DNA of 64,000 nt from Deltaproteobacteria bacterium. Its GTDB lineage: Bacteria > Desulfobacterota > Desulfobacteria > Desulfobacterales > Desulfatibacillaceae. Positions 1 to 64,000 of the stretch are shown piece by piece. The stretch lies in contig JACRLG010000013.1 of NCBI GenBank assembly GCA_016235345.1, positions 62,001 to 126,000 on the forward strand, written 5' to 3'. Below the pieces are notes generated by a model. It was not told where the DNA came from. It did not search any database and saw only the letters and a program-made list of their open reading frames with translations. The first letter of the stretch is position 1; every line of letters starts with the position of its first letter. The translations under genes were made by a program, and so were the position numbers.

Positions 1-2
1 TC

Positions 3-284
3 ACCCCCAAAACCGCCCGGAAGCGCCGGGAGGACCTGATGGAAATCCAGGCTGACATCTCGGCTGAGCACAACCTGGCGCACCTGGATAAATCCATCGA
101 GGTGCTGGTCACCGGGGCGTCCGATGACCCGGATTTTCCCGTGCTTGGCCGCACAAGATTCCAGGCCCCGGACGTGGACGGGCTGGTCTTTCTTTCGGGA
201 AACCAGAAGCCCGTGGGTTCGGTGGTCAGGGCAAGGGTTGCGCGGGCCGAAACATACGATCTTTACGCTCATTGCGAGGAATAG
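3..284 (+). CDS. rimO: RimO, ribosomal protein S12 methylthiotransferase (C-terminal part)
   Basis: The reading frame is open from the left edge, so only about 93 residues of the protein are present. The start TPKTARKRREDLMEIQ fits the linker after the radical SAM core in RimO/MiaB enzymes. What follows is a TRAM-type RNA-binding domain (IEVLVTG, VLGRTRFQAPDVDG, GSVVRARVARAETYDLYA). RimO methylthiolates an aspartate of ribosomal protein S12. The 'apdvdG' region and the Y-D-L-Y-A ending favour RimO over MiaB. The stop codon TAG is followed directly by the ATG of the polyprenyl synthase, so the two genes are probably cotranscribed. The radical SAM part lies outside the window and cannot be checked. 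Confidence 0.85.
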   Translation, partial: TPKTARKRREDLMEIQADISAEHNLAHLDKSIEVLVTGASDDPDFPVLGRTRFQAPDVDGLVFLSGNQKPVGSVVRARVARAETYDLYAHCEE

Positions 285-1265
285 ATGAAACCGCTTAAGG
301 AACGGATTCTTACGGGCGCGGCGGCGGATCTTGCCGCCATAGAAAAGGCCCTGGCCGACAATTTGAACCCATATCTCGATCTTTGCCGCACGGTGGCCCA
401 TCACATCCTCTTTGCGGGCGGAAAGCGCATGAGGCCGCTTCTTATGGTGCTTGCGGCCAAAGCCTGCGGATCGGGCGGCCCGGAAGCGGTGCGGCTTTCA
501 ACGGTTTTCGAGTACCTTCACGCGGCGAGCCTCCTTCACGACGACGTTGTGGACGACTCGGCCCTTCGCCGGGGCAAGCCTGCCGCACACACCCTGCACG
601 GGGCGGCAGTCACTGTTCTGGTGGGCGATTTCCTGCTGGCCCGCACCTGCTCCATTGCAACCGAAACCGGGGTTCTGCCCATAATCCAGACCATCACCGA
701 CATAACGGGCATAATGAGCGAAGGCGAGATTATGCAGCTTGTGGGCAAAGGCGACGTCAAACGCACCGAGGCCGACTACCTGGATACCATCGAGCGCAAG
801 ACCGCCGTGCTTCTGGCGGCAGCCTGCAAGGTGGGCGGGCTTTTCGCCGGGGCGGACGGGGCGCGGGTGAAAAACCTCTGGAATTTCGGAATAAACCTTG
901 GAATCGCATTCCAGATGGCCGACGACCTTCTCGATTACACTGGAGACACGAAGTCTACCGGAAAGCCAGTGGGAACGGACCTTAGGGAGGGCAAGCTGAC
1001 CCTGCCTCTCATATACGCCCTGGAAAAGGCCGAGACGTCCGAACGCGATGAAATCATACGCATAATAGGGCAGGGCGGCTTTTCGGATGACGAGTTCGGG
1101 CTCGTGCTTTCTGCGGTGAAGCGCCACGGGGGCCTTGATTACACCCTTCTGTCGGCCCGGAAACACGCGGAAAAGGCCAAGGAGCTTCTTGCCGGTTTTC
1201 CCGACAACGACGGAACAAGGCTTTTATCGCTTCTGGCTGATTACTCGGTGGAGAGAAAAAGCTGA
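285..1265 (+). CDS. ispB: Polyprenyl diphosphate synthase (IspB-type)
   Basis: This is a trans-type prenyl diphosphate synthase of 326 residues, normal for the family. It condenses isopentenyl diphosphate with an allylic diphosphate. The first aspartate-rich motif is DDVVDD (residues 86-91) followed by RRGKPAAH. The second is DDLLDYTGD (213-221). GGKRMRP (45-51) binds the diphosphate. There is no bulky aromatic pair just before the first motif, as in long-chain synthases, so the product is probably the octa- or longer prenyl tail of menaquinone. Chain length is an inference. The gene starts directly at the stop codon of rimO. Confidence 0.88.
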   Translation: MKPLKERILTGAAADLAAIEKALADNLNPYLDLCRTVAHHILFAGGKRMRPLLMVLAAKACGSGGPEAVRLSTVFEYLHAASLLHDDVVDDSALRRGKPAAHTLHGAAVTVLVGDFLLARTCSIATETGVLPIIQTITDITGIMSEGEIMQLVGKGDVKRTEADYLDTIERKTAVLLAAACKVGGLFAGADGARVKNLWNFGINLGIAFQMADDLLDYTGDTKSTGKPVGTDLREGKLTLPLIYALEKAETSERDEIIRIIGQGGFSDDEFGLVLSAVKRHGGLDYTLLSARKHAEKAKELLAGFPDNDGTRLLSLLADYSVERKS

Positions 1266-1316
1266 TGAAAAAAACAGGCCATAGGCACTCATATCATGTG
1301 ATCTGATGCGATTCTT

Positions 1317-1910
1317 TTACATGTAACAAAGGTAAGGTGCAATTATCGGATATCCTCCAAACAAAAAAAGACCAATAAATGGCAAAAAAACAATGGTAAC
1401 GCTACGTTTTTTTGGTACATCATATTTCCATATTAAAATAAGGCAATATGATATGAGCCAGTAAAAACATATTGATATTGCTATAAAACGTGGTAGATTA
1501 ATTGAAAATATTAATAATACGAAAGTTAATCCCCATAAGACAGCAGAAAAATAACACAAAGATAAGAAAGGGAAAATGAAATTTATGAAGTTTATATTGT
1601 TTTTTATACCTGAGAACGAATATATTAGAAATAAATAAACTATATTTATCGCAATTAACCAAATGCAATGTCCGAAAGATGAGTAATAAAAAACTATAAA
1701 AGTAGCAAATATCATTTTTGTTATTCCATGCCAACTATCAAAAAAATTAATGATGCCATATGGATTACTAATCTCTATAAAAGCATGTCCCCTATATATT
1801 GAAAAAGCTAATGAAATAATAAGAATTATGTACGTCAACAATTTATTTTTTTCGGCATAAGTATACAAAAATTTAATTGGAAAAATATGCTCAATTATTG
1901 TATTTTTCAT
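1317..1910 (-). CDS. Hypothetical multi-spanning membrane protein (AT-rich)
   Basis: 197 residues, almost wholly hydrophobic, with five to six predicted membrane spans and little soluble loop. I do not recognise a family. The base composition is far more AT-rich than the neighbouring genes, and codons such as ATA and AAT dominate, which suggests recent acquisition. It lies just downstream of the next AT-rich gene on the same strand and may be cotranscribed with it. Function unknown. Confidence 0.55.
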   Translation of the reverse strand: MKNTIIEHIFPIKFLYTYAEKNKLLTYIILIISLAFSIYRGHAFIEISNPYGIINFFDSWHGITKMIFATFIVFYYSSFGHCIWLIAINIVYLFLIYSFSGIKNNINFINFIFPFLSLCYFSAVLWGLTFVLLIFSINLPRFIAISICFYWLISYCLILIWKYDVPKKRSVTIVFLPFIGLFLFGGYPIIAPYLCYM

Positions 1911-1950
1911 TTATAGTCACCTATTATGATTGTTAACTCATTAAACAAAC

Positions 1951-2457
1951 CTAACTATAAGACCAATAAATATAAATTTTGCCTTGCTGTGGAGAAAAAT
2001 ATATTTTGTATCGGCATTCATCTGATAATTCCTTTTCATATAAATCGCCAGCTGTTATTTTATCAATATCCCACCATTCAAGATATTTTCCATTTACTTC
2101 TTGTTTGAATCTAATTTTACGATAGTCATATGAATTGACTTTGATCATATCATCCTTGGATAATATTTTTATTTCGTTATTTCCAATTTTATTATGTACA
2201 GCCCCATCGTTAAAAATTTTATTTTTGTAGTTGTTCATCTGATTATTATTTACCTTAATAGCTGCAAACATCCATTTGGAAAAAAATCCACCACTGCTAT
2301 ATGCTATAAATTTTTCATAAGAATCGACTGTTGGGATTCCATATTTTTCAAGTTTATAGTTAAGCAAAACAGGCCACTTGTAAAAGAGATAGAATAATAA
2401 AATCAATACAGTAATTGCAGTTAAAATGCAGGCCAATATATTCCGCAGAATTGTCAT
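1951..2457 (-). CDS. Hypothetical membrane-anchored protein (AT-rich)
   Basis: 168 residues with one N-terminal membrane segment (about residues 8-27, ILACILTAITVLILLFYLFY), then a polar domain rich in Lys, Asn and Tyr that should lie outside the cytoplasm. No family recognised. It shares the low GC of the following membrane protein gene, and the two form an AT-rich pair between ispB and a GC-rich glycosyltransferase gene. The start is the first ATG of a frame that begins next to the neighbouring gene's stop. Confidence 0.55.
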   Translation of the reverse strand: MTILRNILACILTAITVLILLFYLFYKWPVLLNYKLEKYGIPTVDSYEKFIAYSSGGFFSKWMFAAIKVNNNQMNNYKNKIFNDGAVHNKIGNNEIKILSKDDMIKVNSYDYRKIRFKQEVNGKYLEWWDIDKITAGDLYEKELSDECRYKIYFSPQQGKIYIYWSYS

Positions 2458-2473
2458 TTACATCCGATCACAT

Positions 2474-3673
2474 TCAGCCTTCCAGAAGGCGCGTCAAGGC
2501 GGCGAAAACGGATTCGGGCGTGATGGCCTTCATGCAGTCGGCCCTGGTGCAGGGGGTTTTTCTGTGGTTGAAGGCCGAAAGGCAGGGGCTGCACGAAAGC
2601 CCGGCTGAGAGGCAGACCGTCTTTTTTCCGAGCGGCGCGTATAGCACCGGGGTTTCCGGGCCGAACAGGGCCACCGTGGGGGTGTCGGTTGCGCCCGCGA
2701 AATGCGCGGCACCGGAATCCGCCGTAATAATGGCCTGGGACATCGACAAAAGCGCCAGAAGCTCGGAAAAGCTGGTGCGGCCCGTGAGGTCCGCCCTTCG
2801 GTCCCTTGGAAGCCCCTCGGAAAGCTCAAAGCCCAGATTTCTCGATTCGGGCGGCCCGGTAATCACGATCATGGCGTCCAGATTTTCCAGGATCATGTTC
2901 CCCAGCCGCACGAAGTGCTCCAAAGGCCAGGCCCTTATGGGCAGGAGGTTTCCGGCTCCGGGATTGAGCACGATCACGTGCCGGGCGGCCCTTTGGGGGC
3001 ACAGGTCGTAGAGCCTCTCCCTGACTTTTGCCAGCACGGCAGGATCGGGCGAAAGCGGCGGAATCGGCAGGGGGTCGGCGATGGCCTCCTTCAAAAGGGG
3101 AGTCTGGCCGGTTTTTGAAAGCGACAGCACCTGGGCCAGGAAATTTTTCGACATGTGCTGGTGGCAGTTGTAAAAAACCGGGTGGGTCAGAAGCCGCCCC
3201 CGGTAAAGCCCCTCCTGGTGAAAGACCGAAAAGCCCACCCGATGCGCGGCCCCGGTACAGAAGGACAAAAGGGCCGAAAACCGCGCGAAAAGCTCGAAAT
3301 CGAACACCGTGTCTATTTCGAGCGCCCGGAGCCGGGCCACCGCCTTTGCCCCGGAGGACAGGAAGGCGGAGAAGCCCCCTGCGTCTATGGTGACCACGTT
3401 TTGGGGCGGAACAAGGCCCAGGGCGTCCGCTATTTGCCGGTTATGGGCAAGGGTGAGCCAGAAAAGTTCGCAGGATGGATGGTCCTTTTTGAAGCACGAC
3501 ACGGCGGGCTGCGCCAGGACGACGCTTCCCATCTCGGAAAGCTGGATAAAAAGCGCCCGTCGCGGCTCCTTGGGCGGGGCCTTGGCCGGAGACAGGAGGC
3601 CAAACCCGCTCGCCACGGCGCATCCGGGCGCGCCCACGAATCTGTCTATGGCGCGGAAAAGGTCGGGATTCAT
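2474..3673 (-). CDS. Glycosyltransferase family 9 (heptosyltransferase-like)
   Basis: 399 residues with the GT-B layout of family 9, which transfers ADP-heptose or related sugars to LPS core. The N-terminal half has ALFIQLSEMGSVVLAQPAV, like the 'IRLSSLGDVVLALP' start of heptosyltransferases. The C-terminal half has VIVLNPGAG (about 243-251), VITGPPES and the nucleotide-sugar motif ITADSGAAHFAGATDTPTVALFGPETP (about 327-353), with the conserved D-S-G-x-x-H. A cysteine-rich tail (LSCSPCLSAFNHRKTPC) resembles the C..PC..R..C pattern seen in several family 9 proteins. The acceptor is unknown. It is a single gene on the minus strand, 116 bp from the AT-rich pair. Confidence 0.82.
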   Translation of the reverse strand: MNPDLFRAIDRFVGAPGCAVASGFGLLSPAKAPPKEPRRALFIQLSEMGSVVLAQPAVSCFKKDHPSCELFWLTLAHNRQIADALGLVPPQNVVTIDAGGFSAFLSSGAKAVARLRALEIDTVFDFELFARFSALLSFCTGAAHRVGFSVFHQEGLYRGRLLTHPVFYNCHQHMSKNFLAQVLSLSKTGQTPLLKEAIADPLPIPPLSPDPAVLAKVRERLYDLCPQRAARHVIVLNPGAGNLLPIRAWPLEHFVRLGNMILENLDAMIVITGPPESRNLGFELSEGLPRDRRADLTGRTSFSELLALLSMSQAIITADSGAAHFAGATDTPTVALFGPETPVLYAPLGKKTVCLSAGLSCSPCLSAFNHRKTPCTRADCMKAITPESVFAALTRLLEG

Positions 3674-3769
3674 GCGGCCCTTTTAGCACAGGCGTAAAAT
3701 TTTGCAAGAAGGCCGTGATTTTTTGAGTACGGATCAAAGCCGGGCCTTTGCGGGCGGCTCAAAAAGGAT

Positions 3770-3798
3770 TTGACAGCGCACGCGGCGTTTGTTAAAGG
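3770..3798 (+). promoter_or_regulatory. Probable sigma70 promoter of tRNA-Glu
   Basis: A perfect -35 box TTGACA (3770-3775) is followed, 17 bp later, by a weak -10 (TAAAGG, 3793-3798). The predicted start near 3805 lies about 20 bp before the tRNA. Confidence 0.5.
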
Positions 3799-3825
3799 CA
3801 GGAGACTTTTTACGGGTGCGCTTAA

Positions 3826-3901
3826 GGTCCCATCGTCTAGCGGCCCAGGACATCGCCCTCTCACGGCGGAGACAGGGGTTCGATTCCCCTTGGGACTACC
3901 A
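3826..3901 (+). tRNA. tRNA-Glu (CTC)
   Basis: The cloverleaf can be drawn by eye: acceptor GGTCCCA/TGGGACT (first pair G-U), D arm, anticodon stem CGCC/GGCG around the loop CTCTCAC with anticodon CTC, T arm AGGGG-TTCGATT-CCCCT, discriminator A and an encoded CCA. It closely resembles bacterial tRNA-Glu. It reads GAG codons. Confidence 0.95.
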
Positions 3902-3912
3902 AATAAGATCAA

Positions 3913-3943
3913 GGGGTTACCGGTTATCCGGTAGCCCCTTTTT
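3913..3943 (+). terminator. Rho-independent terminator of tRNA-Glu
   Basis: Stem GGGGTTACCGG / CCGGTAGCCCC (one mismatch) with loop TTAT, followed by TTTTT. It lies 11 bp after the tRNA. Confidence 0.85.
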
Positions 3944-4015
3944 CGTTGCGCGTGTTGCTCTCGCGTGCTTATCCCGGCGCAGTGTCGCCCGGCCTCATGC
4001 CCGCCGGGGGGGCCC

Positions 4016-4609
4016 TCAACTGGATTCAATCATCCTGTTTGCTGCGCGGTTCCTTTCGGCCAGCGATTTCAGCAGGCCCTCCACTTCCCTGGGATCGCGC
4101 ACGTCCATGAAAAGAACGTCCGTCACCACGTTTCCGTCGCCGTCCGTTCCGCCGTCCTCGTATAATATGTGGCCGGTGCCGTCTCGCTTTTCCTTGCGTA
4201 TCAGCCTGGTGAAGGATTCCGGCAAAAGGCTTTGAACGGTCCTTGTCCTGCCGTCCGTTATGATCATTGCCCGCTTGTCGGTTATGGCGTAGATGGTTTT
4301 GAAGGCCCTGCGGTGGCTTCGCAGGGGCGCGGAGAGCATTCCTAAGCCGATCAGTATGAAGGGCAGGCCGAAAAGCGGAAAAAGCGACGGAATCCCCTGG
4401 CTGAAATCCGGCATTTTGAACCCTGCGGCCCCGGCGGTCCAGAAAAACGTGAAGGCCGTCCAAGGAATTGCGAACAGGAACTTTCCCAGGGTTCCGGGCG
4501 AGAAATACCTTGGCACAGGCTGTTCGTACCATTCGATCTTCTCGCCCGGCTCAAGCTCCCGCCTCACCAGATCGTACATTTCCCTCGAAACCATAGGCCC
4601 TGTGTTCAT
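4016..4609 (-). CDS. Hypothetical membrane protein, bacterial-PH-like
   Basis: 197 residues. The N-terminus (REMYDLVRRELEPGEKIEWYEQPVP) looks like the start of bacterial PH-domain membrane proteins, where 'L.pGE.i.w...P' precedes two membrane spans. Two spans follow (about 43-62 and 72-96), and then a soluble part with YAITDKRAMIITDG, as in the bPH2/YdbS-like 'yalTd.Rl.i..G' pattern. The rest is charged and ends near the tRNA terminator. The assignment is by pattern only, and no biochemical role can be given. Confidence 0.65.
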   Translation of the reverse strand: MNTGPMVSREMYDLVRRELEPGEKIEWYEQPVPRYFSPGTLGKFLFAIPWTAFTFFWTAGAAGFKMPDFSQGIPSLFPLFGLPFILIGLGMLSAPLRSHRRAFKTIYAITDKRAMIITDGRTRTVQSLLPESFTRLIRKEKRDGTGHILYEDGGTDGDGNVVTDVLFMDVRDPREVEGLLKSLAERNRAANRMIESS

Positions 4610-4655
4610 GCGCCCCCCAATTGCGCTGTCATCATGGCTGAAAACGGATACCGGC

Positions 4656-5528
4656 CTAAACCTCTGTCGGGGTCGGGCCGTATTGCTTGACCGGCAATTC
4701 TTCGGAGGAAATTTCCTCTGTCGGCTGCGGATATCTCTTGTAGTCGAGGCTCAAGAAATATAGTGTAAATACAACTATGTAACCGTAATAAACAAAATTG
4801 AAAAATACACCAAGTGCGATGGATATCTCCATGTTATATTGGAGCAAAAATGAGGGCGTGTGACCGCCGTCAGGCCCCATATCAGGCGCGGCTATAAGCA
4901 ATAATACAATAAAAGGCACATAACAAAGTAAAAATAAAAAATGGATTGCAAAAAGATTGCCAGCCACGCTCCACCAATTTCCCTTTACAATGGATTTGCT
5001 GTATTTAAATGCTGCAAACCCTGATTTTCCACGGAGACAGACGGCAAATATACAGGCGAAAAAAAATACAAAAAATATGAATGCCGGAATCATGAATAGA
5101 ATCAGAAGCGGATAGAATGCGATAAAAAATAAAAATCCAGTCCAAACTCCTGGTAACAAACGATAGAAACCATACTTTAATGAAGCTCCAATAGTTATTA
5201 TTTTTCCTTGAATTGTCTGTTCTGTCAAGTATATTATAGAAAGAATTATGGCCAACGGCAATATTATACAAATAACAATAAATATTGCAAATATCGGCCA
5301 TAATTTTGAAAAATCAAAATCATCAAAATTAATATTCATACCAATATTTTTAAATAAAACTAAAACAATAAACGGACACACTACGTTTAAAAAAATCGGC
5401 AGAAGAAATATCTGCCAGAATCTGTCGCGGCACAACCGTATTCCTAACTTCAAAATATCACCTAATCCTACCCCTGCCAGCATTTGAGGGTTGATGTAAG
5501 GAGCCTGATTTTGTTCTGCCTGTTCCAT
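4656..5528 (-). CDS. Hypothetical polytopic membrane protein
   Basis: 290 residues from the ATG at 5528, chosen because GGAGG lies a few bases before it; the upstream ATG at 5576 has none. After a short polar N-terminus there are about six long hydrophobic segments, the first at IFLLPIFLNVVCPFIVLVLF. The C-terminal tail is acidic and proline-rich. The overall shape resembles membrane proteins of the DUF4013 type, but I cannot confirm that. GC content drops inside the membrane part. The neighbour upstream is a secreted hypothetical on the same strand. Confidence 0.6.
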   Translation of the reverse strand: MEQAEQNQAPYINPQMLAGVGLGDILKLGIRLCRDRFWQIFLLPIFLNVVCPFIVLVLFKNIGMNINFDDFDFSKLWPIFAIFIVICIILPLAIILSIIYLTEQTIQGKIITIGASLKYGFYRLLPGVWTGFLFFIAFYPLLILFMIPAFIFFVFFFACIFAVCLRGKSGFAAFKYSKSIVKGNWWSVAGNLFAIHFLFLLCYVPFIVLLLIAAPDMGPDGGHTPSFLLQYNMEISIALGVFFNFVYYGYIVVFTLYFLSLDYKRYPQPTEEISSEELPVKQYGPTPTEV

Positions 5529-5642
5529 TGAATTCCTCCGGTCAGTATTGATGTTGTTTGATTTCGTAGGCTGCAAAAGCCTTCCAGCATTGCAGGCCGA
5601 GGGAAATCACGCCGACCCGCGATGCTGTATGTTTCAACTCAT

Positions 5643-6656
5643 TCAATTCCCTGCTCCGCATGCCTGTTGAATATAGCCAAGAAACTCCGCAGGCATGTCG
5701 AAATAAGTGAAACCTTCTGGCGCGGCGAATTCCGCTTCCGGGATCACTTTCCTCTCTATTTTAACAACCTTCTTGAAATACTTCCACTTCTTGCTGTCCT
5801 GCCAGGCAAGCGGCCAGCCTTGGCCGTAGAGTTCCATAACCTCGACCGGGAGTTTTCCGATACTGAAATACAGAAAGCTTATCCCTTCCTGGTAGTTCTT
5901 CATCACGTCAGCATATTGGCGCAGGTTTAGGGCCGACCCCGGAAAGGCGTCTTTGGCGATCCAAATCCTCCATTCATCAACCCCGTCAAATGATACGTCA
6001 ATTCCTTCTGCGGCAAGTCCGGCGAAAACCTTTTCCTGGCCGGATTTTTTGATAGCCACCAGGGGCGCGGGCCGCCCGGCGTCCCTGGCGTATCCGCCCA
6101 TATAGTGATATGCGCTTTGCCTTACGGCCTCGCGTTGATCTTCCGGAAGAGATGCCAGTTCATCTGCCAAGCGCTGTTGGGAGTCGTGAAAAATTTTCAC
6201 GACAACATCGGAGAGATTCCGGATTGGACCTTTCCAATACTGCTTCTTTTCCATTGAAACGTATGTCAACTCGCCTGTGGCAACGTGAAGAATGATTCGA
6301 TCACCATTGGGGTCGCCCTCAGGTTCCAGACGGACCTGGTTATTCTGTACATAGGTTACAAAAGGCTTGCCTCCCCGCGCCGACGCTTCCGTTATAACCC
6401 AGCCCGTCCCAACGTTATCGCCGTTATCTGCAATTGCAATGGGCGTTCCTTCATCCTTTTCCACCCTGTCCAACCGGTTTGGGGGAAAACCGACTACCCC
6501 GCCTGACTGCTCGCACTTGATCATGCCGTCTTCTTCCCAAACCTTGGGAGAGATCATGATCTCGCCGCTTTTCAGGAATATGGTGTCGCCGAATGCCGAG
6601 GCGGCAAACACAAGGGCCAGGGCCATAACCAGCGCAAAAGCGTAAGTCCTCTTCAT
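5643..6656 (-). CDS. Hypothetical secreted protein
   Basis: 337 residues when started at the ATG at 6656, which gives a clean signal peptide (MKRTYAFALVMALALVFAASAFG). A longer frame reaching 6956 has no such start. The mature N-terminus DTIFLKSGEIMISPKVWEEDGMIKCE fits the 'GDtIyLKnG..i.g..w.edg' motif common in deltaproteobacterial periplasmic proteins. The rest is a mixed alpha/beta domain without cysteines typical of cofactor binding. Function unknown. The gene is divergent from the FadR-type regulator, and about 250 bp of DNA between them holds the FadR-like operator. Confidence 0.65.
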   Translation of the reverse strand: MKRTYAFALVMALALVFAASAFGDTIFLKSGEIMISPKVWEEDGMIKCEQSGGVVGFPPNRLDRVEKDEGTPIAIADNGDNVGTGWVITEASARGGKPFVTYVQNNQVRLEPEGDPNGDRIILHVATGELTYVSMEKKQYWKGPIRNLSDVVVKIFHDSQQRLADELASLPEDQREAVRQSAYHYMGGYARDAGRPAPLVAIKKSGQEKVFAGLAAEGIDVSFDGVDEWRIWIAKDAFPGSALNLRQYADVMKNYQEGISFLYFSIGKLPVEVMELYGQGWPLAWQDSKKWKYFKKVVKIERKVIPEAEFAAPEGFTYFDMPAEFLGYIQQACGAGN

Positions 6657-6855
6657 GATGGGCCTTTCATGTGTGGCATCATAAGGGCATGAATATTCCC
6701 GGATGAAAGGGAACCGCAGTGCGTAAAAAGATCCCTGCCTTGTAGTTGTTATGGTAAAGTCATCTACTACATTCGAAATTGAAATAGCAACTTCTTTGCT
6801 ACTCCATCTCCCCGACAGGTCCATATTTTTGCACCGCCCGTCGCCGGATTTCCCC

Positions 6856-6884
6856 TTGACAAAAGGCCCCTCCAACTGGTATGA
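6856..6884 (+). promoter_or_regulatory. Predicted sigma70 promoter of the fadR-like gene
   Basis: -35 TTGACA (6856-6861), an 18-bp spacer, then TATGAC (6880-6885) as -10. The -10 lies inside the FadR-like operator, so the bound regulator would block RNA polymerase. Confidence 0.5.
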
Positions 6885-6899
6885 CCTCTTACCAGTTGG
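6872..6899 (+). promoter_or_regulatory. FadR-like operator (palindrome)
   Basis: A 10-bp arm CCAACTGGTA is repeated in inverted order as TACCAGTTGG around an 8-bp centre. Within it AACTGGTATGACCTCTT (6874-6890) matches the 17-bp FadR site of enterobacteria (A-N-C-T-G-G-T-C-N-G-A-C-C-N-G-T-T) at nearly all positions. The right edge runs into the Shine-Dalgarno of the regulator gene, so autoregulation is the simplest reading. Confidence 0.7.
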
Positions 6900-6907
6900 G
6901 AGGAAAA

Positions 6908-7612
6908 ATGAACGTCGAAAACGGCAAAAAGCTGATGCGCCCGGCGGAGGCGGCAAGGGAGCACATTCTGTCGGGTATCCTCTCAGGGGCCTATGCGCCG
7001 GGGTCGAACCTGCCGCCCGAACGCGACCTTTCCGTGATAGTAGGCGTCACACGCCCGACCCTCAGGGAAACCCTCCGGGGGCTGGCCTCCGAGGGCTGGC
7101 TTTCCATCCGCCAGGGAAAGCCAACGGTTGTGAACGATTACTGGAAGGACGGCGGCCTTCGGCTTCTGTCGGCAATGGCCCGGTATTTCCGGTATCTGCC
7201 GCCCGATTTTGTGGGGCACCTTCTCAATCTGCGGCTCGATCTCATTCCGGCGATGGCGGTGCGGGCCGCGAAAAACTGCCCCCAGGCCCTTTTGCTGCAT
7301 CTTGGAAAGGCGAGGAATCTTCCGGGCGACTCGGAGGCATATACGGCCTTTGACTGGGAGCTTCAGCGGCTCATGGCAGAACATTCGGGCAATCCCCTGT
7401 TCAGCATGATCGTGAACGATTTTTCCGAGGTGTTCATGGCCCTGGCCCGCTCCTATTTCGAGACCGAGGGGGGCAGGGCGTCTTCCGCAGTCTATTACCG
7501 GGAGCTTCTGGCGGCCATCGAAAATGGAAATCCCGAACTGATCGCGGCCACCGTAAGAAAGGTCATGCTGGAAAGCCTTTTTCTATGGCAGGCGCTCCAG
7601 CCCAATCAGTAA
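6908..7612 (+). CDS. FadR-type GntR-family transcriptional regulator
   Basis: 234 residues from the ATG at 6908, which is preceded by GGGAGG. The N-terminal winged helix has LPPERDLSVIVGVTRPTLRE and GWLSIRQGKPTVVNDYW, very close to E. coli FadR (PAERELSELIGVTRTTLRE, GWLTIQHGKPTKVNNFW). The C-terminal all-helical domain follows FadR through to the end (SGNPLFSMIVNDF, YYRELL..IENG). E. coli FadR binds long-chain acyl-CoA and releases DNA; the same effector is inferred here. It precedes genes for an alkyl-DHAP-synthase-like enzyme, a glycerol-3-phosphate dehydrogenase and a kinase, in the same direction, so it may link acyl-CoA supply to glycerolipid synthesis. Confidence 0.85.
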   Translation: MNVENGKKLMRPAEAAREHILSGILSGAYAPGSNLPPERDLSVIVGVTRPTLRETLRGLASEGWLSIRQGKPTVVNDYWKDGGLRLLSAMARYFRYLPPDFVGHLLNLRLDLIPAMAVRAAKNCPQALLLHLGKARNLPGDSEAYTAFDWELQRLMAEHSGNPLFSMIVNDFSEVFMALARSYFETEGGRASSAVYYRELLAAIENGNPELIAATVRKVMLESLFLWQALQPNQ

Positions 7613-7721
7613 CAATGTTGTTGATGAAGCGCCTCTTGGGCGACCGTCGGCCGCCCCTACGATTGTCGGGAAAACAAATTTCCACATTTTATTTCAACTA
7701 TTTTACAGGGAGGGTTTCCAC

Positions 7722-9320
7722 ATGGTGCGCTGGAACGGATGGGGGGACGAGAACACTGGCATGGCGTTTCCGCGCCAGGGGCGCGAGCTTTTGATGAAGT
7801 GGGTGGGCGAGCCCATTCCCATGGAGGATTATCCCCTTGAAAAGCTGATGGAAAAGGTGCCGGAATCGCGCCTGCCGGATCACGGGCTTGTGAAGAAGGA
7901 CGCCAAAACAAGGGTGTTCCATTCCCACGGCCAGAGCCTGCCCGACTGGGTTGGCATGAGGCTTGGTACCATAGAGCGTTTCCCGGACGGCGTGGCCTTT
8001 CCCACAACGGTGAGCGAAGTGGGCGAGGTGATGGAGTACGCCCTCAAAGCAGACGCAATGGTGATCCCCTGGGGCGGCGGAACCTCGGTGGCCGGGCATC
8101 TTACGGTTCCTGAGTCGGCGAGGCCGGTGCTGACCTTATCCTTGGCGCGCCTCAACCGGCTGGTGTCCCTGGACCCCGGAGCAAATCTGGCGGTTTTCGA
8201 GGCGGGCGTGGCCGGGCCTGACCTGGAGGCCCAGCTTTCGGCACAGGGCTTCACGCTGGGGCATTATCCCCAGAGTTTCGAGCTGTCCACCCTCGGCGGC
8301 TGGATCGCCACCCGTTCGAGCGGCCAGCAGTCCATGCACTATGGCAGGATCGAGGCCCTTACCGCCGGAGTGGAGATGCTCACCCCGCGCGGCACCTGGA
8401 CCCTGCCGCCCTTTCCGGCCTCAGCCGCAGGGCCTGATTTGAGGCAGGTGGTGCTTGGGAGCGAGGGGCGCATCGGCATCATAACAAGGGCCACGGTGCG
8501 GGTTTCGGCAAAGCCCGAAAAAGAGGCTTTCTACGGGGCCTGTTTCCCGTCCTGGCATTCCGCCGCCGACGCCTTGCGGGAAATCGCCCAGAAAAAAATC
8601 CCCCTTTGCATGACCCGGCTTTCCAACCACGTGGAAACCGTCACCAACATGGCCCTTTCCGGCCACGAGACCCAGACCGCCATTTTGAAAAAGTACCTTA
8701 AAATTAGGGGCATCGGCGAGGAAGACTCCTGCATGGTGCTTTTCGGCGTAACCGGCACCGAGGAAATGGCGGGAGCCGCACACGCCCAGGCGGCTTCCAT
8801 CCTCCGAAGGCACAAGGGCGTAATCATAGGACAGGCAATGGGAAAAGCCTGGGAGAAGAAGCGCTTCCTCATTCCGTACCTTCGTAACACCCTGTGGGAC
8901 GCGGGCTACGTGGTGGACACCCTGGAAACCGCCGTTACCTGGGACAGGGCCACCACAACCATGCGCAATATGGAAGGGGCCATCCGCGAAGCCCTGGCGT
9001 CCGAAAACGAAAGAGTGCACGTTTTCACGCACTTATCCCACGTCTACCCCACCGGCACAAGCGTTTACACCAGCTTCGTGTTCAGGCCGGGCGCGACGCC
9101 CTCCGCCACCCTCGCCCGCTGGGCCAAGATCAAGAAGGCGGCAAGCGAGGCCATAGTGGCAAGCGGCGGAACCATAAGCCACCAGCACGGGGTCGGCATG
9201 GACCACGCCCCCTACCTGCCTGCGGAAAAGGGCAGGGTGGGCATGGAAGTGTTGGGTGAGATCGTGAAATTCATGGACCCGGACAAGCGCATGAACCCCG
9301 GAAAACTCATTTTGGATTGA
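7722..9320 (+). CDS. FAD-linked oxidase, alkyl-dihydroxyacetonephosphate synthase-like
   Basis: 532 residues of the VAO/PCMH flavoprotein fold. The FAD domain has PWGGGTSVAGH (about 112-122) and YPQSFELSTLGGWIATRSSGQQS, which matches alkyl-DHAP synthase (AGPS: PDSLEFSTLGGWVATRASG) better than glycolate or D-lactate oxidases. The C-terminus has GGTISHQHGVGMDHAPYL, like 'GSISHHHGVGK' of AGPS, and ends in MNPGKLI. AGPS exchanges the acyl group of acyl-DHAP for a fatty alcohol, the committed step to ether lipids. Sulfate reducers of this group are known to make alkylglycerol ether lipids. GGGAGGG lies about 10 bp before the ATG. Substrate remains an inference; an acyl-DHAP synthase and fatty acyl reductase are not in the window. 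Confidence 0.8.
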   Translation: MVRWNGWGDENTGMAFPRQGRELLMKWVGEPIPMEDYPLEKLMEKVPESRLPDHGLVKKDAKTRVFHSHGQSLPDWVGMRLGTIERFPDGVAFPTTVSEVGEVMEYALKADAMVIPWGGGTSVAGHLTVPESARPVLTLSLARLNRLVSLDPGANLAVFEAGVAGPDLEAQLSAQGFTLGHYPQSFELSTLGGWIATRSSGQQSMHYGRIEALTAGVEMLTPRGTWTLPPFPASAAGPDLRQVVLGSEGRIGIITRATVRVSAKPEKEAFYGACFPSWHSAADALREIAQKKIPLCMTRLSNHVETVTNMALSGHETQTAILKKYLKIRGIGEEDSCMVLFGVTGTEEMAGAAHAQAASILRRHKGVIIGQAMGKAWEKKRFLIPYLRNTLWDAGYVVDTLETAVTWDRATTTMRNMEGAIREALASENERVHVFTHLSHVYPTGTSVYTSFVFRPGATPSATLARWAKIKKAASEAIVASGGTISHQHGVGMDHAPYLPAEKGRVGMEVLGEIVKFMDPDKRMNPGKLILD

Positions 9321-9327
9321 GGCCGCC

Positions 9328-10611
9328 ATGAAACTGACTGATACCAGGGATTGTTATGATCTAATCGTCATCGGCGGAGGAATCACCGGCGCTGGAATCC
9401 TTCGGGAAGCCGTGCGCCGGGGCCTTCGCACCCTTCTGGTGGAACGGGCCGACTTTGCCTGGGGCACCTCCTCGCGTTCGTCCAAGCTGGTGCATGGGGG
9501 CCTGCGTTATTTGAAGGAAGGCAAAATCTTCCTGACGCTGGATTCCGTAACCGAGCGCTGCCGCCTGATCGAAGACGCCCCCGGCCTTGTGGAGCCCATG
9601 GGTTTCCTGTGGCCCAGTTACAAGGGCCAGTCTCCCGGACGCTTCTCCCTTGGGGCCGGGCTTTTCATTTATGATCTCATGGCCAAAAAACGCCAGCACA
9701 AGCACCTGGACAACTCCGGGCTCCTTAAAACCGCGCCCCACGTGAACCGCGAGGGGCTTTCCGGCGGGTTCGCCTTTACGGACGCCCAGGTGGACGACGC
9801 GCGCTTGGTTCTGCGCCTTGTTTTCGAGGCAATGGAGCGCGGCGGCCACGCCCTTTCCTACACCGAGGCAAAGGCGGTTTTGCGCAACGCCAATCACGAA
9901 GTGGTGGGTGTGGCGTTACGCGATGTCGAAACCGGCCTTGAAAAGGAAATCGCCACCCGCGCCGTGGTGAACGCCACCGGGTTCACCGCAGAGAGCCTTC
10001 ACCCCTCGCCGGTAAAGGGCCTGCATTTGCGGCCCCTTCGGGGAAGCCATCTGGTCTTCCCCTTCCACAGGCTGCCCCTGGGGCAGGCCGTGAGCTTCAT
10101 GCATCCTGTTGACCATCGCCCCATCTTCGCCATTCCCTGGGAAGGCGCTGTGATGCTGGGAACCACAGACCTCGATTACGACGGCGACCCGAAGGCCGAG
10201 CCCTTCATAAGCCCCACCGAGGGAACCTACCTTCTGGAAGGCGCGGCGAGGATGTTTCCGGGGCTGGAACTTACCGAAAAGGACGTCATCGCCACATGGG
10301 CGGGAGTCAGGCCCGTGCTCTCGGAGGGCGGCAAGGACCCATCCAAGGAGAGCCGGGAGCACGTTGTGTGGACGGACAAGGGCCTAGTGACGGTGACGGG
10401 CGGCAAGCTCACCACCTTCCGCCTCCTGGCCCTGGACGCCCTGAAGCTTCATGGAGCGCCGCGTCAACCTGAAATCAGGCGAGCCGGTCTTTTTCCAGGT
10501 CCCGGAGCTTCCCGAAAACTCTCGCGGGCTCTCGCCCCTTGTTTGGCGCAGGCTTTTGGGCCGCTACGGCAAGGGTGCGCTTTCGCTGGTTTCGGCAGCG
10601 CCTTCCGCTGA
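9328..10611 (+). CDS. GlpD/GlpA-like glycerol-3-phosphate dehydrogenase, N-terminal part (frameshifted)
   Basis: The first about 375 residues are a FAD-dependent glycerol-3-phosphate dehydrogenase: DLIVIGGGITGAGILREAVRRG (Rossmann motif, about 11-32), WGTSSRSSKLVHGGLRYL, GTTDLDYDGDP and TVTGGKLTTFRLLALDAL. This enzyme oxidises glycerol-3-phosphate to DHAP with quinone. After LDALKL the frame changes and the last about 52 codons encode an unrelated Arg/Pro-rich tail, while the true C-terminal domain continues in frame 2 (10451-10870). Deleting one T at 10448-10449 restores LDALKLMERRVNL. So the gene carries a one-base insertion, real or a sequencing error. The ATG follows the upstream gene's stop by 7 bp, consistent with an operon. 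Confidence 0.85.
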   Translation: MKLTDTRDCYDLIVIGGGITGAGILREAVRRGLRTLLVERADFAWGTSSRSSKLVHGGLRYLKEGKIFLTLDSVTERCRLIEDAPGLVEPMGFLWPSYKGQSPGRFSLGAGLFIYDLMAKKRQHKHLDNSGLLKTAPHVNREGLSGGFAFTDAQVDDARLVLRLVFEAMERGGHALSYTEAKAVLRNANHEVVGVALRDVETGLEKEIATRAVVNATGFTAESLHPSPVKGLHLRPLRGSHLVFPFHRLPLGQAVSFMHPVDHRPIFAIPWEGAVMLGTTDLDYDGDPKAEPFISPTEGTYLLEGAARMFPGLELTEKDVIATWAGVRPVLSEGGKDPSKESREHVVWTDKGLVTVTGGKLTTFRLLALDALKLHGAPRQPEIRRAGLFPGPGASRKLSRALAPCLAQAFGPLRQGCAFAGFGSAFR

Positions 10612-10870
10612 TCTCGAAACAGTGCCGGGAACCAACACCCTTTTCGCGGAAATTCCATACGCGGCCAAAAACGAGCAGGTGCAGCACCTTACCGACCTTC
10701 TGCTCCGGCGCGTGCGAATGGGATTCACCATGCAAAAGGGCGGCGAGGAGCATCTTCCTCGAATCAAGGAACTGTGCGCCCCGCATCTTGACTGGGACGA
10801 GGCCCGCTGGGAATCGGAAATGAACCTTTACAAGGAAACCTGGCAAAAAGCGCATTCTGCGCCTTGGTGA
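10451..10870 (+). CDS. GlpD/GlpA-like C-terminal domain, separated by frameshift
   Basis: This 139-residue frame carries the helical C-terminal domain of GlpD-type enzymes, including GRYGKGAL, AEIPYAAKNEQVQHLTDLLLRRVRMGF and a helical end. In complete family members it follows straight on from the FAD domain in one chain. The ATG at 10451 lacks a convincing ribosome binding site, so it is best read as the displaced end of the upstream gene. A natural split into two polypeptides cannot be fully excluded. Confidence 0.75.
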   Translation: MERRVNLKSGEPVFFQVPELPENSRGLSPLVWRRLLGRYGKGALSLVSAAPSADLETVPGTNTLFAEIPYAAKNEQVQHLTDLLLRRVRMGFTMQKGGEEHLPRIKELCAPHLDWDEARWESEMNLYKETWQKAHSAPW

Positions 10871-10895
10871 CCAAAGGCCAACGGGGGAAAATACA

Positions 10896-12455
10896 ATGAG
10901 CGAAAAAAATCTGTTACTGGCCCTGGACAACGGCACCCAAAGCGCCAAGGCCCTGGTCTTCGACCTTTCGGGGAATTTGATCGCCAAGGAAAAAATCGAG
11001 TTCACGCCCTATTTTTCCGATGAGCCGGGCTGGGCCGAGCAGGACGCGAACGTCTTCTGGGAGAGCATCATAAAGGCCTGTAACGCCCTTTGGGAAAAGC
11101 ACGGGGTGGACAAGGCGAGAATCGCCGGGGTGTCCCTCACCACTCAGCGGGGAACCGTGGTGAACGTGGACCGCGAGGGAAAGCCCTTGCGGCCATCCAT
11201 TTTGTGGCTGGACCAGCGCAAGACCTACGACCAGCCGCCCATGAAGGAGCCTTTGCGGACGCTGTTCACCCTGGCGGGCCTCTCGGACACCATCGAATAC
11301 GCCCGGTGCGAGGCGGAGAGCAACTGGATCGCGCAAAACCAGCCGGAAATATGGAGCGCCACCCACAAGTACCTCTTGCTTTCAGGCTATCTCACCTTCA
11401 AGCTCACCGGGGATTTCGCGGATTCCGTGGGCTGCCAGGTTGGCTACGTGCCCTTCGACTACAAGAATCTCAAATGGTACGGCGGCATGGACTTCCGCTG
11501 GGGGATGATGAGGCAGAGGCCGGAGATGATGCCCCGCCTTGTGGAACCCGCCAAGCGCATAGGGGAAATCACCAAGGCCGCCAGCGACGCCACGGGGATT
11601 CCCGCCGGAACTCCGGTCATAGCGGCGGCGGCGGACAAGGCCTGCGAGGTGCTGGGCTCCGGGGCCTTCGAGATCAACACCGGCTGCATTAGCTACGGCA
11701 CCACCGCCACCATCAACGTCAATACGCGCAAATACATCACTCCGTTCGCCCTCATGCCCGCCTACCCGTCAGGGGTTCCGGGCCAGCACAACCTTGAGGT
11801 GCAGATTTTCCGGGGCTACTGGATGGTGTCCTGGTTCAAGGAGCAGTTCGGCTACGAGGAGCGCATGGAAGCTGAAGGCAAGGGAGTGGAGACCGAAACC
11901 CTTTTCGAGAAGCTGGTGGCCGAAGTCCCGGCTGGCTCGATGGGGCTCATGCTCCAGCCCTACTGGACTCCTGGAATCAAGCACCCAGGACCCGAAGGCA
12001 AGGGCGCAGTTATCGGCTTTGGCGACGTGCACACGCGCGGGCACCTCTACCGATCAATCCTGGAGGGCCTTGCTTACGCCCTTCGGGAAGGCCGCGAGCG
12101 CATCGAAAAACGCACCAAAAAGCCCATCAACCGTCTCATCGTTTCGGGCGGCGGCTCCCAGAGCAAAAGCGCCATGCAGATTACCGCAGACGTTTTCGGG
12201 CTTCCGGCGGCCCGTCCGCACCTTTACGAGACAAGCGGCCTTGGGGCTGCCATAGACCTTGCCGTGGGCCTTGGTTTTTACGGGAATTTTGCCCAGGCGG
12301 TCAACGCAATGACCCGCACCGGCGAGGTTTTCCAGCCCATCCCCGCAAACGCCCGGCTTTACGACGAGCTTTACAAGGAAGCCTACTTCCCGCTCTACGA
12401 GCGCCTCAAGCCCATCTACAAGAGCATAAGGCGGATAACGGGCTATCCCAGGTAA
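10896..12455 (+). CDS. FGGY-family carbohydrate kinase (glycerol/xylulose kinase-like)
   Basis: 519 residues with the two-domain actin-like ATPase fold of FGGY kinases. The N-terminus LLALDNGTQSAKALVFDLSGN is the phosphate 1 motif, ITKAASDATGIPAGTPVIAAAADKACEVLGSGA is the central phosphate 2 region, and LIVSGGGSQSKSAMQITADVFGLP is the adenosine motif. Phosphorylated substrate is not defined by sequence alone: context (after a glycerol-3-phosphate dehydrogenase) suggests glycerol or dihydroxyacetone, yet the length and motifs fit a divergent branch rather than classical GlpK. Start ATG follows a GGGGGAAAA ribosome site. The stop codon touches a terminal-inverted-repeat element. Confidence 0.8.
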   Translation: MSEKNLLLALDNGTQSAKALVFDLSGNLIAKEKIEFTPYFSDEPGWAEQDANVFWESIIKACNALWEKHGVDKARIAGVSLTTQRGTVVNVDREGKPLRPSILWLDQRKTYDQPPMKEPLRTLFTLAGLSDTIEYARCEAESNWIAQNQPEIWSATHKYLLLSGYLTFKLTGDFADSVGCQVGYVPFDYKNLKWYGGMDFRWGMMRQRPEMMPRLVEPAKRIGEITKAASDATGIPAGTPVIAAAADKACEVLGSGAFEINTGCISYGTTATINVNTRKYITPFALMPAYPSGVPGQHNLEVQIFRGYWMVSWFKEQFGYEERMEAEGKGVETETLFEKLVAEVPAGSMGLMLQPYWTPGIKHPGPEGKGAVIGFGDVHTRGHLYRSILEGLAYALREGRERIEKRTKKPINRLIVSGGGSQSKSAMQITADVFGLPAARPHLYETSGLGAAIDLAVGLGFYGNFAQAVNAMTRTGEVFQPIPANARLYDELYKEAYFPLYERLKPIYKSIRRITGYPR

Positions 12456-12645
12456 CAGGCTGTCGAAAAACGCGATCCGCGGTGTTGTGCGTCAAAGCCA
12501 ATTCCGTCACGTACGAACATCCAGATTCAGCCCAAGATCTCTGCGATTTCTTGGGCGGGTACGCTTGACTCATTGGCTTTTCGCACCACCTTCACGGCTC
12601 ATCGTTTTTCATCAGCCTGTGTAATTTGAGTTTTTCAACAGGCTG
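12456..12645. repeat. TIR element copy A, starting at the kinase stop codon
   Basis: The left end CAGGCTGTCGAAAAAC and right end GTTTTTCAACAGGCTG are inverted repeats. The interior contains GTCACGTACGAACAT and TTTCTTGGGCGGGTACGCT, both shared with copy B. The first base follows the TAA of the kinase gene. Confidence 0.75.
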
Positions 12646-12681
12646 GCAGCAGGATAATCAGAAAAAAACCATGATACGCAA

Positions 12682-12720
12682 AAGAGCGCCGGGAAACCAT
12701 TCCCGGCGCTCTTGGTTTTT
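12682..12720. terminator. Bidirectional terminator between convergent genes
   Basis: Stem AAGAGCGCCGGGA / TCCCGGCGCTCTT with a short loop, T-run on the plus side (GGTTTTT) and A-rich DNA on the other side. It serves the kinase operon and the minus-strand gene ending at 12752. Confidence 0.75.
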
Positions 12721-12751
12721 TATCGGCACAACAAAAGGTCAGATCAAAAAA

Positions 12752-13252
12752 TCAGGGGATAGGCATCCACTGCTGATTGGCGTCATTGTAGAGAGCCCAT
12801 ATGTCGGCCCTCTTTGCAAGGGTCACGCTTCCCGCCACCTGCTGTTTGGCCTGACCCTTTTTGGACAGTGCGATTTCGTAGGCCACAACGTTCGCATTAA
12901 CGCCTTCCACCTGCTTTTTTACAACCCCGTTCACCTTCATTTCACCTATGGCGAACTCGCCGGGCGCATCCATCTTGAAAAAGGCGTTCATGAAGATCGC
13001 CTGTTTTATCGTGGCAGAGGGTATTTCCTCGGTTACGGTCTTGTCGGCGATCGCCACCTCAACCGGCGAGTAGGAAAAAAGAAAGGGAATGGATACCGAT
13101 ATTGCCAACAACACCGTCAGCACTATGGCATACTTATTTCTTGCCACCTGGGCAATGCCGCCGTTTTCGAAATCATCATTTATGGACGTGTAAACCTGAT
13201 CCCATAAATGATGCATGAAATCTATAATGTTATGAAAAATCTCCTTGAACAT
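12752..13252 (-). CDS. Hypothetical single-span membrane protein
   Basis: 166 residues from the ATG at 13252, chosen because GGGAGG lies about 10 bp upstream; the longer frame to 13291 has no such site. A polar N-terminus of about 40 residues precedes one membrane span (IVLTVLLAISVSIPFLFS) and a periplasmic domain of about 100 residues with no cysteines. No family recognised. It lies between a prepilin gene and the kinase operon. The layout resembles pilus-associated membrane subunits, but that is only positional. Confidence 0.6.
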   Translation of the reverse strand: MFKEIFHNIIDFMHHLWDQVYTSINDDFENGGIAQVARNKYAIVLTVLLAISVSIPFLFSYSPVEVAIADKTVTEEIPSATIKQAIFMNAFFKMDAPGEFAIGEMKVNGVVKKQVEGVNANVVAYEIALSKKGQAKQQVAGSVTLAKRADIWALYNDANQQWMPIP

Positions 13253-13392
13253 GAAAAAGCCTCCCTGGCTGTATAAGGCCCCATAACACACCTTCCCGCC
13301 CCAAGGCGGTTATCGGGCAAAAGTCACACCGAAATCGAAAACGGCGAGGCGCTCAAGAATATAGCGCCACAGCGCCTTTTTTTGAACGGAAA

Positions 13393-13773
13393 CTACATGT
13401 TCCACGACCATTCCTGGTTATCGTACCTTACGAAGTACTGCTTGCTGCCCAGGGTGTGCCAGGTCCAGAAGGCCGGCCTGTCAGCGTCAAAATAGCCGAT
13501 GGCCACGCTTACTCCGGGCGTCTGGGTGTATCCGTAGGCCTTGAAAACGTTCAGATCCCAGACCCAGTCCCCCTTGTGCTCGGTCCTGTACGCATTGAAG
13601 GCTTTGATCAGGTTGTGGGCGTCGCTCTGGGCGGCGGTGTTGTAGCCCTTGCGCCTGTAAGCGATGAAGTTGGGAATCGCTATGGAAGCCAGAATCCCGA
13701 TGATGGCTATGACTATCATCAGTTCCACCAGGGTGAAGCCCCTGTCCCTGCCTCGCCGCCTCAACTTTTTCAT
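13393..13773 (-). CDS. Type IV prepilin / pseudopilin
   Basis: 126 residues with a classic class III signal: a basic leader (MKKLRRRGRDRG), cleavage before FTLVELMIVIAIIGILASIAIP, and Glu at position 5 of the mature protein. The prepilin peptidase would cut after the Gly and methylate the Phe. The mature chain of about 114 residues is short, like small pilins or pseudopilins of deltaproteobacteria. No disulfide-forming cysteine pair is present. It stands alone, without assembly genes nearby, so whether it is a structural pilin or a minor pseudopilin cannot be said. Confidence 0.88.
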   Translation of the reverse strand: MKKLRRRGRDRGFTLVELMIVIAIIGILASIAIPNFIAYRRKGYNTAAQSDAHNLIKAFNAYRTEHKGDWVWDLNVFKAYGYTQTPGVSVAIGYFDADRPAFWTWHTLGSKQYFVRYDNQEWSWNM

Positions 13774-14186
13774 GGCTTTTATCTCCTGTTATAAAAAGGG
13801 ATGACCGACATATTGCAAAAAAGATTATGCCGCACTGTTCCATAATGGTCCGCTGAAAACCGACGCCGGACCGAAGCCAGGCAGGCCGTTTGAGCAGGAT
13901 GCTATGGGTACAGGATACGTGCCCGAAACCTTTCAAGTCAAGTATGATTTCGCGGCGGCTCTGTATGCAAATCATCAAAAGCCCGGCATGAAAAAGGGGG
14001 GGCGTAACAATCTGCGCCATGACGCATTCGGGTATTGATTAATAAACCATCACGCCGCCAAACCGAAAAAAATTTCCGGGCCGCCAGTAAATATTTCCAT
14101 TGGAAGCCGGAAAAATGTTATCATGAAGCCGGGGTTAATGAAGAACCTTTAATTCGCGGCTCGAAAAGGCCGGGACAGGGAGGATC
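13774..14186. other. Intergenic region between pilin and HTH/Zn-ribbon gene
   Basis: About 410 bp between two divergent genes, which must hold both promoters. I looked for a sigma54 pilin promoter (GG-N10-GC) on the minus strand and found none with correct spacing. No repeat or hairpin of note. Confidence 0.5.
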
Positions 14187-14474
14187 ATGGAACCCACCAC
14201 CTTAAGAAGGCAGATGGAGGAATTTTTGAGGCAGGGCGCTGCAACGGCCAGGGATATTTCGAAGGCCCTGTCGGTACCCGAAAAGGAGGTTTACAGGCAT
14301 CTGGATCACATCGCCAAATCCACGGCGGGAAGGGGCAGGCGGCTTGTGGTTTCGCCCTGGAAGTGCAAGGGCTGCGGGTTTGCCTTCAACAGCCGCGAAA
14401 AGCTGGCCAAGCCCAGCCGGTGCCCCAAGTGCAGGCAGGAGCGTTTCGAGAACGCGGAGTTTTCCATAGGCTGA
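14187..14474 (+). CDS. Small HTH + zinc-ribbon transcriptional regulator
   Basis: 95 residues. The first half is a winged-helix HTH (GAATARDISKALSVPEKEVYRHLDHIAKS, about 16-44). The second half is a zinc ribbon with C-x2-C (CKGCGF, about 58-61) and C-x2-C (CPKC). This combination is the small predicted regulator family of COG3357 type, found in archaea and deltaproteobacteria. It probably binds DNA through the HTH; the regulated genes are unknown. It is a single-gene unit that ends at a terminator shared with the convergent hydrolase gene. Confidence 0.78.
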   Translation: MEPTTLRRQMEEFLRQGAATARDISKALSVPEKEVYRHLDHIAKSTAGRGRRLVVSPWKCKGCGFAFNSREKLAKPSRCPKCRQERFENAEFSIG

Positions 14475-14494
14475 CAACGGACTTAAAAAATCGA

Positions 14495-14535
14495 AGCCGC
14501 TTTCAAGGCACTCATTGCCCTGAAAGCGGCTTTTT
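14495..14535. terminator. Rho-independent terminator between convergent genes
   Basis: Stem AGCCGCTTTCA / TGAAAGCGGCT with an inner AGGC/GCCC part, followed by TTTTT on the plus strand and preceded by AAAAAA, so it can act in both directions. Confidence 0.8.
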
Positions 14536-14558
14536 CATTTCGAGGCCGGGCCGTTGGA

Positions 14559-16304
14559 TCACGAAACAGCCCGCACCGGAGGCTCCTTGGCCCCAGCGTT
14601 CAGCCCGGCGTAGGACCAGCCCCCCCACGACCGGTGAACGCTCTTGCGCACGATGGGATACACTATCTCCCGCGCCACCTTGCCGTAGAGAAGGTCCAGG
14701 TGGTTGGCTCCCTCCACGATGATGTCCACCGCCTGGCAGGGTTCCGGGGTTATCTCCACCTTTTTCACGTCCCTGTGGGAGGCCACGTAGTAGGTTTTCT
14801 TTATCCTGTGCGGAAAGTATTCGCTGTAGCGCGTGTTGGACGGCGGAGCCAGGGGGTCAACCGAGCCGTAAAAATTGAAAACCGGGATGTGTTCGGGAAA
14901 ATGCATCAGGTTCTCGGAATAATTGAACCTTGTCATGTCCATTCTCTTGAAGCCTTCGCCGTTGAATATGGCCTTTAAGAACTGGAACCCAAGGCCCACC
15001 GGCACGTTCTCCACGGCCTGGTCAACGTAGTCGAAGGTGAAGCTGGGGTCTCCCCGGTGGTTTTCCATGTTGACGAGAAAATTGACCCCGCCTGCGTCCG
15101 CCCGCAAAATGGCCCGGCCAAGATGCCTTATTCCCAGGGGCTGGGTGATGAACCACAGGAAATCCCTGATTGGAACCTCCTTGAAGCCGCCAATCTTGGC
15201 CAGATGGTTGAGCCACAGCGCGAAGGGGTAGACCACGTGGCTGGTCCGGTCGAAAAACTTGGGGGAGCCCAGGCAGATCACGGCCCGGACCATGTTGAGA
15301 TTTTCCACCGCCTCCTCGTAGGGGGGCAGCATCTTTTCCATGGCGTTGTACTCGTCGCTTCCGGGTTTCACAAGCCTGTCCAGCTTTTTGCGGACGTTCC
15401 ACAAAAGCGTCATGAAGGTGCTAACCATGCCGCCCATGCTGTGCCCTAGAAGCACCTGGGGCTTTAGCTTGCTCCTGTGGTGGATGAAGCGCACCACCGT
15501 GGCGAGATCATGGTCGATCAGGGTGTCCACCGTGTAAAACGGGTCGAACTTGCCCTCGTTCACGCCCATTCCACGAGGATCGAACAGATAGGTCCAGTAC
15601 CCCATGTCAGCCATGTCCTTGGCTATGGAGAACTGGTTGTTGATGTTGAAGCAGTTGGAATTGTTGGCGAAACCCGGAACCAGGATCACCGATGGACGGT
15701 CGTCGCCCGCCGTGACCTCCTCCATGGAAACCAGCCTGCGAAAACGTATTTCCTTGCCCTCGCTGGTGTAATCCCTGTAAAAGACAATCTCGTAGTCGCC
15801 CCGGCCGTTCTGCTCGCGCTCCTCGATCTCGCTTTCAAAATAGGCGGGCATCCGCATTTTTTGGAGTGATTCCCGCAAGATGCGCCTTCTGCGGGCGTCG
15901 TCGTAAATGCTTCCGAAAAACTCGTCCGATATGCGGAAACAGTTTTTTGCAAGGTGCTGGAGCTGGTCCCTGGTGAGGATGATCACGTTTTCCGTGAGTT
16001 TTATGGTGCCCTTGTTGAGTTCCTCGAGCAGGGTGAGCTTTATTTCCAGGCGCGGAATGCGGCTTCCGGTTGCGCGGAAAAAAATGTGGTACAGCGTGAG
16101 CGCCAGCTTGCCTGCGGCTATAACCTGCGCGTCCTCGCGGGTCTTTATCAGGTCCTTGGAAACCGGAAGCCCCAGCCGAAGCTGGCCCTGGTTCACCATG
16201 GAATAATAGTCGTAGCTGAAATTCACCATGCGGGTGGGAATGTCGTTCACCAGAAGGCGGGTCATGCGCCTTTTGGCGTGCCTGAGTCGACCGGCCGAGT
16301 TCAT
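14559..16304 (-). CDS. Alpha/beta-hydrolase (lipase/PHA-synthase-like)
   Basis: 581 residues, with a long N-terminal region of about 200 residues before the hydrolase domain. The domain begins at VILVPGFANNSNCF, has the nucleophile elbow GHSMGG (Ser in the middle), the acid NFYGSVDPLAPPSN and the histidine GANHLDLLYG, which form a complete Ser-Asp-His triad. YLFDPRGMGVNEGKF fits the oxyanion side. This is like large deltaproteobacterial lipase/esterase or PhaC-related proteins; the Cys of true PHA synthases is replaced by Ser, so PHA polymerisation is unlikely. No signal peptide seen. Substrate unknown; a lipid ester is plausible. Confidence 0.78.
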   Translation of the reverse strand: MNSAGRLRHAKRRMTRLLVNDIPTRMVNFSYDYYSMVNQGQLRLGLPVSKDLIKTREDAQVIAAGKLALTLYHIFFRATGSRIPRLEIKLTLLEELNKGTIKLTENVIILTRDQLQHLAKNCFRISDEFFGSIYDDARRRRILRESLQKMRMPAYFESEIEEREQNGRGDYEIVFYRDYTSEGKEIRFRRLVSMEEVTAGDDRPSVILVPGFANNSNCFNINNQFSIAKDMADMGYWTYLFDPRGMGVNEGKFDPFYTVDTLIDHDLATVVRFIHHRSKLKPQVLLGHSMGGMVSTFMTLLWNVRKKLDRLVKPGSDEYNAMEKMLPPYEEAVENLNMVRAVICLGSPKFFDRTSHVVYPFALWLNHLAKIGGFKEVPIRDFLWFITQPLGIRHLGRAILRADAGGVNFLVNMENHRGDPSFTFDYVDQAVENVPVGLGFQFLKAIFNGEGFKRMDMTRFNYSENLMHFPEHIPVFNFYGSVDPLAPPSNTRYSEYFPHRIKKTYYVASHRDVKKVEITPEPCQAVDIIVEGANHLDLLYGKVAREIVYPIVRKSVHRSWGGWSYAGLNAGAKEPPVRAVS

Positions 16305-16507
16305 GGATTCTCCGATCTTGTGTTGGAAACGTTCGCCCCGGTTTTTTTGACAGCCGGGAAAAAATCTTATCGCTTCTCATACCAAAAAGTATTAGAAATT
16401 AGCAAGAGCAATATTTGAAAACGTGCATTGAAGACGCAACAACCCGACACTCATCAGCCCGGTTTTACAGGATATTTTGATTATGGGCTTGCCAAGGCCG
16501 GGTTTTA

Positions 16508-17236
16508 TTGGCTATGGTGAAAACGGGAAAAAAAAGCGAGGGCCCGTTCGTGACGAAAATCAGGATGAAGGATGGCTCCAAAGGGTGCCGACGCTGCGGA
16601 ACCTGCTGCGAAAAAGGCGGGCCAGCTCTGCATGAAAGCGATCTCGGCCTTCTGGAGCGCGGGGCCATACCGCTATCCTGCCTTGTCACATACAGATTGG
16701 GCGAAACCGTGCGGGACGACATAAAAGGGATCCTCGCCCCCCTTGACGGGGAAATCGTGAAAATAAAAAGCGTGGCAGGAGGCTCCGCCTGCGTCTTCTA
16801 CAAGGGCAAGCGCAAGGGCTGCGGCATTTACGGGGAAAGGCCCCTGGAATGCCGCCTCTTAAACTGCCGGGACACAAGCGCCATCGAGGCCGCCTATTCC
16901 AAGGACCGCCTCGCCCGCGCCGACATCCTAACAAAAAACGAAAAACTCCTGAAACTGGCCGTCGCCCACGAGGAGCGCTGCTCCATGCTGAAAATCGCCC
17001 GGCTGGCCGCCGACCTTTCCGGGCCGGGCGGGACTGCCGCCGCAGACGAGCTTTTAGACCTTCTCCAGTACGACCACTTCATGCGCCCCTTTCTGGTTCA
17101 GAAGGCCAATATCCCGGAAAACATGCTGGAATTCCTCTTCGGACGCCCGCTTTCCGGGGCCATAGCAGGGCTTGGGCTTGCGGTGAAGCGCGAGGGCAAC
17201 AGGTTTACGCTATGCCCCTGGTATGATATATCTTAG
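16508..17236 (+). CDS. YkgJ-family cysteine cluster protein
   Basis: 242 residues. The N-terminal half carries the YkgJ (UPF0153) cysteine pattern: GCRRCGTCCEKGG (about 20-32), ACVFY, GCGIYGERPLECRLLNC. These eight or so cysteines are thought to bind zinc or an Fe-S centre. The frame opens with TTG at 16508; ATG at 16514 is equally possible. The C-terminal part is helical. Function of the family is not settled. The TAG stop is immediately followed by TIR element copy B. Confidence 0.82.
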   Translation: MAMVKTGKKSEGPFVTKIRMKDGSKGCRRCGTCCEKGGPALHESDLGLLERGAIPLSCLVTYRLGETVRDDIKGILAPLDGEIVKIKSVAGGSACVFYKGKRKGCGIYGERPLECRLLNCRDTSAIEAAYSKDRLARADILTKNEKLLKLAVAHEERCSMLKIARLAADLSGPGGTAAADELLDLLQYDHFMRPFLVQKANIPENMLEFLFGRPLSGAIAGLGLAVKREGNRFTLCPWYDIS

Positions 17237-17402
17237 CCTGGACGTGTACAAGCGCGATACTTTCGTGTCACGCATCAAAGCCAATTTCGGTCACGTACGA
17301 ACATTCTGATTTAGCCCAAGAACTCTAAGATTTCTTGGGCGGGTACGCTCCCTCGTCGGCTTTTCGCGAACCTTAGCATTTCATCGCTTGTACCCGCCCA
17401 GG
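17237..17402. repeat. TIR element copy B, starting at the ykgJ-like stop codon
   Basis: Ends CCTGGACGTGTACAAGCG and CGCTTGTACCCGCCCAGG are imperfect inverted repeats. The interior shares CAAAGCCAATT, GTCACGTACGAACAT and TTTCTTGGGCGGGTACGCT with copy A. Confidence 0.75.
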
Positions 17403-17467
17403 ACCGTTGTTGAAGGCAGCGGCAAAATGATAAGAAAAAATCGGCGCGTTGGGGAAGGCTGAACAAC

Positions 17468-17914
17468 ATGGGTGAGGCGGGACAAACGATATTCAGCATC
17501 CGGGCCTTCATTGCCGGATACCTGGGGCCGGGGGCGTGGAAGTTCTTCCTGGTCATGCTGGGGGGAAGCCTTGGGGCTGCCAGCCGCTACGGGGTATGCC
17601 TCATGGCTGTCCGCATGTGGGGGACCAGCTTTCCCTGGGGGACCCTTATAGTCAACCTCGCAGGCTGCTTCATCATAGGGCTTCTGTTCGCCCTTGCGGA
17701 GCACGCTAAAATCCTCACCCCCAATACGAGGCTCTTTCTTATCACCGGCTATCTTGGGGCGCTCACCACCTTTTCGTCCTTTTCGGCGGAAACCCTTACC
17801 CTGGGCCTTGACGGAGCGCCGCTTTCCCTTGCCGCCAACATGATTTTGAACAACGTGGGAGGCATGGGCCTGGCCCTTCTCGGCATGTGGGCGGGACGCG
17901 TTAACTTGGGCTGA
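17468..17914 (+). CDS. crcB: Fluoride channel CrcB/FluC
   Basis: 148 residues with four membrane spans. Signature elements are GGSLGAASRYGV (about 32-43), WGTLIVNLAGCFIIG (with the pore Asn) and GYLGALTTFSSFSAET (with the TTFSSF phenylalanine box). The protein forms a dual-topology dimer that exports fluoride passively. An N-terminal extension of about 28 residues precedes the usual start; GGAAGG before the ATG at 17468 supports it. I looked for a fluoride riboswitch upstream and found none; that space is filled by TIR element B. Confidence 0.88.
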   Translation: MGEAGQTIFSIRAFIAGYLGPGAWKFFLVMLGGSLGAASRYGVCLMAVRMWGTSFPWGTLIVNLAGCFIIGLLFALAEHAKILTPNTRLFLITGYLGALTTFSSFSAETLTLGLDGAPLSLAANMILNNVGGMGLALLGMWAGRVNLG

Positions 17915-17938
17915 ATCGCGGCGGAAGTTCATTTATAT

Positions 17939-18014
17939 GGGCTGTTTCTAAAAATTTTTGCATCCTGCTGAGTCTTCACTCCTTTGGTGCCGCAAACTTT
18001 TTTTTGAAACAGTC
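17939..18014. repeat. TIR element, short copy C1
   Basis: GGGCTGTTTC at the left and GAAACAGTC at the right are inverted. The interior 'TTTTTGCA...TGCCGCAAA' has the same plan as the longer copy at 51479. It begins 25 bp after the crcB stop. Confidence 0.55.
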
Positions 18015-18146
18015 ATGACAAACCAACATTGGGAGGCGAGGCAGTCAAGGCCTGGAGAATCGCGGGAGCCCCCGGCGAGCAAGCGATGAAATCGTTCGCT
18101 CAATATTTCTTTTGCAGAACCGTCGAATCCGGCATGGGAAGCATTC

Positions 18147-19085
18147 ATGAAAAGGCTCATCCGTGTATTTATTGCAAGTATTTGCCTTATAATTTCAATG
18201 TGTTTCCTTGTGTCGGGCACCTATAACCCCAAAAATGCGTCAAACAAGCCGGGCTCGGAAAATCATCCCGAGTATTATTTTGACGACCTGGGGCATAAGG
18301 ATTTTAAAGCCTTTGATGGTGAATTCGATAATGTAAAGGCGCTCACTTTTCTTTTTGGCAAATTAAGGTTGTTTGTTGATGCGGATGGCCGGGAATCGGC
18401 CTTATGCAATAATATGAAGTATTTTGAAGGCGATGAAGACAATAATTGGCCCTTTGATGAAAATGGAATAATTCACGTTCTCCACGATTCCCAGTTCAAA
18501 CAAAACGATATCGAAAAACACCTTATATTTTTTACAATCAATCCGGTAAGAGACTTTTGTGATAGTCACAATTGCTCACCATGGATAGGCTTGGCTATAT
18601 TCGTTCATAAAAATGATATCTGGATTATAGAATCATGGAACAGATATCTGGGGGGTATGGGAATAATAGGAGTACCTTCTGAGTATAAAATATCGCTGAT
18701 TCCAATAAGCAAGAATAAATTTGGAATATTATATTCAACTGTTACATTCAGTCAGGGTAATAAGTATGTTGAGACTAATTTATATGTCCCATATAAAAAT
18801 TACATAATTTCTTCGTTATATTTTTATGTTGTTGCAAGCGGTTGTGACTACAATAAACAGGCATCAAAGCTGACAGTTGACGTTAAATCTATTATTAATA
18901 ATAGTATTAGCGATTATTATGTATTGGAAGCGACGATTACCCATTATTATGAATATATTTATTCAGAAAATACTTCCGATGATGGAAAGCCATCAAAATT
19001 GACAAAAAGATATTATAAATTTTCCAATTGGAAATATAAGGAAACTGAAAGCGTGCAAAGTGCCGCTCGGAGGCCAAAATCATGA
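18147..19085 (+). CDS. Hypothetical secreted protein (AT-rich)
   Basis: 312 residues with an N-terminal signal segment (MKRLIRVFIASICLIISMCFLVSG). No lipobox. The rest is a soluble, Asn/Lys/Tyr-rich domain with a few cysteines, and no known motif. GGGAAG precedes the ATG. GC content is clearly below the window average. The stop overlaps the start of the next AT-rich gene by 4 bp (ATGA), so they are translationally coupled. Both lie between TIR copies C1 and D. Function unknown. Confidence 0.6.
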   Translation: MKRLIRVFIASICLIISMCFLVSGTYNPKNASNKPGSENHPEYYFDDLGHKDFKAFDGEFDNVKALTFLFGKLRLFVDADGRESALCNNMKYFEGDEDNNWPFDENGIIHVLHDSQFKQNDIEKHLIFFTINPVRDFCDSHNCSPWIGLAIFVHKNDIWIIESWNRYLGGMGIIGVPSEYKISLIPISKNKFGILYSTVTFSQGNKYVETNLYVPYKNYIISSLYFYVVASGCDYNKQASKLTVDVKSIINNSISDYYVLEATITHYYEYIYSENTSDDGKPSKLTKRYYKFSNWKYKETESVQSAARRPKS

Positions 19086-19909
19086 AGACATTAACCGTAA
19101 TGTTTTTAATGTTGTTGATTGGGTTTAATGTCTCAGCCGGTGAGCTCAGGGAGGATGCGTATAATGATTTTGAAGGAATAATAGGCTCTAATGCAAAGAT
19201 ATGTCTTACACTTTTTCCATTAACAGACGGAACTATCAAAGGGCACTACTTTTATAGAAAATATGAAAGGAAAATCACCATAGAAGGTACGTATTCAAAA
19301 AATAGTATAATACTGAATGAACTGGATGAAAAAGGTGACGTCAGGGCTACGTTCAAAGGAGTTTACAACGATTCCTTTGCCGGCACTTGGCGCGACAATG
19401 CATCAAAAAAGGAGCTTGCCTTTAGCTTATCGTTCAAACAAATATGTGTGGATGGTGCCTTTGAATCGGGAAGCGGCGAATTTTATAACCGATATTCAGT
19501 AATGAATGTGAATGACGATAAAGTGGTCGAGGATTTCGCCCGTAAAGCCAAGACCTCAATTTTAAAAGGAGATTATGCACAACTTGCCAATTACATCAGC
19601 TTTCCCATAACGGTATCAATTAATGCGAAGAGAAGGAAAATTAAGAACGCGGATGAATTTGTAAAAGTGGCCGACCAGATATTCACCCAGGGATTTCTGC
19701 ATAAATTACGCGAATCTCCCACTACGGACATGCTTGTAAATTGGCAAGGTGCCATGATCGGCGACGGGGAAATCTGGATCGGCACGGATGTGAAACAGGT
19801 CCGAGACAAGCATCACAAGGATGGATATCGGCTTGTCGAAATAATAATGGTAATCGCCATAAACCCCGTTTATTCAAGATTAGAAGGGGCGGGCGGGGCC
19901 AAGTGGTAG
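19082..19909 (+). CDS. Hypothetical secreted protein (AT-rich)
   Basis: 275 residues with a clear signal peptide (MKTLTVMFLMLLIGFNVSAG, cut after SAG). The first domain has GTYSKNSIILNELDEKG and FAGTWRDNASKKELAFSL, a beta-rich 'G.w....' pattern like that of DUF-type lipocalin-like or YcfJ-like secreted domains. The C-terminal part (ISFPITVSINAKRRKIKNADEFVK) resembles a nuclear-transport-factor-2-like fold found in many secreted hypotheticals. Not identified further. Translationally coupled to the preceding gene. Confidence 0.6.
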   Translation: MKTLTVMFLMLLIGFNVSAGELREDAYNDFEGIIGSNAKICLTLFPLTDGTIKGHYFYRKYERKITIEGTYSKNSIILNELDEKGDVRATFKGVYNDSFAGTWRDNASKKELAFSLSFKQICVDGAFESGSGEFYNRYSVMNVNDDKVVEDFARKAKTSILKGDYAQLANYISFPITVSINAKRRKIKNADEFVKVADQIFTQGFLHKLRESPTTDMLVNWQGAMIGDGEIWIGTDVKQVRDKHHKDGYRLVEIIMVIAINPVYSRLEGAGGAKW

Positions 19910-19968
19910 CAGCCGGTTAAAAACAACCGCCCGACAGGTCGGCATCTGCTTGATTTTACTGTAAACGC

Positions 19969-20011
19969 ACAAGGGCCGATGTCTGCGCAACGCGCCGACA
20001 TCGGCCCTTGT
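19969..20011. terminator. Strong hairpin after the AT-rich gene pair
   Basis: Perfect 15-bp arms ACAAGGGCCGATGTC / GACATCGGCCCTTGT around a 13-base loop. The following run is AAATTAAAA and lacks T's on the plus strand, so it may terminate on the minus strand or only protect the 3' end. Confidence 0.5.
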
Positions 20012-20101
20012 AAATTAAAAGGGGGGTCTGGAGGGGCCTTCAGCCGCCCCCCCGGAAGCCCGGTATATTCTAAAAGCCCTTTCAAAAATACAGAAGCCTG
20101 A

Positions 20102-20222
20102 GCCTGGATAAAAACGATGAAGCGCTAAGGTTGACGATCAGCGCGGGAGCAAGCGTACTAAATGTACGTGGCGGACCGCGCCGTGAAGTCTGACACAGCG
20201 ATTCGCGTTTTTAGACGGGCGC
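20102..20222. repeat. TIR element copy D, abutting the metF stop codon
   Basis: Left GCCTGGATAAAAACGATGAAG and right CGCGTTTTTAGACGGGCGC. The centre has GCGTACTAAATGTACGTGG, and CACAGCGATTCGCG precedes the right end as in copy H. The right edge touches the metF stop at 20223. Confidence 0.75.
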
Positions 20223-21164
20223 TTAAACCACGGGGCGCGGATACAACCCCGCGTCTTTTACTATTCCCGGTACAACCGACTCCCACTCGATGGCCATGAT
20301 GTGAAAGCCAGCAAGGCCGGGGACTTCCTTCAGGCGCTGGATGGTCTCCACGCAGATTTTGAGGCCCTCTTCGGCCTGCTTGTCTTTCGGCTGGTCGGCC
20401 ATGCGCTTTACAACGTCGTCCGGGACGTCCATGCCCGGAACCTTGTTTTTCATGTAACGGGCCATGCCGGCGCTCTTCATGGGGGTGATGCCCGCCATGA
20501 TGTAGACCTGTTCGGTCAGTCCCCGGTCGTGGGCCTGTTTCATCCACAGCTCGAACTTCTCGATATTGTAGATGCACTGTGTCTGGATGAACTCGGCTCC
20601 TGCGGCGATTTTTTTCGCAAGGCGCGGAACACGGATTTCGTAGGGGTCGGCGAAGGGGTTTTCGGCGGCTCCCACGAACATCTTGGGCGGACGGTGGATT
20701 TCGGCCCCGCCCAGGAACTTGCCTTCGTCGCGCATGTGCCGCACGGTCTGGAGAAGCTGCATGGAATCGAGATCGTAAACGTTCTGGCCGCGGGGGTTGT
20801 CACCGAAAACCTGGTGGTCGCCCGAGAGGCACAGCATGTTGTTGATGTCGAAACTGGCTGCACCCAGGATGTCGCTCTGCATGGCTATGCGGTTGCGGTC
20901 GCGGGTGACCATCTGAAGCACCGGCTCCAAGCCTATGAGCTTTAAGCGGATGCAGGCGGCCAGCGAGCACATGCGGGTCATGGCGGTCTGGTTGTCGGTG
21001 ACGTTTATGGCGTCAACGTAGCCGCGAAGAAGCTCGCCTTTGTGGATGACCTCTTCGGGGTCCGAGCCGCGCGGGGGGCCGCACTCGGAGGTCAGACCGA
21101 AGTGTCCGGCTGCCATGATCTTTTCCAGTGTGCTTTCGGTCTTTACGGGTCTTGGGGCTCTCAT
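20223..21164 (-). CDS. metF: Methylenetetrahydrofolate reductase, catalytic subunit MetF
   Basis: 313 residues of the MTHFR TIM barrel. HFGLTSECGPPRGSDPEEV carries the conserved catalytic Glu; NVTDNQ and the FAD-binding GDHQ match MetF (ISSLCLSGDHQ); FIQTQCIYNIEKFELWM and IYIMAGITPMKS fit the folate/FAD pocket. In the Wood-Ljungdahl pathway it interconverts methylene- and methyl-THF. The C-terminal zinc or regulatory part of larger enzymes is absent; that role belongs to MetV next door. The ATG overlaps the metV stop by 4 bp. Its stop codon is directly followed by TIR element D. Confidence 0.9.
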   Translation of the reverse strand: MRAPRPVKTESTLEKIMAAGHFGLTSECGPPRGSDPEEVIHKGELLRGYVDAINVTDNQTAMTRMCSLAACIRLKLIGLEPVLQMVTRDRNRIAMQSDILGAASFDINNMLCLSGDHQVFGDNPRGQNVYDLDSMQLLQTVRHMRDEGKFLGGAEIHRPPKMFVGAAENPFADPYEIRVPRLAKKIAAGAEFIQTQCIYNIEKFELWMKQAHDRGLTEQVYIMAGITPMKSAGMARYMKNKVPGMDVPDDVVKRMADQPKDKQAEEGLKICVETIQRLKEVPGLAGFHIMAIEWESVVPGIVKDAGLYPRPVV

Positions 21165-21829
21165 TGGCGCACCTCCTCCTTGACCACTTTGCGTGGACCG
21201 CCGGCCCGGTCTGTAGACCAGTCCTTCATGGGGGTGAGTTTTTCGTAGTCGTCCATTTTGCCGAGTGCTTTCAAACGATCGACTATGAGCTGCCAGGCGC
21301 AGTCAACTTCCTTGTTGATTTCGCAGCTTCCCTTGCTTGATCCACCGCAGGGGCCGTTCATCAGGCGCTTGGCGCAGCGGGAGACCGGGCAGATTCCTCC
21401 GGTCATGGCCAACATGCATTTGCCGCAGGCCTGGCAGCGCTCGGTCCAGACTCCGCGCTCCTCGGTGGCGCCCAGAAAGCAGGTGTCGACGCCGGGCATG
21501 ACGGGCTTGTCGTGGTATTTTTCCGCCATGAACTGGACGCCCACTCCGCAGGCAAGGGAAAGGATGCCGTTGTACTTGTCCTGGATGCTTCTGATCTCCT
21601 CCAGGTATTCGTGGTCGCACTGGCGCTCCAGGGTCACTTCGTCAATGGAAATGTCCAGCCCCTCTTTGGCGAAAAACATGCGAAGGGCACTGGCCAGAAT
21701 TCCCACTTCCTTTTTGCCGCCCGCCTCGCAGACGGTGACACACTCGTTACAGCCCACTATGAGAAGGTTCTTGAAACCCTTTACGGTTTCAATGACTTCC
21801 TCTATGGGCTTGGGTTTTGCGACGATCAT
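21161..21829 (-). CDS. metV: MTHFR small subunit MetV (zinc/Fe-S binding)
   Basis: 222 residues of the MTHFR C-terminal-like family found next to MetF in acetogens and sulfate reducers. GCNECVTVCEAGGKKEVG (about 25-43) and CQACGKCMLAMTGGICPVSRCAKRLMNGPCGG (about 135-166) hold the clustered cysteines that bind zinc and Fe-S clusters in the Moorella/Sporomusa MetVF complexes. It passes electrons to the flavin of MetF. It starts upstream of metF, overlaps it by 4 bp, and is separated from mvhD by about 180 bp that contain TIR element E. Confidence 0.88.
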   Translation of the reverse strand: MIVAKPKPIEEVIETVKGFKNLLIVGCNECVTVCEAGGKKEVGILASALRMFFAKEGLDISIDEVTLERQCDHEYLEEIRSIQDKYNGILSLACGVGVQFMAEKYHDKPVMPGVDTCFLGATEERGVWTERCQACGKCMLAMTGGICPVSRCAKRLMNGPCGGSSKGSCEINKEVDCAWQLIVDRLKALGKMDDYEKLTPMKDWSTDRAGGPRKVVKEEVRQ

Positions 21830-21890
21830 TTCTGCTTAACCCTCTCTGTTCAGGTTGAATTCCAAAGCAACAGTGTAGCTATTTGTTTGC

Positions 21891-22011
21891 AGGCTTGTCA
21901 AAAACGTTTGAATGCACCATGCGCACAGCCGGCGGATCGTTAGCGCACTTTTTCGTACGTGACCGGGTGCAAGGCTGTGTGCGGCGCGTCATCCCGCGTT
22001 TTTGGAGCCCG
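21891..22011. repeat. TIR element copy E, abutting the mvhD stop codon
   Basis: CAGGCTTGTCAAAAACG at the left and CGCGTTTTTGGAGCCCGC at the right form imperfect inverted ends. CGCACAGCC and GGCTGTGTGCG lie inside as inverted arms, with CGTACGTGA near the centre. The right edge touches the mvhD stop at 22012. Confidence 0.7.
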
Positions 22012-22443
22012 CTAAGCGGCTCGCTTATTTGTCAGCTTGATTGGGTTGGGCCCCAACTCCTTGATTTTTTGTGTCATTTCAATGGCGTACTGTGCGAACA
22101 GGGTTCCCTCTCCCGAGGAGAGGTTGTACATCTGAACCCTTTGCCCGCCCATGCCGATGGAATCGAGAACCTTCTGGGCCTGCACAACGCGTTTTCTGGC
22201 CCGGAAGTTGCCGCCCTTGTAATGGCACTGGCCTTCCATGCAGCCAACCACGTAGGCCCCGTCGGCTCCCTTTTCGATGGCCCTCAGAAGATGGATCACG
22301 TCCACCTTTCCGGTGCAGGGAACGCGGACGATCTTGATATTGGCCGGGTATTCCAGTCTCATCGAACCTGCCAGGTCCGCAGCGGAGTACCCTCAGTAGT
22401 TGCAGCAAAAAGCCACGATGACCGGCTCGAAATCCGCGCTCAT
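22012..22443 (-). CDS. mvhD: MvhD-family electron-transfer subunit, selenocysteine form
   Basis: 143 residues when the in-frame UGA at 22393-22395 is read as selenocysteine (residue 17). Without it the protein would start at an internal ATG at 22362 and lose the first Fe-S ligands. The N-terminus [16 protein letters not shown]-Sec-GYSAADLAG matches 'FCCNWC.YAGADLAG' of MvhD, with Sec where Cys usually stands. Further conserved parts are RVPCTGKVD and GCMEGQCHYKGGN. MvhD carries [2Fe-2S] and links HdrA to its electron partner. The ATG overlaps the hdrA stop by 4 bp. A hairpin GGACCU/AGGUUC begins about 14 nt after the UGA in the mRNA. Confidence 0.9.
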
Positions 22444-25400
22444 AGCACTCCCTCCAATAAAGCTGTTACCTTGCTTTCAAGCTGGATGTCCTCGTACCAG
22501 GAAAGCGTAATTGCCTTGGCCGGGCATTCGGATGCGCACACTCCGCAGCCGTGGCAAAGGGCCTCGTCGATTTCGGACACACCGTCCGCGTTGATGCGGG
22601 GCACCGAGAAGGGGCAGGAGCGCACGCACACCAGGCAGGACGCGCACCTTTCCTGGTCCACCCTGGCCGTGACCGCCGAAAGGGTGAGAAAGGGCTGGGC
22701 AAGGAAGGTGGTGGCCCTGCCCGCAGCGGCCAGAGCCTGGGAAACGGTCTCGGTTACGAGCTTGGGGCCGTGGGCCGTGCCGCACAAAAACACGCCTTCG
22801 GTGGGCATGTCAACGGGCCTAAGCTTCACGTGGGCCTCGATGAAATAGCCCTCCGGGTTCCGGCCCAGCTTCATTATGTTAGAAAGTTCCGCCGTGTCCT
22901 CTGCCCTCATGCCGGCTGAAAGCACCAGCCGGTCGGCTGAAATCTGGAGCATGCGGCCAAGAACGTGATCCCTGAAAGTGACCAGAACGCCGTCGTCGGA
23001 GGATTCGGCGACAGGCGGATTTTCGGGATCGAAGCGGGAGAAGATGACGCCCAGCTTTCTGGCCTGGGTGTAATATTCCTCCATGAGGCCGTCGGTGCGG
23101 ATGTCCCGGTAAAGGACGAACACGTTGGCCTCAGGGTTCATTTTTTTGACGTGAATGGCGTTTTTCACCGCAGCCTGGCAGCAGATGCGGGAGCAGTTGG
23201 GGTTTTCATCGTTTCTGGAGCCCACGCACTGGATCATGACAACGCTGTCCAGGGCGCCGGGGTTCTTTTCCTCCAAAAGTTTCGAGAACTCCACCTGGGT
23301 AATGACCCGGTCGTCTTTACCATACAAATACTCGGTGGGCCGGTACTCCACCGCGCCGGTGGCCACTATGAGGGAGCCGTGGGCGATCTTTTTCTGGTGC
23401 ATGGCCGGACCAACGAGGATTTCGGTCTCGAAGTTCCCCTTGAACCCGGAAAAGCCCACCACCAGCGCCTCGCGGTAAACCTTGATTTTGGGATGGGAAA
23501 GCGTCTTTTGGGCAAGGTCTTCCACGAGCTTTCTGACATCAGCCCCCTCGATGGTGGCGACGAGGTTCCGGCTCATGCCGCCAAGCTCCTTTTCCTTTTC
23601 CACCAGGGCGGTTTCAAAACCCTGGTCGGCAAGGGCCAGGGCCGCTGTCATGCCAGCCACGCCGCCGCCGATCACCAGGGCCTCACGGATAACGGGAATA
23701 ACCGTTTCGTGAAGCGGCCCAAGCGTCGCGGCCCGCGCCACGGCCATTTTCACCAGTTCCTTGGCCTTTTTGGTGGCGGCGTCCGGCTCGCTGGAATGGA
23801 CCCAGGAGTTCTGGTTTCTAATGTTGGCCATCTCGAAAAGGTACTTGTTGAGGCCCACCGAGACCATGGTGTCCTGGAAAATGCCCTCGTGGGTCTTGGG
23901 CGAGCAGGAAGCCACCACCACGCGGTTGATCCCGTGCTCCTTGAAAACCTCCTTCATCGCATCCTGTGAATCCTGGCTGCAGGTGAAGAGGTTGGTGCCG
24001 GAAAAGACCACGTTGGGAAGAGAAGCCGCGTACTCCTGCACTGCGGGCACGTCAACCACGCCCGCGATGTTGATGCCGCACTTGCACACGAAAACGCCGA
24101 TGCGGGGCGCATCGGCCGATACATCCTGTTCCTCCGGCACCACCACCTTCTTGGCCAGGGTTCCGCGCGCTTCGGAGAGGGTGACTCCTGCGGCGCAGGC
24201 TGCTGCCGAGGCCTGGGTGACGGAGGTGGGGATGTCCTTCGGCCCCTGGAAAACGCCGCAGGCGTAAACGCCGGGGCGGCTGGTGGCCACGGGCGCGAAG
24301 GGCTCGGTCTCGGCGAAGCGGTACTTGTCCACTTTGACGCCCAGCCGCTCGGCCAGGGCCCCCACCTGGGCCGGGACCTCCAGGCCCACCGAGAGCACCA
24401 CCATGTCGAAGATTTCCTTCTGGACCACCCCGTCGTCGTCCGCGTAGCGGATTTCGAGGTCGCGTGTTTCTGGGATGTCTTCAATGGTGTGGATGCGGGC
24501 CTTGACGAAGCGCACCCCTTCCTTGTCCTTGGCGCGGTTGTAGTATTTCTCGTAGTCCTTGCCGAAGGTGCGGATGTCCATGTTGAAAATGGTGGCATCA
24601 AGCGCGCCCTTCTGGTGCTCCATGGCTATCATGGCGTCTTTTATGGCGTACATGCAGCAGACCGAGGAGCAGTAGCCGTTTCCGCACTTGTTGTCGTCCC
24701 TTGAGCCAACGCACTGGAGCCAGGCCACCTTTGTGGGCTCCTTGTGGTCGGAGGGGCGCACGAGATGTCCCATTGTGGGGCCCGAAGCCGAGAGAATGCG
24801 CTCGAACTCCAGGGAGGTCACCACGTTGGGGCTGGTCTTATAATGGTAGAACTGGTCCAGGGCCGCAGGATCGTATGGCTCGGAGCCCGGGGCGAGAACC
24901 ACGCTTCCCACGTCCAGCACAAGCTCGCGGCCCGTCTGAGAGTGGTCCACGGCCTTTGCAAGGCAGGCTTCCACGCACTGGTAGCACTCGGAGCAGATGC
25001 CGCACTTAAGGCACCTGTCGGCCTCGGCCTTGGTTTCCGCCTCGTTGTAGCCAAAGGAGACCTCGTTGAAATTGCCCTCGCGCTCGGAAGGATCGTTCTT
25101 CCGCACCGGAATTCTGGCCCGGAGTTTTTCCCCGGCGATTTCGGGCTTTACGAACTCCCACTCCCTGACGCGCCCTTCGGCGATGTCGAGGCCGTTGATA
25201 AAGCGGTGGATGCTCTCCGCCGCCTCTTTTCCCTGGGCCACCGCGTCCACCACGCTCTTTGGGCCGGTCACGGCGTCGCCGCCCGCAAAGACCCAGGAGA
25301 CCGGCGTCTGAAGGGTGACCGGGTCGGCGAGAAGACCGCCGCGCTGGGTGACTTCGACGCCCTGGTCCTTGGCCGAGGGGAAATCCATGCTCTGGCCTAT

Positions 25401-26882
25401 GGCCACGATAACGGTGTCGGTGTCCATGAACCGGCACTCGGTTTCGTTGTACTGCGGATTGAAGCGCCTGCTCTCGTCGAAAACCGCCGTACATTCCTTA
25501 AACGTTAGGCCCGTGACCGCGCCGCCCGCCGAAACGGTGAACTCCTTGGGGCCGAAGCCGTTCACGATCTCGATTCCGCTTTCAAGGGCTTCCTCGATCT
25601 CGTGCTCCCAGGCCGGCATTTCGTGGCGGCCTTCCAGGCACACCATGCTGACCTTTTTGGCTCCAAGGCGCTTGGCGGTGAGGGCCACGTCAACGGCAAC
25701 GTTTCCGCCGCCGACAACCACCACGGTCTCACCCGTGGCGGGCTTCTGGCCCAAGGCCGCCTCGCGCAGGAAATCCACGCCTTGAAGCACGCCTTTGGCG
25801 TCCTCGCCGGGGACGTTCATTTTCCGCCCGCCGTGAAGGCCCACAGCCAGGAAAACCGCCGAGAAGCCGTCCTTCTTGAGGCTTTCCAGCGTTATGTCGG
25901 TTCCAAAGGATACGCCGGTTTTTATCTCAACGCCCATGTTCTCCACGAGGGCTATTTCGGCGTTTAAGGTGTCCTTGGGGAGCCGGTAGGCGGGGATGCC
26001 CACCGCCATCATGCCGCCCTTTACGGGCAGCTTCTCGAAGACCGTGACCCCGTAACCCTGGCGCGCAAGAAAATAGGCTGCGGAAAGCCCGGCAGGGCCG
26101 GAGCCCACGATGGCGACCTTTTCGGGCCGGGCCTCGCCCTTCTCGTGAACCGAGGGAGCGTCCTGGGCCATGTCCCAGTCGTAAAGAAAACGGTGGATGT
26201 CCCGGATGGCCAGGGGCTTGTCCACGTCGTTTCGTGTGCAGGCATTTTCGCACGGATGATGGCAGACCCTGCCGCAGGCTCCGGGGAAGGGGTGCGAGTC
26301 CCGGAAGAGCTTAACCGCCTCCTTGTAGCGCCCGTCGTTCACCAGGGCTATGTAGCCCTGAATGGAGACATGGGCCGGGCAGGTGGCCTTGCAGGGTGCC
26401 GTGCCGCGCTTTTCTATGCCGAAAGCGCCCGGTATGGCCTGGGCGTACTGCTTGAAGGCGGCCTTACGGGTGTTCAGGCTCTCGTTGTAAGCGTCGGGAA
26501 CGACTATGGGGCAGACCTTGGCGCACTCGCCGCAGCTGGTGCATTTCTTGATGTCAACGTACCGGGGGGCCTGGCGCACCCTGGCGGAAAAGTTACCGTT
26601 ATCGCCTTTAAGTTCCACTATCTCGGCGTTGGTGAGAAGCTCGATGTTCAGATGCCGGCCGACCTCGACCAGTTTTGGTGAGATCACTCACATGGCGCAG
26701 TCGTTTGTGGGAAAGGTCTTGTCCAGGCGGCTCATGAGCCCGCCTATGGCTGAGGTTTTTTCCACAAGATAGACGTAATAGCCCGAATTTGCGAGGTCTA
26801 GCGCGGACTGCATCCCCGCGATGCCGCCTCCCACAACCATCACCGAGCCCACGGGGCCCGGCGTTTTCTGCTGGTCTTCCAT
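22440..26882 (-). CDS. hdrA: Giant HdrA-GltD-HdrA fusion, selenoprotein
   Basis: 1480 residues when the in-frame UGA at 26688-26690 is read as Sec65. The context NDCAM[15 protein letters not shown] equals HdrA 'PTNDCSMC..aPK', where Sec replaces an active Cys that ligates the [4Fe-4S] cluster near FAD. Order: HdrA N-terminal FAD motif [16 protein letters not shown] (about 16-31); [4Fe-4S] [12 protein letters not shown] (114-125); a complete GltD-like NAD(P)H:FAD module ([18 protein letters not shown], then [18 protein letters not shown], then [18 protein letters not shown]); second HdrA part ([28 protein letters not shown]); third HdrA module ([30 protein letters not shown]); two C-terminal 4Fe-4S ([24 protein letters not shown]). 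It should oxidise NAD(P)H and split or merge electrons between ferredoxin and MvhD/MetVF. GAGGTGG precedes the ATG. Confidence 0.92.
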
Positions 26883-27364
26883 CAGCCACCTCTTGTTCTT
26901 TTGAGTGATCCGGCGCGCATCCGGCCCGCCGGCCCTGCATTTTGGGCGCCATGCTCCGGAGGACCGAACCAGGCCCTGCCGGATGAACCCGACTCACACC
27001 TTTTGCTTTTCACTTTCACGGCAGGCCGGGGCGCGCCGCATAATTGCACCGGACTCTTTCCGAAAGCCGCTCTTAAGCGCCGTGGGCGCTCGAGTCTTTT
27101 CCGACTAAAACAGTCAGCATGGTGTCTTACACCTAAGCGTCGGCACCGTCAACAGGACGATGAGAAGAATCGGGAAAAAAATCGAGGGATACAGGAAGCC
27201 GGAAAAGGAATCCGAACGGCCCCGAGGGGGCGCGTTTTTTTGCCGGTTTCCCGGCCCTGTTGATTGTTATGGAAATTAATCCTCAATATCATTATAATAT
27301 TTGATTGAAGCGAAAGCCGCCCGGGGTCCCCGGCGGCCGGAAATTTTCAACCGGAACCCGAGCC
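26883..27364. other. Divergent intergenic region with terminator-like hairpin
   Basis: About 480 bp between hdrA and a PAS-LuxR regulator. GCCCC-GA-GGGGGC (27219-27231) followed by GCG and seven T's (27235-27241) looks like a plus-strand terminator, although no plus-strand gene precedes it. CATAAT at 27039-27044 could be a -10 box about 180 bp upstream. A short leader or small RNA is possible. Nothing else stands out. Confidence 0.4.
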
Positions 27365-29053
27365 ATGGAAAACGCCTCCCAAAATACGGAAACCGGGATG
27401 CAAGGCGGGCAGGACGCGGGCGAACCCGCACCGGGCGAAGTCGAAGGCCTTTACAGCCGCCTGGCCGACCTTGAAATGGATCGGGAAAAGTATCGGACCC
27501 TTTTTTCCCAGGCCAATGAAGCGGTCTTTCTGGCGGAGCTTGACGACGACGGCAAGGGGCGCGCCAGGAAATTCGTAGAGGTGAACGACACGGCGTGCGC
27601 CTGGCTGGGATACGCCCCCGATGAGTTTTACGGCATGGTCCCCCAGGATTTGATAGCCCCTGACGACCGCCCCCTCCTGGCCGCCTACAGGAAGACCCTG
27701 GCCGACGAACAGTGGATCACCGCCGAGGTGGGGCTTCTTTCCAGGTCGGGCCGGGTGGTGCCCGTGGAGATGAGCGCAAGGGCCTTCCTTATGGGCGGAA
27801 AGCTCATGGGCCTTTTCATCGCGCGCGACTTGAGCCGGGCCACGGCCTTTCGGAGCGCGCTCGCCGAGGCGGTGGAAAGATGGCGCTCCATGACCGACAA
27901 CTGCCCGGACCACATACTCATCGTGGGGGAAGACGGGGTGATAGAGTTCTGCAACCGGGGCGTTCTGGGCTTGAGCCGTGAAAACCTGGTGGGAATGCGC
28001 TTTTTCGACCATGTCCCGGTCTCTTACAGGGCCTTTGCGGAAGACAGCGTGAAAAAGCTCTTCCAGGACGGAAAAAACCAGTTTCACGAAATCGAGTTCG
28101 TTCAATCCCCCGAAAGGAGCTTCATATTTCTTGCCCACCTAAGCCCGGTAACCGTGGGGGGCAGGGTTAAAAGCGCGGCCATCCGCCTCGTCGACGTGTC
28201 CGAACGAAAGGCCATGGAACGCTCCCTCATGGAAAACGAGGCCCGTTACAGGAATTTCGTGGAAAGCTTCATCGGAATAGCTTATGAATTCGACCCGGCC
28301 CTTGACCGGCCATCGTTTTTTCGGGGAGCCGTGGAGGCCGTGACGGGCTATACGGAAGACGACTTCCTTTCCGGCAGAATACGGTGGGCGGACCTTGTTC
28401 ACCCCCTGGACCGCCCGAAGCGGGGCGAAATCGAACCGGGCAAGCTCCTGAGGGAGACGGAATACCGCATCATCAGCAGGGCCGGGAAAACGGTTCACGT
28501 GACCGAGTCGGCCAGAAGGATGCCGGGGATACCAGGGGGCTTAAACTATGGCGTGATATACGACATAACGGGACGAAAGCAGAAAGAGGATCTGATCGAA
28601 CGCCGGGAGAGGGAGCTTTCCGAATCCAACGCAAGCCTCACGGAAATGAACACCACCCTGGGCATACTGCTCAAGAGGCGTGAAACGGACCGGGCGGATA
28701 TGGAGCGGAACGTATCCGAAAACCTTGGCAGGGTGGTGATGCCCCTTCTGGCCAAGCTGAAGACGAGCGGGCTTTCCACCGTCCAGCTGAACTACCTGGA
28801 CGCCATGGAAAAGGGGATCGACCAGGTGGTGTCGGGTTTCGGGCGCACGCTTTCCTCCCACAAGTTCCGCCTGACACCCACCGAGGTCCAGGTGGCGGCA
28901 CTTGTCAAGGAGGGCCATACCACCAAGGACATCGCCCAAATGCTCAACATGAGCCGAAGCACGGTGGATACGCACAGGAACAACATCCGGAACAAGCTGG
29001 AAATAAAAAAACAGGGGGTCAACCTGAGAGCCTATCTCACCTCCCTTGAATGA
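27365..29053 (+). CDS. PAS-domain LuxR-type transcriptional regulator
   Basis: 562 residues from the ATG at 27365; the frame can be opened from a TTG at 27305, but neither start has a good ribosome site. Three PAS-like domains can be seen: YRTLFSQANEAVFLAELD.., RWRSMTDNCPDHILIVGEDGVIEFCN.. and YRNFVESFIGIAYEFDPALDRPSFF... A coiled linker (SNASLTEMNTTLGILLKRRETDRADME) precedes a LuxR HTH (LTPTEVQVAALVKEGHTTKDIAQMLNMSRSTVDTHRNNIRNKLEI). No receiver domain, so it is a one-component sensor or is fed by an unseen partner. It is divergent from hdrA and may regulate it; that is an inference from position. Confidence 0.82.
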   Translation: MENASQNTETGMQGGQDAGEPAPGEVEGLYSRLADLEMDREKYRTLFSQANEAVFLAELDDDGKGRARKFVEVNDTACAWLGYAPDEFYGMVPQDLIAPDDRPLLAAYRKTLADEQWITAEVGLLSRSGRVVPVEMSARAFLMGGKLMGLFIARDLSRATAFRSALAEAVERWRSMTDNCPDHILIVGEDGVIEFCNRGVLGLSRENLVGMRFFDHVPVSYRAFAEDSVKKLFQDGKNQFHEIEFVQSPERSFIFLAHLSPVTVGGRVKSAAIRLVDVSERKAMERSLMENEARYRNFVESFIGIAYEFDPALDRPSFFRGAVEAVTGYTEDDFLSGRIRWADLVHPLDRPKRGEIEPGKLLRETEYRIISRAGKTVHVTESARRMPGIPGGLNYGVIYDITGRKQKEDLIERRERELSESNASLTEMNTTLGILLKRRETDRADMERNVSENLGRVVMPLLAKLKTSGLSTVQLNYLDAMEKGIDQVVSGFGRTLSSHKFRLTPTEVQVAALVKEGHTTKDIAQMLNMSRSTVDTHRNNIRNKLEIKKQGVNLRAYLTSLE

Positions 29054-29237
29054 CATGGTGTCTGGCTGCGACCGGAACCGACCCGATGGTTATTAAGCGG
29101 AGCATGTTTTTTAAGAAATCCGGCAAGGGGAAGAAAGGCGCAGGTCTTCTTTCCCCGTCTTTTTCTGGAAAACGAAAAATGGAAATAAATTGCACTCCCG
29201 GTAATAATAAGAGAAGCGTCCCGAAAACAGGGGGCCC

Positions 29238-30614
29238 GTGAAAATAAAACCCGAAAAAAATTCCGCCCTTCCCAAGGCAAAACCGGCTTCCCGCGAAGCC
29301 ATGCGCCCCTTCACCCTGGTCAAGAATTTCACCTTCGTAAGCCTTATGGTGATCTTCGCCGGAACGGTATTCCTGTCGGTGGTGATAACCCACCGGGCCA
29401 AGACCATGCTTCTGCAGAAGAGCGAGGCATACGCGCTTTTATTGGCCAACAACCTGAACCACCAGATTTTTCTTCAATTTCTGATTCCGGCGGCCATCCG
29501 CTACGGAAAGATTCAGCTTCGGGACCCGATCCAGGCCGAGCTGATGGACAAGGTGGTTAGGGGCACCATTCACGGTTTCAACGTGGACAACGTCACCGTT
29601 TATGGCACCGACAACATAATTTCCTACAGCTTTGACAAAAAACTCGTGGGCAACGCCGTTCCGCCCGGCATAGAGTACCGGCTGGCCCTTACGGGAAATT
29701 CATCGTCAAAATTGGTTCAGCGGGGGCCCTTCTGGGCCATTTTGCTGGGAGTGCCCGAAGAGAGCAAGTTGAAGACCTTCGCGCCGCTCTTCGCGGAGGA
29801 GCCAATGGCCACCGTGACCCGGAGGGTTCTTGGGGTTTTCGAGATAGTGCAGGACCTTTCGGCGGACATCCGCACCATATTCCGCTTCCAGCTTCTCATC
29901 ATCGCAGCCTCCACAGGGGTCATGCTCGGCCTCTTCCTTATACTCCGAATGTACGTCAAGCGCGGGGAGCAGATACTGTGGAGAAGGGCGGAAGAGCGCC
30001 TGAAGCTGGAAGACGAGCTGGCGGCGGCGGAACGAATGGCGGCCCTGGGGCAGATGGCCGCCTCGGTTTCCCACGAAATAAGGAACCCCCTGGGAATTAT
30101 CAGGAGTTCGGCCCAGCTCCTTAAAAAAAGGATGCCCGAAGGAAACCAGGGGGCGAGATTCGCGGATGTCATAGTGGAGGAATCGAGCCGCTTAAACGAC
30201 ATCATAACGGATTTTCTGAACTTCGCCCGGCCCATAGAACCCAGGCTTTCGCCCTGCCGGGTGGACGAGGTGCTGGAAAAGAACATCGCCTTCCTGTCCG
30301 CCCGCATGGACGAGGAAAAGGTGAGGGTGATAAGGAACTACTCGCCCAACCTGCCCCATGTCATGGCGGACGCCAATCTTTTTTACCAGGCCTTTCTGAA
30401 CATCCTCATGAACGCCATGCAGGCCATGCCCGAAGGCGGCTCCATAACCGTTGAGATAATGGCGGATTCCGAAAACCTCACCCTGTCCTTCACCGACGAG
30501 GGAACGGGCATCGATGACGCCGCCATCAAGCGCATATGGAACCCCTTTTTCACCACCAAGGAGAGGGGCAACCACCAAGGAGAGGGGCACCGGCCTTGGG
30601 CTTTCGGTGGTTAA
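29238..30614 (+). CDS. Sensor histidine kinase, frameshifted in the ATP-binding domain
   Basis: 458 residues as read. One span near 34-54, a periplasmic sensor of about 160 residues, a second span near 214-235, then HisKA with SVSHEIRNPLGIIRSSAQLL (phospho-His) and HATPase: N box NAMQAMPEGG, G1 DEGTGIDD, F box WNPFFTTKERG. There a perfect 19-bp tandem duplication (30552-30589) shifts the frame, and the last 12 residues are foreign. With one unit removed the frame reads FFTTKERGTGLGLSVVKNIVEAHRG (G2 box) and ends at 30732, overlapping the response regulator by 23 bp. So the gene was recently intact; the duplication is either real or an assembly error. It pairs with the NtrC-type regulator that follows. 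Confidence 0.88.
   Translation: MKIKPEKNSALPKAKPASREAMRPFTLVKNFTFVSLMVIFAGTVFLSVVITHRAKTMLLQKSEAYALLLANNLNHQIFLQFLIPAAIRYGKIQLRDPIQAELMDKVVRGTIHGFNVDNVTVYGTDNIISYSFDKKLVGNAVPPGIEYRLALTGNSSSKLVQRGPFWAILLGVPEESKLKTFAPLFAEEPMATVTRRVLGVFEIVQDLSADIRTIFRFQLLIIAASTGVMLGLFLILRMYVKRGEQILWRRAEERLKLEDELAAAERMAALGQMAASVSHEIRNPLGIIRSSAQLLKKRMPEGNQGARFADVIVEESSRLNDIITDFLNFARPIEPRLSPCRVDEVLEKNIAFLSARMDEEKVRVIRNYSPNLPHVMADANLFYQAFLNILMNAMQAMPEGGSITVEIMADSENLTLSFTDEGTGIDDAAIKRIWNPFFTTKERGNHQGEGHRPWAFGG
30552..30589. repeat. Perfect 19-bp tandem duplication in kinase gene
   Basis: The unit ACCACCAAGGAGAGGGGCA occurs twice without a gap (30552-30570, 30571-30589). Because 19 is not a multiple of three, it moves the G2 box of the kinase out of frame. 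Confidence 0.95.
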
Positions 30615-30709
30615 AAACATAGTGGAGGCCCACAGGGGCCTTGCCTGGATAGAGAACGCCCCGGTGCGGGGCGCGTCGGTATGGATACAGATACCCATCG
30701 GGAGCGCTG

Positions 30710-32113
30710 ATGGAGACAATCCTGATAGTTGATGACGAGAAAAATTACCCGCCTGTGATAGCTGCGGTACTGGAAGACGCCGGGTACGAGACCCTAACGG
30801 CCAATTCCGGCCAGGCGGCGCTCTCCATTGTGGAAAATTCCGACGTTGACCTTATGGTCACCGACATGAAGATGCCGCAGATGGACGGGCTGGAGTTGAT
30901 GACCAGGGTCAAGCAGCGGGACCCGGACATCCCGGTCATAATGATGACGGCCTTCGGCACTGTGGACATGGGCCTGGAGGCCATGGACAAAGGGGCCGAC
31001 AACTACATCTGGAAGCCTTTCCAGAACGAGCAGCTCATCCTTTTCGTCAAGCGCGCCCTTGACGTCCGCCGGGTGGTGAGGGAAAACCGCCTCCTGCGCG
31101 ACCAGTTGGAAGGACAGTACCGCTTCGACAACATCATAGGCAAGAGCCGGGCCATGCTGGACGTGTTTTCCATCATCCGCAAGGTGGCCCCGGTCTCGGC
31201 CACGGTTCTGATCGAAGGCGAGAGCGGCACCGGCAAGGAGCTTGTGGCGAAATCCATCCACTTCAACAGCCCCAGAAGGGAGCGCCCCGTTGTGGCGGTG
31301 AACGGCGCGGCTCTCTCGGAGTCCCTTCTGGAAAGCGAGCTCTTCGGGCACGAAAAGGGAGCCTTCACCGGGGCCGCCGCCATGAAAAAGGGGCGTTTCG
31401 AGCTGGCCCACGAGGGCACCCTTTTTCTGGACGAGATCGGCGAGCTTTCCCCTGCCATCCAGGTGAAGCTTTTGCGGGTGCTCCAGGAGAGGGTCTTCGA
31501 GCGGGTGGGCGGCACCAGGGCCGTTGAGGTGGACATAAGGCTCATCGCAGCCACCAACCGGAACCTCAAGGCGGAAATGGCCAGGGGGGCCTTTCGGGAA
31601 GACCTTTTCTACAGGCTGAACGTGCTGCCCATCACCCTGCCGCCCCTGCGGGAGCGCCGGGAGGACATAAGGCTCCTGGTTTCCCATTTCATCAAGAAAT
31701 ACTCCCGCGACCGGTCGGGCGGGGTGGCCGTGACCGACCTCGACCAGGAGGTCGAGCGCATCTTCCACGAGTACCTCTGGCCCGGAAACGTGAGGGAGCT
31801 GGAAAACACCGTGGAGCGGGCCATCATACTCTGCTCCACCGACACCATAAGGGTGGGGGATCTGCCGGGCGAGCTGAAACACAATGTTCGCAACACCCTC
31901 CGCCTGGAGGACATCCCGGCTGACGCCAAGCTCTACGACACCCTGGAGCACGTGGAAAAGGCCATGATCTTAAGGGCTCTGCGAATGTCCGACAACGTGC
32001 AGAGCCACGCGGCGGCCATTCTGGGCATAGGCAAGAGCGGGCTCAACCAGAAAATCAAAAAGTACGACGACCTTGTCAGGAGCCTCGGCTCTCAGGACGC
32101 CAACCCGGCATGA
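30710..32113 (+). CDS. NtrC-family sigma54-dependent response regulator
   Basis: 467 residues. The receiver has ILIVDDEKN and phospho-acceptor Asp52 (TDMKMPQMDG). The AAA+ domain has Walker A GESGTGKEL (about 170), the sigma54-contact loop EKGAFTGAA, Walker B LFLDEIGEL, sensor ATNRNL and R-finger region. The C-terminus has a Fis-type HTH (ALRMSDNVQSHAAAILGIGKSGLNQKIKKY). It activates sigma54 promoters from upstream sites. Three palindromic sites and two sigma54 promoters lie directly downstream of its stop codon, so those are the most likely targets. Confidence 0.92.
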   Translation: METILIVDDEKNYPPVIAAVLEDAGYETLTANSGQAALSIVENSDVDLMVTDMKMPQMDGLELMTRVKQRDPDIPVIMMTAFGTVDMGLEAMDKGADNYIWKPFQNEQLILFVKRALDVRRVVRENRLLRDQLEGQYRFDNIIGKSRAMLDVFSIIRKVAPVSATVLIEGESGTGKELVAKSIHFNSPRRERPVVAVNGAALSESLLESELFGHEKGAFTGAAAMKKGRFELAHEGTLFLDEIGELSPAIQVKLLRVLQERVFERVGGTRAVEVDIRLIAATNRNLKAEMARGAFREDLFYRLNVLPITLPPLRERREDIRLLVSHFIKKYSRDRSGGVAVTDLDQEVERIFHEYLWPGNVRELENTVERAIILCSTDTIRVGDLPGELKHNVRNTLRLEDIPADAKLYDTLEHVEKAMILRALRMSDNVQSHAAAILGIGKSGLNQKIKKYDDLVRSLGSQDANPA

Positions 32114-32175
32114 AGGACTTACGGGGCTGTTCCAGTCGAACTTTAATATTTAATGATAACTGCAACTTGCACAAG

Positions 32176-32193
32176 GGTTCACGAACGTGAACC
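32176..32193. promoter_or_regulatory. Operator 1, GGTTCA-N6-TGAACC
   Basis: GGTTCACGAACGTGAACC is a perfect 18-bp palindrome, about 340 bp before sigma54 promoter 1. It shares GGTTCA-N6-TGAACC with operators 2 and 3. Probable binding site of the NtrC-type regulator encoded just upstream. Confidence 0.65.
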
Positions 32194-32273
32194 GGGGAAG
32201 CGGAAGGGCCTTCCAATGTTTTTATCCATAATTACAAGATATTATCTTGGAGGATGGGAAGCCGGGAACCGGG

Positions 32274-32293
32274 CGGTTCAAAATTTTGAACCG
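32274..32293. promoter_or_regulatory. Operator 2, GGTTCA-N6-TGAACC
   Basis: CGGTTCAAAATTTTGAACCG is a perfect 20-bp palindrome about 240 bp before sigma54 promoter 1. Confidence 0.65.
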
Positions 32294-32350
32294 GGGCGAT
32301 TTTTCGTATCTCTATAAATTTAAAGCAGTTATCCTGTAATCCGGTGGAGG

Positions 32351-32368
32351 GGTTCAAATTCATGAACA
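32351..32368. promoter_or_regulatory. Operator 3, GGTTCA-N6-TGAAC
   Basis: GGTTCAAATTCATGAACA keeps GGTTCA-N6-TGAAC, with a less symmetric centre. It lies about 160 bp before sigma54 promoter 1, a usual enhancer distance for NtrC-like activators. Confidence 0.6.
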
Positions 32369-32521
32369 AGGGGCCACTCCGGGATGTGCCGCAAGGGGTT
32401 CTGACGCCTTCCGATCAAAAAAATCCCCCCAGGTTCTTGCCGCCTGCAACACATTGATTTTAAATCATTATTTTAGAAGACTCCGGCCCCTGAATTTTTT
32501 TTGGGGCGGTTTCCGAAGACT

Positions 32522-32537
32522 TGGCAACATTCTTGCA
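32522..32537 (+). promoter_or_regulatory. Sigma54 promoter P1
   Basis: TGGCAACATTCTTGCA has the -24 GG and -12 GC exactly 10 bases apart and matches TGGCAC-N5-TTGCA at all but one position of the conserved parts. Start site expected near 32548. Confidence 0.75.
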
Positions 32538-32547
32538 TCTGATAATA

Positions 32548-32636
32548 AGCAACAGACGAAGAAAACTCCTCCTCTTCTTCCTCTGTCTCCCGACTCCTCC
32601 TCACGCGATGCCGCCATTTGGCGGCTTTCGTGTTTC
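32548..32636 (+). ncRNA. Predicted small RNA 1, anti-Shine-Dalgarno type
   Basis: About 89 nt from the predicted sigma54 start to the terminator T-run. The 5' hairpin pairs ACAGA with UCUGU and GAAGAA with UUCUUC (one C-C mismatch between), and shows AACUCCUCCUC in its loop. A single-stranded linker with a second ACUCCUCCUC follows, then the terminator stem GCCGCC/GGCGGC with CACG..CGTG outside. No ribosome site and no sensible reading frame. Motif and layout resemble the CCUCCUCCC-loop RNAs of alphaproteobacteria; target binding to GGAGG sites is inferred. It is a tandem copy of small RNA 2. Confidence 0.65.
32610..32635 (+). terminator. Terminator of small RNA 1
   Basis: GCCGCC-ATTT-GGCGGC (32610-32625) followed by TTTCGTGTTT. 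It corresponds to the stronger terminator of small RNA 2. Confidence 0.65.
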
Positions 32637-32698
32637 CGGGGCCTGCGGCTCCCATAAAAAGAATTCACCGAAAAAAAATTTGGTAAAAAGGATCAATC

Positions 32699-32714
32699 TG
32701 GCAGGCTGCTTGCA
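32699..32714 (+). promoter_or_regulatory. Sigma54 promoter P2
   Basis: TGGCAGGCTGCTTGCA has GG-N10-GC with both half-motifs TGGCA and TTGCA. Start expected near 32725. It repeats the position of P1 relative to the following conserved CAACAGACGAAGAA. Confidence 0.75.
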
Positions 32715-32724
32715 AGTGATAAAA

Positions 32725-32823
32725 ACAACAGACGAAGAACCCCCTCCTTTCTTCCTCTGTCTCCCGACTCCTCCTTTTTTTCCTCACGCGAAAGCCGCCG
32801 TTTTGGCGGCTTTCGTGTTTTTG
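32725..32823 (+). ncRNA. Predicted small RNA 2, anti-Shine-Dalgarno type
   Basis: About 99 nt. It begins with ACAACAGACGAAGAA as in copy 1. The 5' hairpin ACAGA/UCUGU plus GAAGAA/UUCUUC is kept, but the loop is now CCCCCUCCU, so the stem is conserved while the loop keeps only CCUCC. A linker with CUCCCGACUCCUCC follows, then a U-run and the terminator. Conserved start, stem and CCUCC motifs against changing spacer sequence point to a functional duplicated RNA. No coding potential seen. Confidence 0.65.
32789..32822 (+). terminator. Terminator of small RNA 2
   Basis: CGAAAGCCGCC-GTTTT-GGCGGCTTTCG is an 11-bp perfect stem followed by TGTTTTT. Confidence 0.85.
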
Positions 32824-32855
32824 CGGCATATCGAACAATAAAGCGCCCGAATAAA

Positions 32856-32886
32856 AAGGGAGGGAAGCTTAAAGCCCCCCTCCCTT
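32856..32886 (-). terminator. Terminator of the minus-strand gene ending at 32924
   Basis: AAGGGAGGG / CCCTCCCTT arms; on the minus strand the hairpin is followed by TTTTTAT. Confidence 0.7.
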
Positions 32887-32923
32887 CCTGAAAAACCCGG
32901 CTCGAAACGCCCTGCCCCTTGGG

Positions 32924-33427
32924 CTAATCGTCGGCATCCGAGGGATCGTCGCGCATGAACTGGCTTAGGGGCCTCACCACGTAGTGGCCCTTGATTCCGG
33001 AGGCTTCCTCGAAACGGTCGGCGGAAAGGCGCAGCATGACCCTCTTGGGCAGCTTGCCCGTGGCGTGCTCTATTGCCAGGTGATGACGGGGACGGAGCAC
33101 CACCCTGACCAGGCCGCGACTCTTGGCCCTTGCGCGGGCCTTGACCGAGCGGTACATGCCGGGCGGAATGCGGATAAAGACCACGTCAACGCCGTCCCTT
33201 TTCTTCACGAAGCAGATCCGGGCAAGGTCCGTGCCTTCCAGGTCCTTGTCGTCGGATGCGATGTCGCCAGACGAGTAATCGCCCTCGTCGGACGCCCCTC
33301 CGCCCGAAGACCCCGAAGACCCCGTCGCCTCCTTCATCCTGTCGCCTATCCTGGCCATTGCAGGACCGGTCACCAGAAGAACCGCCGCCAGGATCACCAC
33401 CGCGATGACAGCAAAACGTCCTTTCAT
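32924..33427 (-). CDS. Hypothetical secreted protein
   Basis: 167 residues with a signal peptide (MKGRFAVIAVVILAAVLLVTGPAMA). A Ser/Gly/Asp-rich linker (SSGSSGGGASDEGDYSSGD) precedes a basic, beta-rich domain of about 90 residues (VVFIRIPPGMYRSVKARARAKSRGLVRVVLRPRHH). The C-terminus is acidic. Two cysteine-poor halves, no catalytic motif. GC-rich codons like the core genome. Function unknown. GGAGAAGGG lies before the ATG. Confidence 0.65.
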   Translation of the reverse strand: MKGRFAVIAVVILAAVLLVTGPAMARIGDRMKEATGSSGSSGGGASDEGDYSSGDIASDDKDLEGTDLARICFVKKRDGVDVVFIRIPPGMYRSVKARARAKSRGLVRVVLRPRHHLAIEHATGKLPKRVMLRLSADRFEEASGIKGHYVVRPLSQFMRDDPSDADD

Positions 33428-33568
33428 GCCCTTCTCCTTGTTGGTATGGATGCGTGTTGCGGTACAACGGCCCTTGCCGTTTGAAGACCGGTTTGAACTG
33501 CGTGGAAGGATTTGAATTTATCATTCGCTCAAAATAGCTGTCAAGCAGGATGATTGCCACCCGGCTTT

Positions 33569-34147
33569 TCAGTGTTGGACGGGCTTTGCTGCGGCCTCCG
33601 TTTTTGCGGGGGCGGCCGCCTGGCCCTTGGCCTCCGCCGCGAGGCCCACTCCCTGTTTCAAAAGGGCCGACGAATCGGCGGCAAGCCCAAGAGCCTCTTG
33701 TGCCAGCGTTATGGCGTCCTTGTTGTACACGTCCTCAAGGGCTTTTTGGGCAGCCCCGGAAAAGCGGGCCAGGGCCTCGGAGGAGGTCTGCGCCACAACC
33801 GATTTCCGGGTGAATTTTTCATCCGCCGCCTTGGGGTCGGGGGTTTTGACAATGGAGGCCACCGCGCCGTCCATGACCCTTGCTTCGTACATGCACACCA
33901 GGGCCGCCTTTTCCATGTTCTCCTTTATTATGATCATGGCGGTCCGTTGCCTGTCGGGGGTGACTGCGGCCACCAGGGCGTCCATTTTGACAGCGAGGTC
34001 CGCGAGAATTTTGCCGTTTTCGGCCAGTTGGGCGGTGAGGCCCAGTTCCTTGGCAGCCACCCTGGGTTCCTCCTTTTTATCGCCGCATGACGAGAAAGAG
34101 AGAGCCAGGGCGAAAAGCAGGCAGAGGGCGATGAGGATGCGTTTCAT
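33569..34147 (-). CDS. Hypothetical lipoprotein
   Basis: 192 residues starting MKRILIALCLLFALALSFSSCGDKKEE, where LSFSSC fits a lipobox with Cys at about residue 21; the mature N-terminus is charged. The rest is almost all alpha-helical and alanine-rich and ends with a low-complexity Ala/Lys/Pro tail. It lies 35 bp downstream of the TPR gene on the same strand, with GGAGAAA before the ATG. No family recognised. Confidence 0.65.
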   Translation of the reverse strand: MKRILIALCLLFALALSFSSCGDKKEEPRVAAKELGLTAQLAENGKILADLAVKMDALVAAVTPDRQRTAMIIIKENMEKAALVCMYEARVMDGAVASIVKTPDPKAADEKFTRKSVVAQTSSEALARFSGAAQKALEDVYNKDAITLAQEALGLAADSSALLKQGVGLAAEAKGQAAAPAKTEAAAKPVQH

Positions 34148-34182
34148 GGGCTTTTTCTCCTTGATGAAAGAAGGCGTACGGG

Positions 34183-35040
34183 TCAGTTTTGGCCGGGGGC
34201 GGCCAGGGAGTTCCTGACGATTTCCAGGTCCCTTTGGGCCGGGGCGGAATCCGGCGACAATTCCAGCGCTTTTTCCAGGGCGCGGGCGGCTTCTTGAAGG
34301 CGGCCCAGCCGGGCCAGGGCAACTCCCATCCTGTGAAATGGCCGGTTATAACCGGGCGCGGCAAGGGAGGCATCCCGGAAAGAGGCCAGGGCCTCAACCT
34401 GCCTGCCAAGTTTTTCCAAGCTTATTCCTTTTTGAAGAAGAACCTCAGCCCTGTCAAGTGCCGGTGTTTCGGCATCCATCAGTTTTATGGCCATGTGGAA
34501 TTCATCCGCCGCCTTTTCATGGCGGCCAAGGGCCGCCTGGGCTAGCCCCGCGCCGTAATGCCCCTCCGGGCGCTCTGGATGGAGGGCCGTTACCGTGAGG
34601 AAGCTAAGAAGGGCTTCCTTGTGGCGCTCCATCTGGACAAGGGCGAATCCCAGGGCCTGATGGGCCTCGGAAAGCCGCCCGTTGCGTTCAATGGCCTTGC
34701 GGAACGAGGCTGCGGCTTCTTCGGGACGGCCCTGGGCCAGGTACTCCACCCCAAGGTTGAAGAATCCGTCGGCAAGCGAGGGACTCAGCTCAGTTACGGC
34801 CCGGTAGTGGGCCAGGGCCTCGGCGGACCGGCCCCGGGCCGCAAGAAGGCGGGCCAGGTTGCCGTGGGCCATCCAGGCGGAGGGATTGCGTCTTATTGTG
34901 TCCCGCCACAGGACTTCGGCGTCCGAAAACCTTGCCGCGCCGGAAAAGGAGAGCCCGCCCAAGGCAAGGAGCAGAATGAGGCCGACAGCGATTCCGGCAG
35001 GGCGGATGGTCTTTACGGGCTGGATTTCGTCAGACGGCAT
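34183..35040 (-). CDS. TPR-repeat membrane protein
   Basis: 285 residues from the ATG at 35040, which gives a normal start and one N-terminal membrane span (IAVGLILLLALGGLSFSGA, about 15-33). A longer frame to 35106 is possible. The remainder is six to seven tetratricopeptide repeats (for example SAWMAHGNLARLLAARGRSAEALAHYRAVTELSP and ADGFFNLGVEYLAQGRPEEAAASFRKAIERN). TPR proteins serve as protein-binding scaffolds. The partner is not known; the lipoprotein gene downstream is a candidate. Confidence 0.8.
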   Translation of the reverse strand: MPSDEIQPVKTIRPAGIAVGLILLLALGGLSFSGAARFSDAEVLWRDTIRRNPSAWMAHGNLARLLAARGRSAEALAHYRAVTELSPSLADGFFNLGVEYLAQGRPEEAAASFRKAIERNGRLSEAHQALGFALVQMERHKEALLSFLTVTALHPERPEGHYGAGLAQAALGRHEKAADEFHMAIKLMDAETPALDRAEVLLQKGISLEKLGRQVEALASFRDASLAAPGYNRPFHRMGVALARLGRLQEAARALEKALELSPDSAPAQRDLEIVRNSLAAPGQN

Positions 35041-35112
35041 GAACCGGCCTTGGGTGTGGGGAAGGGCTTGACAGGATCGGCTGGAGAGACTGCAAGATGC
35101 GTGCACATGGAA

Positions 35113-35328
35113 GGGCGATGAAACGCCTATTAGGCCGGAAACCGCAAATCAGGCCGTTTCGCCTTCAACATTCTTCTTTTTTTGCCTTTCCTGCCCGGAA
35201 GGCGCGACCTGGGGGGCTGAGGGCGATGAAACGCCGAGTAGGCCGGAAACCGCAAATCAGGCCGTTTCCGCCTTCAACATTCTTCTTTTTTGCCTTTCCT
35301 GCCCGGAAGGCGCGACCTGGGGGGCTGA
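35113..35328. repeat. Two tandem 108-bp direct repeats
   Basis: Units 35113-35220 and 35221-35328 are about 95% identical (GGGCGATGAAACGCC, GGCCGGAAACCGCAAATCAGG, TTCAACATTCTTC, CCCGGAAGGCGCGACCTGG). The second leads directly into TIR element F, whose left end has the same GGGGGGCTGAG start. They fill the space between the TPR and DnaA genes. Confidence 0.85.
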
Positions 35329-35438
35329 GAGAGATGAGATGCAAGGCGCGCGAGCGAGCGGGGAGGGAGCGTACGCTTTTGTACGTGACCGACCCGCGAG
35401 GCGATGCGCAACACAGCAGCTCGCTCTCTCAGCCCCCT
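35319..35438. repeat. TIR element copy F, overlapping the dnaA-like stop codon
   Basis: Ends GGGGGGCTGAGAGAG and CTCTCTCAGCCCCCT are inverted repeats; the centre is GCGTACGCTTTTGTACGTGA. The TAG stop of the dnaA-like gene (35437-35439) lies in the right end. Confidence 0.8.
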
Positions 35439-36822
35439 AGAAGTCGCCGGATTCTATACGCTCACAAAGAACACTGACTTCCCGCGAGACGTAGTCCCGG
35501 CTTTCCATGTGGCGTTCTATGGCCGACACCGCGTGGATCACGGTGGTGTGGCGGCGGTTCAAGGACTTGCCTATGGCCTGGCAGGACTGGTCGGTGTAGC
35601 GCCTGGCCAGGTACATGGCCACCTGCCTTGGGACGGCGTGCTGGGTCTTTCTGCTGTTGCCCGAAAGTTCCGAGCCTGCCATGCGGAAGTGGGTGCAGAC
35701 CAGGTTGATTATGGAGCTCATGGTGAGGGCGCGCTGGCGGCTGGCCAGTTGGGAGGCCACCTGGCGGGCCAGGTTTTCGTCTGCGCTTACGTTCATGAGG
35801 GAGCAGCGGGTGAGGAGGCTCACCAGACCGAACTGGAGCTGGCGCACGTTGTCGGTGAGTTCCTGGGCCAGGGCGTAGAGCACCGCTTCGGGGAGCCTTC
35901 TGCCTTCGGCCTTTTTCTTTAAAATTCGCACGCGGGTGGCGAAGTCCGGGGGCCTGATGTCGGTGACCAGGGAGGCGCAGAGTCTGGAGCGCACGGTTTC
36001 GTGGATGCCCGGAAGGGAGCCCGGCTTTTCGGTGGAGGTGAATATGAGGCGTTTTCCGCTTTCCATGAGGCAGTCCAGGGCTTCGGAGAGCTCCACCTGG
36101 GTCTTGTCCTTGCCGCTTAGGTTCTGGACCTGTTCGAGGATAAGGGTGTCGCAGCCGTTTCTGTACCTGTCGCGGAATTCGCGGCGAGAGCCGTTTTGCA
36201 GGGCCTGGAGCATTTCCGTGTAAAAATCGTCCGCCGTGATGTAGAAGACCCGCTCCTTGGGGTTGGCGGCCAGGACCTGCCGTCCCACTGCCTGGGAAAG
36301 GTGGCTTTTTCCGAGTCCGGGCCTCGACCACAGGAAAAGTGGCAGGTTCGGGGATGAATCGCTGGCCAGGGCGCGGGCCGCGTTGAAGGCCAGGCTGTTG
36401 GACTCGCCCACCACGAACTGCTCGAAGGTGTGGTCAAAGCGAAGTATGTGTCCGGCCCAGGGGCGCACGTCCATTCCGGGAAGGCATATCTGCGCCGGTT
36501 GGAGCTGCTGCCCCGGTTGGGGCGCGGGCCTTCGCTCAACGGGGGTTTTGGCCCGTTGAGGCTCCACCACCTCAAGGCGTATGCCAAGGGGTTTCCGGGC
36601 GGCCTCTTTCAGGCAGTCTTCAATGTCGGCCTTGAAATTTTCCAGCACGTAGCGCTCCGCGAAAGGGTTTGGGCAGGACAGCACTACGCTTTTTGATTCC
36701 TCCCGAATGACGTTCATGGGTTCTATCCACATGCAGAAGCTGTGGACGGAAATGCGTCCGGCAAGGATTTCCTTGGCCCGGTTCCATGTGTCGATTGCAT
36801 TTGCTGTCAGATTTTCAAGCAT
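35437..36822 (-). CDS. dnaA: Divergent DnaA / DnaA-like replication initiator
   Basis: 461 residues with all four DnaA regions: N-terminal domain (VHSFCMWIEPMNVI), a Pro/Gln-rich linker, an AAA+ domain opening FDHTFEQFVVGESNSLAFNAA, and a C-terminal DNA-binding domain with PRQVAMYLARRYTDQSCQAIG and HTTVIHAVSAIE. Departures from typical DnaA are clear. Walker A is SRPGLGKSH. Walker B is LILEQVQ where L-I-D-D-I-Q is normal, so the catalytic acidic pair is altered. NVRELEG has become NVRQLQF, and GRDHTT has become NRRHTT. It may be the only initiator of a lineage with drifted motifs, or a paralogue that binds DNA but hydrolyses ATP poorly. No dnaN or gyrB follows. The stop codon lies inside TIR element F. 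Confidence 0.8.
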   Translation of the reverse strand: MLENLTANAIDTWNRAKEILAGRISVHSFCMWIEPMNVIREESKSVVLSCPNPFAERYVLENFKADIEDCLKEAARKPLGIRLEVVEPQRAKTPVERRPAPQPGQQLQPAQICLPGMDVRPWAGHILRFDHTFEQFVVGESNSLAFNAARALASDSSPNLPLFLWSRPGLGKSHLSQAVGRQVLAANPKERVFYITADDFYTEMLQALQNGSRREFRDRYRNGCDTLILEQVQNLSGKDKTQVELSEALDCLMESGKRLIFTSTEKPGSLPGIHETVRSRLCASLVTDIRPPDFATRVRILKKKAEGRRLPEAVLYALAQELTDNVRQLQFGLVSLLTRCSLMNVSADENLARQVASQLASRQRALTMSSIINLVCTHFRMAGSELSGNSRKTQHAVPRQVAMYLARRYTDQSCQAIGKSLNRRHTTVIHAVSAIERHMESRDYVSREVSVLCERIESGDF

Positions 36823-37781
36823 GGCGCCCTTGCGTGGTGGTGAGTTGTGGGTCTTTCAACAGCATGAATGAAAACGCGGACAAAAAGAAAGGCTTGCGGG
36901 GGAGGGGCCGCTCCCCTTTCCCAAAGAAAAGCCAATTACATGCAAGAGGTAATTACAAAACCTCCCGAAATGGCCAATTTTGCGTAGATTGAATGGTTCT
37001 GCGCGAAGCGACGGGCATGTCTGATTATCCCTTTTTTTGAAAAACAGAGCCCGGACGAACATCCAGGCGCGGGGAGATGCCAAGGCTGAAAGCCGTGACG
37101 CATCGCCCGGACCATTGGGAACAGATGTCCGAAGCCGAAAAAGCCCTGATTTTCCGGCAAATTGGTTGTGTCAATGAATTTAGAAGTGGTTGTTCAAGGC
37201 GTGACCTGCATTACGGGGCGCAATATAAACCCCGTTTCGGGCTTGGTCAAGGCAAATGGCCGGGGGTTTCATTTTTTTTCCAAGCCCTGATCAAGAGGTG
37301 CAAGAAAAAAATAATTAACCGAAATTTAACTAAATTTTTTTTACCGCCCGATCAATTGCCATGATTTTCGCCCCTTTGGGGCTATGGTTTCAATTCCATG
37401 GCGAACAAAGGGTTTTCCGGGTCCTCCGGGTTGTTGACGGAAAATGAAGTTTTACCAATCGCCGATTTTCTAGCTCATGCTCCTATTTTCAAACTTTCGA
37501 CATGGAACTTGGCGGCCTGTTGATAAGCTGTCGCATTTTAATACCGGGACTAGTTTTTCCGGGGACCGGGGCGACCGGAAACAGGGCCAGGACATAGGCC
37601 CCGGAGTTAAAAATTATTGGTTATCAAATTAAAACAAATAGTTAAATTATAAAAACAATGTGATGAATACGACCGTTAGTGTTTATCGTGAAGTAATATA
37701 AAACATCTGTAAATGACAGGTCGGGATCGTGCCGGGCGCGGGCCTTGGGTGAGACAGGCTGCTGCGGCGGTCCCTGGCGGG
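36823..37781. other. Long gene-free region upstream of the dnaA-like gene
   Basis: About 960 bp. It contains a GC hairpin GGGGAG/CTCCCC (36899-36916), an AT-rich stretch (37610-37700), and one near-consensus DnaA box (TGTTGATAA, 37518-37526, one mismatch to TTATCCACA). No cluster of boxes was found, so an origin is not shown. No ORF of note. Confidence 0.4.
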
Positions 37782-38699
37782 TCAGGAAAAGAACCTTTTC
37801 CACCAGAATTCCTGGGCTTTTTCAAGCAGGGGGGCGAGCCCGGTCTGGAACAGGCGGTAGAATATCCTCCTCTCCCAGGCTGTGAGGGTCTGGAACGAGG
37901 GCCTGCCAGCTTTCTGGACGCCCACCCGGTCCCGCCCCACGTACCAGTATCTTGGGGAGTAGACTGGCCGCCCCATGCCCGAAAGGTGTTTCACCGACTC
38001 GGCCGCTCCCAGGCTGGCGGCGGTCCACACCCAGGGGCAGAGTTGGGCCACCGGGGCGTCCTCGTCCATGAAGGCCCTGAAATAGTCCTTTCGCCAGCCT
38101 GCGGCCTGGACGTAGAAGAGGTTGCCGAACCTGTAGCGCCTTGTCTCGAACAGCTCGCGGTACTTTTCGTAGGAATCGAGTTTCGGCAGGCCCTGGATGT
38201 CCTCCACCGAGGGCCCCTTTGGCCTTATGAGGCTCACGTTGGCCCAGGTTCCCGAAGGGACCACGAAAAGGGCGGTTTTGCCCAGCCTGGCCGCGTCCCG
38301 GAACACCATGAGGGAAAAGGCGAAATCGTCCGCAGCCGGAAAAACCAGGTCGCAGTTTTTGGCCAGGGCCGCCACCTTTTGATTTGAAAGGAGCCTGGGG
38401 TGGGAGCGCACGTCGGCTTCGGGGTTGATCTTGAGTATTTCCCCGCGCAGCACGTCCGCCTTTTTCCTGCCCAGGGTTTCCACGTTGCAGGTGATCTGGC
38501 GGTTCATGTTGGACGCCTCGTAGGAGTCGTAATCCACCAGATCGAAGCCCCCCACCCCGCTCCGGGCAAGGATCACCGCCACGGTGGCCCCTATGCCGCC
38601 GCACCCCACAACAAGGACCCGCGACCTTTTCAGGCGCTCCTGCTGCGCATCGGTCAGTATTCCGCGATTCCTGAGAAAAAGCTCGCTGTATGAGGGCAT
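37782..38699 (-). CDS. ThiF/MoeB/HesA-family E1-like enzyme
   Basis: 305 residues with the Rossmann adenylation fold: VLVVGCGGIGATVAVILARSGVG (about 27-49), DYDSYEASNMNRQ (the D..N..R triad of E1 enzymes), then a K in the loop (RKKADVLRGEI). The family adenylates the C-terminal Gly of small ubiquitin-like carriers, or acts on other carboxylates. The C-x2-C zinc pairs of MoeB/ThiF are not evident, which suggests a divergent member. It lies 53 bp downstream of the ArsS-like selenoprotein gene on the same strand and is probably cotranscribed with it. The substrate is unknown. Confidence 0.8.
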   Translation of the reverse strand: MPSYSELFLRNRGILTDAQQERLKRSRVLVVGCGGIGATVAVILARSGVGGFDLVDYDSYEASNMNRQITCNVETLGRKKADVLRGEILKINPEADVRSHPRLLSNQKVAALAKNCDLVFPAADDFAFSLMVFRDAARLGKTALFVVPSGTWANVSLIRPKGPSVEDIQGLPKLDSYEKYRELFETRRYRFGNLFYVQAAGWRKDYFRAFMDEDAPVAQLCPWVWTAASLGAAESVKHLSGMGRPVYSPRYWYVGRDRVGVQKAGRPSFQTLTAWERRIFYRLFQTGLAPLLEKAQEFWWKRFFS

Positions 38700-38752
38700 T
38701 CCTTGTCCTCGTTTCGGTTTTGAATGAAGATGCCTTTAAGACCGTTTCCGCC

Positions 38753-39706
38753 CTACAGGGCGGATATTGCCCCGCCTCATGTGAACCCGGCCCCGGCGGT
38801 GCATGCGTAGCAGTGATCCTCCACGGCCACGGGGAGGCCCTCGCCGAAGGGTTTGAAAAAATCGGCGGCTCGGATTTCCCGACCCGTTAGGGGCAGGTTG
38901 GCCGCAAGGTTGAAATCGCAGTCGTACAGGATTCCCCTGTGGTCGACGCAGAGGCTTTTGAGGCACATGAGGCCCTTTACCGTATCGGGGCAAAAGGCCT
39001 TTTCCAGCATGTTGAGGTAGCTTTCGCGCAGCCCCTCGCGTCCCAGGCGCTCCCGGAACCGTCCCAGGGGCATGTTGGCGAAGGCGAAAAGACCGTTGAA
39101 ATGAAGGCCGTGGTCCTCCGAAAGGCGCTTTTTGAATATTGCGGAAATCTCGTTCTGGGCTTGCGGAAGTTCGGGGCCAAGGGGGTTCACTGCAAGATCG
39201 ATAATGAGCCCCGAACCCGGAACCCCGTATCCGAGCGCGTTCAGTTTCCGCATGGCCGAAATGGCGAGATCAAAGGTGTGCCTGCCGCGCTGGGCCTCGA
39301 ACTCCTCCCTGTCCGGGGAGGGGAAGGAGGCGATGATGCGGATTTTCCGTTCGGCGAGAAGCCCCGGCGTAACCCTGGCCGCCCTTGACACCAGGGCGGT
39401 GAGGTTGGTGCGGAAGATTATCCCGCACCGGCCTTTCAGGGTTTCCATCAAAAAGACCGCCGCTTCGGAAAATTCCGGTGCGCCGCCCGTTATGTCCACC
39501 AACGGAAAACCGGCCCTGTCCACCAAGTCAGCCACCTGCGCTGCGGTTTCAAGGGTCATGATGTCGGTTTCGCCGGGGCCCGCGTGGTGGTGGCAGTGGG
39601 AGCAGGCCTGGTTGCAGAAACTGCCCACGTTCACCAGGAGGGTTTCGGGCGCTTCCCGGAAAAGTGTCAGGCCGCGCAGGCCAAGGGTTTCGGCAAAGGG
39701 GGTCAT
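38753..39706 (-). CDS. ArsS-like radical SAM/Cys-rich selenoprotein
   Basis: 317 residues if the in-frame UGA at 38777-38779 is read as Sec310. The radical SAM motif is C31-x3-C35-x2-C38 (CNQACSHC), with GPGETD after it and DITGGAPE as the SAM-binding part. The end reads HCYACTAGAGFT-Sec-GGAISAL, which fits the ArsS terminus 'HC.GCTAGAGSS(C/U)GG'; ArsS has known Cys and Sec forms. In the mRNA a perfect hairpin CCGCCC-UGUA-GGGCGG starts about 14 nt after the UGA and is a likely SECIS. ArsS acts in arsenosugar synthesis; no ArsM gene is in the window, so the substrate is only inferred. Stopping at the UGA would give 309 residues. Confidence 0.85.
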
Positions 39707-40064
39707 TCGGTTGTCCGTAAACGCAGGGTCCTTTTTCGCGCCCCGGCAATGAATTTAAGGAGTTATAGAGGCCGGGAGCGGAATTCGCCAAAGGAGCATG
39801 ATGATCCAAGTATCAAAGGAGGGGCTTTGAAGGCAACATTAATCGGGAGGCAGGGCGAAGGCATCGAAAAAAAGGGGGATTATTCTCTTGTCGGCGGGTA
39901 TTCGTGCTGTGCGGATATTTACCCTCCCGGCGGCCTTCCAAAGGGCTTGAGCACGATGAGCCGGGACAGCCAGGATGCAAGAGGAACTCGGACGGCCTTA
40001 TCAACCGAATGGCCTCCTTTTTACGTCTTTTCAATCCGGCTTTTCTCTCCCTATAGGCGTGGCC
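39707..40064. other. Gene-free region upstream of the ArsS-like gene
   Basis: About 360 bp with short open frames of no coding character. It should hold the promoter of the arsS-thiF pair. No hairpin or repeat stood out before TIR element G. Confidence 0.4.
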
Positions 40065-40186
40065 AGGGGGGCTGAGAGCGATGAAATGCTAAGGTTGGCG
40101 AGCGGAAAGGGAAGGACGCGTACTAAAGGTACGCGACGCGCCTTTCCGCGACGCCTGACGCCGCAGTTCGCGCTCTCAGTCCCCCT
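40065..40186. repeat. TIR element copy G, overlapping the CBS-ACT stop codon
   Basis: Ends AGGGGGGCTGAGAGCG and CGCTCTCAGTCCCCCT are inverted; the centre is GCGTACTAAAGGTACGCGA, and GATGAAATGCTAAGGTTGGCGAGCGG follows the left end. The right end supplies the last codons and the stop of the CBS-ACT gene (stop at 40176-40178). Confidence 0.8.
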
Positions 40187-40859
40187 GGAAGATGTCGCGC
40201 CGGCCGGTGGCCTGATCTATCATGTAAAGAAGGGTCGCCTTTTTCCCCAGTTCATTTTTCAGCGTTTCCAGCCGGGTTTCGTCCACCGCGTGCATTCTTA
40301 TGTAGGCGAAGCGCTTTCCTTGGGGGGCCCTGTCGTAGGTGGTGAGGATACTCACCATGCGGCCTCCGAATTTCCTTATCACGTCGGTGACTTCCCGGAT
40401 GGAGCCGGGCCGGTCGTCGATGAGGAAGGCGAACTGGATGCCCTTTCCGCCCACGCCGGTGAGGGATATGATGACCTTGAAGATTTCCTTCTGGGTGATG
40501 ACGCCCACCACCCTGCCCCTGTCCACCACCGGCGCCCCGCTTATGTTGTTTTCCAGGAAGAGCCGGGCGGCCTCCTCCACGGTCTGGGTGGGGCTTAGGG
40601 TCACGGGGTTTTTGCTCATTATTTCGCTGATTTTTATGCGGTTCAGGAGGTACAGGAGTTCGTGGACATCCAGGGTGGAGGCGTCGGAGGCCGAGGCGCG
40701 CTTCATGTCGCGGTCTGTGACCACTCCCGTGAGCCTGCCGCCGTCGGTCACCGGAACCATTAGGACGCTCTTTTCCTTCATGATCCTTGCGACCTCGGAC
40801 ATGGACGTTCCCACGTCAACGGTTGTCGCGTCCTTGTGCATCCAGTCCCTTACCAGCAT
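40176..40859 (-). CDS. CBS-pair and ACT-domain regulatory protein
   Basis: 227 residues. Two CBS domains occupy about residues 1-58 and 75-130 (MVPVTDGGRLTGVVTDRDMKRA and GAPVVDRGRVVGVITQKEIFKV). An ACT domain follows (FAFLIDDRPGSIREVTDVIRKFGGRMVSIL, about 145-215). Each pair usually senses adenine nucleotides, and ACT domains often sense amino acids. This is the AcuB-like architecture found in many anaerobes, and the ligand is unknown. Its last codons come from the TIR element G. Confidence 0.85.
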   Translation of the reverse strand: MLVRDWMHKDATTVDVGTSMSEVARIMKEKSVLMVPVTDGGRLTGVVTDRDMKRASASDASTLDVHELLYLLNRIKISEIMSKNPVTLSPTQTVEEAARLFLENNISGAPVVDRGRVVGVITQKEIFKVIISLTGVGGKGIQFAFLIDDRPGSIREVTDVIRKFGGRMVSILTTYDRAPQGKRFAYIRMHAVDETRLETLKNELGKKATLLYMIDQATGRRDIFQGD

Positions 40860-40920
40860 GATTCCTCCTCCTTCGCAAATGCTCCCCGATTGCGAGGCTT
40901 ATGTGGAAAAGACGCCCCGG

Positions 40921-41331
40921 TCATTGTTTTTCGGCATGGGCGGCCTGATACGGGAAATGTTCGGGATGGTACCTTCGGAATATCCGGTCGACGGTGCCTT
41001 TCAGCCGGTCCGTGTCAGCGCCCTTTTTCACCACCGCCTCGAACAGGCCGGTTTCCCCAAGGGTGTCCGGCTCGAAGGAGTAGAGGACCACCGGAATGCG
41101 GATCGCCTCGCGGCTGAGAAGGGCCATCACCGTCAGATTTTCCGAACAGGAGATTTCCGGGTCCACGATGACCAGATCCGGCCTGTCGTCACCTTTTAGC
41201 ATTCCTATGACCTGGTTGCAATCCCTGGCCACGCCCGCCCTGTATCCCCGGTCCGCGAATTCGCGCCGCAGAAGCTCGCTCACGTTGGAGTTCCTGTCGG
41301 CGATCAGTATGTATAATTTTTTTTCAGCCAT
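40921..41331 (-). CDS. Single-domain response regulator receiver
   Basis: 136 residues. The receiver has the acid pocket ILIADRNSN (one Asp in place of two), phospho-acceptor Asp57 (LVIVDPEI), and Lys in VVKKGAD. There is no output domain. A C-terminal tail of about 20 residues is basic and may be flexible. It lies between the CBS-ACT gene and a sigma54 regulator gene on the same strand, and could receive phosphate from the kinase encoded at 43098-44579, but nothing proves that. TTAAAAAA-type sequence precedes the ATG and no strong ribosome site was seen. Confidence 0.75.
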   Translation of the reverse strand: MAEKKLYILIADRNSNVSELLRREFADRGYRAGVARDCNQVIGMLKGDDRPDLVIVDPEISCSENLTVMALLSREAIRIPVVLYSFEPDTLGETGLFEAVVKKGADTDRLKGTVDRIFRRYHPEHFPYQAAHAEKQ

Positions 41332-41600
41332 ATTTTATAGCCCCGTGGGCTTTAAAGCCTGTTTAAACGGCCTTCCACGCTCCTCGCCGGGAAAGGCCTT
41401 CACCCGGCCCCTGTCGGCGGGAAAGGCGGCCCTTTCCGGAAAAGCCATTGGATGGCGCGATGAAGGCGCTGCAATTACTTCAAAATTAAGGCAACTTGCG
41501 TACCACAGGAAAGGGGCGGGGGAAAATTGGCGCGACAGGCGGATTCCATATAAAGGTGAAGGCGGCAAAAGGGGTTTTGGGGGATGAGGGGCGTCAAATA

Positions 41601-41643
41601 TTTTTACATCCTGTAAAGATTGCCCTCGGAGGATGTGTAAAAA
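41601..41643 (-). terminator. Possible terminator of the sigma54 regulator gene
   Basis: TTTTTACATCC and GGATGTGTAAAAA pair as an imperfect stem 40 bp after the stop at 41683, with A/T runs on both sides. Confidence 0.4.
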
Positions 41644-41682
41644 CCGGCAATGGCTTTTACAAAACTGGTTCAAGAAACTGAT

Positions 41683-43113
41683 TCAGGACACTGATGTTTT
41701 GATCTTCAAGTCGTATTTTTCTATTTTGGAAAGAAGGGTGGGGCGGGAAAGGCCAAGGAGCTTGGAGGCGCGGGTCCGGTTTCCGCCTGAAAGGTCCAGG
41801 GCCTGGCGAAGTATAATGGCTGCGAAATGATCCATAAAGGCCTCGAAGTCCTGGGGATCGGCCTGGGTAAGCCGGAGGCGGATCCAGCGGCTGACGGCGG
41901 AATCCATGTCTTCGAGGGTTTCCGGGATAGCGCGCCCTTCGGCGGCCTGGTCTCCGGTGGCCCTGCCCACCTCGCTGACATCCAGGGGAAGCCCCCGTGA
42001 GAAAATGAGGGCCTTTTGCACGGCGTTGGAAAGCTCCCGGACGTTGCCCGGCCAGTCGTGATCAAAAAGCACCTTTCTTGCGGCATCCGTGATGCCGGGG
42101 GTGGGCAGGCCCATTTCCCTTCCGTGGAGGGCGAGAAAATAGTCGGCCAGAAGGCCGATGTCCTCCTTCCTCTCCCTTAATGGGGGAAGGGACAGGGAAA
42201 CCACGTTAAGGCGGTAGTAGAGGTCCTCCCGAAACCTTCCGTCCGCCACCGCGTCTTCCAGGTTCCGGTTGGTGGCGGCGATTATCCGCACGTCCACCGG
42301 AATGGGCTCGCGCCCGCCCAGGCGCTCTATCTTTCTTTCCTCAAGAAGACGCAGGAGTTTCGCCTGGATGTTGAAGGGCATGTCGCCGATCTCATCCAGC
42401 AGAATGGAGCCCTTGTTGGCCCTTTCGATCTTGCCCACGCGGCGTGTGGCGGCCCCGGTGAAAGCGCCCTTTTCATAGCCGAAAAGCTCGCTTTCCAGGA
42501 GCGTTTCGGGAATGGCCACGCAGTTGATGATGAGAAAGGGCTTGTCGGCCCTGGTGGAGTGCTGGTAGAGGGCCCTGGCCACGAGTTCCTTGCCGGTGCC
42601 GGATTCGCCCCTTATGAGCACCGTGGCGTCTGTGGCCGCCACCCTGCCTATGGCCTTGTAGATGTTCTGCATGGCCGGGCTCGCGCCTATGATGGCGTCG
42701 CCGGTGGGGCTTTCGGGGCCCTCGCCCACAGCCACCGGCTCCTGCATGAACCTTCCGGCCTGAAAGGCCTGGGAGATGAGGGAAAGCACCGAGGCCACAT
42801 CGAAGGGCTTCAGCACGTAATCGAAGGCCCCCAGCTTGGTGGCCTCTATGGCTATGTCGGTGGTGCCGAAGGCGGTCATTATGATGACCGGAAGCCTTGG
42901 GGCGATCTTTTTTATCTCGGTGAAGGCGGCGAGACCGTCCATCCCCGGCAGGCGCACGTCCATTATCACGCAGTCCGGCCTGTGAATGGAAACCGCCTGT
43001 ATCCCGGCCTCGCCCGTGGAGGCGGTTATGGTGTCGTATCCCTCCAGCTTCAGTATCTTCTCGAAACTGGTGCGCAACTGGGCGTCGTCGTCAACGATCA
43101 GGAGTTTTCCCAA
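41683..43113 (-). CDS. NtrC-family sigma54-dependent response regulator
   Basis: 476 residues. Receiver with LLIVDDDAQ and Asp52 (IMDVRLPGMDG); AAA+ domain with Walker A GESGTGKEL, EKGAFTGAA sigma54 loop, LLDEIGDM and ATNRNL; a C-terminal Fis-type HTH (ALDLSGGNRTRASKLLGLSRPTLLSKIEKY). It overlaps the start of the kinase gene upstream by about 16 bp, so kinase and regulator are translated from one mRNA. Targets unknown; no enhancer-like palindromes or sigma54 promoter were found just downstream. Confidence 0.9.
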   Translation of the reverse strand: MGKLLIVDDDAQLRTSFEKILKLEGYDTITASTGEAGIQAVSIHRPDCVIMDVRLPGMDGLAAFTEIKKIAPRLPVIIMTAFGTTDIAIEATKLGAFDYVLKPFDVASVLSLISQAFQAGRFMQEPVAVGEGPESPTGDAIIGASPAMQNIYKAIGRVAATDATVLIRGESGTGKELVARALYQHSTRADKPFLIINCVAIPETLLESELFGYEKGAFTGAATRRVGKIERANKGSILLDEIGDMPFNIQAKLLRLLEERKIERLGGREPIPVDVRIIAATNRNLEDAVADGRFREDLYYRLNVVSLSLPPLRERKEDIGLLADYFLALHGREMGLPTPGITDAARKVLFDHDWPGNVRELSNAVQKALIFSRGLPLDVSEVGRATGDQAAEGRAIPETLEDMDSAVSRWIRLRLTQADPQDFEAFMDHFAAIILRQALDLSGGNRTRASKLLGLSRPTLLSKIEKYDLKIKTSVS

Positions 43114-44579
43114 GTGCCGGTCTCCTTCAATGGAACTTTAAGGACAAAGGTTGCGCCGCTTCCGGCGGTGGACAGAATGCGGATGCTCCCGCCGTGTTCA
43201 TCCATCACCCTTTTGGCGATGGAAAGCCCCAGGCCCGAACCTTCCTCCTTGGTGCTGAAAAACGGCTCGAAAATTTTTTCCGCAAGCTCCGGGCTTATTC
43301 CGGGTCCGTTGTCGGAATATTCCACGCTCACGAACCCGCCGCCTTCGGGGGTGTTTTCCACACTTTCCCGTATGCTTATTTTTCCGCCCTGGGCCATGGC
43401 CTCGCAGGAGTTGACCAAAAGGTTGGCCAGTACCTCCTTCAGCTGCTCCGGGTCGGCCTGGGTGGGGGGGAGCCTTTCCCCGCGCTCGACGGAGACCTTC
43501 ATGCCGTAGGATTCGAGCCTGTGCCGGAAAAGGGCCAGGGTGGCGTCCACAACGTCCGAAAGGCTCAAGCTCTGCATCTTGAGCCGGGGCGGGCGGGCGA
43601 ACTCCAGGAAATTGGCGATGATGGTGTCCAGGTGCCCGATTTCCTCGGAAATGACCTCGAAGTCCTCCTTCTGAACCGGGTTGAGCGAAAGGCTTCTTTC
43701 CAGGGAAAAAAGGCGCATCTTGACCGACGTGAGGGGATTTCTGATGCTGTGGGCCACACCGGCGGACAGCTTTCCCACCATGGCGAGTTTTTCGGCCTGG
43801 ATCAGGTGCTCCCGGCTTTGCTCCAGCTTGGCCAGAGACTGCCTCCGGTCCTCCATGAGGCGCTTGACCTTTTTATCCAGGGCGTCCACCTCATCCCGGC
43901 AGAAAGGATCATCGGGCGAGGGCTTTTCCGGCAGGGCCAGCCGCCTTATGGGGGCCAGAACCTGCCTTGAAAGCACAAGGGCCAGCAGAAGGCCCAGTAG
44001 GACTCCAGCCGGGAGAGCCACAAGCCCGACCGCCGACACCCTGCGGGCAAGGCCCTCGTAGCGGTGCCTCGCCTCGCTCAGGCTCGCCTCGTGGACCTTC
44101 CTGTATTGCTCGCACAGGCTGACAATGGACCGGAACTGGTCCCTGACCTTCCAGTGGGCGATGGCCGCCTCCTGCTTTTCATTGTTCACATAAAGGGATA
44201 TGACCCGGTCCCTGTCTTGGGAATAGCGGACATAGCCGCCTTCGATCCGGTTGAGGATGGCCCTGGCGTGGCCCGTACCGTCATAAAGACTTGCCTCCCG
44301 GAGTGCGCTTTCAAACATCGCGCGCCTTTCCGCCAGCCTTGCAAGCCATTCCCTGTCACCGCTCAAGGCGAAATATGTGATATAACCCTTTTGCATCACA
44401 AAGGTCGATTCCAGCCTCTGGGCCGACACAAGGGAGGCGAGGTCCCTGGCCATGGCCTTTGTATAGTTTTCCTGGGCCGTGCGTAAAAACCACGCCGTGG
44501 CGATGGCCGTGGTGGCGTTCACCGCCACCACGGCAAAAAGGAGAACGTAAATCCTTCGTCTCAACGATAAAAAAGGCAT
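43098..44579 (-). CDS. Sensor histidine kinase
   Basis: 493 residues from the ATG at 44579, chosen because it opens a proper first span (RRRIYVLLFAVVAVNATTAIATAWFL). A periplasmic helical part of about 150 residues (4-helix-bundle MCP-like, LYDGTGHARAIL) and a second span (LVALPAGVLLGLLLALVLS) follow. HisKA has AGVAHSIRNPLTSVKMRLFSLERSL, and HATPase has NLLVNSCEAMAQGG, DNGPGISPE and GSGLGLSIAKRVMDEHGG, all intact. It pairs with the sigma54 regulator whose gene overlaps its end. An open frame reaches 44696, but lacks a better start. Confidence 0.88.
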   Translation of the reverse strand: MPFLSLRRRIYVLLFAVVAVNATTAIATAWFLRTAQENYTKAMARDLASLVSAQRLESTFVMQKGYITYFALSGDREWLARLAERRAMFESALREASLYDGTGHARAILNRIEGGYVRYSQDRDRVISLYVNNEKQEAAIAHWKVRDQFRSIVSLCEQYRKVHEASLSEARHRYEGLARRVSAVGLVALPAGVLLGLLLALVLSRQVLAPIRRLALPEKPSPDDPFCRDEVDALDKKVKRLMEDRRQSLAKLEQSREHLIQAEKLAMVGKLSAGVAHSIRNPLTSVKMRLFSLERSLSLNPVQKEDFEVISEEIGHLDTIIANFLEFARPPRLKMQSLSLSDVVDATLALFRHRLESYGMKVSVERGERLPPTQADPEQLKEVLANLLVNSCEAMAQGGKISIRESVENTPEGGGFVSVEYSDNGPGISPELAEKIFEPFFSTKEEGSGLGLSIAKRVMDEHGGSIRILSTAGSGATFVLKVPLKETGTWENS

Positions 44580-45165
44580 GGCTCGTTCGGGCCTTGGGCT
44601 GGATTCTCTGAAAGGCCGGTTAAAGGGGACTGCGGCGTCTTTCTGGCCTGTCCCCAAAAAAAATATCGGATAATGCGGGAATAAAGCCCATTTCACGCAC
44701 TAAAGTCAAGAATTATGCGGGCGGACGCATTTGGAAAAAGTCGGCAGTCGGCAGTTAAAAACCTGGGAGCGCGGGCGGCCTGCCCGGTCCGCCCGAACAC
44801 AGCCAGATGCATAAAACAGGATTTTTGGCATAAAGTGTGCTTAAATATGATATGGCCGCTATGGCGGCGGCCACGTCGGGCTCAAAAGATAATGCGGCTA
44901 TGAACTATTTTCAGCTTTTTAATGGGGGAAGAAACGAGAAAAGCCACGTCTTTCGTCATACCGGCGAAAGCCGGTATCCAGTCTTTTGCCGTTTGCAACT
45001 TTTTTCTGGACCCCGGCCTCCGCCGGGGTGACGACCCTTGGCAATTCTTTGACTTTTCTTTTCACAACTATCGCCTTAAACTGAGAATAGTTCTGTGCCA
45101 CGAAAGACAATAACGGAGCCGGGGAGGTATCCGGCTTTCCATGCCCATCCATAAAAGGGGCGAAT
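44580..45165. other. Intergenic region with a REP-like repeat
   Basis: About 585 bp between two kinase genes. TTGGCATAAAGTGTGCT (44825-44841) has GG-N10-GC spacing and could be a sigma54 promoter for the downstream kinase, but is weaker than P1/P2. The rest has no coding frame. A REP-like element occupies 44954-45033. Confidence 0.4.
44954..45033. repeat. REP-like element
   Basis: CGTCATACCGGCGAAAGCCG at the left and CTGGACCCCGGCCTCCGCCGGGGTGACG-type DNA at the right resemble the common bacterial 'CGTCATTCCGGCGAAAGCCGG' intergenic repeat, here with diverged halves. Confidence 0.6.
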
Positions 45166-46857
45166 ATGAAGTCTTCCGATCATTACCAGCCCATGAAGTT
45201 CAAAATACTGGCCAGCATGCTCCTGGTTCCGTTCTTTCCCTTTCTGCTGGCCACTGTTGTGGGCTTTTATTACTTTTCCGAGTACGCCCGCAACATCACC
45301 GAAACCAAGCTCCAGCGGATAGTGAACGACCACGGCCACATCATAGAGACCTTCCTGGCAAGCCGCAGGGCGGACCTCGCTTTTGTGGCCGACTCCTACC
45401 AATTTGAAGACCTTTTCGACGAAAACAAACTGGAAAGGATTTTCGTCAATCTCAACAAGAAATCAGACGCCTTCGTCGACCTGGGTGTGTTCGACCACAC
45501 CGGCCTCCACGTGGCCTACCACGGCCCCTACAGGCTGGCGGGCAAAATGTACGACAAGACCCAGTGGTTCCGGGAGGTGATCCAAAAGGGCTACTACATC
45601 TCGGATATCTACTTAGGATTCCGCAACGTTCCCCATTTCGTGGTGGCCATAGCCAAGACCGAGATGGGAAAAACCTGGGTTCTCCGGGCCACCATAGACA
45701 CCCAGGCGTTCACCGACGTGGTGGAGGAGATAAGGGTGGGCAAGACCGGGGAGGCCTACATCATCAACGAACAGGGGGTGTTCCAGACAAGCAGGCGCTC
45801 CGGCGGCGACCTCTTGGAAAAGGACCCGGACGCCCCCAGGTACCCCGTGGCCTCGGTGGGTTCCCGCCCGGTAAGGCTGGAGGATTCCCTCGGCAACGAC
45901 TACATAGTGGTGACCTCCTGGCTGAAAGACCACCAGTGGCGGCTGGTGGTGCGCCAGGCACGGTCCGACGCCTACCAGGAACTGCGCCGGGCCCGCCTCC
46001 TGGTGATCATAATCTCCTTCTTGGGCGGCATCCTTCTCCTGGCCACCGCCCTTTACATGTCGGGCCGCATAGTGAACCGCATAAAAAAGGTGGACCAGGA
46101 AAAGGTCTCCCTCGACCAGCAGCTCGTGATGGCGGGCCGCCTTGCCGAAATAGGCGAAATGTCCTCCGGCTTCGCCCACGAGATCAACAACCCCCTGCAA
46201 ATCATAAGGGCCGAAACCTCCCTGATCGAGATGATCCTTCCCGACCTGGAAAAACGCTGCAACCTGGGCGAAAACGAGGATTTCAAGGACATAGGAGACT
46301 CGGTGCGACAGATACAGCTCCAGGTGGAGCGCTGCGCCGACATCACCGCAGCCATTCTCAAGTTCGCCCGTAAAAAGGCCGCAAGCGCGGAAAAAACAGA
46401 TCTCGCCGCTTTCGTGCCCCAGGTCTGTCGCATGGTGTCCAAAAAGGCCGAGGTGGAAGGCGTGGTCCTGGCTCTGGACATCCCCGAAGACGTCGCCTTC
46501 CCGGTCAACGCGGACCAGTCCCAGTTCCAGCAGGTCCTCCTGAATCTCATAAACAACGCCATGTACGCCGTGACCTCCCTCCACGGATGCTCCGGCAAGG
46601 GCACCGTGACCGTTTCGGTGAGCCACCGCGACAACAGGGTGGCCGTGGCGGTCTCCGACAACGGCATAGGCATAGCCGAAGAAAACATGGACAAGATATT
46701 CACCCCGTTTTTCAGCACCAAGCCGGTGGGGCACGGCACGGGCCTGGGCCTTTCCATCTGCTACGGCATCATCAACAAGATGGGCGGCACCATAGAGGTC
46801 AAAAGCGGGGCGGATAGGGGCACGACCTTCACCGTCCTCCTTCCCCTGGCGGCGTGA
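45166..46857 (+). CDS. Sensor histidine kinase with Cache domain
   Basis: 563 residues. One span near 16-38 (ILASMLLVPFFPFLLATVVGFYYF), a dCache-type periplasmic sensor to about residue 275 (DTQAFTDVVEEIRVGKTGEAYIINEQGVFQT is the usual Cache signature), a second span (LLVIIISFLGGILLLATALYM). HisKA has SSGFAHEINNPLQIIRAETSLIE; HATPase has NLINNAMYAV, DNGIGIAEEN and GHGTGLGLSICYGIINKMGG. Cache domains bind small carboxylates and amino acids in many anaerobes. The receiver gene downstream is a plausible partner. Confidence 0.87.
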   Translation: MKSSDHYQPMKFKILASMLLVPFFPFLLATVVGFYYFSEYARNITETKLQRIVNDHGHIIETFLASRRADLAFVADSYQFEDLFDENKLERIFVNLNKKSDAFVDLGVFDHTGLHVAYHGPYRLAGKMYDKTQWFREVIQKGYYISDIYLGFRNVPHFVVAIAKTEMGKTWVLRATIDTQAFTDVVEEIRVGKTGEAYIINEQGVFQTSRRSGGDLLEKDPDAPRYPVASVGSRPVRLEDSLGNDYIVVTSWLKDHQWRLVVRQARSDAYQELRRARLLVIIISFLGGILLLATALYMSGRIVNRIKKVDQEKVSLDQQLVMAGRLAEIGEMSSGFAHEINNPLQIIRAETSLIEMILPDLEKRCNLGENEDFKDIGDSVRQIQLQVERCADITAAILKFARKKAASAEKTDLAAFVPQVCRMVSKKAEVEGVVLALDIPEDVAFPVNADQSQFQQVLLNLINNAMYAVTSLHGCSGKGTVTVSVSHRDNRVAVAVSDNGIGIAEENMDKIFTPFFSTKPVGHGTGLGLSICYGIINKMGGTIEVKSGADRGTTFTVLLPLAA

Positions 46858-47085
46858 GAGCGCGAGCTGCGGCGTCAGGACGCGGAGGTGAAAAGAAAAG
46901 AGAAAGGACAAAAGCAAAAAGGGAGGGGCCTGGGAGCGCGGGCGTCCCGCCCGCTCTTTGCCTTGCAGGAGTCCGGCATGACGTGGTAAGATTATTTTTG
47001 CGGTCGCTTTTTGGGCCGCATAATCCCTCCGCTACCCATGAACATAGAACGCATTGATTTTATACAAGAAAATCCGGACAAAAAC

Positions 47086-47490
47086 ATGAAACTTCTTCTG
47101 GTGGACGACGAACAAAGGTTTTTGCAGACAACCCAAAAACTTCTGACCAGAAAGGGAATTGCGGCGGAAACCGCTGATTCCGGCGAAAAGGCCCTGGCCG
47201 TACTGGAAGAAAAAGACATCGACGTGGTCATCCTGGACGTGAAAATGCCCGGAATGGACGGCATAGAGGTTCTGCGCGAAATAAAGCAGAAGCATCCCCT
47301 GGTGGAAGTGATAATGCTCACCGGCCACGCCACCCTGGAATCCGCCGTGGAGGGCTTGAAGGCCGGGGCCGAAGACTACCTCATGAAACCCTGCAGCATA
47401 GACGCCCTTGTGGGCAAGGCCATCGAAGCCTTTGAAAAACGCATGATGAGAACCGAAAAGGCCCTGGCCGGAATAATCAAGGAAGGCTGA
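47086..47490 (+). CDS. Single-domain response regulator receiver
   Basis: 134 residues from the ATG at 47086, which begins the receiver at MKLLLVDDEQRF. Longer frames start at 47038 or 47011. Acid pocket DDE, phospho-acceptor Asp51 (ILDVKMPGMDG), Thr in MLTGHA and Lys in EDYLMKPCS are all intact. No output domain, so it acts by protein contact or as a phosphate relay. It follows the Cache kinase by about 230 bp on the same strand, and is probably its partner. Confidence 0.82.
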   Translation: MKLLLVDDEQRFLQTTQKLLTRKGIAAETADSGEKALAVLEEKDIDVVILDVKMPGMDGIEVLREIKQKHPLVEVIMLTGHATLESAVEGLKAGAEDYLMKPCSIDALVGKAIEAFEKRMMRTEKALAGIIKEG

Positions 47491-47722
47491 CAGCCCCTGA
47501 AACAAGAGGATAGGCGGCCCGTGCGCCTGGTAAACGGGCCGGAAAAAATCCCCTCAAAACCCCCACCTGACCCCAAAGTCCGCGCCGCCCGGTTTTTGCC
47601 CCCGGTTTTCGGTTTTTTGCATAGATTTTCGGCTGGTTTGGCTTGACCTTCAATTCCGCTTGGAGTAAATCCTTCAGTTTGCTACCGGCGAAGCCGGTGG
47701 GACTGAAAGGCGGGAGACCCAA

Positions 47723-49210
47723 TTGAAAACCGAAGCGGAAAACAGGCGGGAAAAACTGGCGGCCATCAAGGCAGCAGGCGCTGACGCATACCCCAACGAT
47801 TTTAAAGTCACCCACACCGTGGCGGACTTAAAGGAAATAATCGACCGCGACCCCGGCTCCCTCACCGAGGACGGCCCGGAATTCGCCGCAGCCGGGCGTC
47901 TCATCGCCGTGAACCGCTTCGGCAAGGCAGCCTTCATGCGCTTCCGGGACCGCACGGGCCAGCTCCAGGTATATCTCCGCAAGGACCGCATGGCCGAAGA
48001 CGCCTTCGCCCTGGGAAAGACCTTCGATATCGGCGACATGGCGGGTTTCACCGGCAGCCTTTTTCAGACATCAACCGGCGAGTGGACCCTGCTGGTTTCC
48101 GGCGCAAGGCTTCTGGTCAAGGCCTTAAAGCCCCTTCCGGAAAAATTCCACGGCCTCAAAGACCCGGAAAAACGCTACCGCCAGCGTTATCTCGATCTCA
48201 TGGTCAACATGGATGTGAGGGAAATCTTCCTTCGCAGAAGCCGCATGGTTCAGGAAATCCGCAATTTCCTCTGCGAGCGCGACTTCCTGGAGGTGGAAAC
48301 CCCCATGATGCAGGCCATTGCGGGCGGGGCCGAGGCCAAGCCCTTCAAGACCTATCACAACGCCTTAGGCATGGACCTTTTTCTCCGCATCGCACCGGAG
48401 CTTTACTTAAAACGCCTTGTGGTGGGGGGCCTGGAGCGGGTTTTCGAGATCAACCGCAATTTCCGCAACGAGGGCATCTCCACCCAGCACAACCCGGAAT
48501 TCACCATGCTGGAGTTCTACCAGTCCTACGCCACCTACGAGGACCTCATGAGCCTCACGGAAGACCTCTTCGTAAGGGTGGCCAAGGCGGTGACCGGCTC
48601 TGCCAACCTGGTCTACCAGGGCCGGGAAATAATCCTCACCCCGCCCTGGAAACGCATCACCCTCCATAACGCCCTGTGGGAAATGGGCGACGTGCCGAAG
48701 GAAATCCAGGGCGACCGGGAAAAGCTCCTGGCCTTCGCGGCCTCGCGGCAGGTGCCCGTGGACCCCAAGGCCAAGCTGGGAAAAATCCTCACCAAGCTCT
48801 TCGACGTCCTGGTGGAGCCCCAGCTAATCCAGCCAACCTTCATCACCGCCTACCCGGTGGAGGTGTCGCCGCTTTCGAGGCGCAACGCCAAAAACCCGGA
48901 CGTCACCGACCGTTTCGAGCTCTTCATAGCAGGCCGCGAAATCGCCAACGGCTTTTCCGAGCTGAACGACCCCGACGACCAGAGGGGCCGTTTTTGCGAC
49001 CAGGTGCGCGAGCGCGAGGCCGGCGACGAGGAGGCCCACAGCATGGACGAGGACTACGTGGAGGCCCTGGAATACGGCCTTCCGCCCACAGCCGGAGAGG
49101 GCATAGGCATTGACAGGCTTGCCATGCTGCTGACGGATGTCGCCTCCATAAGGGAGGTGATCCTGTTCCCGCTTTTGAAGGACTCCGCCAAAGCCGGGCA
49201 GGACGAATGA
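47723..49210 (+). CDS. lysS: Lysyl-tRNA synthetase
   Basis: 495 residues, class II type. N-terminal OB-fold anticodon-binding domain ([31 protein letters not shown]) and catalytic domain with motif 1 region ([22 protein letters not shown]), motif 2 [27 protein letters not shown], motif 3 [24 protein letters not shown]. It charges tRNA-Lys. The start is taken as TTG at 47723, with GGCGGGAGA 9 bp upstream; the first ATG would cut off the N-terminal helices. It heads the envelope-biogenesis block, a common deltaproteobacterial order (lysS-lolC-lolD-bamA). Confidence 0.93.
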
Positions 49211-49297
49211 CCGGAGAACGGTTTTCGGGCGCGCCCTTGCGGCGCGGCCCGGCTTGCCGGAAAAATATGCCAGCCCGTTTAAAAAGGCTGAACATGA

Positions 49298-49419
49298 AGC
49301 CTGTCTAAAAACGATGAAGAGCAAGGAAGGCTGGCTTGGCCGGGGAGGCCGTGTACTAAATGTACATAACGATCCGGACAAGCCAGCCTGACACAGCTAT
49401 TCGCGTTTTTAGACAGGCT
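49298..49419. repeat. TIR element copy H
   Basis: Perfect 16-bp inverted ends AGCCTGTCTAAAAACG / CGTTTTTAGACAGGCT. Inner arms AGGCTGGCTTG and CAAGCCAGCCT pair, with GTGTACTAAATGTACA at the centre, so almost all of it can fold as one hairpin. It lies between lysS and lolC. Confidence 0.9.
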
Positions 49420-49459
49420 GTTAAAAAAACCTCTTCCAGGGAAAAGCCCCCCTCCATCC

Positions 49460-50695
49460 ATGTCCTTTGAATCCTTCATCGCCGGGCGTTACCTTCGCGC
49501 AAAGCGCCGGGAAGCCTTCATCTCTCTCAACACCCTGATCTCCACCGGGGGCGTGGCCCTGGGCGTCATGGCCCTGGTTACGGTTATCGCGGTGATGACG
49601 GGCGCCGACAGGCAGATGCGCAAGAACATCCTGGGGATATCCTCCCACGTGAGCGTCATGCGCTACGGCGGGGACATGGCCGATTACCGCCGGGTGCTGG
49701 ACAGGGTGGCAAAGGTTCCGGGCGTCACCGCAGCCGCGCCCCAGATCATGACCCAGGTGCTGGTGAAAGGCCCCCAGGAAAGCGCGGGGGTGGTTCTTTA
49801 CGGCATCGATCCCGTGGCCGGGGGCAGGGTCACGGATCTGGCGCCCTTCGTCAAGCGGGGCTCCATGGAGGGCCTCATGCCGGAAAAAGCGGTGGACGGT
49901 CGCCCCGGAATCATCCTGGGCCGCGACCTCGCCCTCCAGCTTGGGGCCATAACCGGAGACCTCGTGGCCCTGGTGGCCCCGTCCACCACCCTCTCGCCCA
50001 TGGGCGCGGTGCCCACGGTAAGGCGCTTCCGGGTGGCGGGCATCCTGGATTCGGGCTGGTTCCAGTACGACGCCACCTTTGCCTGGATTCACATCGCAGA
50101 GGCCCGGAGCCTCTTGCGAATGGGCGACGCGGCCACATCCATCGAGGTGGCCATAAAAGACCCTGGCCGGGCCAAGGAGGCGGCTGGCGAAATCTCTGGC
50201 GCCCTGCCCGGCTTTCCCTACCACGCCGAAGACTGGATGAGCCGCTACGGCCCCCTGTGGGAGGCCCTGGCTTTGGAAAAGCTGGCCATGTTCGTGATCC
50301 TCCTGTTCATCGTGCTGGTGGCGGCCTTCAACATAGCAGGCACCCTCATCATGATGGTGATGGAAAAGCGCCGGGACATAGCGATACTCAAAGCCATGGG
50401 GGCCACCGGAAGAAGCATCCTTTCCATCTTCGTGATGAACGGCATGACCATAGGTGCGGTGGGAACCGCCATCGGCGTGAGTTCCGGCCTTATCCTGTGT
50501 TTCCTGCAGGAAAGATACCAGATAGTGAGCCTGGACGCCAAGGTCTACCCCTTCGGGGCGCTTCCCGTGGCGGTGGAATTCTGGGACGTGGCGGCAATCG
50601 CGGGCGCGGCCATGGTAATCGTGTTCGCGGCCACCCTTTACCCCGCCTGGCAGGCGGCAAGGCTGGAGCCGGTGGAGACCATCCGGTACAGCTGA
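49460..50695 (+). CDS. lolC: Lipoprotein-releasing ABC permease (LolC/LolE type)
   Basis: 411 residues. N-terminal span within ISLNTLISTGGVALGVMALVTVIAVMTG, a large periplasmic MacB-like core, then three C-terminal spans (FVILLFIVLVAAFNIAGTLIMM, MTIGAVGTAIGVSSGLILCFL, VAAIAGAAMVIVFAATLYPAW). It belongs to the LolCE family, which pulls lipoproteins from the inner membrane for LolA. Only one such gene is present, as in many deltaproteobacteria, so it may act as a homodimer. GCCGG-type conserved start FIAGRYLRAKRREAFIS is typical. LolD follows 17 bp downstream. Confidence 0.9.
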   Translation: MSFESFIAGRYLRAKRREAFISLNTLISTGGVALGVMALVTVIAVMTGADRQMRKNILGISSHVSVMRYGGDMADYRRVLDRVAKVPGVTAAAPQIMTQVLVKGPQESAGVVLYGIDPVAGGRVTDLAPFVKRGSMEGLMPEKAVDGRPGIILGRDLALQLGAITGDLVALVAPSTTLSPMGAVPTVRRFRVAGILDSGWFQYDATFAWIHIAEARSLLRMGDAATSIEVAIKDPGRAKEAAGEISGALPGFPYHAEDWMSRYGPLWEALALEKLAMFVILLFIVLVAAFNIAGTLIMMVMEKRRDIAILKAMGATGRSILSIFVMNGMTIGAVGTAIGVSSGLILCFLQERYQIVSLDAKVYPFGALPVAVEFWDVAAIAGAAMVIVFAATLYPAWQAARLEPVETIRYS

Positions 50696-50712
50696 TTTCA
50701 TCGGGGAAAAAC

Positions 50713-51429
50713 GTGACCGAAGAAGAGACAGGCAGCCAGGGCGGCGGCGGAGCGGTTCCGCGCATGAAGGCCCTTGGGCTCTCCAAGGTGTTCAATTCCA
50801 AGGAAGAGCCCATCCGCATCCTGTCGGACCTCGACCTCACGGTGGAGGCCGGGGACTCCGTGGCCGTGGTGGGGGCTTCGGGCATAGGCAAGAGCACACT
50901 GCTTCACGTCCTGGGTGCGCTCGACAGGCCGGATTCCGGCAAGCTCTTCGTGGACGGCGAAGACGTTTTCAGCCTCCCCGATAAGGCCCTGGCCCGGTTC
51001 AGAAACAGGGCGGTGGGCTTCGTTTTCCAGTTCCATCATCTTCTGCCCGAATTCACGGCACTGGAAAACACCGCCATTCCCCTCATGATATCGGGTGTCG
51101 GCAAAAAGGCCGCCAAGGACAGGGCAAAGGAAGTGCTGGACCGGGTGGGCCTGGGCCACCGCCTGGGCCACAGGGTTTCCGAGCTTTCGGGCGGAGAGCA
51201 GCAGAGGGTGGCCCTGGCCAGGGCGCTGGTGGGCGATCCGGGCCTTCTTCTGGCCGACGAGCCCACGGGAAACCTGGACGAAAAAACCGCAGGGAAGATT
51301 CACGAGCTTCTGGTTTCGCTCAATGAAAACCTTGGCATGACCCTTATCGCGGTTACGCACAACCCGGCCTTTGCCGCCCTCATGCGCCGCCGGGTCACCC
51401 TTTCGGAGGGCCGCATCGCGGAATTGTGA
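50713..51429 (+). CDS. lolD: Lipoprotein-releasing ABC transporter ATPase
   Basis: 238 residues from the GTG at 50713 with GGGG upstream; ATG at 50764 is the alternative. Walker A GASGIGKST, Q-loop FQFHHLLPEFTALEN, signature LSGGEQQRVALARAL, Walker B LLLADEPTGNLD and the H-loop AVTHNPAFA are all present. It powers the LolC permease encoded just upstream. The frame also opens further upstream inside lolC, but that part has no coding meaning. Confidence 0.92.
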   Translation: MTEEETGSQGGGGAVPRMKALGLSKVFNSKEEPIRILSDLDLTVEAGDSVAVVGASGIGKSTLLHVLGALDRPDSGKLFVDGEDVFSLPDKALARFRNRAVGFVFQFHHLLPEFTALENTAIPLMISGVGKKAAKDRAKEVLDRVGLGHRLGHRVSELSGGEQQRVALARALVGDPGLLLADEPTGNLDEKTAGKIHELLVSLNENLGMTLIAVTHNPAFAALMRRRVTLSEGRIAEL

Positions 51430-51881
51430 GAATCTTCATGGTTCTTTGGGGCCTTGGGGAATTTTGATACAATATTAGAGGCTGTTTCCAAAAAAACTTT
51501 TGCATTCGGTTGCGCCTTCATCCCCTCCGACTGTGTTGCGCTCCTTGCGGAATACGTTAAGTATTCCTCAGTCGCGCGCCTTGTCGGCGGGGCGAATTCG
51601 CAACCTCGGTGCCACAAATTTTTTTCGGAAACAGCCCCTAAGCGGAGCATGGTTCTTTTCCAAATTTTCAAGGGAATCTGGCCGGGGTGAGAAATACGAC
51701 ACTCCTCCTTCTCCAACGTTTTCAGGAGTCCAAAAAATGGAACTAAACCCTGCTCCCCGTAATAGGTTGATGTAAGGCCCAAGTTCGTATACACCATGCC
51801 CGATGCCCGTGACTTTACGGGGAAACCCGGCAGGCGGCGGTGGAAAACCAAGGATCGAGACGCTTAACAAGGGGTTTTGCG
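51430..51881. other. Gene-free region between lolD and bamA
   Basis: About 450 bp. It holds TIR element C2 (51479-51640) and a leader of about 240 bp before bamA. No gene seen. Confidence 0.5.
51479..51640. repeat. TIR element copy C2
   Basis: GAGGCTGTTTCC and GGAAACAGCCCC are inverted ends, as in the short copy C1. AATACGTTAAGTATT marks the centre. It lies 50 bp after the lolD stop. Confidence 0.7.
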
Positions 51882-54506
51882 ATGAAAAGACATTTGACGG
51901 GTCTGGTCCTTTTTCTGACAACGGTCCTGTGCGCCGCGCCCGCGCTGGCGGAAGAGCCGGTGAAGGTGGTGGTGTTTCCGTTTTCGGTGTACTCGGCGGA
52001 GCCCCTGCCCCAGCTTCCGGCCGTCATCGCTGAAAACCTGAAAAGCGGCATGGCCAGGGAGGGGGCGGCGGCAACGGTGGCCGACAAGGCGCTTCCCGAA
52101 GGCCCGCTATCCGCCAGGACCGTGGCCGAACAGGCCCCAGGAGCCGATTACGGCGTATGGGGCAGCTTTTCCAGGGTGGGCGACCGCTACAGCCTGGACG
52201 TCACCGTCATGCCCCTTTCCGGCGCAGAGCCCCCTTGGTCGGTCTATACCGAAGGCGTGGGCATGGACAGCCTCTCCGGCAAGGTCGGCGAACTTGCCGC
52301 AAGCATATCAAACCGGGTCCTTGGCATCAGAAAGGTGGCCCGCGTGGTCATCGCGGGCAGCAAGCGCGTGGAGCCCGAAGCCATCCAGAGGGCCATAAAG
52401 ACCAAGGCCGGGGAAACTTACCGGGAATCCGTGCTCTCCGAGGACATAAGCTCCATCTTCGGCATGGGGTATTTCGAGGACGTTATGGTGGAGGCCGACG
52501 AGGCCCCGGAAGGAATAGTGGTCACCTTCACCGTGGTGACCAGGGCCACAGTGCGCCGGGTGAGTGTATCCGGCTACAGGGTTCTGGACCGCGAGGAGGT
52601 CGAACAGGCCCTGGACATCAGCCGGGGCTCCATTTTGAACCAGGCCCGCATCGAACAGAACATGGGCAAAATTCGGGCGCTCTACCGGGCCAAGAACTAT
52701 CTCAATGCGGACATCACCTACAAGATCATCCCTTTTGAAAACGACGAGGCCGACCTTGAATTCATAATATCAGAGGGCGACAAGGCCTATATCCGGGAAA
52801 TCCGGTTCACGGGAGCCAAGGCCTTTTCGGAGAAAAAGCTTAAGGGCCTTTTGAAGACCAAGGAAAAAGGCTTCTTTTCATGGATGACATCGTCCGGCTC
52901 CCTCGATCCCGACGATCTTAAAATGGACGCAGCCCGGCTCACCGCCTTCTACCACAACAACGGCTACGTGACCGCCAAGGTGGCCGACCCGGTTCAGACG
53001 GTCAAGGGCTCGTCCATCGAAATCAGCTTCAAGATAGTGGAAGGCGAGCAGTACCGGGTGGGCACGGTGGACATTTCGGGCGACCTTATAGCGCCTGCGC
53101 CCGAACTCATGAAAAAGATAAAAATAGGCAGGGAGAAGGTTTACAACGCGGAAATCCTGCGGGCCGACATACTTGTCCTTTCCGACATGTATTCCGACGC
53201 GGGCTATGCCTATGCCGACGTTTCGCCCGTCACCTCCCTGGATCACGAAAAGCGCATAGTAAACATCAGCTACGCCATAACCAAGGGGCATCAGGTCACC
53301 TTCGAGGAAATCCGCATCACGGGCAACACCAAGACCCGCGACAGCGTCATACGCCGGGAGCTTGCGGTCCAGGAAAAGGGGCTCTACAGCGGCACGGCCT
53401 TGAAGAGGGGGCTTTCCAACATCTCCAGGCTGGATTATTTCGCGGACCTCAAGGTCGATACGGCCATGGGAAGCTCCGACGACAAGATGATCCTTTCCCT
53501 TGGGGTGGAGGAAAAACCCACCGGCACCTTCAGCTTCGGCGGCGGCTATTCCAGCGCGGACAACGCCTTTTTCATGACCTCCATAGGCCAGAGAAACCTC
53601 TTCGGGCGCGGCCACACCTTAAACCTCCAGGCCCGGATAGGAGGCAGCTCCACCCTCTACAACCTGGCCTTCACCGAGCCCTATTTCATGGGAACCAGGC
53701 TTTCCACGGGGATCGACCTTTACCGCTGGGAAAAGGAATACGACGACTACACCAAGCTGTCCAACGGCGGACGCCTCCGCTTCGGCTACAAGCTGACCGA
53801 CAACTGGCGCATAGGATGGTCCTACGGCTACGAACTGGCCGACATCAGCGAGCTGACCGAGTACGCGGCGGCCTCCATTGTCCAGATGGAGGGAGAGAAC
53901 GCCGAGAGCCTGGTGTCGTTCAACCTTTCCTACGATTCGCGCAACCGCTTCTTCAACCCCACCAAGGGCAACTACGAGCGCTTCACGGTTGACTACGCGG
54001 GCGGCTTTCTGGGCGGCGACATAGCCTATACCAAGTACACACTGGAAGGCGGGGTCTACATCCCGCTCATAGGCGACCTTGTGGGCTTCGCCCACGCCGA
54101 GGGCGGCTACATAAGGGAAAATTCCGACGGAATACTTCCCATCTACGAGCGATTCTACCTGGGCGGCATCAACTCCCTTCGCGGCTACTACTGGGACGAG
54201 CTGAGCCCGCTGGATTCCACCGGGGCCGAGATAGGCGGCAACAAGTACGTGCAGGCCAACCTGGAGCTTCTGTATCCCATAATCAAGCAGGTCGGCCTCG
54301 TGGGCGTACTTTTCTTCGATACAGGCGACGTTTACGACAACGAGGAGGACATAGACCTCGGAGACCTTTACCAGTCCTGGGGCCTGGGCGTAAGATGGTA
54401 CTCGCCCATGGGGCCCATAAGGCTGGAGCGCGGCTTTCCCATCAACCCGCCTGACGGGGTGTCCACCGAGGGACGCTGGGAATTCACGATGGGCACGGCT
54501 TTCTGA
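51882..54506 (+). CDS. bamA: Outer-membrane assembly factor BamA
   Basis: 874 residues from the ATG at 51882 (AAGGGG upstream), which gives signal peptide MKRHLTGLVLFLTTVLCAAPALAEE. Residues about 25-150 form an extra domain (VKVVVFPFSVYSAEPLPQLPAVIAENL) like FlgO/TolB N-terminal parts, not seen in E. coli BamA. Five POTRA repeats follow (for example VARVVIAGSKRVEPEAI and VTFEEIRITGNTKTRDSVIRREL). The 16-strand barrel carries the loop-6 motif LRGYYWDE in place of VRGF, and ends in the aromatic residue of the beta-signal (MGTAF). BamA folds barrel proteins into the outer membrane. Skp follows 130 bp later. Confidence 0.92.
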   Translation: MKRHLTGLVLFLTTVLCAAPALAEEPVKVVVFPFSVYSAEPLPQLPAVIAENLKSGMAREGAAATVADKALPEGPLSARTVAEQAPGADYGVWGSFSRVGDRYSLDVTVMPLSGAEPPWSVYTEGVGMDSLSGKVGELAASISNRVLGIRKVARVVIAGSKRVEPEAIQRAIKTKAGETYRESVLSEDISSIFGMGYFEDVMVEADEAPEGIVVTFTVVTRATVRRVSVSGYRVLDREEVEQALDISRGSILNQARIEQNMGKIRALYRAKNYLNADITYKIIPFENDEADLEFIISEGDKAYIREIRFTGAKAFSEKKLKGLLKTKEKGFFSWMTSSGSLDPDDLKMDAARLTAFYHNNGYVTAKVADPVQTVKGSSIEISFKIVEGEQYRVGTVDISGDLIAPAPELMKKIKIGREKVYNAEILRADILVLSDMYSDAGYAYADVSPVTSLDHEKRIVNISYAITKGHQVTFEEIRITGNTKTRDSVIRRELAVQEKGLYSGTALKRGLSNISRLDYFADLKVDTAMGSSDDKMILSLGVEEKPTGTFSFGGGYSSADNAFFMTSIGQRNLFGRGHTLNLQARIGGSSTLYNLAFTEPYFMGTRLSTGIDLYRWEKEYDDYTKLSNGGRLRFGYKLTDNWRIGWSYGYELADISELTEYAAASIVQMEGENAESLVSFNLSYDSRNRFFNPTKGNYERFTVDYAGGFLGGDIAYTKYTLEGGVYIPLIGDLVGFAHAEGGYIRENSDGILPIYERFYLGGINSLRGYYWDELSPLDSTGAEIGGNKYVQANLELLYPIIKQVGLVGVLFFDTGDVYDNEEDIDLGDLYQSWGLGVRWYSPMGPIRLERGFPINPPDGVSTEGRWEFTMGTAF

Positions 54507-54636
54507 TGCAGGTTTAGAGGTGGGATCAGGGGATGTTTAAGCATCTTTCGGACTTCAATTTGATGTCGAAGCGGGCCGGGGCCTTTTCCCGGAACGCAAA
54601 GCGACTTTTCGGACAAATCATGAAAGGGATGGAATA

Positions 54637-55227
54637 ATGTTTAAGAAAACATCAATCTTCATCTTCCTGGCGGCCATGCTGGTCGCCGGAAGCTCACCCG
54701 CCATGGCGGAAAAAATTGGAGTTGTCGACATGCAGCGGGTTCTCAACATGTCCAATGCGGGCAAAAACGCTTCCGCCACCTTGAACGCCAAGGGCGAGGC
54801 CATGGAAAAGACCCTCACTGCCAAGCGCAACGATTTCGAGGAAGAGCGCAAGGGCTTCGAGAAAAAGGCCGCCATGATGTCCGCCGAGGCCCGCGAGGAC
54901 AAGCAGCGCGAGCTTCGCATCAAATACACCGACCTTAGGGACCTTGAAAGAAAGTACGCCGAGGAGCTTAAGCGCCTGGAGTCGAGCCTTCGTGAAGGCA
55001 TCCTGAATGAAGTCATCGAAATGATGGAGGAAATCGGCAAAAAGGAAGGCTACTTCCTCATCATGGACAAGATGGAGGCGGGCGTGGTCTTTTCCCAGCC
55101 CTCCCTGGACCTCACCGACCGGGTCATAAGGGACTTCAACGCAAGGTGGAAACCCAGGGCGGCTGCGGCCAAGCCTGCGGCCAAGCCCGCCGCCAAGCCC
55201 GTCGCCAAGCCCGTTGCCAATAAATGA
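54637..55227 (+). CDS. skp: Periplasmic chaperone Skp/OmpH
   Basis: 196 residues with signal peptide [24 protein letters not shown]. The mature part starts [19 protein letters not shown], the typical Skp strand, and continues as a long charged coiled coil ([18 protein letters not shown]...[18 protein letters not shown]), then strand [25 protein letters not shown] tail of repeated Ala-Lys-Pro-Ala (about 22 residues) is unusual and may be flexible. Skp trimers hold unfolded outer-membrane proteins for BamA. lpxD overlaps its stop by 4 bp. Confidence 0.88.
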
Positions 55228-56267
55228 AGCCCATGAGGCTTTCGGACATAGCCGAAGCTGTGGGCGCGACCTGCCTTTCGGACCCGGACTTTACGGTGGC
55301 CGGTGTTGCGCCCTTTGAAACCGCAGGCGAAACCGAGCTTACATGCGCGGCGAGCCCCAGGTTCTTGAAGGAACTCGCCGGTTGCCGGGCCGGGGCCCTG
55401 ATACTTCCCGTTTCGGCGGAGGCCCCCCCCGGCGTCCGGGTTCTTGCAGCGCTTAATCCCCTGGCCGCCTTCGCCAGGGCCATATCCCTGTTTCACCCAA
55501 AGGTCATAAGGGAAGGCGTCCATGCCTCCGTGGCGGTGGGCGCTGATTTCAGGGCGGGCGAGGGCCTCTTTGCCGGTCCGGGGGTCGTGATAGGCGACAA
55601 GGTCAGCCTTGGCAGCCGGGTCTGCCTTCATCCCAATGTGGTCCTGGGCGACGGAGTGGTCCTTGGCGACGACGTGGTGCTCCACCCCGGAGTCAAGGTT
55701 CTCGACCGCTGCACCGTGGGGGACCGCACCATAATCCACGCAGGCACGGTTATAGGAAGCGACGGTTTCGGCTTCACCCAGGACCAGGGGCGTCACCTCA
55801 AAATCCCCCAGACCGGTTTCGTCTCCATAGGAAGCGACGTGGAAATAGGGGCCAACTGCGCCGTGGACCGCGCCACCTTCGGGGCCACGAAGATCGGAAA
55901 CGGCGTCAAGATCGATAACCTTGTGCAGGTGGCCCACAACTGCACCGTGGGTGACCACGCCATCCTGGTGGCCCAGGTGGGCATAGCGGGGTCCACCTGC
56001 ATAGGCCAGTACGCCATTCTTGCAGGTCAGGCAGGGATAGCCGGTCACATCAGCATAGGCGACGCGGCGGTGGTGGGGCCCCAGGCCGGGGTGGGCCACT
56101 CGGTGGCTCCGGGCGAGGTGGTGAGCGGGACCCCGGCGATTCCCCGTTCTGTGTACCTGAGAAGCCAGCGGCTGGTGGGCAAGCTCCCGGAATGGCACCG
56201 TGAATACAGGGAGCTTCTTATAAGGGTGAGAAAGCTGGAAGAGATGATCCGGGACGAAAAATCCTGA
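55224..56267 (+). CDS. lpxD: UDP-3-O-acylglucosamine N-acyltransferase
   Basis: 347 residues. The N-terminal uridine-binding domain ([31 protein letters not shown]) precedes a left-handed beta helix of hexapeptide repeats ([33 protein letters not shown]). [26 protein letters not shown] contains the catalytic His. A helical C-terminal tail closes the chain. LpxD adds the second 3-hydroxyacyl chain in lipid A synthesis. ATGA overlap with skp. Confidence 0.93.
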
Positions 56268-56342
56268 CGCGGCGCAGAAACCGGCCGGTTTAACATCCGG
56301 TCGAGAGAATGAACCACATCATTCCCCCTGGGGAGACAGATC

Positions 56343-57131
56343 ATGATCCATCCCACAGCCATAGTGGACAAGCGCGCCGAACTGGGGCCTGACGTGGACG
56401 TCGGGCCTTTCGCCGTTATCGAAGGCGACGTCACCATAGGAGCAGGAACCAAAATCGGCAGCCACGTCAACATCTTCCGCTATACCCGCATAGGGGCCGG
56501 GTGCGCCGTGCACTCCCACGCGGCCCTGGGCGGGCCTCCCCAGTCCCTTCGTTTCGCGGGCGAGGAAACCTGGGTGTCCATCGGCGAAAAATGCACCATA
56601 AGGGAATTCGTCACGGTTCACCGGGGCACCGGCTTCGGCGGCGGTTTAACTTCGGTGGGCGACGAGAACTTCCTCATGGCCTACACCCACGTGGCCCACG
56701 ATTGCAAAACGGGCAAAGGCGTCATCTTCGCCAACAACGCCACCCTTGCCGGGCACGTGGAAGTGGGCGACTACGCCACCGTGGGCGGCCTTTCCGCAGT
56801 TCACCAGTTTTCCCGCATAGGGGAATACGCCTTCGTGGGCGGCATGAGCGGAGTGGCCAAGGACATCCCCCCCTACGTCCTGGCTTCGGGCGAGCGCGTC
56901 CGCCTTTATGGAATCAACAAGGTTGGCCTGGTGCGCCGGGGCTTTTCCGCCGAATCGGTGGACGGGCTCAAGAAGGCCTACCGCATAGTCTTTCGGCTGG
57001 GGCTCACCATGAACGAGTCCATCAGCCGGGTAAGGGCCTCGGTGGAGCAGTCCCAGGAGGTAATCAGGTTCCTGGAATTCCTCCAGACCTCCAACCGGGG
57101 TGTGGCCAGGGCCAGGGGCGCGGGCGAATGA
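56343..57131 (+). CDS. lpxA: UDP-N-acetylglucosamine acyltransferase
   Basis: 262 residues of left-handed beta helix starting MIHPTAIVDKRAELGPDVDVGPFAVIEGDVTIG. AYTHVAHDCKTGKGVIFANNATLAGHVEVGD holds the catalytic His (E. coli His125), and IREFVTVHRGT and GINKVGLVRRGFSAE are family landmarks. It adds the first acyl chain in lipid A synthesis. fabZ, which usually sits between lpxD and lpxA, is absent from the 75-bp gap. GGGGAGA precedes the ATG. The stop overlaps lpxI by 4 bp. Confidence 0.94.
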   Translation: MIHPTAIVDKRAELGPDVDVGPFAVIEGDVTIGAGTKIGSHVNIFRYTRIGAGCAVHSHAALGGPPQSLRFAGEETWVSIGEKCTIREFVTVHRGTGFGGGLTSVGDENFLMAYTHVAHDCKTGKGVIFANNATLAGHVEVGDYATVGGLSAVHQFSRIGEYAFVGGMSGVAKDIPPYVLASGERVRLYGINKVGLVRRGFSAESVDGLKKAYRIVFRLGLTMNESISRVRASVEQSQEVIRFLEFLQTSNRGVARARGAGE

Positions 57132-57955
57132 CCCCCCCCATCCCCGTGGGCCTTCTTGCAGGTTCGGGCCGCTTTCCCGTGCTTTTTTGCGAAAAGGCGC
57201 GGGCTCGCGGCATCCCCGTTTTCGCCGCCGCGTTTTTCGGCCAGACCGATGAATCGGGCGTGGAAAAGGCCCGTGCCGTGGAATGGTTCCACCTGGGCGA
57301 GGTGGGCCGGGTCCTTTCCTGGTTCAAAAATAACGATGTGGCCGACATGGTGTTTCTGGGCGGCATCAGAAAGCCCGACATCTACTCGGACATCCGCCTG
57401 GACCCGACGGCGGTCAGGCTCCTCTCCTCCATCTCAACCACCCACGACGACGACCTTCTGCGGGCAATCGCAGCCTTCATCGAAAACGAGGGCATAAGGG
57501 TGAGGCCCTCCACCTGGCTTCTGCCGGAGCTTCTCGCGCCTTCGGGCGTCTGGACCAAAAGGGAGCCAACCCCTCTGGAATGGCGCGACATCGGCTTCGG
57601 GTTCGGCCTGGCCAAAAAAATAGGGGCGCTGGACGTGGGCCAGTGCATTGTTGTGGCCGACCGCTGCGCCGTGGCCGTGGAGGCCATGGAGGGCACGGAC
57701 GCGGCCATCCGCCGGGCGGGAACCCTGCGCCGGGGAAACACCGTGGTGGTTAAGGTGAAAAAGCCCATACAGGACGCGCGCTTCGACCTTCCCGCAGCCG
57801 GAGTGGAGACCATAAAATCCATGATGGAGGCAGGGGCGGGGGTTTTGGCCCTGGAAGCCGGGGCCTCGGTGGTGATCGACCGGGAGGAGATGATCGCCCT
57901 GGCCGACCTCAACAATATCGCCGTGGTGGGAGTTACGGAAGAGATGACGCCATGA
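57128..57955 (+). CDS. lpxI: UDP-2,3-diacylglucosamine pyrophosphatase LpxI
   Basis: 275 residues from the ATG at 57128 that overlaps the lpxA stop. IPVGLLAGSGRFPVLFCEKARARG begins the N-terminal domain, with FLGGIRKPDIYSDIRLDP. DDDLLRAIAAFIENEGIRVRPSTWLLPELLAP and DIGFGFGLAKKIGALDVGQCIVV begin the second domain, and GTDAAIRRAGTLRRGNTVVVKVKKPIQDARFDLPAAGVETI is the conserved catalytic region of the family. It makes lipid X from UDP-2,3-diacyl-GlcN and takes the place of LpxH. Confidence 0.93.
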   Translation: MTPPIPVGLLAGSGRFPVLFCEKARARGIPVFAAAFFGQTDESGVEKARAVEWFHLGEVGRVLSWFKNNDVADMVFLGGIRKPDIYSDIRLDPTAVRLLSSISTTHDDDLLRAIAAFIENEGIRVRPSTWLLPELLAPSGVWTKREPTPLEWRDIGFGFGLAKKIGALDVGQCIVVADRCAVAVEAMEGTDAAIRRAGTLRRGNTVVVKVKKPIQDARFDLPAAGVETIKSMMEAGAGVLALEAGASVVIDREEMIALADLNNIAVVGVTEEMTP

Positions 57956-58866
57956 AAAAGATTCGCGCAGCCGTCATAGGAACCGGCTACCTTGGGCAGT
58001 ATCACGCTGAAAAATACGCGGCCCGCCCGGATGTGGAGCTGGTGGCCGTGGTGGACCCGGACTGCGGACGGGCATCAGCCGTGGCCGACAAATGCGGCAC
58101 AAGCGCCTGCGGAAGCCACGCCGAGCTTTTGGGCAGGGTGGACGCCGTATCCATAGTGACCCCAACCCCCACTCATTTCGACATAGGCCGGGACTTCCTC
58201 TCCCACGGCGCTGACGTGCTCATGGAAAAGCCCGTCACGGTAAGCCTGGAAGAGGCCGACACCCTAATAGGCCTTGCGGCCCGTAAGGGGCTCATCCTCC
58301 AGGTGGGCCACCTGGAGCGCTTCAACCCGGCTGTAAAGGCCCTGTCCGCCGCTGTCGCCGCCCCCTTTTACATCGAGGCCAGGCGCATGTCGGTTTTCAA
58401 GCCAAGGGCCGCAGACACCAGCGTAGTTCTGGACCTCATGATCCATGATTTGGACATCGTTTCGAGCCTCGTAAAATCCAAGGTGAAATCCATAAGCGCC
58501 ACGGGAACTCGCCTCATCACCGACAAGCCCGATCTGGCAAGCGCCCGGATAACTTACGAAAACGGGGCCGTGGCCGACATAACCGCAAGCCGCCTTGCCC
58601 TGGCCGACGACCGCAAGATGAGCGTTTTTTCAAGGGACGCCTGGTTTTACGTGGATTTCGCCGAACGGATACTGAAGGCCGTGAAGCCCGGAAACCCCAG
58701 GTGGGAAACAACAGTGGCCGGCCAGAGCTTCGAGAAGGCCGACGCCCTGGCCGAGGAAATCGCGGCCTTCGTGGAAAGCATAAAGACCCGCAAGCCCCCC
58801 CTTGTTACGGGCGAGGTGGCCCGCGAGGCCCTGGCCTCGGCGCTTTCCGTGGACGGAATGATTTGA
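57952..58866 (+). CDS. Gfo/Idh/MocA-family oxidoreductase
   Basis: 304 residues. The N-terminal NAD-binding fold has RAAVIGTGYLGQYHAEKYAARPDVELVAVVDPD; EKPVTVSLEEADTLI and QVGHLERFNPAVKAL mark the catalytic Lys (in E-K-P) and the substrate side. LDLMIHDLDIVSSL has the H-D-L/I-D metal-site-like motif of the family. Overlap with lpxI (ATGA) shows it belongs to lipid A synthesis. A GnnA-type UDP-GlcNAc 3-dehydrogenase, which prepares amide-linked lipid A, is a reasonable guess, but the partner transaminase GnnB is not in the window. Confidence 0.8.
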   Translation: MKKIRAAVIGTGYLGQYHAEKYAARPDVELVAVVDPDCGRASAVADKCGTSACGSHAELLGRVDAVSIVTPTPTHFDIGRDFLSHGADVLMEKPVTVSLEEADTLIGLAARKGLILQVGHLERFNPAVKALSAAVAAPFYIEARRMSVFKPRAADTSVVLDLMIHDLDIVSSLVKSKVKSISATGTRLITDKPDLASARITYENGAVADITASRLALADDRKMSVFSRDAWFYVDFAERILKAVKPGNPRWETTVAGQSFEKADALAEEIAAFVESIKTRKPPLVTGEVAREALASALSVDGMI

Positions 58867-59241
58867 CGAAGTACTGCGTTAACCTGTACGCCCGTTGAAA
58901 AAGGCATGACGTGAAGCCTGGGTGCCAGTCTGAATATTAGCGATGAAATTCGAAGGTTGGTGAACAGAGCGAGGGCATCATGCACGCGCCGCCCGCAAAG
59001 GATATCCCGCTTTTCAAGCGGAGCGCGGAATGTGGGCAAGACACCTTACCGTCACCTTCAATCTGAGGTGCGGTTGGCGGAAGCAATCAGCGGAGACATG
59101 AAGGCTTCCGCCCACGTTACAGAAGACCTGATTCATGCGGCCCTTTTGGTCGTAGCCATAAGCCACCGAGTAACCCTCGCCGATATTTAGAGCCCTTGCC
59201 GAGATACCTAACTGTCTGGCAAGTGCTCAATTTTTTAAATC
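58867..59241. other. Region after the lpx operon
   Basis: About 375 bp with TIR element copy I-left (58912-58990) and small frames without coding character. No terminator with a T-run was found right after the operon. Confidence 0.4.
58912..58990. repeat. TIR element, left half (copy I)
   Basis: GAAGCCTGGGTGCCAG and TTAGCGATGAAATTCGAAGGTTGG match the left parts of copies D and G. The right half is about 1 kb away at 60020-60091, on the other side of an AT-rich gene. Confidence 0.5.
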
Positions 59242-59790
59242 TTATTTACAACAACCGCACGGTTTCCAAGAACCTTCGATTCTTCGCATCCATGGATCAA
59301 ATTTTTTAGAATATTTATGTGGAAAAGAAATTATTAATTGTTTAGAATTATAATTGCCTTCTATCATATCAATTTTATGTAATGTTTTGATGCCATTTCT
59401 TATACTTACAATCAAAATTATATGCCGGAACTTATAAGTATAAATACTAAAATATGTAATTGATTTACCATATTTTACATTTAATTTTCGTAACATATAT
59501 TTAAATTCTGTTTCGCCATTAATTAGTAGATTTTCTGGTATAAGATCGAATCCAATTGACTCTACAATAAATTTTTCTTGTTCATCTTGCAATTTAACAT
59601 ACCATAAATATTCTCCTTTCAAACTTTTTGGATCCATTATTAACTGAACGGGATAATCGAATGATGGGTTTGAGCCAATATTAAAGTTTTTCCAAATATC
59701 ATCACCATATAAATTAGATGAAAATTGAACATTTAAAATAATAAGTACATATATAATATATTCAAAATTTATTTTAAGTATAGTTTTCAT
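59242..59790 (-). CDS. Hypothetical protein (AT-rich)
   Basis: 182 residues, low GC. The N-terminus MKTILKINFEYIIYVLIILNVQFSSNLYG looks like a signal peptide. The rest is a beta-rich domain (WYVKLQDEQEKFIVESIGFDLIPENLLING) ending in CGCCK. No family recognised. It resembles in composition the pairs at 1317-2457 and 18147-19909. Left and right halves of a TIR element flank it, as if the gene had been inserted into, or carried by, the element. Confidence 0.6.
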   Translation of the reverse strand: MKTILKINFEYIIYVLIILNVQFSSNLYGDDIWKNFNIGSNPSFDYPVQLIMDPKSLKGEYLWYVKLQDEQEKFIVESIGFDLIPENLLINGETEFKYMLRKLNVKYGKSITYFSIYTYKFRHIILIVSIRNGIKTLHKIDMIEGNYNSKQLIISFPHKYSKKFDPWMRRIEGSWKPCGCCK

Positions 59791-60019
59791 ATTTTTTTAC
59801 TATGCTAATCAGAAAGGGCCTAGTTCAAAGTCAGGAATATGACCATTTCGTCTTCTTATCATTTTTAGATTTTCTTTCATTTCTATTGGTATTTTCTCGG
59901 TTGGCGGCAACAATAAGAAACCTGGCTCTTCCGCAGAATTTGTGGGTTAGCAGGCAGGGTTTAGGGCTCATTGAGCGTGGGTTTTTTGAGGCATAGGGGG
60001 TCTATCTCCGGTGAGGTTT

Positions 60020-60091
60020 AGGACTGGGGCGCGAACTTTTCGGTCCGCGCCGTGAAGCCTGACACAGCAGTTCACGTTTTTAGACAGGCTG
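60020..60091. repeat. TIR element, right half (copy I), abutting a stop codon
   Basis: CGCGCCGTGAAGCCTGACACAGCAGTTCACG-type DNA followed by TTTTTAGACAGGCTG is the right half seen in copies D and H. It touches the stop of the gene that ends at 60092. Confidence 0.65.
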
Positions 60092-61156
60092 TCAGGTCGC
60101 CTTTTTCATTTTCGCCTCCAGTATGGCGATCCCCAGGTCCAGAACCCGGCCAAAGGGCTCCTCGCGGCCCGGCTTGAGGCGAAGGGCGATGGCAGCAGTG
60201 GGGCAGACCCCGGCGCACAGCCCGCATCCCAGGCAAAGACCCGCATCCACCACCGCTGTTTCCGAAACGGCCACCGCATCCACAGGGCACCTCGCCTCGC
60301 AGTCGCCGCACCCGGCGCACAGATCCGGGTCCACCACCGCCTCGTAAAGGGCATTGAAATACCTATGCCTGTCGTGGCCCTTCTGGGTGATCCCCTTCAT
60401 GGATGCGCAGCAGCAGGGGCAGCAGTTGCAGATGTTTGAAAGGTGCGCCGTATTGACCCCCGCGTGCACAAGGCCCGCCCGGTCCGCCTCGTGAAGGACC
60501 TCTATGGCCTCGTCCGCAGTGATTTCCCGGCCCATTCCGTTTTCGATGTAATACCGGGCGGCCACTCCGAAACTGAGGCAGGTTTCCAGGGGGTAGTCGC
60601 AGCCGTGCCCTGTGAGGCGGGATTCCTTGCGGCACACGCACTCGGCCAGCGCAATGGTTTTCGCGGCCCTTATCTCCTTTTCCACAGCCGGGTAGGGATA
60701 AAGGGCCATGTCCGCGCAGATGCTTTCGGAAACAGGCAGAACCTTGAACCCCGGCACGTTGCTCGCGGCCATTTCGTTCTGGTAGGCCAGATCGTAATAT
60801 TCCTTGAAAAGGGCGGCCAGTTCGGCGTCCATTTTTTTGACGGAATACTCGTAAATGCCGATCATGAAGGGGGCTGAGTTGAAAAATGTCTGGGAATCGC
60901 GGGTAAGCCGGAAAACGAGCCCCTTTCGGGACATGGATTCCAGGCGACCGGCAAGGCTTTTTTCATCGATTCCCGCGCGGGCCGCTATCTGGCCGGCTGT
61001 TTCCGGGAAGGGGGACAGGAGGACTGCGGTTTCCGCCTCCTCCGGGGTGAAGAGCTTCTTTAGGATCGCAATTTCCACCCCTTTCTCCGTTTTCGGAAAT
61101 CCGAGGGGGAACTGGTCCAAAAATTCCCTGAGCGAAAAATACGCCTTATCCTGCAT
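60092..61156 (-). CDS. Winged-helix and 4Fe-4S ferredoxin protein
   Basis: 354 residues. The N-terminal third carries a helix-turn-helix-like region (GQIAARAGIDEKSLAGRLESMSRKGLV). The middle is Cys-rich (CVCRKESRLTGHGCDYPLETC and NICNCCPCCC). The C-terminus has two [4Fe-4S] motifs, CAGCGDCEARCP and CLGCGLCAGVCP. This combination occurs in Desulfobacterota, where it is thought to feed electrons to, or sense the state of, anaerobic enzymes. The role is not established. It follows the PAS-LuxR gene by 48 bp on the same strand, so redox sensing is plausible. Confidence 0.75.
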   Translation of the reverse strand: MQDKAYFSLREFLDQFPLGFPKTEKGVEIAILKKLFTPEEAETAVLLSPFPETAGQIAARAGIDEKSLAGRLESMSRKGLVFRLTRDSQTFFNSAPFMIGIYEYSVKKMDAELAALFKEYYDLAYQNEMAASNVPGFKVLPVSESICADMALYPYPAVEKEIRAAKTIALAECVCRKESRLTGHGCDYPLETCLSFGVAARYYIENGMGREITADEAIEVLHEADRAGLVHAGVNTAHLSNICNCCPCCCASMKGITQKGHDRHRYFNALYEAVVDPDLCAGCGDCEARCPVDAVAVSETAVVDAGLCLGCGLCAGVCPTAAIALRLKPGREEPFGRVLDLGIAILEAKMKKAT

Positions 61157-61204
61157 GACGCGCCTTCCACTGTTGCGAAACCGGCGTCAGAACACCGTCC
61201 GGCC

Positions 61205-62122
61205 TCAGTTGGCGGTTAAAAAGGAGCGCAGGTTCTTGCGGCTTTTTTTGATGCCGAGCTTCTTTCTTATGTTGTCCCGGTGAAACTCCACCGCCCTGCG
61301 GGTGGTCTGGAGAATGGAGGCGATCTCCTTGGACGAATGGCCCTGGCGCACCAGATTCGCCACCTCCATCTCCCTTGGGGAGAGGTTTCTTTCCCTGGTT
61401 CCCATGCGGGCCACGAAGGAATCCATTATCTGGGTGAGGTTGGATTCCAGGACATTGATGGACACCATCTGGTCGTCCGTAAGGGGCCCCTCCTTCATGC
61501 GGCCTATGAGGGGCATGACGAGTTCCTCCACGTTTCCCATCACCCGGTTCTTGAAGTGGACCACGTCGCTTCTGGACTGGGCCGCTATCTGCTGAAGGGC
61601 CTTGTTGACGGCGGTAAGCTCCTGGGCCCTCTTGGCCAGCTCCATCTCCTTTTCCGTGAGCTTTTCCGAAAGGGAGCTGGTGGCCTCCTCCAGCTTCTGC
61701 ATCTCCCTCACCCGCCCGGTGATGTCCACGAAATTGCCCACAACGGCGGGGCGGCCCCGGTAAGTCACCGCCGCCGCCAAAAGCCTGACCCACACGGTGG
61801 AGCCGTCCCTGTGAACCACCCGAAAATCGTAGCAGTTGGGCACGTCCTCCCCCCGGCAACGGGCGATGGCGCGTGAAACCACCATTTCCCTGTCGTCCGG
61901 ATGCACGAATTCCAAAAAATCGCGTCCCAGAAGGTCGTTTCTGGAGTACCCTGCATACAGAGCCATCTGGTCGTTTATATAAAGGAACTTGCCGTCCTGC
62001 TGTAAAAAGGTCCCCACCTGGATGTTGTGTGCAAGAAGGCGAAAGAGTTCCAGATCCTCAAGGCATTCCGCAAGCTCGGCCCTGGTCTTTTCCAGGGTTT
62101 TTTTCATCTGCGCGTTATCCAA
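61205..62122 (-). CDS. PAS-domain LuxR-type transcriptional regulator
   Basis: 305 residues. One PAS domain (FRLLAHNIQVGTFLQQDGKFLYINDQMALYAGYSRNDLLGRDFLEFVHPDD, about 25-75) with a PAC part (CYDFRVVHRDGSTVWV). A coiled-coil linker (LSEKLTEKEMELAKRAQELTAVNKALQQI) leads to a LuxR HTH (LSPREMEVANLVRQGHSSKEIASILQTTRRAVEFHRDNIRKKLGI). It shares with the 27365 regulator the same HTH-adjacent linker and the RNLRSFLTAN-type end. No receiver, so it senses a cytoplasmic ligand or redox change directly. It probably controls the ferredoxin gene downstream. Confidence 0.83.
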   Translation of the reverse strand: MDNAQMKKTLEKTRAELAECLEDLELFRLLAHNIQVGTFLQQDGKFLYINDQMALYAGYSRNDLLGRDFLEFVHPDDREMVVSRAIARCRGEDVPNCYDFRVVHRDGSTVWVRLLAAAVTYRGRPAVVGNFVDITGRVREMQKLEEATSSLSEKLTEKEMELAKRAQELTAVNKALQQIAAQSRSDVVHFKNRVMGNVEELVMPLIGRMKEGPLTDDQMVSINVLESNLTQIMDSFVARMGTRERNLSPREMEVANLVRQGHSSKEIASILQTTRRAVEFHRDNIRKKLGIKKSRKNLRSFLTAN

Positions 62123-62188
62123 TCCTCCTCCTTGGATTTTTATGGTTTCCGAAATGCCTTGCTAAGGGGCGGTTTCATGTTTTTCGGC

Positions 62189-62431
62189 TCACAGACCCGT
62201 GACCGGCCTTCTCGCTCCGAACAGGAGTTCACACGGCGCGTTTTTAACCACGTGCTTCTGAAGCTTTTCGCACCAAAGGGAAACAAAGGTTCGGCAGGAG
62301 CCGTCCAGGCCGTCGGTTTTGGCCTGCCGGGCGTTTTCGCACCTTAAGTCGCAGAAGCGGACCTTGGAGGATTTCACCCCGGCGTTTTCGTCATCATAGG
62401 GTTTTTCCACGCCCGCCTTCCCTTCGCCCAT
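62189..62431 (-). CDS. Small cysteine-rich hypothetical protein
   Basis: 80 residues. After about 25 variable residues come CDLRCENARQAKTDGLDGSCRTFVSLWCEKLQKHVVKNAPC, with six cysteines in a C-x3-C..C..C..C pattern that could bind zinc or an Fe-S cluster. I recognise similar 'DG.GSCRTF..L.C......V.KNAPC' proteins from sulfate-reducing bacteria, but know no function. It lies 16 bp downstream of smpB on the same strand. Its ribosome site is weak. Confidence 0.6.
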   Translation of the reverse strand: MGEGKAGVEKPYDDENAGVKSSKVRFCDLRCENARQAKTDGLDGSCRTFVSLWCEKLQKHVVKNAPCELLFGARRPVTGL

Positions 62432-62447
62432 ATTCCAAACGGCTGTT

Positions 62448-62927
62448 TCAATCCCTGGAGTCCTTCTTTTTGGCCCTGTCCATCTCGCGCTTGTGCTCGC
62501 GCTCCTGGATGGCGTCCCTTTTATCGTGCTGGCGCTTTCCCCGGCACATGGCGATGGTTATCTTGGCTCGCCCGTTCGAGAAATAAATTTCAAGGGGAAT
62601 CAGCGCGATCCCCTTGTTTTTGATCTTTCCCTCCAGGCGGTAAATCTCGTGCTTGTGCATGAGAAGTTTCCGCACCCGCAGGGGCTCCTGGGGAACGTAG
62701 GTGGCTGCCGGATACTCGCCTATATGAATCTGGTAAATGAAGATTTCGCCCTTCCTGATTTTAGCGTAGCCGTCCTTCAGGTTGGCCCTGCCGTCCCTGA
62801 GGCTTTTGACCTCCGCACCGGTGAGAACGAGCCCCGCCTCGTATTCGTCATCAACGAAATAGTCGTGGCGGGCCTTCCGGTTTACGCACACGACCTTTAC
62901 GTTTCTTTTTTCCTTTACCTTGGCCAT
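62448..62927 (-). CDS. smpB: SsrA-binding protein SmpB
   Basis: 159 residues from the ATG at 62927 (longer frames reach 63005). The N-terminal beta-barrel has KARHDYFVDDEYEAGLVLTGAEVKSLRDGRANLKDGYAKI. LMHKHEIYRLEGKIKNKGIALIPLEIYFSNGRAKI leads to the C-terminal GKRQHDKRDAIQEREHKREMDRAKK tail, which contacts the decoding centre. SmpB brings tmRNA to stalled ribosomes. No ssrA gene was seen nearby. Confidence 0.93.
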   Translation of the reverse strand: MAKVKEKRNVKVVCVNRKARHDYFVDDEYEAGLVLTGAEVKSLRDGRANLKDGYAKIRKGEIFIYQIHIGEYPAATYVPQEPLRVRKLLMHKHEIYRLEGKIKNKGIALIPLEIYFSNGRAKITIAMCRGKRQHDKRDAIQEREHKREMDRAKKKDSRD

Positions 62928-62966
62928 TTTAAAAATCAATTCCTTGAGGCGATTGTAAAACCTCGT

Positions 62967-63073
62967 GTAGGTTGGGTGGTTCCGAGCCGAAAGGCGAGGG
63001 TTCACCCAACATTTCTCTAATACTTCCTATGTGTTGGATGAACCTGCCCTCCGGGCAGAACCACCCAACCTAC
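62967..63073. repeat. 107-bp element with 16-bp inverted ends
   Basis: GTAGGTTGGGTGGTTC and GAACCACCCAACCTAC are perfect inverted ends. Another inner pair is GGGTTCACCCAACA/TGTTGGATGAACC. A hairpin-forming, MITE-like element. It lies upstream of smpB and is unrelated to the A-I family. Confidence 0.8.
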
Positions 63074-63147
63074 ATGAAAATTGCCGTTTCGAGAGGTTCT
63101 TCAATTACCTCCCTTGTAACCTATTCAATAGGCCCCGCAAGGCCCGT

Positions 63148-64000
63148 TCAGCCCGTTATATGGCTTGGGGCTAAGAGCCCCCTGTCCCTCAGGGTCGCCC
63201 CGCAGGATTCCTCGATGAGCCGCGCCACACCTTCAGCCGTCTTTTCCCGCGCGGCCCGCTCAGCCACTTCCCGGCAGTGGGAGCCCGAAAAGGCGCGCAC
63301 TGCGTTTTTCACCGGGCCAATGGCCGCCGGGTGCATGGAAAGCTCGGTGAAGTTCATTCCCAGCAAAAGGGGCGTGTGGAAGGGGTCGGCGGCCATTTCC
63401 CCGCACATGGCAAGGCGCACGCCGGTATCCCGGCAGACCTCGGCCACCCTTCCCAAAAGCCTTATCACCGCCGGATGCAGGCTCTGGAATAGATGGGCCA
63501 CGTGCTGGTTGCCACGGTCCACGGCCAGGGTGTACTGGATGAGATCGTTGGTGCCCACGGAAAAAAAGTTCACATGCTCGGCCAGAAGATCGGCCATGAC
63601 CGCAGCAGAGGGCACCTCTATCATCACCCCCACTTCGGGTTCCGGGCTGAAGGACACCCCCCGCGAATCCAGTGCGTCCGCCGCCTCCTTCACCGCCCGC
63701 CGGGCCGCCACCAGTTCCGTAAGCCCGGAGATCATGGGAAAAAGCAGGCGCACCTTTCCGTAGGCCGCGGCCCGCAATATGGCCCTCAACTGGGTCTGGA
63801 ACACCTCCGGGTGGGCCAGGCAGAACCTTATGGCCCGAAGACCGAGTGCGGGGTTGTCGGCATGTTCGAAAAAAATGCCCTTGCCCACCTTGTCGCCGTT
63901 GACATCCAGGGTGCGTATGGTGACGGGCCTTGGGGCGGCCAGTTCCACCACCTCCCTGTAGTTTTCGAAAAGCTCTTCCTCTGTGGGCAGCTCCGTGCGG
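63148..64000 (-). CDS. ptsI: Phosphoenolpyruvate-protein phosphotransferase (PtsI), C-terminal part
   Basis: About 283 residues are present, open to the right edge. RTELPTEEELFENY and VTIRTLDVNGDK fit the start of the PEP-binding TIM barrel of enzyme I. SVGTNDLIQYTLAVDRGN and the catalytic-Cys motif AMCGEMAADPF identify the family. Enzyme I takes phosphate from PEP to HPr. Whether it serves sugar transport or a nitrogen-type regulatory PTS cannot be told from this part. It lies upstream of smpB on the same strand. Confidence 0.9.
   Translation of the reverse strand, partial: RTELPTEEELFENYREVVELAAPRPVTIRTLDVNGDKVGKGIFFEHADNPALGLRAIRFCLAHPEVFQTQLRAILRAAAYGKVRLLFPMISGLTELVAARRAVKEAADALDSRGVSFSPEPEVGVMIEVPSAAVMADLLAEHVNFFSVGTNDLIQYTLAVDRGNQHVAHLFQSLHPAVIRLLGRVAEVCRDTGVRLAMCGEMAADPFHTPLLLGMNFTELSMHPAAIGPVKNAVRAFSGSHCREVAERAAREKTAEGVARLIEESCGATLRDRGLLAPSHITG

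Follow-up and report, generated by a model that had tools for sequence, protein, structure and literature searches.

The hdrL-mvhD-metVF locus

The 64,000-nucleotide stretch of DNA analysed here (the window) carries hdrL, mvhD, metV and metF, in that order, on its minus strand (Table 1). The hdrL gene starts with the ATG at 26882, immediately preceded on its 5′ side by AAGAGGTGG, and terminates at TGA 22442-22440, which overlaps the start ATG of mvhD (ATGA). The presence of AAGAGGTGG before the ATG and the ATG/stop overlaps of the cluster genes were inspected at nine loci. The hdrL frame is interrupted once, by the TGA at 26690-26688; no other internal stop occurs in its 1,480 codons. An initial annotation of this DNA had proposed a HdrA-GltD-HdrA fusion at 22440-26882 with contiguous frames on either side of the UGA. 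The frame and the domain scans bear this out over the full length, with one frame running from 26882 to 22440 on a strand, minus, that the annotation had left unnamed. Translation table 11 instead yields an ORF at 26687-22440, starting with the GTG at 26687 directly after the UGA. This ORF lacks everything up to the UGA, including the beginning of the FAD fold, so that hdrL is easily misannotated.

Pfam and NCBIfam scans of HdrL identified HdrA and GltD-type domains. The GltD module is inserted between both cysteine motifs of the ferredoxin domain that is itself inserted in HdrA module A, and its dinucleotide motif is CLE (residues 415-417). The second half of module A contains cysteines 724, 738, 742 and 743, as well as E694 and K748 at the bifurcation signature positions. 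Module B has no CxxU/CxxC site in its FAD domain and ends in a C-terminal ferredoxin domain (residues ~1405-1460). With two HdrA parts, a GltD domain and an adjoining mvhD, the protein belongs to the HdrL type. A scan of genome contigs yielded a single locus.

Table 1. Genes, domains and recoding features of the cluster (window positions).
Feature	Position	Strand	Description
hdrL (HdrA-GltD-HdrA fusion)	22440..26882	minus	1,480 aa including Sec65; domain scans, alignment
Sec65 UGA	26688..26690	minus	NDCAM-U, C62-A-M-U65; Cys197 of solved HdrA by alignment
Putative bacterial SECIS hairpin CUGGUCGAGGUCGGCCGG	26655..26672	minus	18 nt, 16-33 nt after UGA
GltD/NfnL-like module	25194..26402	minus	residues 161-563; Fer4_20 cysteines, FAD and NAD(P)H sites
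HdrA module A, second half	24168..25013	minus	residues 624-905; second ferredoxin motif
HdrA module B	22443..24113	minus	residues 924-1480; N-terminal cluster domain Cys933/935/968/993
mvhD (FlpD family)	22012..22443	minus	143 aa including Sec17; FlpD 158.7 bits
Sec17 UGA of MvhD (CCNYU)	22393..22395	minus	in-frame UGA
mvhD SECIS-like hairpin CGGACCU-GGC-AGGUUCG	22363..22379	minus	14-30 nt after UGA
metV (DUF5981, Fe-S partner of MetF)	21161..21829	minus	domain scan
metF (methylenetetrahydrofolate reductase)	20223..21164	minus	domain scan; ATG overlaps metV stop

Decoding of the in-frame UGA codons

The UGA that the initial annotation had placed in an NDCAM-U motif was recovered there, as codon 65 of hdrL. 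We compared this codon in 83 genes from the same taxonomic order, namely that of the window and 82 relatives. The relatives lie on 80 stretches chosen among the matches listed from 146 genomes: all listed full-length matches of at least 57% identity plus 11 chosen lower ones (45-52% in our own alignment), truncated matches being left out. The codon is TGA in 68 of the 83 genes and Cys in 15, with no other residue found. A separate MAG that is 86% identical (L067) has the same TGA. The sel genes, which the initial annotation had named as a test, are also present in the genome: we detected tRNA-Sec (74.9 bits), SelA (587.5 bits), SelB (360.6 bits) and SelD (342.8 bits, with an in-frame TGA of its own), so this test does not refute selenocysteine.

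The SelA survey covered 60 of the known genomes; SelA was found in 59, and the single genome without it is 69% complete. Where both HdrL and MvhD have Cys, loss of the Sec machinery was expected, however, it was not found: SelA is kept in all eight genomes in which the metVF-linked HdrL and MvhD are of the Cys type, so that Sec is replaceable in them.

The hairpin CUGGUC-GAGGUC-GGCCGG, previously noted about 16 nt past the UGA, lies at 26672-26655 and does begin at +16 nt. All 18 nucleotides are identical in the 68 TGA genes, and the hairpin is changed in each of the 13 Cys genes compared (13 of the 15; the motif used missed L148 and L149). Met and Trp codons aside, the only invariant codons in the 68 Sec genes are the UGA and the six codons of the hairpin. 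Because of this invariance covariation cannot be used in the closest set, and variation occurs only in other Sec-HdrA. For these, a phylum-wide protein search of 247 genomes gave, among the matches listed, 30 loci (21 TGA and 9 Cys). A further 20 listed TGA matches were picked by eye once the hits of a pattern search were known, and some are among those hits. The exact hairpin is present at 37 of the resulting 41 TGA sites, five of which also belong to the 68. Three of the four exceptions keep all six pairs, one of them (L210) through a two-sided C-G to U-A change.

The hairpin had no Rfam match at E ≤ 1. A bSECIS-like rule passed all 68 Sec genes, but it also accepted 11 of the 13 Cys genes and, among 3,350 control stretches that follow Cys codons, 1,083; since it does not discriminate, we do not count it as support. 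When the 47 nt downstream of the UGA in the window were folded, an alternative pairing was preferred, which was rejected because its codons vary in relatives.

Taken together, the pattern of UGA 65 and hairpin is far beyond chance on sequence grounds, the assignment of the hairpin as a SECIS element is supported, and UGA 65 very probably inserts selenocysteine. It is very improbable that the UGA acts as a genuine stop or results from sequencing error or gene decay, with translation restarting at GTG 26687. Such a restart would agree with the open table 11 frame, however, the protein would then be missing the conserved CxxU and the first part of its FAD fold, and error or decay would have to be squared with the same UGA in most relatives and the separate MAG and with a gene otherwise free of internal stops. 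General decoding of UGA as another amino acid (Trp, Gly), in favor of which nothing was found, can practically be dismissed, given that hdrL itself terminates with UGA, that homologues have Cys and never Trp or Gly at the site, that the UGA travels with the hairpin and that Sec machinery exists.

The neighboring mvhD contains a second in-frame Sec UGA, which the initial annotation did not report. An mvhD adjoins 78 of the 83 HdrL genes, and none was found at the other five. By alignment, the corresponding MvhD site is TGA in 63 of the 78 and Cys in 15. Codons +5 to +7 of the mvhD hairpin are identical in all 63 Sec copies and codons +8 and +9 in 61; the region is variable in the Cys copies.

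A proposed methyl-tetrahydrofolate oxidoreductase

HdrL residue 65 aligns without gaps with Cys197 of the solved HdrA (5odc). In HdrA this cysteine is a cluster ligand lent by the other HdrA copy, and the same complementarity is described for fused HdrA, that of Moorella included (PMC9012536). The initial annotation had spoken of a conserved HdrA active-site Cys, a description that is made more precise by this role as a ligand for the cluster of the partner copy. By analogy, the fused modules would form a built-in HdrA dimer in which Sec65 of module A completes the [4Fe-4S] cluster in the N-terminal domain of module B, whose Cys933, 935, 968 and 993 are kept in 68 of 68 Sec genes. The completed cluster would lie on a low-potential route toward the inserted ferredoxin domain.

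The GltD module leads us to infer that HdrL uses NAD(P)H directly. Its dinucleotide site switches clade-wise between CLE and YRR among relatives, and some genomes hold paralogue pairs with opposite motifs. The five solved homologues among the alignments listed have YRR. Since the window's HdrL has CLE, NADH is likelier than NADPH as its dinucleotide, as far as this one motif can tell.

The cluster neighbors suggest that HdrL gives electrons to, or takes them from, a one-carbon (folate) enzyme, and we consider it likely that HdrL acts with MvhD, MetV and MetF in one methyl-/methylene-tetrahydrofolate (THF) oxidoreductase. Our best reading, in which we infer both the partners and bifurcation, is an NADH-linked, possibly confurcating enzyme. 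The four proteins would form one complex in which the folate is converted at the flavin of MetF and electrons travel through MetV and MvhD to the ferredoxin domain at the C-terminus of HdrL. The electrons would be split or merged at the FADs of both fused HdrA modules, and the GltD module would link the low-potential route with NAD(P)H, most likely NADH in this case. The genome encodes DsrA and CdhC, and the host is probably a sulfate reducer. The enzyme would then likely run toward oxidation of methyl-THF, with reduced ferredoxin as the driver and NADH as the product (confurcation); in the opposite direction it would contribute to CO2 fixation.

There is a substantial chance that HdrL-MvhD-MetVF is instead a plain, non-bifurcating methylene-THF reductase, linked to NADH or to the membrane, in which the HdrA flavins merely relay electrons. 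The Hdr-type enzymes of Moorella and Sporomusa gave no demonstrable bifurcating activity: according to PMC6295475, the Moorella complex neither catalyzed NADH-dependent methylene-THF reduction nor passed electrons to ferredoxin, and with the Sporomusa enzyme neither ferredoxin nor NAD(P) was co-reduced (PMC9430772). On the other hand, the E/K residues named as the signature of bifurcating HdrA flavins (PMC9430772), equivalent to E356/K409 in M. thermolithotrophicus numbering, are kept here: in module A, E694 and K748 are present in 68 of 68 genes, and in module B, E1198 occurs in 63 and K1240 in 64 of the 68. Further, methyl-THF oxidation with NAD+ needs a driver, since the potentials are -200 mV for methyl-THF and -320 mV for NAD+ (PMC6295475).

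It seems rather improbable that HdrL is not the partner of MetVF at all, with the gene order being historical and HdrL-MvhD acting in sulfite reduction or with other partners, as has been suggested for HdrL1 of Desulfobacterium autotrophicum, where dsrABC lies behind hdrL1 and its mvhD (PMC2702500). Consistent with this, nine HdrL genes in the 45-52% identity range had sufficient downstream sequence, and seven of them are not followed by metF; nor is metF nearby at three close Sec homologues (L088, L091 and L121). These three, however, are exceptions among 57 Sec genes of at least 57% identity with at least 2 kb of downstream sequence; metF lies downstream of the other 54 and of all eight comparable Cys genes. 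In addition, a pulldown in Sporomusa showed that HdrA, MvhD and MetF interact (PMC9430772).

Returning to the confurcating reading, we tentatively propose that Sec65 is a natural selenolate [4Fe-4S] ligand that bridges the two fused HdrA modules, in the low-potential branch of an electron-confurcating methyl-THF:NAD(P) oxidoreductase whose MvhD relay contains another Sec. This enzyme would occur in NADH (CLE) and NADPH (YRR) forms, both of which some genomes hold. If this is true, the two forms would let complete-oxidizing sulfate reducers overcome the uphill step of methyl-THF oxidation.

Relation to known systems

Among the closest described systems is MetVF-HdrBCA-MvhD of Moorella thermoacetica, in which an N-terminal HdrA is split by a GltD domain and followed by a second HdrA at residues 922-1487 (PMC9430772). 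As in Moorella, the window's HdrA with its GltD insert is clustered with mvhD, metV and metF, and E694/K748 and E1198/K1240 have their counterparts in E696/K750 and E1204/K1246 of the Moorella protein. The Moorella cluster includes hdrBC, and the available text of PMC9430772 makes no mention of Sec; in the window, by contrast, no hdrB or hdrC is found in the cluster (20223 to 26882), and both HdrL and MvhD have Sec.

The methanogen HdrA of known structure has no GltD insert in our alignment. CxxU motifs in HdrA and in MvhD/VhuD, and operons with both, are described for methanogens and Deltaproteobacteria (PMC13188914). In archaea, most SECIS elements are found in the 3′-UTR (PMC9312934), whereas the window's hairpin lies 16-33 nt after the UGA. 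ANME archaea have HdrA copies, fused or in tandem, that resemble HdrL in that one copy has lost Cys197 and the other the N-terminal cluster domain; in the fusions the copies stand in the opposite order, and neither a GltD insert nor Sec in HdrA is described for them in the accessible part of that paper (PMC9012536).

Sec-HdrL adjoining Sec-mvhD has been known since 2009. HdrL1 and HdrL3 of Db. autotrophicum HRM2 contain Sec (Strittmatter et al. 2009, PMC2702500), every hdrL there has an mvhD at its locus, and four of the mvhD genes encode Sec. The feature is therefore less new than the initial annotation assumed. The gene context differs: in Db. autotrophicum hdrL1 is followed by dsrABC and other loci contain fdh genes, while the window has metVF; metF occurs three times in the available text of that paper, none of them at an hdrL locus. 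Within the open literature accessible to us, we found neither a conserved double-Sec hdrL-mvhD-metVF unit in print nor any biochemistry of HdrL, a known selenoprotein. In conclusion, the protein type is known and the sequence evidence for its Sec is unusually clean. With the hdrL-mvhD-metVF unit, its natural Sec and Cys versions and the CLE/YRR paralogue pairs, both the biochemistry of HdrL and the question of which partner exchanges electrons with Hdr-type methylene-THF reductases become accessible to defined experiments.

The hdrL UGA and its hairpin

Our analysis found hdrL to be a single frame of 1,480 residues that ends in TGA and has its sole internal TGA at residue 65 (26690-26688). The initial annotation's in-frame UGA in an HdrA-GltD-HdrA fusion with contiguous flanking frames was thus borne out. 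Directly 5′ of the hdrL ATG lies AAGAGGTGG; translation table 11 by itself places the ORF start at a GTG (26687) directly 3′ of the TGA.

The same annotation had placed a hairpin about 16 nt past the UGA. Indeed, 18 bases at 16-33 nt 3′ of the UGA, which we read as its SECIS element, were identical in 68/68 Sec HdrL genes, a set with a median protein identity of 63%. In the codon alignment of these genes, Met and Trp codons aside, invariance was confined to the UGA and codons 71-76, and the latter form its only fully invariant six-codon window. Where the amino acid itself is near-invariant (342 positions, Met/Trp excluded), the commonest codon averaged 58%. Among Cys HdrL genes (13 of 15 compared), 2 to 5 of the hairpin's six pairs form. 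In a phylum-wide protein-similarity search, the exact hairpin was present at 37 of the 41 Sec-HdrA sites read among the matches listed (20/20 and 17/21 in two batches; five sites were also among the 68 and 20 were picked by eye). The exceptions were a two-sided change from C-G to U-A (locus L210), two one-sided changes each with pairing kept (L214 and L215) and the loss of one pair (L216). The exact pattern TGA-N15-hairpin occurred in 125/395 genomes of the phylum, and the reversed control gave 0 throughout.

The selA, selB, selC and selD genes that had been proposed as a check are all present in the window's genome (G000, 97% complete), as SelA (587.5 bits), SelB (360.6 bits), tRNA-Sec (74.9 bits, cut-off 47) and SelD (342.8 bits), the last with one in-frame TGA of its own. 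This genome holds two more HdrA genes with an in-frame TGA at the same site. The copy on contig C35 (locus L151) has a hairpin identical to that of hdrL. The copy on contig C24 (L154) differs in sequence 3′ of its TGA, so the hairpin is not universal among Sec-HdrA genes.

Coordinates of the features in the window, in HdrL and elsewhere in the genome
Feature	Position	Strand	Remarks
hdrL	26882-22440	-	HdrA-GltD-HdrA fusion
mvhD	22443-22012	-	FlpD, 158.7 bits; adjoins hdrL
metV	21829-21161	-	3′ of mvhD
metF	21164-20223	-	3′ of metV
PAS-LuxR regulator	27305-29053	+	divergent from hdrL
Sensor histidine kinase	29238-30614	+	a frame break close to the end cuts the ATPase domain short
SelD (locus L068)	G000:C7:113791-114720
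HdrL, module A	residues 15-158		5odc (solved HdrA) chain residues 147-290, gapless
HdrL, GltD	residues 161-563
HdrL, module A	residues 630-837		5odc chain residues 293-497
HdrL, module B	residues 924-1096		5odc chain residues 2-174
HdrL, module B	residues 1300-1474		5odc chain residues 470-648

Gene neighbours of hdrL and the Sec/Cys pattern

The hdrL stop and mvhD start overlap as ATGA, and mvhD, a second selenoprotein gene, carries an in-frame TGA at residue 17 (CCNYU; 22395-22393). Neither this second UGA nor the metV and metF neighbours appeared in the initial annotation. The mvhD UGA has a frozen hairpin of its own: codons +5 to +7 after this UGA are identical in 63/63 Sec mvhD genes, and codons +8 and +9 in 61/63.

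The HdrL set comprised 83 genes, from the window and from 80 stretches drawn from the matches listed when 146 genomes of the order were searched. Site 65 was TGA in 68, TGC/TGT in 15 and no other codon. An mvhD gene adjoins hdrL in 78/83, with residue 17 encoded by TGA in 63 and as Cys in 15; both genes have the TGA in 61 cases. Both TGAs are also present at L067, a locus of a named MAG (86% identical). The two states can split, with Cys HdrL beside Sec MvhD at L148 and L149 and the reverse at L143, L144, L147 and L150. Eight metVF-linked Cys HdrL genes (58-59% identity) have Cys in HdrL and MvhD alike, and SelA is retained in 8/8 genomes with this double-Cys cluster.

Among HdrL genes with at least 57% identity and at least 2 kb of downstream sequence, window included, metF lies behind 54/57 Sec and 8/8 Cys genes; at lower identity, with enough sequence, it does so in 2/9. 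Seven of nine relatives examined also have an HdrCB/HdrD-like gene with its own in-frame TGA (motif LNTEUGH), between mvhD and metV in six (L081, L085, L087, L095, L133 and L134) and behind metF in L123; none was found by motif at L097 and L098. This gene may add a third selenoprotein to the cluster in those relatives. The window cluster has no room for it, since its mvhD-metV gap is only 182 nt.

In many relatives (e.g., L072), hdrL is preceded at about 0.9 kb by another MetF-like gene, a distant one with ~30% identity to the MetF of the window; no such gene was found at this place in the window. The divergent PAS-LuxR regulator may control the hdrL cluster. Two frames each encode the peptide TTKERG at the frame break of the histidine kinase, and the domain resumes in the second of them.

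Architecture and predicted function of HdrL

Pfam and NCBIfam scans placed the GltD-type module between HdrA parts on both sides. The inserted ferredoxin domain has two cysteine motifs (114-124 and 624-640), and the module sits between them. No such motif was found in module B between residues 993 and 1219. Based on the matches to 5odc and the cysteine motif positions, module A reads as an HdrA lacking the N-terminal domain, with GltD inside its inserted ferredoxin domain, and module B as an HdrA that has the N-terminal domain and lacks the CxxU site.

At the GltD dinucleotide site (residues 415-417) the window protein has CLE, compared with YRR in the five solved GltD-type homologues with printed alignments. 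YRR and CLE number 39 and 29 among the 68 Sec genes, and 46 and 37 among all 83. In a quick IQ-TREE phylogeny (SH-aLRT support), the CLE sequences form one Sec clade of 29 and one Cys clade of eight (support 100 each). Two genomes (L097 and L098) carry a pair of metVF-linked copies within a single 18-kb stretch, and in each the pair consists of one CLE and one YRR copy. We presume that CLE denotes NADH and YRR NADPH.

Residue 65 aligns with Cys197 of the solved HdrA, described as a ligand that one HdrA lends to its partner's N-terminal cluster, on the route that electrons take via the inserted ferredoxin domain (PMC9012536). Fused HdrA proteins, including the MetFV-linked one of Moorella, are described there as having lost, in complementary fashion, Cys197 in one copy and the N-terminal domain in the other. 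Because the window protein shows the same loss, we predict that Sec65 of module A would be the missing ligand, completing the cluster held by the N-terminal cysteines of module B (933, 935, 968 and 993, all kept in 68/68). E694 and K748 (68/68 Sec genes), E1198 (63/68) and K1240 (64/68) correspond to residues tied to bifurcating flavins (PMC9430772). The genome encodes CdhC (433 bits) and DsrA (615 bits), so the organism is probably a sulfate reducer with a Wood-Ljungdahl pathway. Oxidation of methyl-THF with NAD+ has been argued to be uphill, and ferredoxin-driven coupling was proposed; bifurcation by the Moorella enzyme is there described as not demonstrated to date (PMC6295475). Taken together, these points make it nearly certain that UGA 65 is read as Sec and likely that HdrL, MvhD and MetVF form one complex; whether that complex confurcates electrons is about an even bet.

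Comparison with known systems

We found no published description of the conserved double-Sec hdrL-mvhD-metVF unit in the openly accessible literature. The window hdrL itself belongs to a known type rather than a new kind of protein: a Sec HdrL adjoining a Sec MvhD was described in 2009 (PMC2702500), and the Moorella HdrA has the same HdrA-GltD-HdrA layout (PMC9430772).
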